Assembly (NCBI GenBank): GCA_016215705.1
Contig: JACRIR010000157.1
Span: 1 to 20,025, forward strand
Direction of reading: 5' to 3'
Origin: Candidatus Poribacteria bacterium
Lineage (GTDB): Bacteria; Abyssobacteria; SURF-5
Length of the DNA: 20,025 nucleotides
Under the pieces are notes generated by a model, which was not told where the DNA came from, ran no database searches, and was given only the letters and a program-made list of their open reading frames with translations. The position numbers were made by a program, and so were the translations under genes. Numbering within the stretch: the stretch's first letter is position 1; the number at the start of each line of letters is the position of its first letter. Shown piece after piece: positions 1-20,025 of this stretch.

Positions 1-48
1 AGCAGGAGACGGAATTTGCGGGAAGGATTCATGGGGGAATTATAGCAC

Positions 49-342
49 ATGAAGGAGATGATTCCCTTCTTTGGAAGTTTAGCCCGGAACTCTGAATTTG
101 ATTTGTCAGGAGATATGGCGATGCCGAACGGAAATTGTCCGATAGGGGCTGCGCACGCGCAGCAGATACGGTTGCTCGAGGAGAGCATCGAGCGGGTAGA
201 TGCTTGTTTGGGGCGCAAGGCCGAGACCTCTAGTCTCGAGCGAGTGGAGGAAAAAGTGGACAAGATATCGAACATGCTATGGGCGCTCGTCACGCTCATC
301 ATAGCGAACCTCGCAGGCATCATTCTTGTTCTGATTCAATGA
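49..342 (+). CDS. Small coiled-coil membrane protein, holin/XhlA-like
   Basis: This 97-aa protein has a charged, heptad-like stretch (about residues 40-74, rich in E, R and L) followed by one hydrophobic segment (about 77-96) that ends at the C-terminus. That layout, a soluble coiled coil and then a terminal membrane anchor, resembles XhlA-type haemolysin/holin accessory proteins of phage lysis cassettes. The next gene, 28 nt downstream in the same direction, looks like an M15 cell-wall peptidase, which supports the lysis reading. ATG 49 is preceded by a GGGGGA stretch at suitable distance; ATG 58 is a less likely start. No catalytic motif is visible. It could equally be an unrelated small membrane protein, because the resemblance is architectural and not based on a recognised motif. 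Confidence 0.6.
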   Translation: MKEMIPFFGSLARNSEFDLSGDMAMPNGNCPIGAAHAQQIRLLEESIERVDACLGRKAETSSLERVEEKVDKISNMLWALVTLIIANLAGIILVLIQ

Positions 343-370
343 GGAATTGGCGCCGGGAAAGGGGGAGAAA

Positions 371-760
371 ATGGAGAACGCCGATTTGTTTCCGCTTGCA
401 TTCAAGTCGCCGCGACAGCGGCAGGAGTTTTATTCGCCGAAGCTCGACGCGCGACTGTTCTGGATCATCGGGCTCATTGCGCTGTGGGTTTCAAGAAAGC
501 ACGGGCTCGCGCCGGAACTGACGGATGTCTACCGGACCGGGGAAGAGCAGCGGCGAATATACCCCAACGAGCCAACCCGGAGATCGGTTCATCAGTTCTG
601 GCGCGGATGCGATATCGTCGCGCGGGGGCTGAACGCCGCCGCGCACGCCGAAATCAGGGACTTCGTCAACCGGCTGTTTCACTATGGCAAGCCCGGCCAC
701 GAGACCTGCATATATCATGATGTCGGCAAAGGCTGGCATTTGCACGTACAAGTCAAATGA
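371..760 (+). CDS. M15-family (VanY/endolysin-like) peptidase
   Basis: The 129-aa product carries the pattern of zinc D-Ala-D-Ala carboxypeptidases and M15 endolysins: S72-V-H74 followed by D81 (compare SxHxxGxAxD) and a C-terminal W-H-L-H-V signature with H123 and H125. These peptidases cut peptidoglycan stem peptides. The usual glycine of the first motif is replaced (sequence HQFWRGCD), so the fit is good but not exact. The frame is open from TTG 347, but ATG 371 has a purine-rich GGGGGAG just upstream and is preferred. No signal peptide is visible, as expected if a holin-like partner exports it; the preceding gene is a candidate. It may be a prophage remnant or a domesticated lysis enzyme. 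No other phage genes are in the window, but the left edge is cut close by. Confidence 0.65.
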   Translation: MENADLFPLAFKSPRQRQEFYSPKLDARLFWIIGLIALWVSRKHGLAPELTDVYRTGEEQRRIYPNEPTRRSVHQFWRGCDIVARGLNAAAHAEIRDFVNRLFHYGKPGHETCIYHDVGKGWHLHVQVK

Positions 761-784
761 TGGCTTCTGGTTTCAGGTTTCTGG

Positions 785-814
785 TTGAAAAAGGGGCGCG
801 CTCGACTGTAATAT
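785..814 (+). promoter_or_regulatory. Possible sigma70-type promoter
   Basis: TTGAAA (785-790) and TAATAT (809-814) are separated by 18 bp. It points toward the gene starting at 1013, about 190 bp away, with the hairpin repeat at 887-957 in between. It is a sequence match only. Confidence 0.3.
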
Positions 815-886
815 GATAGTGTATAAGTGCGAGGTTAAGAGAGGTGAAAAGGGCACAACGAAGGAATCCGGCGCATACTAATCACA

Positions 887-957
887 CGGGCGCAATGAAT
901 TGCGCCCCTACAGGAGTATACGAGGGATTTCTGTAGGGGCGCGATTCATCGCGCCCG
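887..957. repeat. Double-hairpin intergenic repeat (TGTAGGGGC family)
   Basis: Two 27-nt arms (887-913 and 931-957) are inverted copies of each other, matching at 25 of 27 positions, separated by 17 nt. Each arm is also a self-complementary hairpin: 888-907 pairs GGGCGCAAT with ATTGCGCCC, and 936-956 pairs around TC as GGGCGCGAT with ATCGCGCCC. The two differences between arms are paired changes (A-T in one, G-C in the other), so both hairpins stay intact. A third arm copy lies at 8642-8668 and a related palindrome at 5950-5981. The 761-1012 spacer holds no gene that I can support. Confidence 0.8.
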
Positions 958-1012
958 ATATGGCGATTTGGTTGCGGCTTCGCCGCGCTGTGCAATCTGC
1001 GGATAGAGGAGT

Positions 1013-1507
1013 ATGGATTCTACAATTGAAACGGGTATCCTGCCGCTGGTGAAAGCGTTCGGAAAACTCGGTTTTGCGAGCACGGTCTACAGTTGCGAGG
1101 GCCATTTCGGCCAGGCGCAAAAGGAGCTGTTTCTTCCGACCGCCTATGTGACGTTCAGCGTTGGCGACGTGAAGAAGTTCGGTGGACTGTGCGAGCGGAT
1201 ACGCGAGACAGATGGCGCTATTGATGCGGTGAGCCTGCGGTTGACTTACGATTGTATCCTCGGACGCTATACACTCTCGATATGGCCGGCGCATTCACTC
1301 GAGGACGCTTCCGAAAAGCGCGCGGTTGTTGATTCGGCCATTGAGCGGCTCTCGAAAGAGATAGAGCACTTTGCGAGAATGCTTGCGGGGCACGCCGCCG
1401 CCAAAAGCATCGAGCGGGATCATTCGTTTCCGTGCGGCGAGTCACCGCCGCCGTGCGCATTTGTCGTTCCGCCGAAGCCGGTGATCTGTCCGTTCGCGAA
1501 AGGATAA
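1013..1507 (+). CDS. Conserved-looking protein of unknown function (YSCEGH motif)
   Basis: I do not recognise this 164-aa protein. It begins with a region reading GILPLVKAFGKLGFAS and then YSCEGH (C28, H31), a compact Cys/His-containing motif that might bind metal or form an active site. The centre is predicted soluble with mixed alpha/beta character, and the C-terminus is proline- and cysteine-rich (CGESPPPC, PVICPF). There is no signal peptide or membrane segment. The start is ATG 1013; a GAGGAG lies only one or two bases upstream, closer than a normal ribosome-binding site, so initiation may be weak. The stop is two bases before the GTG of the next gene, which points to translational coupling with the zinc-ribbon membrane protein. 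Confidence 0.6.
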   Translation: MDSTIETGILPLVKAFGKLGFASTVYSCEGHFGQAQKELFLPTAYVTFSVGDVKKFGGLCERIRETDGAIDAVSLRLTYDCILGRYTLSIWPAHSLEDASEKRAVVDSAIERLSKEIEHFARMLAGHAAAKSIERDHSFPCGESPPPCAFVVPPKPVICPFAKG

Positions 1508-1509
1508 GA

Positions 1510-2547
1510 GTGGACAAAAGATTCATAACCTTTCAATGTGAGTGCGGGCAGACGATCAGCGCGCCGGTCGAGCGGGCGGGCGCCAAGGGTCGCTGCAAGG
1601 CGTGCGGGCGGACGATCATTGTGCCGTCAATTTCACCCGTGAATCCGATGGAGGGAGAAGGCGAGTATTCGGAAGAAGACCTGATCACGCATCCGCACGA
1701 ACGACCTGTCCGCAAGAAAGCGCCCCCGCCTGCGCCGGCAGAAAAGAAGAGTCTGTTCGGGATGCTGGGCGAGATATTGACGTATCCTTTTTCGGACAAG
1801 ATGGCCACGCAGATATTCCTCTCGGGGGCCATCCTTTTCAGCCCGTTGGTGTGGCTGCCCGTCAAGCCTTTCCTGCATGTGCCGTGTCTCGGGGTCGTTC
1901 TGTTTCTCGTTTTCCTTGTAATCGTCATAAGTGTGCGTCTGATGTACTTCAGCTACCTGCTTCTGATAATCGAGAAATCGGCCGAAGGCAGTCGCGTGAT
2001 TCCCGAACTGCCGGTGTTCCAGTCGTGGGACCAGCACTTTGGCGACCTGATCAAAGTGCTGGGCGCGTCGGCAATCGCGTTTGCTCCGTATCTCGTGTAT
2101 GCGGCGTCGGTGAATATTGAGGTGTTGGGGCGGATGCTCGAGGCGTATTCGACGGGGAAGGTCCCGGGGGCGGATGTCATCGGCGACGTCTCCAACAGGC
2201 TCGAAGCGCTTGTTTTGCTATATGCGATCGCGGCGTTCTATATGCCGATGGTGCTCATGGCGCTGGTCACTACGCGCAGTTTCGTGAAGGCGGTCAACCC
2301 GGTATTCATTGTGCGTTCCATAGTCAGGGTCTGGCGCGAGTACCTCGCGGCGATGTTAATCATCTTTTTCGTTCTGCGAGGCGGACTCACATTGTTCACT
2401 ATATTAAAGGACGTGCTTGCGGCGGATTGGTTTGCCGCCGTCGTCGGGTATGTCGCGGAGCCGATATTGAAGTTTTACGCCTTCGTCGTCACGATGCACG
2501 TCATCGGACTGCTCTACTACAGGAACAAGGATATGTTAGAATGGTAA
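1510..2547 (+). CDS. Zinc-ribbon multi-pass membrane protein
   Basis: The 345-aa product starts with a zinc ribbon: C10-x-C12 and C29-x-x-C32 in a FxCxCG...RCKACGRTIIVP context. A charged, proline-rich linker (about 40-80) follows, then four to six hydrophobic segments (for example about 101-120, 128-155, 183-203 and several toward the C-terminus). The function is unknown; the arrangement of a cytoplasmic zinc finger plus an integral membrane domain suggests a sensor or scaffold, which is inference. GTG 1510 is chosen because AAAGGA lies 6 nt upstream and the preceding gene stops at 1507; the frame stays open upstream to 1432 but that would overlap the neighbour by 76 nt. It is followed after 70 nt, spanning a long hairpin, by the M48 protease gene. 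Confidence 0.7.
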   Translation: MDKRFITFQCECGQTISAPVERAGAKGRCKACGRTIIVPSISPVNPMEGEGEYSEEDLITHPHERPVRKKAPPPAPAEKKSLFGMLGEILTYPFSDKMATQIFLSGAILFSPLVWLPVKPFLHVPCLGVVLFLVFLVIVISVRLMYFSYLLLIIEKSAEGSRVIPELPVFQSWDQHFGDLIKVLGASAIAFAPYLVYAASVNIEVLGRMLEAYSTGKVPGADVIGDVSNRLEALVLLYAIAAFYMPMVLMALVTTRSFVKAVNPVFIVRSIVRVWREYLAAMLIIFFVLRGGLTLFTILKDVLAADWFAAVVGYVAEPILKFYAFVVTMHVIGLLYYRNKDMLEW

Positions 2548-2550
2548 CGG

Positions 2551-2597
2551 CCCTTGATTCGGGGACACGATGTGGCATCATGTCCCCGTATCAAGGG
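2551..2597. repeat. 47-nt imperfect palindrome (GGGGACACGATG family, copy 1)
   Basis: CCCTTGAT (2551-2558) pairs with ATCAAGGG (2590-2597), then C and GGGGACA pair with TGTCCCCG, then GATG with CATC around a TGG loop; only two internal mismatches occur. It sits between the zinc-ribbon gene stop and the M48 start at 2618, where it could form a strong mRNA hairpin acting as a partial terminator or stabiliser. Related copies are at 8590-8630 and 17688-17747. Confidence 0.8.
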
Positions 2598-2617
2598 AAA
2601 CAACTTGCAAAGGAAAC

Positions 2618-3613
2618 ATGAATCTCTTCAGAAAAATAGACAAGATGGTCGATGCGGCGGCGTCGCAGTTGGGCGGGCCCGCGTCGCACACGTTTTACAA
2701 GATACTTCTCTATGTCTTCATAGTGGGAGTGGCGGCGTGGATACCATATTCGATCGCGCGCCACGTGTACACGAGCGGGTTCCACGTCGTCAGCGTCGAG
2801 CGCGAGCAGCGTGTGGGCCGCGAATTTGCCGGAAATCTGGAAAAGACGATGTCGGTCGCGCGCGAGGATGATCCGCTGTCGCTCTACGTGAACGAGGTGG
2901 GCGGCCGCATTGCCGCTGAGCACAACCCGTGGCTGGTCAAGTTCGATTTTCAGGTGGTCGAAGACCCTCGCATGGCGAATGCGTTTGCGCTTCCCGGCGG
3001 CAGCATATACATAACGACGGGGCTGCTGGAGAAGCTGGACAACGAGGCTGAACTGGCGGGCGTTTTGGCCCATGAGGTCGCTCACGTGGCCCAGAGGCAT
3101 TACGCGCGGAACATGGGGCGCCAGATGCTTGTCTCGTGGGTGAAGAAATTCCTCGGCGGCGCCGACAGCACAATGCTCGAGGCGGGCTCTTTTTTCGCAA
3201 CGAACGTCACGTTCCTGCGCATGCGCCAGCAGGACGAACTCGAGGCGGACCACCAGGGAGCGCTCTACATCTACGCGCTCGACTATGACCCGGACGCAAG
3301 CGTGACATTGGCAAAGAAGCTCCTCGAAATGGAACATCAAATGCCCGATTTCGTGCGCACAATGGCGCTTACGCATCCGCCGTCTCGCGAGAGACTCGAG
3401 GCGCTCGAGAACCTGATCTCGGCGCTGGCGCGAAGAGAAGGATTGACGCTGGGGGAGGAGCGGTTTAGAGGGATAGTGAAGAAAGAGCAGTTCCCGGCGC
3501 CGGACCTTGAGTTTCTGAATAAGATACAAAGGGAACAAGAGATAAGACAAAAGGCGCTGGAACTGGAAAGGCAAAGGCGGGAAGCGGGCGAAGTCCATTC
3601 GATCTTGGATTGA
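2618..3613 (+). CDS. M48-family membrane metalloprotease
   Basis: This 331-aa protein has one N-terminal membrane segment (about residues 27-46) and then an M48 peptidase domain. The zinc-binding HEVAH is at 152-156 and the third-ligand motif E207-L-E-A-D211 follows, as in M48 (HtpX/Oma1/BepA-like) enzymes. NAFALPGGSIYITTGLL (about 121-137) is the family's usual strand before the active helix, and HPP occurs near the C-terminus. The C-terminal tail is charged and probably helical. Such enzymes degrade or mature envelope proteins; the substrate here is unknown. ATG 2618 has AAAGGA just upstream; the longer frame from 2570 would start inside the palindromic repeat and is unlikely. The phosphotriesterase-like gene follows after 18 nt, so the two are probably co-transcribed. 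Confidence 0.9.
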   Translation: MNLFRKIDKMVDAAASQLGGPASHTFYKILLYVFIVGVAAWIPYSIARHVYTSGFHVVSVEREQRVGREFAGNLEKTMSVAREDDPLSLYVNEVGGRIAAEHNPWLVKFDFQVVEDPRMANAFALPGGSIYITTGLLEKLDNEAELAGVLAHEVAHVAQRHYARNMGRQMLVSWVKKFLGGADSTMLEAGSFFATNVTFLRMRQQDELEADHQGALYIYALDYDPDASVTLAKKLLEMEHQMPDFVRTMALTHPPSRERLEALENLISALARREGLTLGEERFRGIVKKEQFPAPDLEFLNKIQREQEIRQKALELERQRREAGEVHSILD

Positions 3614-3631
3614 AAGAAGGACGGTGATTTC

Positions 3632-4660
3632 ATGGGCGGGCAACTCGGGAAGGTTCAAACGGTGCTGGGGCTTGTCGAGCCGAAGCAGTTGGGATTCACG
3701 CAGACGCATGAACATGTTCTTGTCAATCTGCTGCCCGAGCCGCTCCGGAAGGAATACGTCGGCGAGCCGATTACGCTCGAGAATGTGGGATATCTCCGGC
3801 GCAACTGGTTGAATAATCCGCATAACCTCAGCCTCACGAGCGAGGCCGACGCCATCGATGAGTTGAAACGGTACAAGTCGTCGGGCGGTGGGGCAATTGT
3901 CGAGATGACTCCCATCGGCACTGCGCGCGATCCTGAAGCGCTTGCCCGCGTCTCACTGGCCGCCGGAGTCCACGTCGTGATGGGGACCAGTTTCTACAAT
4001 GCGGCCTTTCATCCAGCCGAGATTCAGAATCTTTCCGAGGAGGGTATTGCCCGCATTTTTGTGAGAGATATCATGGATGGGGCGGACGGCGCGGGCGTAA
4101 GGGCCGGAATCGTGGGCGAGATCGGTCTCGATTGGCCCCTGTATGAAAGCGAGACGCGGGTGCTTCGCGCCGGCGCGCTCGCGCAAGCCGACACGGGCGC
4201 CGCGCTCAATATTCACCCGGGCCGGGCTCCCGAAGCGCCGCTGGACGCCATCCGCATCGTGAAGGAGGCCGGCGGCAACCCCGAGCGGACTGTCATGAGT
4301 CACGTCGAGAGGACACTGTTTAATCTGGACGAGATGCTAAGGCTCGCGGAAACCGGCTGTTATCTCGAGTTCGACCTCTTTGGGCAGGAGTGGAGCTATT
4401 ATCCGCTGTCGGATATTGACATGCCCAATGACGCCACTAGGGTCGATTATCTCATCGGCCTCATCGGACACGGCTACAAAGACAAATTGCTCGTATCGCA
4501 GGACATTTGCCACAAGACCCAATTGGCGCGGTATGGCGGCGACGGATATAGCCACATCCTCGACAATGTGTTGCCAATCATGCGGCGCAAGGGCATGAGC
4601 AATGAGGATATCGAGGCGGTGACGGTTCGCAATCCGGCGAAGATGCTGACCTTTGTTTAG
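3632..4660 (+). CDS. Phosphotriesterase-family metallohydrolase
   Basis: The 342-aa product matches the amidohydrolase-superfamily phosphotriesterase-related group. Metal-binding residues appear in the expected order: H26-E-H28 near the N-terminus, E163 in VGEIG (a bridging carboxylate, where classic phosphotriesterase has a carbamylated lysine), H195 in NIHPG, H224 in SHVER, and D291 in SQDICHK. Full length is typical. Family members hydrolyse lactones or phosphoesters; the substrate cannot be read from sequence. An AAGGA lies about 11 nt and a GGTGA about 5 nt before ATG 3632. It is the last gene of the rightward run and its stop faces the stop of rsmG across a 136-nt convergent spacer. No signal peptide is visible, so it is likely cytoplasmic. 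Confidence 0.9.
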   Translation: MGGQLGKVQTVLGLVEPKQLGFTQTHEHVLVNLLPEPLRKEYVGEPITLENVGYLRRNWLNNPHNLSLTSEADAIDELKRYKSSGGGAIVEMTPIGTARDPEALARVSLAAGVHVVMGTSFYNAAFHPAEIQNLSEEGIARIFVRDIMDGADGAGVRAGIVGEIGLDWPLYESETRVLRAGALAQADTGAALNIHPGRAPEAPLDAIRIVKEAGGNPERTVMSHVERTLFNLDEMLRLAETGCYLEFDLFGQEWSYYPLSDIDMPNDATRVDYLIGLIGHGYKDKLLVSQDICHKTQLARYGGDGYSHILDNVLPIMRRKGMSNEDIEAVTVRNPAKMLTFV

Positions 4661-4796
4661 GACAATCAACCTTAGCGAAGAGTCTCCATTTCAGATTTGA
4701 TTCGTGTAATTCGTCCGATTCGCGGCAGTCGTGATCCGAATTCGTTTCTTCTTATTAATCCAAAATCCAAAATAGAATGAGCCCCGAGCCTTCCCG
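4661..4796. other. Convergent spacer with degenerate repeat fragments
   Basis: There is no gene. It contains AGCGAAGAGTCTC (4674-4686), the inverse of the start of the CTCAGAATGAC-type repeats at 15021 and 19540; ATTCGTGTAATTCGTCC-like text; and AATCCAAAATCCAAAAT. These are typical low-complexity dispersed repeats. I see no clear intrinsic terminator. Confidence 0.5.
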
Positions 4797-5474
4797 TTAT
4801 TCCTGCGGCTTTTTTATCGCAATCAATTTGCGCTCGGTCGCCACTCCCGTCAACCGATAAGTCTCTGTCTTCTCGATTACTGCGACTGCATCCTTCTTCC
4901 CGCCGAATGAAAGTGTCTCTCCTTCCATCGCGCCCGTCTGCGCGACGAACAGTCCGCCTGCTTTCAGGAATGGCAGCGCCAGTTTGAGCGCGACTTCGGG
5001 CGGGGCGACCGCCCGGCAGAAGGCGAAGTCGAATTTTTGGCTGAAATTCTCCATCTGCGCGAGTTCCTCGGCCCGGCCTCGCGTCACAACTGTTTCGGTC
5101 AGCGCAAGCTCTCTTATGGCAGTCTTCAGAAAAGAAACCTTCTTTGCGTTTGAATCGATGAGCGTAAGTCGCCATTGTGGACGGGCCACTTGGACAACGA
5201 TGCCGGGGAATCCGCCGCCGGCCCCGATGTCGACCACGGCGATTCGGGCTGTCGGCTCGGCGACCAGCGATGCGGCGAACCGGGCGGCCATGAGAGAGTC
5301 CGCGAAGAGTTCCACCGCGGCGCGCTCCGGTTCGACGCTGCCGACAAGCCTGACGCGCGGGTTCCATTTGAGGAGCAGAGCATAGTGCCGCAGGCAGGTC
5401 TCGAGCGCCTCCGGCATAACGGCTATGCCGTGGCGCTGTGCCTCGATGATGAGAGCATCGCGAAAGAGATTCAT
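4797..5474 (-). CDS. rsmG: 16S rRNA (guanine-N7) methyltransferase RsmG (GidB)
   Basis: This 225-aa Rossmann-fold methyltransferase uses S-adenosylmethionine to methylate N7 of the guanosine equivalent to E. coli G527 in 16S rRNA. The SAM-binding motif VVDIGAGGGFPGI is at about residues 80-92, LIDSNAKKVSFLK follows at 105-117, and CRAVAPP lies at about 153-159 where family members have SRAF/A. Length is normal. The frame opens at a GTG (5486), but ATG 5474 (MNLFRD) fits family N-termini; neither has a strong ribosome-binding site. rsmG often sits beside parA-parB near replication origins; here it lies about 5 kb from parA, separated by an inserted block with two rightward genes and a leftward foldase gene. 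Confidence 0.93.
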   Translation of the reverse strand: MNLFRDALIIEAQRHGIAVMPEALETCLRHYALLLKWNPRVRLVGSVEPERAAVELFADSLMAARFAASLVAEPTARIAVVDIGAGGGFPGIVVQVARPQWRLTLIDSNAKKVSFLKTAIRELALTETVVTRGRAEELAQMENFSQKFDFAFCRAVAPPEVALKLALPFLKAGGLFVAQTGAMEGETLSFGGKKDAVAVIEKTETYRLTGVATERKLIAIKKPQE

Positions 5475-5582
5475 ATGTTTGCCCACGATTCGCTAATTTT
5501 ATCAGAAACCTGAAACTGGCTGCCACATCCTTCGTCTTTTTGCTCCTCGTTTAGCATTCGCAGCCAACGACGGCCATAATGA

Positions 5583-5605
5583 AAGGACAATTGGTCTGTG
5601 TCCTT
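5583..5605 (+). promoter_or_regulatory. 7-bp inverted repeat upstream of a ribosome-binding site
   Basis: AAGGACA (5583-5589) and TGTCCTT (5599-5605) are perfect inverted arms around a 9-nt loop, ending 6 nt before the GGAGG (5612-5616) of the small ORF. It could be an operator or a 5' UTR hairpin. It is a single instance, with no motif match. Confidence 0.35.
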
Positions 5606-5623
5606 GAACATGGAGGCTGGATC

Positions 5624-5875
5624 ATGTGGAAGAAGATTGCGATTGTTCAATTGATTGCGATTGTTGCGATCATCGCGTTTCTTGCCGGGAAAGAGGCGCG
5701 TGGTCTCTCGCCGACAACGGCGACGGAGTTCGTCACGTGGAACCAGCAGGGCGACGTGGTCCACATCTGGAGCTACTACTCCGACAAGAAACTCTGGACC
5801 GTCACCCGGCTCGACTTCGCCTCAGCGGCCTATCTTGAGAAAGAGATATCCGTCAAGCCGTCGTTCAAGTATTGA
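5624..5875 (+). CDS. Small signal-anchored protein, unknown function
   Basis: This 83-aa protein has an N-terminal hydrophobic stretch after MWKK (about residues 5-22, IAIVQLIAIVAIIAFLAG), so it is anchored in the membrane or exported. The remaining 60 residues are a compact domain with several aromatics (TWN, IWSYYSDKKLWTV, AAYLEKE) and no cysteines. I do not recognise the family. ATG 5624 is well supported: GGAGG lies 7 nt upstream. A longer frame from 5579 would place a polar leader before the signal segment and is less likely. It is divergent from rsmG and 327 nt ahead of the large secreted protein gene. Confidence 0.6.
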   Translation: MWKKIAIVQLIAIVAIIAFLAGKEARGLSPTTATEFVTWNQQGDVVHIWSYYSDKKLWTVTRLDFASAAYLEKEISVKPSFKY

Positions 5876-5949
5876 GAAAGACGTCTTTCCTCTCTTCTTG
5901 CGTCTTGCCCGGGTGTGCGTCATAGAGATTGGTCAAGGCCAAAGAATTC

Positions 5950-5981
5950 TTGTAGGGGCACGGAGCGCCGTGCCCCTACAA
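5950..5981. repeat. Perfect 14-bp stem palindrome (TGTAGGGGC family)
   Basis: Arms TTGTAGGGGCACGG (5950-5963) and CCGTGCCCCTACAA (5968-5981) are perfectly complementary around AGCG. The outer TGTAGGGGC is shared with the repeats at 887-957 and 8642-8668. It lies in the 5876-6202 spacer, which otherwise holds only the promoter at 6118-6146. Confidence 0.8.
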
Positions 5982-6117
5982 AGGCGCGGAAGACGCATTG
6001 CCAGTCGCAGCATGAGCCCCGTGACAGTAGTATTCGCTGCCCTCAGAATACACGACGCCAATGGAAAGACTTATCATCAACCACCTTTTGTGTCGCACTT
6101 TGTCTTGCCCGGGCCTC

Positions 6118-6146
6118 TTGACAAGATGCGGAAAAAATGGTTTAAT
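6118..6146 (+). promoter_or_regulatory. Sigma70-type promoter of the large secreted protein gene
   Basis: TTGACA (6118-6123), a 17-bp spacer and TTTAAT (6141-6146) form a near-consensus promoter. Predicted transcription begins about 50 nt before the start codon at 6203. Confidence 0.65.
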
Positions 6147-6202
6147 AGGAAGCAATGTTTCTCTTGTGGTTGTTCCGCATCAATTGTCAGGAGGGTTTTT
6201 CA

Positions 6203-8479
6203 ATGTTGCACTCTGTGAACACGTCAAAACGACCATTGGCAAGGGTTCTTCTGGTTGCCGTGGCTCTGATTCTGCTGCAATCGGCCTGGGGCTCGAGGAG
6301 TGATCGCGCGGAAGGCGCTCAAATGAAGCGACTCAGGCGTTCTCAGCAGACGAACGCAATGATCAAGGTTCAGCCCGTCGCACAGGTCACGGACACAATG
6401 GCCGAGATGATCCGGCGAGATGAAGCCCTCAGAGCAAAGGGGCTTGCTCCTCACGTGTCCGAGCCGGCGCCCTTCTTGGCGGTTCCTCACGATCTGCCGG
6501 TTCCACCCGGCGCCATTATCCAGGGTCCTTCCGCGGCGGCGACTGCCGACCCGGCGCTGCCCGAAGCGGCCGCCGGGCCTCTGGCGCCGGCCTTGACCGC
6601 AACCTTCGAGGCGCTGCCCGACAATGGCGTGTGGATTCCGCCCGACACCAATGGGGCCGTCGGACCGAACCATCTAATGGTTCCTCTCAACAGCCAGGTT
6701 CGCGTGCAGACGAAAACCGGAGTCGTGCTCAGCACGGTCAGTCTCAGCACGTTCTGGGCTTCTCTGGGCGTGAGCGACGTGTTCGACCCGAAAGTCATTT
6801 ATGATCCGACCAGCGGGCGGTTTCTCTTTGTAGCGTGCGCGGAGAGACGCACGGCGGCCTCGAGCATGCTTTTCGCCGTTAGCGCAACCAGCGACCCGAC
6901 CGGCGCGTGGTATCTGTGGCAATTGGACGGAGATGCCTCTAATACGAATTGGGTGGATTACCCGAACATCGGAGTGAATACTAACTGGATCACCTTCACG
7001 TCCAATATGTATTCGATGGGCGATGCTTTCGCAGGCGTCAACATCTGGATCGTAAATAAGTCGACCGCTCTGGATGGAGGCGCCGTTTTGACAAATTTGA
7101 TATACAGGCCGGGTATGGGTGGCACGCACGTGCCTTGCCTGACGTATTCGGCCTCCGACCCTGTTTTGTACATCCTCAACAACTGGAACGGTTCCTCTGG
7201 ACTGCTCAGGCTTTACACGATTACGGGAACCGCGGACGCGCCGACGTGGACGGCCACGTCGATCTTTCCAACCTCCTCGCCGTGGAGTTGGAATTGCCCC
7301 GATGCGCCCCAACTCGGCTCCTCCAATGGAATCGACACGAACGACGACCGGCTGATGAACGCCGTGCAGCGCAATGGCAGCTTGTGGTGCGCCCACGCAG
7401 TCGCACTTCCCGCTTCGGCGCCCACACGGACCGCCGCGAAATGGTGGCAGATAAATCCAATCACCGGCGCGGTTATTCAATCCGGCGTAGTGGAAGACAC
7501 GATATCAGGCATGTTCTACTACTTCCCGTCGATCGCCGTCAATGCGAACAACGAGGCGTTGCTCGGCTTCAGCGGCTCATCATCCACGACATACGCTGGC
7601 GCATACTATACCTTCCGCGATTCGACTACGCCTGCGGGCGCAATGCAGACGGTTTCGCTGATGAAGGCGGGAGAGGCGCCTTACTACAAGACATTCGGTG
7701 GTCCCCGAAACCGGTGGGGTGACTATAGCGCCACATGCGTTGATCCGGTCGATGATACGACATTATGGACGATCCAGGAGTACGCCAAGGCGCCCGAGAG
7801 CACGTGGGGCACATGGTGGGGTAAGCTGGAACTCGTGCCGGGACAACGGCCGATTATTTCCCTCAGCGCGAATGCGTTGGAGAACACGGTTATGATAGGT
7901 GGCAATGCCGCGCCTCAGAGCTTCGAGGTGTGGAACTCCGGCGAAACGTCTCTCGCGTATTCGATAAGCGACGACGCATATTGGCTCTCATGCAACCCCA
8001 CAAGCGGCGAATGCGAGACCGAGCAGGATACGATTACCGTCCAGTATGCCACCTCGATGATGACTCCTGGGATCTATATGGCCACGATCACCGTGCGAGA
8101 CCCCACAGCCACCAACAGCCCGCAGGAAATCGAAGTGACCCTCCGCGTCGTCGAGGCCGGATTGACCGGCATAGACATGGTTTCTCCGTGGAACGGGACA
8201 GCGCTTGCGTCCGCGCCGGACTTCGTCTGGATAGCGACCGGCGGGCTGAGCAACGCCTTTGCCGTCGACATAGGATTCGCGCCGACGGGGCCGTTCTACT
8301 CGACGTTCGAGAACCTGCATCAACCCATTTACGAAAACCATTGGATGATGCCGGCGACGATATGGAACCGCATCGCATCGGGCACACGGCTTTATTGGCG
8401 TGTGCGCGGGATGGATATGAGCGCCCAATCGCCGGCCGTGATAACGAGCGATGAGGTCTGGTCGTTCACGAAACGATAG
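6203..8479 (+). CDS. Large secreted protein with propeller-like, BACON-like and Fn3-like regions
   Basis: The 758-aa product has a signal peptide (about residues 1-31, RPLARVLLVAVALILLQSAWG), a low-complexity Ala/Pro stretch (about 70-130), then a long region opening with PPDTNGAVGPNH (about 138-149), an opening I associate with secreted, probably beta-propeller-like bacterial proteins. Residues about 549-652 look like an Ig-type BACON-like domain (SFEVWNSGETSLAYSIS, WLSCNPTSGE, GIYMATITV). The last 106 residues resemble a fibronectin-III-like module (LYWRVRG, WSFTKR end). No catalytic residues are evident, so adhesion or binding is a guess. AGGAGG lies 8 nt before ATG 6203, so I use this start over the longer frame from 6155. 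It is probably monocistronic, with its own promoter and a 41-nt palindrome downstream. Confidence 0.75.
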   Translation: MLHSVNTSKRPLARVLLVAVALILLQSAWGSRSDRAEGAQMKRLRRSQQTNAMIKVQPVAQVTDTMAEMIRRDEALRAKGLAPHVSEPAPFLAVPHDLPVPPGAIIQGPSAAATADPALPEAAAGPLAPALTATFEALPDNGVWIPPDTNGAVGPNHLMVPLNSQVRVQTKTGVVLSTVSLSTFWASLGVSDVFDPKVIYDPTSGRFLFVACAERRTAASSMLFAVSATSDPTGAWYLWQLDGDASNTNWVDYPNIGVNTNWITFTSNMYSMGDAFAGVNIWIVNKSTALDGGAVLTNLIYRPGMGGTHVPCLTYSASDPVLYILNNWNGSSGLLRLYTITGTADAPTWTATSIFPTSSPWSWNCPDAPQLGSSNGIDTNDDRLMNAVQRNGSLWCAHAVALPASAPTRTAAKWWQINPITGAVIQSGVVEDTISGMFYYFPSIAVNANNEALLGFSGSSSTTYAGAYYTFRDSTTPAGAMQTVSLMKAGEAPYYKTFGGPRNRWGDYSATCVDPVDDTTLWTIQEYAKAPESTWGTWWGKLELVPGQRPIISLSANALENTVMIGGNAAPQSFEVWNSGETSLAYSISDDAYWLSCNPTSGECETEQDTITVQYATSMMTPGIYMATITVRDPTATNSPQEIEVTLRVVEAGLTGIDMVSPWNGTALASAPDFVWIATGGLSNAFAVDIGFAPTGPFYSTFENLHQPIYENHWMMPATIWNRIASGTRLYWRVRGMDMSAQSPAVITSDEVWSFTKR

Positions 8480-8509
8480 CCGAAAGTCGATTGGAAAGGT
8501 AAACTCATC

Positions 8510-8534
8510 AAACCGCAAGGCGCAACGAGAGAAC
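8510..8534. repeat. Degenerate AAACCGCAAAGGCGC repeat
   Basis: AAACCGCAAGGCGCAACGAG begins here; related copies are at 8805-8830 (inverted), 10427-10466 and 14914-14950. All are in gaps between genes or at gene edges. It is a dispersed, low-complexity repeat of unknown origin. Confidence 0.5.
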
Positions 8535-8589
8535 ACGCGTCCGGCGTGATGAATCACCCCCCTACGGCTTTATTTTGCTCATGCCTCGC

Positions 8590-8630
8590 GAAAATGGGGG
8601 ACACGATGCCGCATCGTGTCCCCCATTTTC
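8590..8630. repeat. 41-nt perfect palindrome (GGGGACACGATG family, copy 2)
   Basis: Twenty-base arms, 8590-8609 and 8611-8630, are perfectly complementary around a single C at 8610. The core reads GGGGGACACGATG on either strand. It lies 110 nt after the stop of the large secreted protein gene and could end transcription from both sides, though no clean T-run follows. The rest of the 8480-8863 spacer holds the repeats at 8510, 8642 and 8805 and no gene. Confidence 0.85.
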
Positions 8631-8641
8631 TTCATTCGTGT

Positions 8642-8668
8642 CTGTAGAGGCGCGATTCATCGCGCCCG
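8642..8668. repeat. Single-arm hairpin repeat (TGTAGGGGC family)
   Basis: This 27-nt sequence matches 931-957 at all but one position (A for G), which weakens only one pair of its hairpin. The inverted partner arm present at 887-913 is missing here. Confidence 0.8.
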
Positions 8669-8741
8669 TCTGACTTCCATACCAAGTATCGCAAGAAATC
8701 ACGACTGGAATTCGAGGAATTGCCGGTGAAGGAATTCAAAG

Positions 8742-8763
8742 GAGAAAAGGGGGCCCCTTCTCT
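8742..8763 (-). terminator. Possible hairpin terminator of the foldase gene
   Basis: GAGAAAAGGGG and CCCCTTCTC form a stem of about nine pairs with one wobble and a minimal loop. Read leftward it lies about 100 nt past the foldase stop codon. There is no long T-run after it, so this is tentative. Confidence 0.25.
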
Positions 8764-8863
8764 GACGAGGCTCCCTTTCGATTCTGTGCTCCGTGCCTAC
8801 CCGTAGTTTCTCGTTGTGTCTTTGCGGTTTGACTTGTTTTTCAGGTTTTATGTTTCGCACGTG

Positions 8864-10060
8864 CTATTCTTCAGCATCTGCCGGGGCTTCCGTCTCGGCT
8901 TCCGCCGGCGCTTCCTCGAGGTATTTCTCTATCTTCGCGTTTTGCTTCAGCTTCTCGACGTAGTCGCCCAATTCCTTCTGGATTCTTTCCTGCTTCAAAC
9001 GCTGTTCAATCCTGTCTTTTCTGACGCCGTCGTACGGGGTTGCCATCTCGGGTTTCTTGTCTACGACCTTGATAATGTGGAACCCGAAATTGGTTTCAAC
9101 GATATCGCTCGTCTCGCCCGGATTGAGCGCGAAAGCGGCTTCCTCGAAGGGTTTGACCATTTGTCCGCGCCGGAAATAGCCAAGGTCTCCGCCTTTGGGA
9201 GCGCTGGGACATTCGGAAAACTCCTTTGCGAGTTCGGCAAAGTCGGCGCCCTCCTTGAGCTTCTGCTGAATGCCCTCTATCTTCTTGCGCGCTTCCGCCT
9301 TCTGCGCCGGGTCCGCATTAGCATCCACTTTGATGAGAATGTGACTCGCCTTGACCTGCTCGGGCTGTTTGAAGAAAGTGGGATTGCTGTCGTAGAACGC
9401 TTTCATTTCCTCTTCCGAGACGGAGATTTTCTGGACTATTTCCTTGTCGACAAACTGCTCAATCACCACCGCCCGCCTGATCTGTGCGGTCAGATCCGCC
9501 TCGGTGAGGTTCATTTTCGTCAGCCAATCCTGATACTCGGCATCGGCCGGGAACCGCTTCTTGATCGACTCTATTTTTTGATTGACAGAGGCATCGTCAA
9601 CTGTGCCCCCCGCCTTCTGGCTCTCCTGATACAGCAACTCAGCGTTAACGAGATTGTCGAAAACATCCTGCCGCAGACTCGATATGTCGGAAGACGTAAG
9701 CGGCTTTCCCATCATTGAAAGCTGCCGCTGGTAGCGCTTCACGTCGCGGTCGAAATCGGAACGCTTGATAATGACGCCGTTTACCACGGCGATTTTTTCG
9801 TCAAGGGGCTGCTTCGCTTCGACGGGAGCTTGAACCTCTGCCGACGGCGCTGGCTGCGTTTCCGGCGCGGGCGCAGGTTCTTCCTCAGGCGCTGAAGGCT
9901 GCGCCTCCGTGGTTGGAGTCTCTTTTTCCGACGCCACCGCCTGCGCGGCTGCGGGCTGTTTCCCTTGAGCCTCTTCCTCTGCCCACGCTGCGGGGACGGA
10001 ACATGCAAGCGCACAGATTATCGCAAACGCCAGAGACAACTTTCCACCAGTTTTGTGCAT
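8864..10060 (-). CDS. Periplasmic parvulin-type peptidyl-prolyl isomerase (SurA/PrsA-like)
   Basis: The 398-aa protein has a signal peptide (residues 1-27, cleavage after AAWA), a Glu/Pro/Ala-rich disordered linker (28-86), a SurA-N-like helical domain (about 88-230, starting KIAVVNGVIIKRSDFD) and one parvulin domain (about 236-336) with ASHILIK (H240), SAPKGGDLGYFRRGQMVKPFEEAAF and GFHIIKV (H328). The C-terminus is again acidic and Ala-rich. It should act outside the inner membrane, isomerising prolyl bonds and chaperoning outer-membrane or secreted proteins. The single parvulin domain and long linker differ from E. coli SurA, which has two. AAGGAGA lies 7 nt before the ATG. It is transcribed leftward, divergent from parA across a 583-nt spacer. 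Confidence 0.92.
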   Translation of the reverse strand: MHKTGGKLSLAFAIICALACSVPAAWAEEEAQGKQPAAAQAVASEKETPTTEAQPSAPEEEPAPAPETQPAPSAEVQAPVEAKQPLDEKIAVVNGVIIKRSDFDRDVKRYQRQLSMMGKPLTSSDISSLRQDVFDNLVNAELLYQESQKAGGTVDDASVNQKIESIKKRFPADAEYQDWLTKMNLTEADLTAQIRRAVVIEQFVDKEIVQKISVSEEEMKAFYDSNPTFFKQPEQVKASHILIKVDANADPAQKAEARKKIEGIQQKLKEGADFAELAKEFSECPSAPKGGDLGYFRRGQMVKPFEEAAFALNPGETSDIVETNFGFHIIKVVDKKPEMATPYDGVRKDRIEQRLKQERIQKELGDYVEKLKQNAKIEKYLEEAPAEAETEAPADAEE

Positions 10061-10139
10061 TCAAGTCTCTCCTTTTAGGGTTAACTAAATGGTGTCGTAA
10101 CGAACGCAACAAGTATGCGGCAAAATGCCCCCACATGTC

Positions 10140-10165
10140 AAGGACAAGAAGCAAGGACAAGAAGC
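10140..10165. repeat. Tandem direct repeat of 13 bp (two copies)
   Basis: AAGGACAAGAAGC occurs twice, end to end and without mismatches. It lies 80 nt upstream of the foldase start. The function is unknown. Confidence 0.75.
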
Positions 10166-10313
10166 CGGACAGGTGTGCGACATGAATGGCGAGAGTTGAT
10201 AGACCTCTGCAAAAAGCTACCATCAACCACGTTTTATGAATCAGCCTGCGTTGTCCCTCAAGAGGGGCGCAGATACTTTAAATATTATTTACTATAATGA
10301 AATATCCATTCTC

Positions 10314-10329
10314 TGTTCCACGTGGAACA
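10314..10329. promoter_or_regulatory. parS-like ParB binding site upstream of parA
   Basis: TGTTCCACGTGGAACA is a perfect 16-bp palindrome differing by one base from the classic Bacillus parS sequence TGTTCCACGTGAAACA. It lies 315 nt before the parA start and close to the parA promoter, where ParB spreading could also influence transcription. Confidence 0.88.
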
Positions 10330-10381
10330 TTGGTCTTTCCTTGGGCAAATCATCTTTTCGAAAGCGCCGACAAGGTTTGGG

Positions 10382-10410
10382 TTGACATTTGCGAGGAAAC
10401 ATCCTAGAAT
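10382..10410 (+). promoter_or_regulatory. Sigma70-type promoter, likely for parA-parB-serS
   Basis: TTGACA (10382-10387), a 17-bp spacer and TAGAAT (10405-10410) fit the consensus well. Transcription would start about 225 nt before parA, which leaves a long leader, so a closer promoter cannot be excluded. Confidence 0.55.
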
Positions 10411-10643
10411 CTGACAAATGCGTTTCACCGTAAAGGCGCAAGGAACGCAAAGGAAACGGAGAGAGTTTTGGTGTCACAAACGACACGAATGAATATTAAT
10501 GGCATTGACGGAATCTGGAGGCTCGGAACTCAGGTGTCTCTTCTCAGCTTTCGTGCTCCGCGCGTTTCCAGGCTTTTCTCGCGCGCGGCCATCGTTTTGT
10601 TTCTGTTCTTCGTTTGTGTGCTGATTCAGAATCCAGGATAGAT

Positions 10644-11444
10644 ATGGCTCGAATTATAGCAGTTGCCAATCAGAAGGGCGGAGTGGGGAAAACAACCACG
10701 GCAGTGAATCTTGCGGCGTGTCTGGCAGCCGCAGAAAAGAGGACACTGCTCGTGGACATGGACCCCCAGGCGAATGCCACAAGCGGATTCGGCATCGACC
10801 GCAAGGCGCAACGACTGACCATATACGACCTGATTATCTCGGATGCGTCCTTTGAACAAGTGGTTCTGCGAGGGATCGTTCCGTGGCTCGACGTCATTCC
10901 CTCCGGGGTGAACTTGGCTGGCGCGCAAGTGGAACTCCTGCAGCTCGAAAACCGCGAGAATCGCCTGAAACGGGCTCTCTCCGCTGCCCTTTCACCACTC
11001 ATGATGGCGGATGAGCGCCGCTATGATGTCGTGCTGATCGATTGCCCACCCTCGCTGGGGCTCCTAACCATAAACGCGCTCGTGGCGGCCCGTTCGGTGC
11101 TTGTGCCCCTGCAGTGTGAATACTATGCGCTTGAGGGACTCGAACAACTTCTTGATACGGTGAAGCTTGTGCGCGGCGCATTGAATCCGCATCTCGAGAT
11201 CGAAGGAATTGTTCTTACAATGTTCGATGGTCGCACGAATCTCTCACACCAAGTAGAGACAGAAGTGCGCGGTTTTTTTGGCGAGAAGGTATACCAGACA
11301 GTGATCCCGCGGAACGTCAGGCTGAGTGAAGCGCCAAGCTTTGGGAAGCCGATTGTCTTCTACGATATTTCATGCACTGGTGCCCTAGCGTATATAAACC
11401 TTGCAAAGGAAGTGATGAATGGTGGAGAAGAAAGCACTCGGTAA
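10644..11444 (+). CDS. parA: Chromosome partitioning ATPase ParA (Soj)
   Basis: The 266-aa protein is a Walker-type ATPase that binds DNA and, with ParB bound at parS, moves replication-origin regions apart. The deviant Walker A motif KGGVGKTTT is at residues 11-19, the Walker A' DMDPQ at 38-42 and the Walker B-like LIDCPPSLGL at 131-140. It lacks the N-terminal helix-turn-helix of plasmid type Ia ParA, which fits a chromosomal Soj-type protein. ATG 10644 is preceded by AGGA with 5-nt spacing; the frame opens ten codons earlier, but MARIIAV is the typical ParA start. The parB start overlaps its last 26 nt, so translation is likely coupled. Confidence 0.96.
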   Translation: MARIIAVANQKGGVGKTTTAVNLAACLAAAEKRTLLVDMDPQANATSGFGIDRKAQRLTIYDLIISDASFEQVVLRGIVPWLDVIPSGVNLAGAQVELLQLENRENRLKRALSAALSPLMMADERRYDVVLIDCPPSLGLLTINALVAARSVLVPLQCEYYALEGLEQLLDTVKLVRGALNPHLEIEGIVLTMFDGRTNLSHQVETEVRGFFGEKVYQTVIPRNVRLSEAPSFGKPIVFYDISCTGALAYINLAKEVMNGGEESTR

Positions 11445-12267
11445 AGGGCTCAAAGCGCTGATAGGCGAGCCGGAAGAGTTCGCCCGGTACGACACCTCCT
11501 CGCGGGACCGCATTACTCTTGATGAAATCGAGCCGAATCCGCATCAACCCCGGGAAGATTTTGACGAGGCAAAGCTAGCCGAGCTCGTGGCATCAATCAA
11601 GGCGAACGGGGTCTTGCAGCCCATAATAGTCCGCCAGGTCGGCTCAAAATATCAAATAATCGCGGGTGAGCGACGGTGGCGCGCGGCCCGGCTGGCCGAA
11701 ATGAGGAACATACCGGCAATTGTGCGTGACGCCACCGACCAGGAGATGTTGAAGATCGCGCTGGTTGAGAATATCCAGCGACAGGATCTCAACCCCATTG
11801 AAGAAGCTAGCGCATACAAATCGCTCATAAATGAATACGACCTCACGCAAGACGCACTCGCGATGTACATTGGCAAAGACCGATCCACCATATCCAACAT
11901 CATGCGCCTACTTGCGTTACCGCAGGAAGTGCAAGAGCATGTTTCACGTGGAACATTGTCGATGGGCCATGCGCGGGCCCTGCTTTCCCTTGGAGACCCT
12001 TCGACACAACTGGACCTGTGCAATCGCATCGTAAAGGAAGGGCTATCAGTACGACAAGCAGAAAGAATCGTCAAAGGACGCACGCGGCCTCGTGTCGCAA
12101 TTCCACCCGAGAAGGACCCGAATGTTCGTAACGTCGAAGAAGACCTGCAGCGCGCACTTGGAGCCAAGGTAAGAATTCGTGGCGCCGGCAAGGGTGGAAG
12201 AATCGAAATAGAGTATTTTTCGGCGGGTGAGCGTGACGCGCTTATCGCAAGACTGCTGGGGAGATAG
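11419..12267 (+). CDS. parB: Chromosome partitioning protein ParB (Spo0J)
   Basis: The 282-aa CTP-binding clamp protein recognises parS and stimulates ParA. The N-terminal ParA-activating motif LGKGLKALI is at residues 7-15, EIEPNPHQPR follows at 36-45, the CTP-binding GERRWRAARL at 83-92, and ENIQRQDLNPIEEA at 117-130. A helix-turn-helix occupies about 142-165 and a C-terminal dimerisation region about 235-280. Length is normal. Its start overlaps parA by 26 nt. A parS sequence (11940-11955) lies inside the gene and encodes part of HVSRGT, as also reported for spo0J of Bacillus subtilis. serS begins 12 nt downstream. Confidence 0.96.
   Translation: MVEKKALGKGLKALIGEPEEFARYDTSSRDRITLDEIEPNPHQPREDFDEAKLAELVASIKANGVLQPIIVRQVGSKYQIIAGERRWRAARLAEMRNIPAIVRDATDQEMLKIALVENIQRQDLNPIEEASAYKSLINEYDLTQDALAMYIGKDRSTISNIMRLLALPQEVQEHVSRGTLSMGHARALLSLGDPSTQLDLCNRIVKEGLSVRQAERIVKGRTRPRVAIPPEKDPNVRNVEEDLQRALGAKVRIRGAGKGGRIEIEYFSAGERDALIARLLGR
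11940..11955. promoter_or_regulatory. parS site within parB
   Basis: TGTTTCACGTGGAACA is exactly the reverse complement of the Bacillus subtilis parS consensus TGTTCCACGTGAAACA. It codes for residues 174-179 of ParB. Together with the upstream site it gives two sites about 1.6 kb apart. Confidence 0.92.
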
Positions 12268-12279
12268 AAAGGCCGGAAC

Positions 12280-13560
12280 ATGATTGATCTGAAGCTGTTG
12301 CGCGAGAGTCCCGACGTCGTAAGGCGGGCGCTCGAGGCGAGGAGAAGCCAGGCCGACCTCGATGCGCTCCTCAAGCTTGATTCAGAGAAGAGGGAAATGG
12401 TTTTCCGGGCAGATGAGCTCAGGAAGAAACGGAATGAAGAGTCGGAGCGGATAGCCCAGATGAAGAAGGCGCGGGCCGACGCGACAGCGCTCATCAATGA
12501 TATGCGCGCAGTGGGCGAACACATAAGCGCGCTTGAGGCCGAAATCAAGCAGAAAGACGAAGAAATACGCGCCCGGTGGCTCATGATCCCGAATATCCCC
12601 CACGAAACAGTCCCGCCGGGGAAAAGCGAGGAGGACAATGTCGAGGTGCGGAGATGGGGTGTTCCGCCCGAGTTTGATTTCGAGCCTATCTCACATGCAG
12701 ATATCGGCGAAAAACTCGGAATTCTCGACTTCGAACGGGCAGCAAAGATAACCGGAGCCCGGTTCACGCTGAGCTATGGAGCAGGCGCATTGCTCGAGCG
12801 TGCACTCATCGGCTTCATGCTCGATCTGCACACGAAGCGGCACGGCTACACCGAGGTGCTACCCCCGTTCATGGTAAACAAGGACAGTATGACGGGTACG
12901 GGCCAGTTTCCGAAATTCGCCGGTGACTATTTCGTTTGCCAGCCGGATGAGTATATCCTCGTGCCGACGGCCGAGGTGCCGGTCACTAATATCTATCGCG
13001 ACGAGATTCTAGACGACGCGCGCCTGCCTATCAAATTCGCAGCCTATACGCCTTGTTTCAGGCGAGAGGCCGGGTCGTATGGGAAAGACACGCGGGGCAT
13101 GATCCGCGTGCATCAGTTTAACAAGGTCGAGCTGGTAAAATTCTGCCGCCCCGAGGAATCGTACGAAGAACATGAGAAGCTTACACGCGACGCCGAGGAG
13201 GTGCTCCAATTATTGGAGATACCATATCGGGTCATAGCGCTTTGCACGGCTGACCTTGGCGACGCCGCAGCGAAATGCTACGACATCGAGGCATGGATAC
13301 CATCCCAGAAGACATATCGCGAGATTTCCTCATGCAGCAATTTCGAAGAGTACCAGGCGAGGCGGGCTAACATTCGTTATCGCGCCAAGAATGGCAAACC
13401 TCGCTTCATACATACCTTGAACGGCTCGGGCCTAGCCGTGGGCCGAACAGTAGTCGCCATCCTCGAGAATTTCCAAAAGGCCGACGGAACCGTCGACATA
13501 CCGGTGAATCTGCGTCCATACATGAACGGTATTGAGCGCATCACCCCTCGACAGGCCTAG
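12280..13560 (+). CDS. serS: Seryl-tRNA synthetase
   Basis: The 426-aa class II synthetase charges serine onto tRNA-Ser (and tRNA-Sec where present). The N-terminal [21 protein letters not shown] is typical, and residues about 28-110 form the long antiparallel coiled-coil arm that grips the tRNA variable loop. TAEVPVTN, the motif 2 region [22 protein letters not shown] (about 257-278) and the motif 3 region [14 protein letters not shown] (about 383-396) are intact. Size is standard. It starts 12 nt after parB, so it is probably read from the parA promoter, although an internal promoter is possible. Its stop borders the candidate origin region. Confidence 0.97.
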
Positions 13561-14040
13561 CCCAACAGAGGCAAAGTAGAAACAAGGCGAAAACGAGCCA
13601 TCTTCAAACACTCTCTAAAGTCTTATGCCCACCTATGTGGATAACTTGTTGACATCCTCCGTACGATGTCTCTGATCGCCAAGCCGCGAAGAAGCGACAC
13701 GCTGACAGCGGAATACCTGGCCATAGTATGTAACATCTTGGTTATCAAGTAGATAAGTGAATAGAAGCAGCAGCTCGGGACCAGCGCAACGACGCCAAGA
13801 AGTGGACTAAACGAGTCTAAAAGTCTTTTGTTGATAACTTGTAGACAATGCGTCCTCGTTTTGGATACGCATGCATCAACACGCGCGCAAAATCATCATA
13901 AGAAAGCCTTTGAAAATCGGCCAATTCGACGCAATAATGCCCGCAGACCCCCGAAAAATATGGGGATAACCTGTTTATAGTGTGGAAAAGGGGCCATTTT
14001 CAAGGGTTTAGTACATTGGCATGCGTGAAATCGCTGTCAG
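13561..14040. other. Candidate replication origin (oriC-like, DnaA boxes)
   Basis: This gene-free stretch is AT-richer than its surroundings (222 G or C in 480 bases by hand count, about 46 percent). It holds a perfect DnaA box TGTGGATAA (13636-13644) and one-mismatch boxes TGTTGATAA (13829-13837), TGGGGATAA (13961-13969) and TGTGGAAAA (13981-13989), all in one orientation. The first two sit in a longer shared element: TGTGGATAACTTGTTGACA and TGTTGATAACTTGTAGACA match at 17 of 19 positions. AT-rich patches at 13891-13918 could unwind. parA, parB, parS and rsmG nearby fit an origin, but dnaA is not in the window and flanking genes converge. Spacer bases 14041-14252 show no gene. Confidence 0.55.
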
Positions 14041-14157
14041 GGAGCGGCTCCGGCGCATCAAAGAAACGATGAGTGCGAAATGATGAGTGTCGAAATCGTA
14101 GATTTCCGGCGTGGATTCTCTGCCGACATCCTTATGTAACTCATTCTCTACGAATAA

Positions 14158-14181
14158 CTTCCCGCTTTTGCAGGAATGACC
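14158..14181. repeat. Short hairpin, TTCCCGC...GCAGGAA
   Basis: TTCCCGC and GCAGGAA flank TTTT with one mismatched pair, followed by TGACC. It resembles the widespread TTCCCGCNNNNGCGGGAATGAC intergenic repeats. It lies about 70 nt beyond the stop of the leftward hydrolase gene and may assist termination. Confidence 0.5.
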
Positions 14182-14252
14182 CCGATGTGTGTCCAATCGT
14201 GATTCGTGATCCAAACTTTCTCTTGTTTGGTCGTGGCTATGTCGCATGGAGA

Positions 14253-14876
14253 TCAGGCGAGGAATGGATTGTAGAGTCTCTCGGTTCCCAGCGTCGTGGC
14301 GGGGCCGTGGCCGGTAAGCGCCTGAATCGAGTCGCCCAGCGGGAGCAACCGATTCTTGATGGAGTTGATAAGCGTGCGGTAGTCGCCGCCGGGCAGGTCA
14401 GTCCGACCTATCGAACCCGCGAAAAGCGTGTCGCCGACGAAGACCACGTTATCCCAGATGACGGATATGCCGCCCGGCGAGTGGCCCGGGCAGTGAATGA
14501 CGCCCAGACGTTGGTTGTCGCCGAAGACAAGCTCTTCGCCGTGGCGCACAAGCTTGTCGGGTGGAGGAGGCGGCTCGATCTCGAACCCGAACATACGCCC
14601 CTGCGCCGCCAGGTTGGAGTAGAGAGGCTCCTCGGCTTCGTGAATGACGATCTGTCCGCCGGTTTCTTTCTTGAACTGGCCAACGTCTGCGGCGTGATCA
14701 ACGTGCGAATGGGTAAGTATTACATATTTGATCTTCAGCGAATTTGAGCGGATATAGTCGTCGATCTCACTTGTGAACTCGCCGGCGTCGATAACGATCG
14801 CCTCACGGGTTTGTTCGCAGCCGAGGACAAAGCAGTTCGACATGAATGGCGTTGTTTCAAATTGAGATAAGAGCAC
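14253..14876 (-). CDS. Metallo-beta-lactamase-fold hydrolase (glyoxalase II-like)
   Basis: The 207-aa protein has the complete metal set of this fold: THSHVDH (H56, H58, D60, H61), H132 in CPGHSPG, D149 in VGDTLFAGSIGRTD and H190 in TGHGPATT. The GxIGRTD segment and overall size match the glyoxalase II/YcbL-like subgroup, which hydrolyses thioesters such as S-lactoylglutathione; the real substrate is unknown. Start is GTG 14876, supported by GGAGG six bases upstream; an ATG at codon 12 lacks such a site. It is transcribed leftward toward the candidate origin and convergent with serS. Confidence 0.93.
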   Translation of the reverse strand: MLLSQFETTPFMSNCFVLGCEQTREAIVIDAGEFTSEIDDYIRSNSLKIKYVILTHSHVDHAADVGQFKKETGGQIVIHEAEEPLYSNLAAQGRMFGFEIEPPPPPDKLVRHGEELVFGDNQRLGVIHCPGHSPGGISVIWDNVVFVGDTLFAGSIGRTDLPGGDYRTLINSIKNRLLPLGDSIQALTGHGPATTLGTERLYNPFLA

Positions 14877-14913
14877 AGCATGCCTCCGATTCTATTTCGG
14901 AAAAGATTCTCCC

Positions 14914-14950
14914 AAACCGCAAAGGCGCGAAGGCGACAGAGACGAAAAGG
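14914..14950. repeat. Degenerate AAACCGCAAAGGCGC repeat
   Basis: AAACCGCAAAGGCGCGAAGG starts here, in the spacer between the hydrolase and the NimA-like gene. See the copies at 8510, 8805 and 10427. Confidence 0.5.
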
Positions 14951-15020
14951 TCAGGACGAAACACGCAAGAAGTTCCCGATGCGCATGAATTCCCTCGGCC
15001 ACTTATTGACCAGGGACCAA

Positions 15021-15050
15021 GCGAGACTCTTCGGTTCACTCAGAATGACG
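15021..15050. repeat. Dispersed repeat ending CTCAGAATGAC
   Basis: GCGAGACTCTTCGGTTCACT followed by CAGAATGACGCC; the copy at 19538-19570 reads GAGATTCTTCGCTTCGCTCA followed by GAATGACACC. Both lie just past gene ends. A partial inverse copy is at 4674-4686. Confidence 0.65.
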
Positions 15051-15095
15051 CCCTTGTCCTCCCGTTTGCCTCAAAACTCTCCTTTGTCTTTCCCT

Positions 15096-15560
15096 TTATT
15101 GGTCGGGCACATTCGCTTTTCCGGTCATTTTATCGATGTGAATCTCGCACACGGAAACGATGGCGAGCGCGTGTTCGGGCGGAAGCTCGTATGACTTCTC
15201 CGTTGCGTATTTCTTGACGATGATCTCGAGGGCTTTCATTTTTTCGGCGTCGCTTTCGAGAAATCGGGCGGTTCCCCACGCCATGACACTGTGGTAGTAG
15301 GCCGTAGAGAAGCAGGTTTGCTCACGGTTGAAGACGACCTCGCGCATCTCGTCGACCTCGAAGCACACGCGCGGGTTCTTCTGAATCGCCTCGATCTTGC
15401 GTCCCTCCACGCCGGTGTGGAAGTAGATTCGGCCGTCGCTATAGGCAAAATTAAGCGGGACGACATACGGTTCGCCGTCGGCGATAAGCCCGAGCCTGCC
15501 AACGGCCGCTTTGTTGAGGATATCCTCCATCTCCGCGCGGTTTTCGATCCACAGTTTCAT
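15096..15560 (-). CDS. Pyridoxamine 5'-phosphate oxidase-like flavin-binding protein (NimA-like)
   Basis: The 154-aa protein fits the small split-barrel FMN/heme-binding family that includes NimA-type nitroreductase-like proteins: GRLGLIADGEPYVVPLNFAYSDG (about 21-43), IYFHTGVEGRKIEAIQKNPRVCFEVD (about 45-70) and YHSVMAWGTARFLES (about 89-103). The reaction is unknown; relatives reduce nitroimidazoles or other small molecules. ATG 15560 has GAGGAGA seven bases upstream, so the longer frame to 15653 is rejected; that extension would also run across the promoter at 15625-15653. It appears monocistronic with a strong promoter of its own. Confidence 0.88.
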   Translation of the reverse strand: MKLWIENRAEMEDILNKAAVGRLGLIADGEPYVVPLNFAYSDGRIYFHTGVEGRKIEAIQKNPRVCFEVDEMREVVFNREQTCFSTAYYHSVMAWGTARFLESDAEKMKALEIIVKKYATEKSYELPPEHALAIVSVCEIHIDKMTGKANVPDQ

Positions 15561-15624
15561 TTGGTGTCTCCTCTTCCTGTCATGGATGTTCGATAGATGA
15601 TGGGCGCAACGGGAAGGTGAGGCA

Positions 15625-15653
15625 ATTATACCGGCGAGAGCCGGAAACGTCAA
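15625..15653 (-). promoter_or_regulatory. Strong sigma70-type promoter with inverted repeat in its spacer
   Basis: On the minus strand TTGACG (15653-15648), 17 bp, and TATAAT (15630-15625). The spacer contains CCGGC-TCTC-GCCGG (15644-15631), a perfect 5-bp inverted repeat lying between the -35 and -10 boxes, a position suited to a repressor. Transcription would start about 58 nt before the ATG at 15560. Confidence 0.75.
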
Positions 15654-15679
15654 CTGAAAGAAAGAAGGAGACTGCGGCC

Positions 15680-16489
15680 CTATTTCGTTTCCGGTTTGAG
15701 CATTTCACGCTGTCGCTCGGCCACATATCTATACAGACGGTTGATGGCGAGTTTGTACTCGAATTTCTCGGCAGTGTCTATAAACTCGATTCCGATAGCG
15801 TCCACCTTGGCCGAATCCCTTCTTTCCTTGCGCCGGATGATCCCTTTGAGCATGATCGGGGTCTCGTCGGGAGCAACGCTGAACCGGAGGCCGAGCTTTG
15901 TGCCCACACGCGGGATGGTTTTTGTTCCCTCATTCACCGACAGCAGCATTCCGCCGACGCTGATGTTCAGTATGCGCCCTTCGAAATGGACATGAGAAGG
16001 GAAATTCCATGTGCCCGGTTCCTGCGCAAGCCAGTCGCTCATGCCGCTGATAGCGCCGACCTCGACCGCGATGGGTTTTCCAAGGGGAACGGGCACCCTG
16101 AAGTATGCGCGGCGCTGGCCGCTCTTGATGGCGTTCGGGTAGCTGATTTCGAGAGCGGGTACTTTCTTGTGGCTCGCGAGCGCAAAAAGTGTCTTCCTTT
16201 GCACTTGCGCGTCGAAGAAGAAACGGCTCTTGTCGACGGCGAAGAATACGACGACCGCCACGTTCGGCGAGAGCGCAATTGCGGGGCCGTCGGTGACGGG
16301 GTGATCGATGACGACGGAACGGGCGTCTTCAGTCTTCTTGACCTCGAGCATCCGGCTCTTGTATCGATAGGTCTTGCCGCGCGATTCGGCTGCGATGAAC
16401 AGGGGCACGTTGTACGCGCAGGCGATCTCGAGCAGGCCCTCGATCCGGCTGGGTGATAGTATTTCTTCGAACTCTTCCGTCATGTTCAT
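15680..16489 (-). CDS. PilZ-domain protein, YcgR-like (c-di-GMP effector)
   Basis: This 269-aa protein joins an N-terminal YcgR-type beta domain (about 15-120) to a C-terminal PilZ domain. The c-di-GMP-binding signature is visible: RRAYFR (R127 and R131, the RxxxR motif) and N175-I-S-V-G-G180, a variant of (D/N)xSxxG. Such proteins change flagellar, pilus or exopolysaccharide activity when cyclic di-GMP rises; no flagellar gene is in the window to name a partner. ATG 16489 or ATG 16483 could start it; neither has a clear ribosome-binding site. It begins 59 nt after the homocysteine methyltransferase stop on the same strand, so it may be read through from that operon. Confidence 0.85.
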   Translation of the reverse strand: MNMTEEFEEILSPSRIEGLLEIACAYNVPLFIAAESRGKTYRYKSRMLEVKKTEDARSVVIDHPVTDGPAIALSPNVAVVVFFAVDKSRFFFDAQVQRKTLFALASHKKVPALEISYPNAIKSGQRRAYFRVPVPLGKPIAVEVGAISGMSDWLAQEPGTWNFPSHVHFEGRILNISVGGMLLSVNEGTKTIPRVGTKLGLRFSVAPDETPIMLKGIIRRKERRDSAKVDAIGIEFIDTAEKFEYKLAINRLYRYVAERQREMLKPETK

Positions 16490-16548
16490 AAGAACGCAAT
16501 CATCCAGAAATGAAAGTGGAAAAAGGCGCGGTGAAAACCCGAGTATTT

Positions 16549-17499
16549 CTAAGAGTTGCGGACGCGCCTAATTTTTGCTGCAATCTCTCTCAAATGCTCC
16601 GGAGTGGTCCCGCAGCACCCGCCGAGAACCTTGACTCTTCTAACAATCTCACGGAGGTGCTCGGGCGTTGTGCCGTCGCAGCCGCCGAGAATGCTGACTC
16701 CTATGTCGAGAAGCGGGAGCATCTTGTCCGCCATTTCCATCGGCGTCTCGGGATAAACGGTCTTATCGCCTTCGAGGCGGGGCAAACCCGCGTTCGGCTT
16801 CGCGAAGAGGAATTTCGATGTAGACCCGGACATTTCCTTCAGAATCTCTGCGATTCCGTCCGGTCCGGCGCCGCAATTCGCGCCCACGATGTCGGCTCCG
16901 TACTCTTCCAGCGAGCGCGCGGCCGTTGTCGGGTCCACGCCCATCATTGTGCGGTAGCCGCGCTTGCCCAGGCTGAACGTCATGGATGCGAACACCGTGC
17001 AGTTCGTGCCCTTTTTTGCGGCCTCGATTGCGGCCCTCGTTTCATTGAGGTCCGACATGGTCTCGATGCAGATAATATCGGCTCCGCCTTCTTCGAGTGC
17101 CTGTGCCTGCTCGAGAAACGCGGCGACAACTTCTTCATACTTCAGAGCGCCGTACGGCTCGATGAACTCGCCGGTAGGGCCTACTGACCCGGCGACGTAG
17201 TGGCCCGCCGCGGCGACCGCGCGGGCGTTCTCGACCGCCTTGCGATTCAACTCGCGCGTCCTTTCACCGAGTCCGTAGCGCGCCAGTTTCAGGCGGCTGC
17301 CCCCAAAGGAATTTGTTTCGACGATGTCGCAGCCCGCCTCGAAGTAGGAGCGGTGAATTTCGCGCACGACCTCCGGATGCGAGGCGTTCCACTCTTCGGG
17401 GCATTCCCCGATCGAGAGTCCTCGCGCTTGCAGCATCGTCCCCATTGCTCCGTCAAACACGAGCGTCTTGCCCGTCTTTAGTTCATCCAGGATATTCAT
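16549..17499 (-). CDS. Homocysteine S-methyltransferase domain protein (split MetH N-terminal module)
   Basis: The 316-aa TIM-barrel protein moves a methyl group to homocysteine using zinc. DGAMGTMLQ (16-24), ETNSFGGSR (61-69), GSVGPTGEFIEPYG (104-117) and GANCGAGPDG (206-215, ligand C209) are typical of the MetH first domain and BHMT family. The C-terminal GGCC zinc motif is duplicated: LGGCDGTTPEHLREI (271-285) and LGGCCGTTPEHLREI (292-306), 21 residues apart; the first copy has Asp for the second Cys. This adds about 21 residues. The protein lacks the folate and B12 domains of full MetH. ATG 17499 has no strong ribosome-binding site. It lies 104 nt after the B12-activation gene in a leftward operon. 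Confidence 0.9.
   Translation of the reverse strand: MNILDELKTGKTLVFDGAMGTMLQARGLSIGECPEEWNASHPEVVREIHRSYFEAGCDIVETNSFGGSRLKLARYGLGERTRELNRKAVENARAVAAAGHYVAGSVGPTGEFIEPYGALKYEEVVAAFLEQAQALEEGGADIICIETMSDLNETRAAIEAAKKGTNCTVFASMTFSLGKRGYRTMMGVDPTTAARSLEEYGADIVGANCGAGPDGIAEILKEMSGSTSKFLFAKPNAGLPRLEGDKTVYPETPMEMADKMLPLLDIGVSILGGCDGTTPEHLREIVRRVKVLGGCCGTTPEHLREIAAKIRRVRNS
16582..16689 (-). repeat. Intragenic duplication of the zinc motif
   Basis: Codons 271-285 (16689-16645) and 292-306 (16626-16582) encode near-identical 15-residue stretches, with 14 of 15 residues the same. The DNA copies have diverged at synonymous positions, so the duplication is not recent. Confidence 0.85.
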
Positions 17500-17603
17500 A
17501 ATTTGGTCTCTGGTCAGAGCAGGCGAAAGGAACAAGGCGAAAGGGATAGAACAAATCCGAAACAGTTCTCCTTTTATCTTTTCCCTGCGTATCTCCCCTT
17601 TTT

Positions 17604-18437
17604 TTATTTCCGCCGGTAGCTGCAATTCTTGAAGCTGCATGCATGGCACGGCCGCTCTTGTTGCGGGCGGTTTTTGTCGAGGAAATCGGGAACACGATGG
17701 GGCATCATGTCCCCCATTTTCTCTGGCATCATATCCCCGGTTTTCCCGGCTGCATCGCACACATTGTTCTCGATCAAAGGAATCACGAAAGAGACCGATT
17801 TCCTCGGGGTCATCATGCAGTGGTCGTTCAATGACACGCCGATGGGCGAAGGATTGAGAAGCGCGAAAACAGCGCGCTGACCGCTCACGTCCCACTCGCC
17901 GTAGCCGGGGCTTTGACGACGCGCAGCCGATAGCCCGCAGGCTTGCGCCTTCGAGCAGATGATGGCCGTGAGCCTTTCGGCTGCGTCCTCGGCGGCGCGG
18001 CTTGCGGTCACGTCGGCGACCATGCCGCGCAGAAAATCGTTTTCACGGAAATATCGCTCGATAAGCGCGTCGACTTCAGGGCCGATGGTGCAGACGGCGA
18101 CCGCGATTGATCGGGCATCCTCGATGAAGCCGGCGAGCGTTTCGTCCTCAATCTCGATGCTGCCGAATCTGATGACGCCGCTTGCGGTCGCAGCGTCCGA
18201 GGCTGAGCCGTGGTTTCGGTGGTCAATTTCCGCGAGCGTGTAGATTGCCCTTCCCTGCATTACCTCTTCGCACCGGCGCTTTTCCGAGAGGATAAGCTCC
18301 ATGATCGCGGGTGACACGAGACCGCTCACGGTCGTGCCGGTCGCGGCTGCGCCGCTTGGGGCGTAGCCGAGCGGGCCCATAAGGTCGTCGACGTCGACGC
18401 TGAACTCTATGTCGATTATTTCAGGTTGTGCCGACAT
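17604..18437 (-). CDS. Vitamin B12-dependent methionine synthase activation-domain protein
   Basis: The 277-aa protein resembles the C-terminal reactivation domain of MetH as a stand-alone subunit. QSPGYGEWDVSGQ (175-187) is the SAM-binding signature, and NPSPIGVSLNDHCMMTPRKSVSF (195-217) is the family's second block. It should reductively methylate inactive cob(II)alamin with SAM. The C-terminus has CHACSFKNC (C264, C267, C272), a likely metal or iron-sulfur site. Residues about 231-252 (GDMMPEKMGDMMPHRVPDF region) are encoded by a palindromic repeat and look like an insertion between core and cysteine tail. ATG 18437 has GGAAAG upstream; the start overlaps the UroD-like gene's end by 17 nt, so translation is coupled. 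Confidence 0.88.
   Translation of the reverse strand: MSAQPEIIDIEFSVDVDDLMGPLGYAPSGAAATGTTVSGLVSPAIMELILSEKRRCEEVMQGRAIYTLAEIDHRNHGSASDAATASGVIRFGSIEIEDETLAGFIEDARSIAVAVCTIGPEVDALIERYFRENDFLRGMVADVTASRAAEDAAERLTAIICSKAQACGLSAARRQSPGYGEWDVSGQRAVFALLNPSPIGVSLNDHCMMTPRKSVSFVIPLIENNVCDAAGKTGDMMPEKMGDMMPHRVPDFLDKNRPQQERPCHACSFKNCSYRRK
17682..17747. repeat. GGGGACACGATG palindromic repeat, copy 3, inside a gene
   Basis: 17688-17714 forms a hairpin (GGG-ACA-GATG paired with CATC-TGT-CCC, two mismatches), followed by CCATTTTCT as at 8621-8629. A second half unit, GGCATCATATCCCCGG (17725-17740), follows in tandem. It is read in frame as residues 231-252 of the B12-activation protein, where it gives the repeated GDMMP. 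Confidence 0.8.
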
Positions 18438-19404
18438 CGAACTTTCCGAATTGTTTGAAGGCCTCGAACATGATTTCCTTTTGCTCCTGCGACACCTGTA
18501 TCGCAGCCGGGTCGTCATAGTCGCCGAGGATGAAGCCTCCGTCCGGCGTCGCCCACTGTTCGAGCAGCAGTTTCGCTTCCTGCCCGATCTCTTCGCGCGT
18601 TCCGTGGGGGAGCGTCGCCTGTATGTCGACCAGCGACTCGAAGCATATTTTTCCCCGGAAGCGGCGTCCGATTTCCTCGATGCCGAGCGCGCGCGGCTGC
18701 TGCAAGTTGATGACGTCGAGACCGAGGTCGATGAACTCGGGGATCAGGTCGTTCACGCGGCCGCAGGAATGCAGCCAGAAGTGCATGCCGGCCTCGTGTG
18801 CGGCGTCGAGGAGTTTCTTGTAGCGGGGTCTGAAGAACTGCCGCCACATGGGCACGCTGATGAAGAGAGATTTCTGCGTCCCCCAGTCGTCGGTCATGGT
18901 GACGCCGTGAATTTTCTCCGGAAACCGCTTCGCGTAATTTCGGATGAGCCTGATTCTGAAATCGAGGATGCTGTCGAGGGTTTGCTCGAGGAGCGAAGGA
19001 TTCAGGTAGAGGTCGGCGAGTGTGTCGGTGAATCCGTGAAGGAAATGGAGTTGCTCGAAGATTCCTTGACCAATATATCCGAGCACGTACCGCCCGTCTG
19101 CATAGGGGAGGACCATCTCGATGGTCTCATAGCGCGCGTCGTCATCGGCGTCGGGAAACCGGTGGCTCTTCAGGTCGTCCAGATTCTTTATGGGATGCTC
19201 TTTGACCTGGCCCATGTTGGGGAGGTCAGTCTTCTGCATTTCGCAGCCCCACTCATCTTCACCGGGTCTGGAAGGCTGGTAATCTTTTCCGAATCCGTAT
19301 GCGACGATGTAGGTGTCGTTCACTCCGACTTCGTCGAACCTGATGCCGATGCGCGGAGGTTTTTTGAATTCGATCGCGCGCCGAATGATTTCGTAGCCGG
19401 TCAT
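18421..19404 (-). CDS. UroD-family (MtaA/CmuA-like) methyltransferase
   Basis: The 327-aa protein belongs to the uroporphyrinogen decarboxylase superfamily branch used for cobalamin-linked methyl transfer. TDDWGTQKSLFISVPMWRQFFRPRYK (171-196), HSCGRVNDLIPEFIDLGLDVINLQQP (212-237) and GKICFESLVD (251-260) are typical; H212 and C214 match the zinc HxC motif. The later region reads GGFILGDYDDP (289-299), with no cysteine for a third zinc ligand, so activity may differ from MtaA. A true heme-pathway UroD is unlikely given its operon partners. ATG 19404 has GAGGG five bases upstream; the longer frame to 19494 runs through the promoter. It overlaps the activation gene by 17 nt. Confidence 0.88.
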   Translation of the reverse strand: MTGYEIIRRAIEFKKPPRIGIRFDEVGVNDTYIVAYGFGKDYQPSRPGEDEWGCEMQKTDLPNMGQVKEHPIKNLDDLKSHRFPDADDDARYETIEMVLPYADGRYVLGYIGQGIFEQLHFLHGFTDTLADLYLNPSLLEQTLDSILDFRIRLIRNYAKRFPEKIHGVTMTDDWGTQKSLFISVPMWRQFFRPRYKKLLDAAHEAGMHFWLHSCGRVNDLIPEFIDLGLDVINLQQPRALGIEEIGRRFRGKICFESLVDIQATLPHGTREEIGQEAKLLLEQWATPDGGFILGDYDDPAAIQVSQEQKEIMFEAFKQFGKFDVGTT

Positions 19405-19447
19405 GGTTCCCTCACGAAGACAGCGAAAGAAGCGGAGCAATGTATAG

Positions 19448-19476
19448 ATAATATCAAAAATTGCGAGCGTCTTCAA
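19448..19476 (-). promoter_or_regulatory. Sigma70-type promoter of the cobalamin-methyltransfer operon
   Basis: Minus-strand TTGAAG (19476-19471), a 17-bp spacer and TATTAT (19453-19448). Transcription would start near 19441, about 36 nt before the UroD-like start. There is no room for a cobalamin riboswitch in that leader. Confidence 0.65.
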
Positions 19477-19537
19477 ATCTGGATCACGAATCACGCGAAT
19501 CCGTGAAGCGTAGGACGAATGAAACGAATGATGAAGA

Positions 19538-19570
19538 AACGAGATTCTTCGCTTCGCTCAGAATGACACC
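19538..19570. repeat. Dispersed repeat ending CTCAGAATGAC
   Basis: GAGATTCTTCGCTTCGCTCA followed by GAATGACACC. It sits in the 19405-19620 spacer after the MFS gene. See the copy at 15021. Confidence 0.65.
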
Positions 19571-19620
19571 TTCCCTTGGTCTGGTTCCTTTTCGTCTCGC
19601 TCGTTTCTTGTTTGGGCTGA

Positions 19621-20025
19621 TTATGTTCGCGCGTAGTGCGCGCGGGGTTCGGTGACGTGGGAGTACATGATGATGAGGGCGAGCACCGTGAAGAGGATCG
19701 AGAGGGAGAAGACGGGTTTGTAGGATATATTGTCGGCGAGGAAGCCTGCGATGAGGGGGCCGATGGCGCTCGAGATTTCGCCGATGGAATTGACGAGGGC
19801 TATTCGCATAGGCAAGCCGGAGGTGTCGCCGAACTCGAGCACCATGTTGCTCATCGCCATGTTGAATCCGCCGACGCCCGCGCCCAGCGCGAGGAAGACG
19901 ATGACGGCGAGCGTATATGAGGCGGGCGCAGACACAAGCATGAGCAGGGCCAGCGTCCAGATGGTCACTGATATGAGGAATACGCGCCTGAATCCGCTGC
20001 GGTCGGCCACGCGCCCGAGAAGAAG
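19621..20025 (-). CDS. MFS transporter, C-terminal part (cut by window edge)
   Basis: The 134 visible residues run in from beyond the window end: the five codons before the GTG at 20010 are open and in frame (LLLGR). GRVADRSGFRR is the conserved loop motif between MFS helices 8 and 9. Four hydrophobic segments follow (about VFLISVTIWTLALLMLV, YTLAVIVFLALGAGVGGF, ALVNSIGEISSAIGPLIAGFL, VFSLSILFTVLALIIMY), fitting helices 9 to 12, and a short polar tail. Substrate and direction cannot be read. The internal GTG at 20010 should not be taken as the true start. The gene reads leftward, 144 nt or more from the cobalamin-operon promoter. Confidence 0.85.
   Translation of the reverse strand, partial: LLLGRVADRSGFRRVFLISVTIWTLALLMLVSAPASYTLAVIVFLALGAGVGGFNMAMSNMVLEFGDTSGLPMRIALVNSIGEISSAIGPLIAGFLADNISYKPVFSLSILFTVLALIIMYSHVTEPRAHYART

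Follow-up and report, generated by a model that had tools for sequence, protein, structure and literature searches.

In-frame reading of a dispersed palindromic repeat within a B12-dependent methionine synthase activation gene of a Candidatus Poribacteria bacterium

Palindromic elements that enter coding sequence

Mobile palindromes that are read in frame are already known, as Rickettsia palindromic elements (RPEs) and as intragenic REPs. RPEs are palindromic, lie in frame in unrelated conserved genes and encode a conserved peptide, and an RPE-bearing Gmk stayed active (PMC2229807, PMC10969869). REPs are short (20-40 bp) palindromes of high copy number that are mostly intergenic. Di Nocera et al. 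2013 (PMC3733652) found REPs of the GTAG and CGTC types within genes as well, some of them in frame in ORFs as singles, dimers or groups, with the grouped ones coding 20-30 aa in unrelated proteins. In the same paper, the TIR repeats of TIRYT transposases are a sister class of REPs, and the motif GGGGWSAS is common to some TIRYT ends, which make up families of repeats. PARCELs consist of 25-residue amphipathic units arranged in tandem, often in membrane-targeted proteins; they are palindromic coding repeats found across distant microbes, probably through horizontal transfer (PMC2996958). Perfect inverted repeats in protein genes are also reported from Nematomorpha mitochondria (PMC6649704).

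We have analysed a stretch of 20,025 nt (the window), which is one contig of a 5.47-Mb, 270-contig assembly, and which carries a palindromic repeat inside a gene for B12-dependent methionine synthase activation. On the one hand, the repeat is like RPEs in being inserted in frame into a protein gene and missing in orthologs. On the other hand, RPEs are about 100-150 bp long and were described from Rickettsia, whereas the unit here measures 27-43 bp, occurs in several phyla and is mostly intergenic in the window genome. Accordingly, the resemblance to RPEs that had been proposed from the sequence alone holds as a similar way of working and not as membership, since size and host range, and apparently also sequence, differ from those of RPEs. 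With REPs the repeat shares high copy number and intergenic preference (about 320 copies, 7 of 165 genic), but its palindrome is symmetric, while REPs are tagged at one end. The PARCEL form of tandem arrays is not seen: there are one and a half units here and mostly single units elsewhere, in housekeeping proteins. The Nematomorpha palindromes are mitochondrial and not a dispersed bacterial repeat.

A composite palindromic copy in the activation gene

The host gene (17604-18437, minus strand) encodes a B12-dependent methionine synthase activation-domain protein of 277 aa with the likely start MSAQPEIID and a Pfam match to PF02965 Met_synt_B12 (E 8.4e-9). Its neighbours, given for context only, are a URO-D family gene upstream (18421-19494, minus strand, PF01208) and a homocysteine S-methyltransferase domain gene downstream (16549-17502, minus strand, PF02574). 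At the C-terminus of the latter (16549-16680, minus strand), a segment is duplicated in tandem, LGGCDGTTPEHLREIVRRVKV-LGGCCGTTPEHLREI, and one Cys of the GGCCGT motif is lost from the first copy.

A composite of 68 bp at 17679-17746 consists of one full palindrome and an adjoining half copy. The full element (17679-17723) is an imperfect palindrome inside the CDS, GAGGAAATC-GGGAACACGATGGGGCATCATGTCCCC-CATTTTCTC, with a 9-nt outer arm on each side of the 27-nt core GGGAACACGATGGGGCATCATGTCCCC (17688-17714), and this core has one mismatch to the degenerate core of the family. The half copy GGCATCATATCCCCGGTTTTC (17725-17745) is 86% identical to the corresponding part of the full copy. Together, the half and the full copy encode residues 234-252, GDMMPEKMGDMMPHRVPDF (17682-17738, minus strand). 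RNA of 17660-17765 has a folding z of -3.4. The ORF runs uninterrupted through the palindromic stretch, and the conserved tail CHACSFKNCSYRRK (residues 264-277; 17607-17648, minus strand) is kept despite the insertion, with C264, C267, C272, Y274 and R275 invariant in the ortholog alignment. The sequence-only reading had described a repeat that causes no frameshift and lies between the catalytic core and a CxxCxxxxC tail; both points agree with the open frame of the 277-aa protein and with the CxxCxxxxCxYR tail retained after the insertion.

Orthologs of the activation protein are present in G001, G002 and G003, and the window protein is 48% and 43% identical to those of two same-family genomes and 32% identical to that of G003. 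In the two same-family orthologs and in G003, the tails CRECGLQDCMYRR, CQECNFKKCAYRR and CRECTLTNCSYR directly follow the core domain. Compared with these three orthologs, 27-30 extra residues separate the core domain from the CxxCxxxxCxYR tail in the window protein, and most of the added residues, residues 234-252 among them, fall in the stretch of the half and full copy. Thus, the expectation that repeat-free orthologs lack these residues was borne out for a segment of 27-30 residues, but its exact borders, once placed at residues 231-252, cannot be fixed because the nearest ortholog is only about 48% identical, and no target-site duplication could be delimited. At the level of sequence, the activation gene is confirmed to carry the palindrome in frame, and the orthologs support an insertion of 27-30 residues that leaves the conserved residues intact. 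Considering that the same-family relatives are just 43-48% identical in this protein, there is a small chance that an ancestral longer linker was colonised later by the repeat.

Another explanation is a fortuitous likeness between the repeat and a variable linker in the activation protein. The low local identity to the orthologs, which blurs the borders, leaves some room for it. However, all core positions but one match the degenerate family core, and a 1.06-Mb sample contained 148 copies at up to 6 mismatches and 0 matches to the reversed pattern at the same threshold. We consider that chance resemblance hardly comes into question.

The repeat family in the window genome and its proposed mobility

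The family has a 27-nt core, GGGGACACSATGNNGCATSGTGTCCCC, which at up to 3 mismatches gave 323 matches on the plus and 319 on the minus strand of the 5.47-Mb genome. These are mostly the same palindromes read from both sides and represent about 320 copies, while the backwards core pattern gave 0 matches in this genome at the same threshold. The core was absent from 40 other genomes, only 2 of which belong to the same family. Two intergenic copies lie in the window itself, one at 2551-2597 with 22-nt arms that are 91% complementary and an exact core match, and one at 8590-8630 with 20-nt arms that are 100% complementary. That the hairpin family of these two sites recurs inside a CDS had been noticed from the letters; the sequence is as described, and the computed family match agrees. 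Outside the core, the first 8 nt of the two arms pair in 76-92% of the copies, with 40 distinct perfectly paired arms, whereas at the ninth outer position and beyond no more than 45% pair. Core positions 9 and 19 are C-G, not G-C, in 52 copies. Because the arms pair to 8 nt while their letters vary, the unit is a hairpin about 43 nt long that keeps its symmetry while its sequence changes. Rfam gave no match within the window.

Other hairpins stand beside some of the copies. Next to the 8590 palindrome, a second hairpin, GTAG-AGGCGCGATTCATCGCGCCC, occupies 8640-8665, and GGCGCGATTCATCGCGCC-type hairpins adjoin many palindrome copies elsewhere (e.g. L062:15352, L096:1751 and L100:17010). These hairpins look like a classical GTAG-tagged REP family that forms composites with the palindrome. 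Membership of the palindrome itself in the GTAG or CGTC REPs was rejected, as GTAG occurs in 4/132 and CGTC in 8/132 flanks against backgrounds of 5% and 16%, without enrichment. On another contig (L079, G000:C138), positions 6605-6731 hold four palindromic units in tandem, spaced by about 33 nt. In three of them the right arm is a variant (GCACTGTTGCCCC or similar), and the last unit is perfect.

We used a home-made codon-usage gene caller on 1.32 Mb (24% of the genome) for the genic counts. Among 165 copies, 112 lie between co-directional genes, 24 between convergent and 13 between divergent genes, 9 at contig edges and 7 in called genes. The called coding fraction of about 0.80 in the sampled sequence, against 7/165 genic copies, indicates strong depletion from genes, which is if anything stronger because the caller probably undercalls genes. 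Compared with the intergenic background (504 co-directional, 81 convergent and 89 divergent), the copies are somewhat rich in convergent and poor in divergent spacers.

This placement, the very stable hairpin and the outer arms that stay complementary to 8 nt although their sequence varies would suit a functional RNA or DNA signal, such as a bidirectional terminator or an mRNA-stability or supercoiling site, of which the copy in the activation gene would be an accidental overlap. Yet the examined copies have no consistent T-tract after the hairpin, the activation-gene copy lies in mid-gene with conserved coding sequence downstream, and among the sampled Elusimicrobia copies more than half are genic, mostly in one frame. 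Also, the palindrome is missing in both same-family relatives and is therefore not a conserved function. A terminator reading was dropped, as the only match that overlapped the core was weak and close to what shuffled sequence gives. We regard a signal of this kind as unlikely.

Three or four copies in the 24% sample are convincingly inside genes. A GH127 arabinofuranosidase-like enzyme (L078:1525) has an in-frame copy in its PF20736 middle domain, KIGDTMPPIAPVAEADSQKIGDTMKHHVPDF, with the half-plus-full architecture and the frame GDTMKHHVPDF, both as in the activation gene. A phage-type terminase large subunit (L098:1811, G000:C238) carries a perfect 45-nt palindrome in frame just before its RNase-H-like domain, and prophages may ferry the palindrome between hosts. 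With these two genes and dozens in other phyla, the repeat is not limited to non-coding DNA, a limitation that would have spoken against an in-frame insertion. The sequence-only reading thus holds for both observation and interpretation, and the phenomenon reaches further than it had proposed. A copy with non-palindromic flanks in a glutamate-synthase-like protein (L066:6939) was left as doubtful, and the copies of L075 were set aside as they are situated where genes end and are possibly extragenic.

Regarding mobility, the window genome has three Y1_Tnp matches. One Y1 transposase, on contig C28, is flanked by inverted TTATTCCGGGGACA ends similar to the palindrome arms; its ends TTATTCCGGGGACATAATACC share about 13 nt with the palindrome (TTATTC-C-GGGGACA) and are without the CGATGC interior. 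Transposases about 57% identical, with GGGGACAYAATACC-type ends, occur in the palindrome-bearing genomes G041, G042 and G047, and the palindrome-bearing G044 gave no Y1_Tnp match. A nearer published relative than the RPEs are the terminal repeats of TIRYT transposases with the GGGGWSAS motif: the likeness lies in this Y1 transposase between inverted ends, in the self-complementary families and in the GGGGWSAS motif, to which GGGGACAC, the beginning of the core in nearly all copies, conforms. The differences are that no transposase was found between two exact palindrome copies, the link being the end motif only; that the same core spans several phyla; and that the passages reporting intragenic copies name GTAG and CGTC REPs, not TIR repeats (PMC3733652).

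Two loci with Y1 transposases deserve mention. In L061 (G000:C28), positions 1-2450, a gene that looks like a leucine-rich-repeat gene lies between two Y1 transposase genes; these are nearly identical, point the same way and have identical TTATTCCGGGGACATAATACC ends, so that together they might behave as a composite element. L060 (G000:C225) has in positions 1-1060 a different Y1 transposase with inverted GGGGTCAGGTCTTGAA ends, another GGGGWSAS variant, and L198 of the Acidobacteriota MAG G048 holds a relative that is 49% identical and has GGGGTCAGGTCTTG ends.

We suggest that the palindrome is probably a non-autonomous mobile hairpin of REP/TIR type, which a TIRYT-type Y1 (HUH) tyrosine transposase would move by recognising the hairpin. 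One and a half units would have been inserted in frame into the linker between the reactivation domain and the Cys-rich tail, where the insert is presumably neutral to the activation enzyme. Frame-shifting insertions, or those in structured parts, would be purged by selection. A gene could survive such an insertion because the core measures 27 nt, its usual forms are stop-free in every frame and the peptide of the commonest frame, GDTM-x-H-x-VP, is polar and turn-rich.

Copies in other phyla and their reading frame

In public genomes, the identical 27-bp core was found, among the matches listed, in Elusimicrobia, Syntrophales/Syntrophaceae, Deltaproteobacteria and one Acidobacteriota MAG, and one contig of a viral collection also has it. 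The core matches number 94 in the Elusimicrobia genome G041, 7 in G042, and 44, 37, 28, 40, 17 and 1 in the others. The genic counts for the G041 MAG cover about 14% of the genome and targeted loci, some picked by exact core match, which is no threat to the frame count because an exact match does not select for frame. In this MAG, 28 of 48 distinct copies lie inside called genes; as the coding fraction is 0.89, the copies are still depleted in genes (p = 7e-8). One frame is used in 26 of the 28 genic copies (p = 7e-11 against one third) and, counting one copy per gene, in 18 of 20 (p = 2.3e-7). This frame encodes (A-S-A-)GDTM[P/R]HGVP(-V-P). Since the usual core forms are free of stop codons in every frame, stop codons do not account for the bias. 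Other frames are used in HemW, a TPR protein, the terminase and the debranching enzyme. In a protein of about 2,146 aa (L185 18065-18121, G041:C18), two tandem palindromes are read as SAGDTMPHGVSAGDTMPHGVPVP; thus, the palindrome can also expand within a gene.

The G041 inserts were compared with relatives whose identity is mostly 67-93% in the aligned stretches. Against these, the net gain is 8 aa in Hcp (hydroxylamine reductase), 11 in HemW, 6 in an NTP-transferase, 2 in TauE, 3 in NadB and 8 or 11 in the TPR protein. RimO of G041 has two copies of +5 aa each, the first common to G050 and the second private to G041. CysRS of G042 has gained residues compared with G049, and two species likewise differ by the coded palindrome residues in a glycogen debranching enzyme. 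Most Elusimicrobia cases show a net gain of 2-11 aa and not of nine, which indicates that host residues were lost or replaced during or after insertion. The FtsK linker of G049 holds an apparently decayed in-frame version, SAGGAILNGVPAQH, and copies accordingly persist and erode within the protein. Comparison with PDB structures for RimO, Hcp, CysRS and NadB gave no clean gaps, as the structures are too distant.

The use of one frame in nearly all G041 genic copies and the persistence of the decayed FtsK copy could also mean that the peptide itself is selected, GDTMPHGVP being a functional module such as a binding tag and the DNA palindrome its by-product. Against this, 20 of the 48 G041 copies and nearly all copies of the window genome are non-coding, the insert sits at varying places in unrelated hosts (radical-SAM enzymes, a tRNA synthetase, an exporter and NadB), other frames occur, and relatives freely do without the insert. 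We therefore find a selected peptide improbable, even more so than a nucleic-acid signal. Since the host proteins are unrelated and have relatives without the insert, the frame bias is more likely to reflect removal of harmful frames than a positive role of the peptide.

We observed a repeat family, its in-frame reading, its absence from orthologs, parallels in other phyla and a frame bias in one genome, and we consider it quite probable that the palindrome is a non-autonomous mobile element of REP/TIR type that is tolerated in frame and works like the Rickettsia palindromic elements. For the palindrome family, its cross-phylum spread and its single-frame use, we found no description in the open-licence papers searched, and all three seem to be new. 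More tentatively, and with appreciable doubt, one palindromic element might have been moved across phyla by TIRYT transposases and, being compatible with protein (nine codons, open in every frame, a benign nine-residue loop in the dominant one), might recurrently donate new in-frame peptides to conserved enzymes.

If true, this would be a general and ongoing source of bacterial protein insertions outside Rickettsia, from which, apart from scattered intragenic REPs, in-frame palindromic insertions are best known. Here, several phyla have one recognisable sequence in such a role. Relatives of known structure exist for some of the enzymes that carry it (RimO, Hcp, CysRS, NadB), and close relatives are without the insert. 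This makes it testable whether palindromes build protein segments by neutral tolerance or by a coding-compatible adaptation. It is also a warning that mobile DNA can leave its footprints in the predicted proteins of uncultivated bacteria, as unexplained loops such as GDTMPHGVP or GDTMxHHVPDF.
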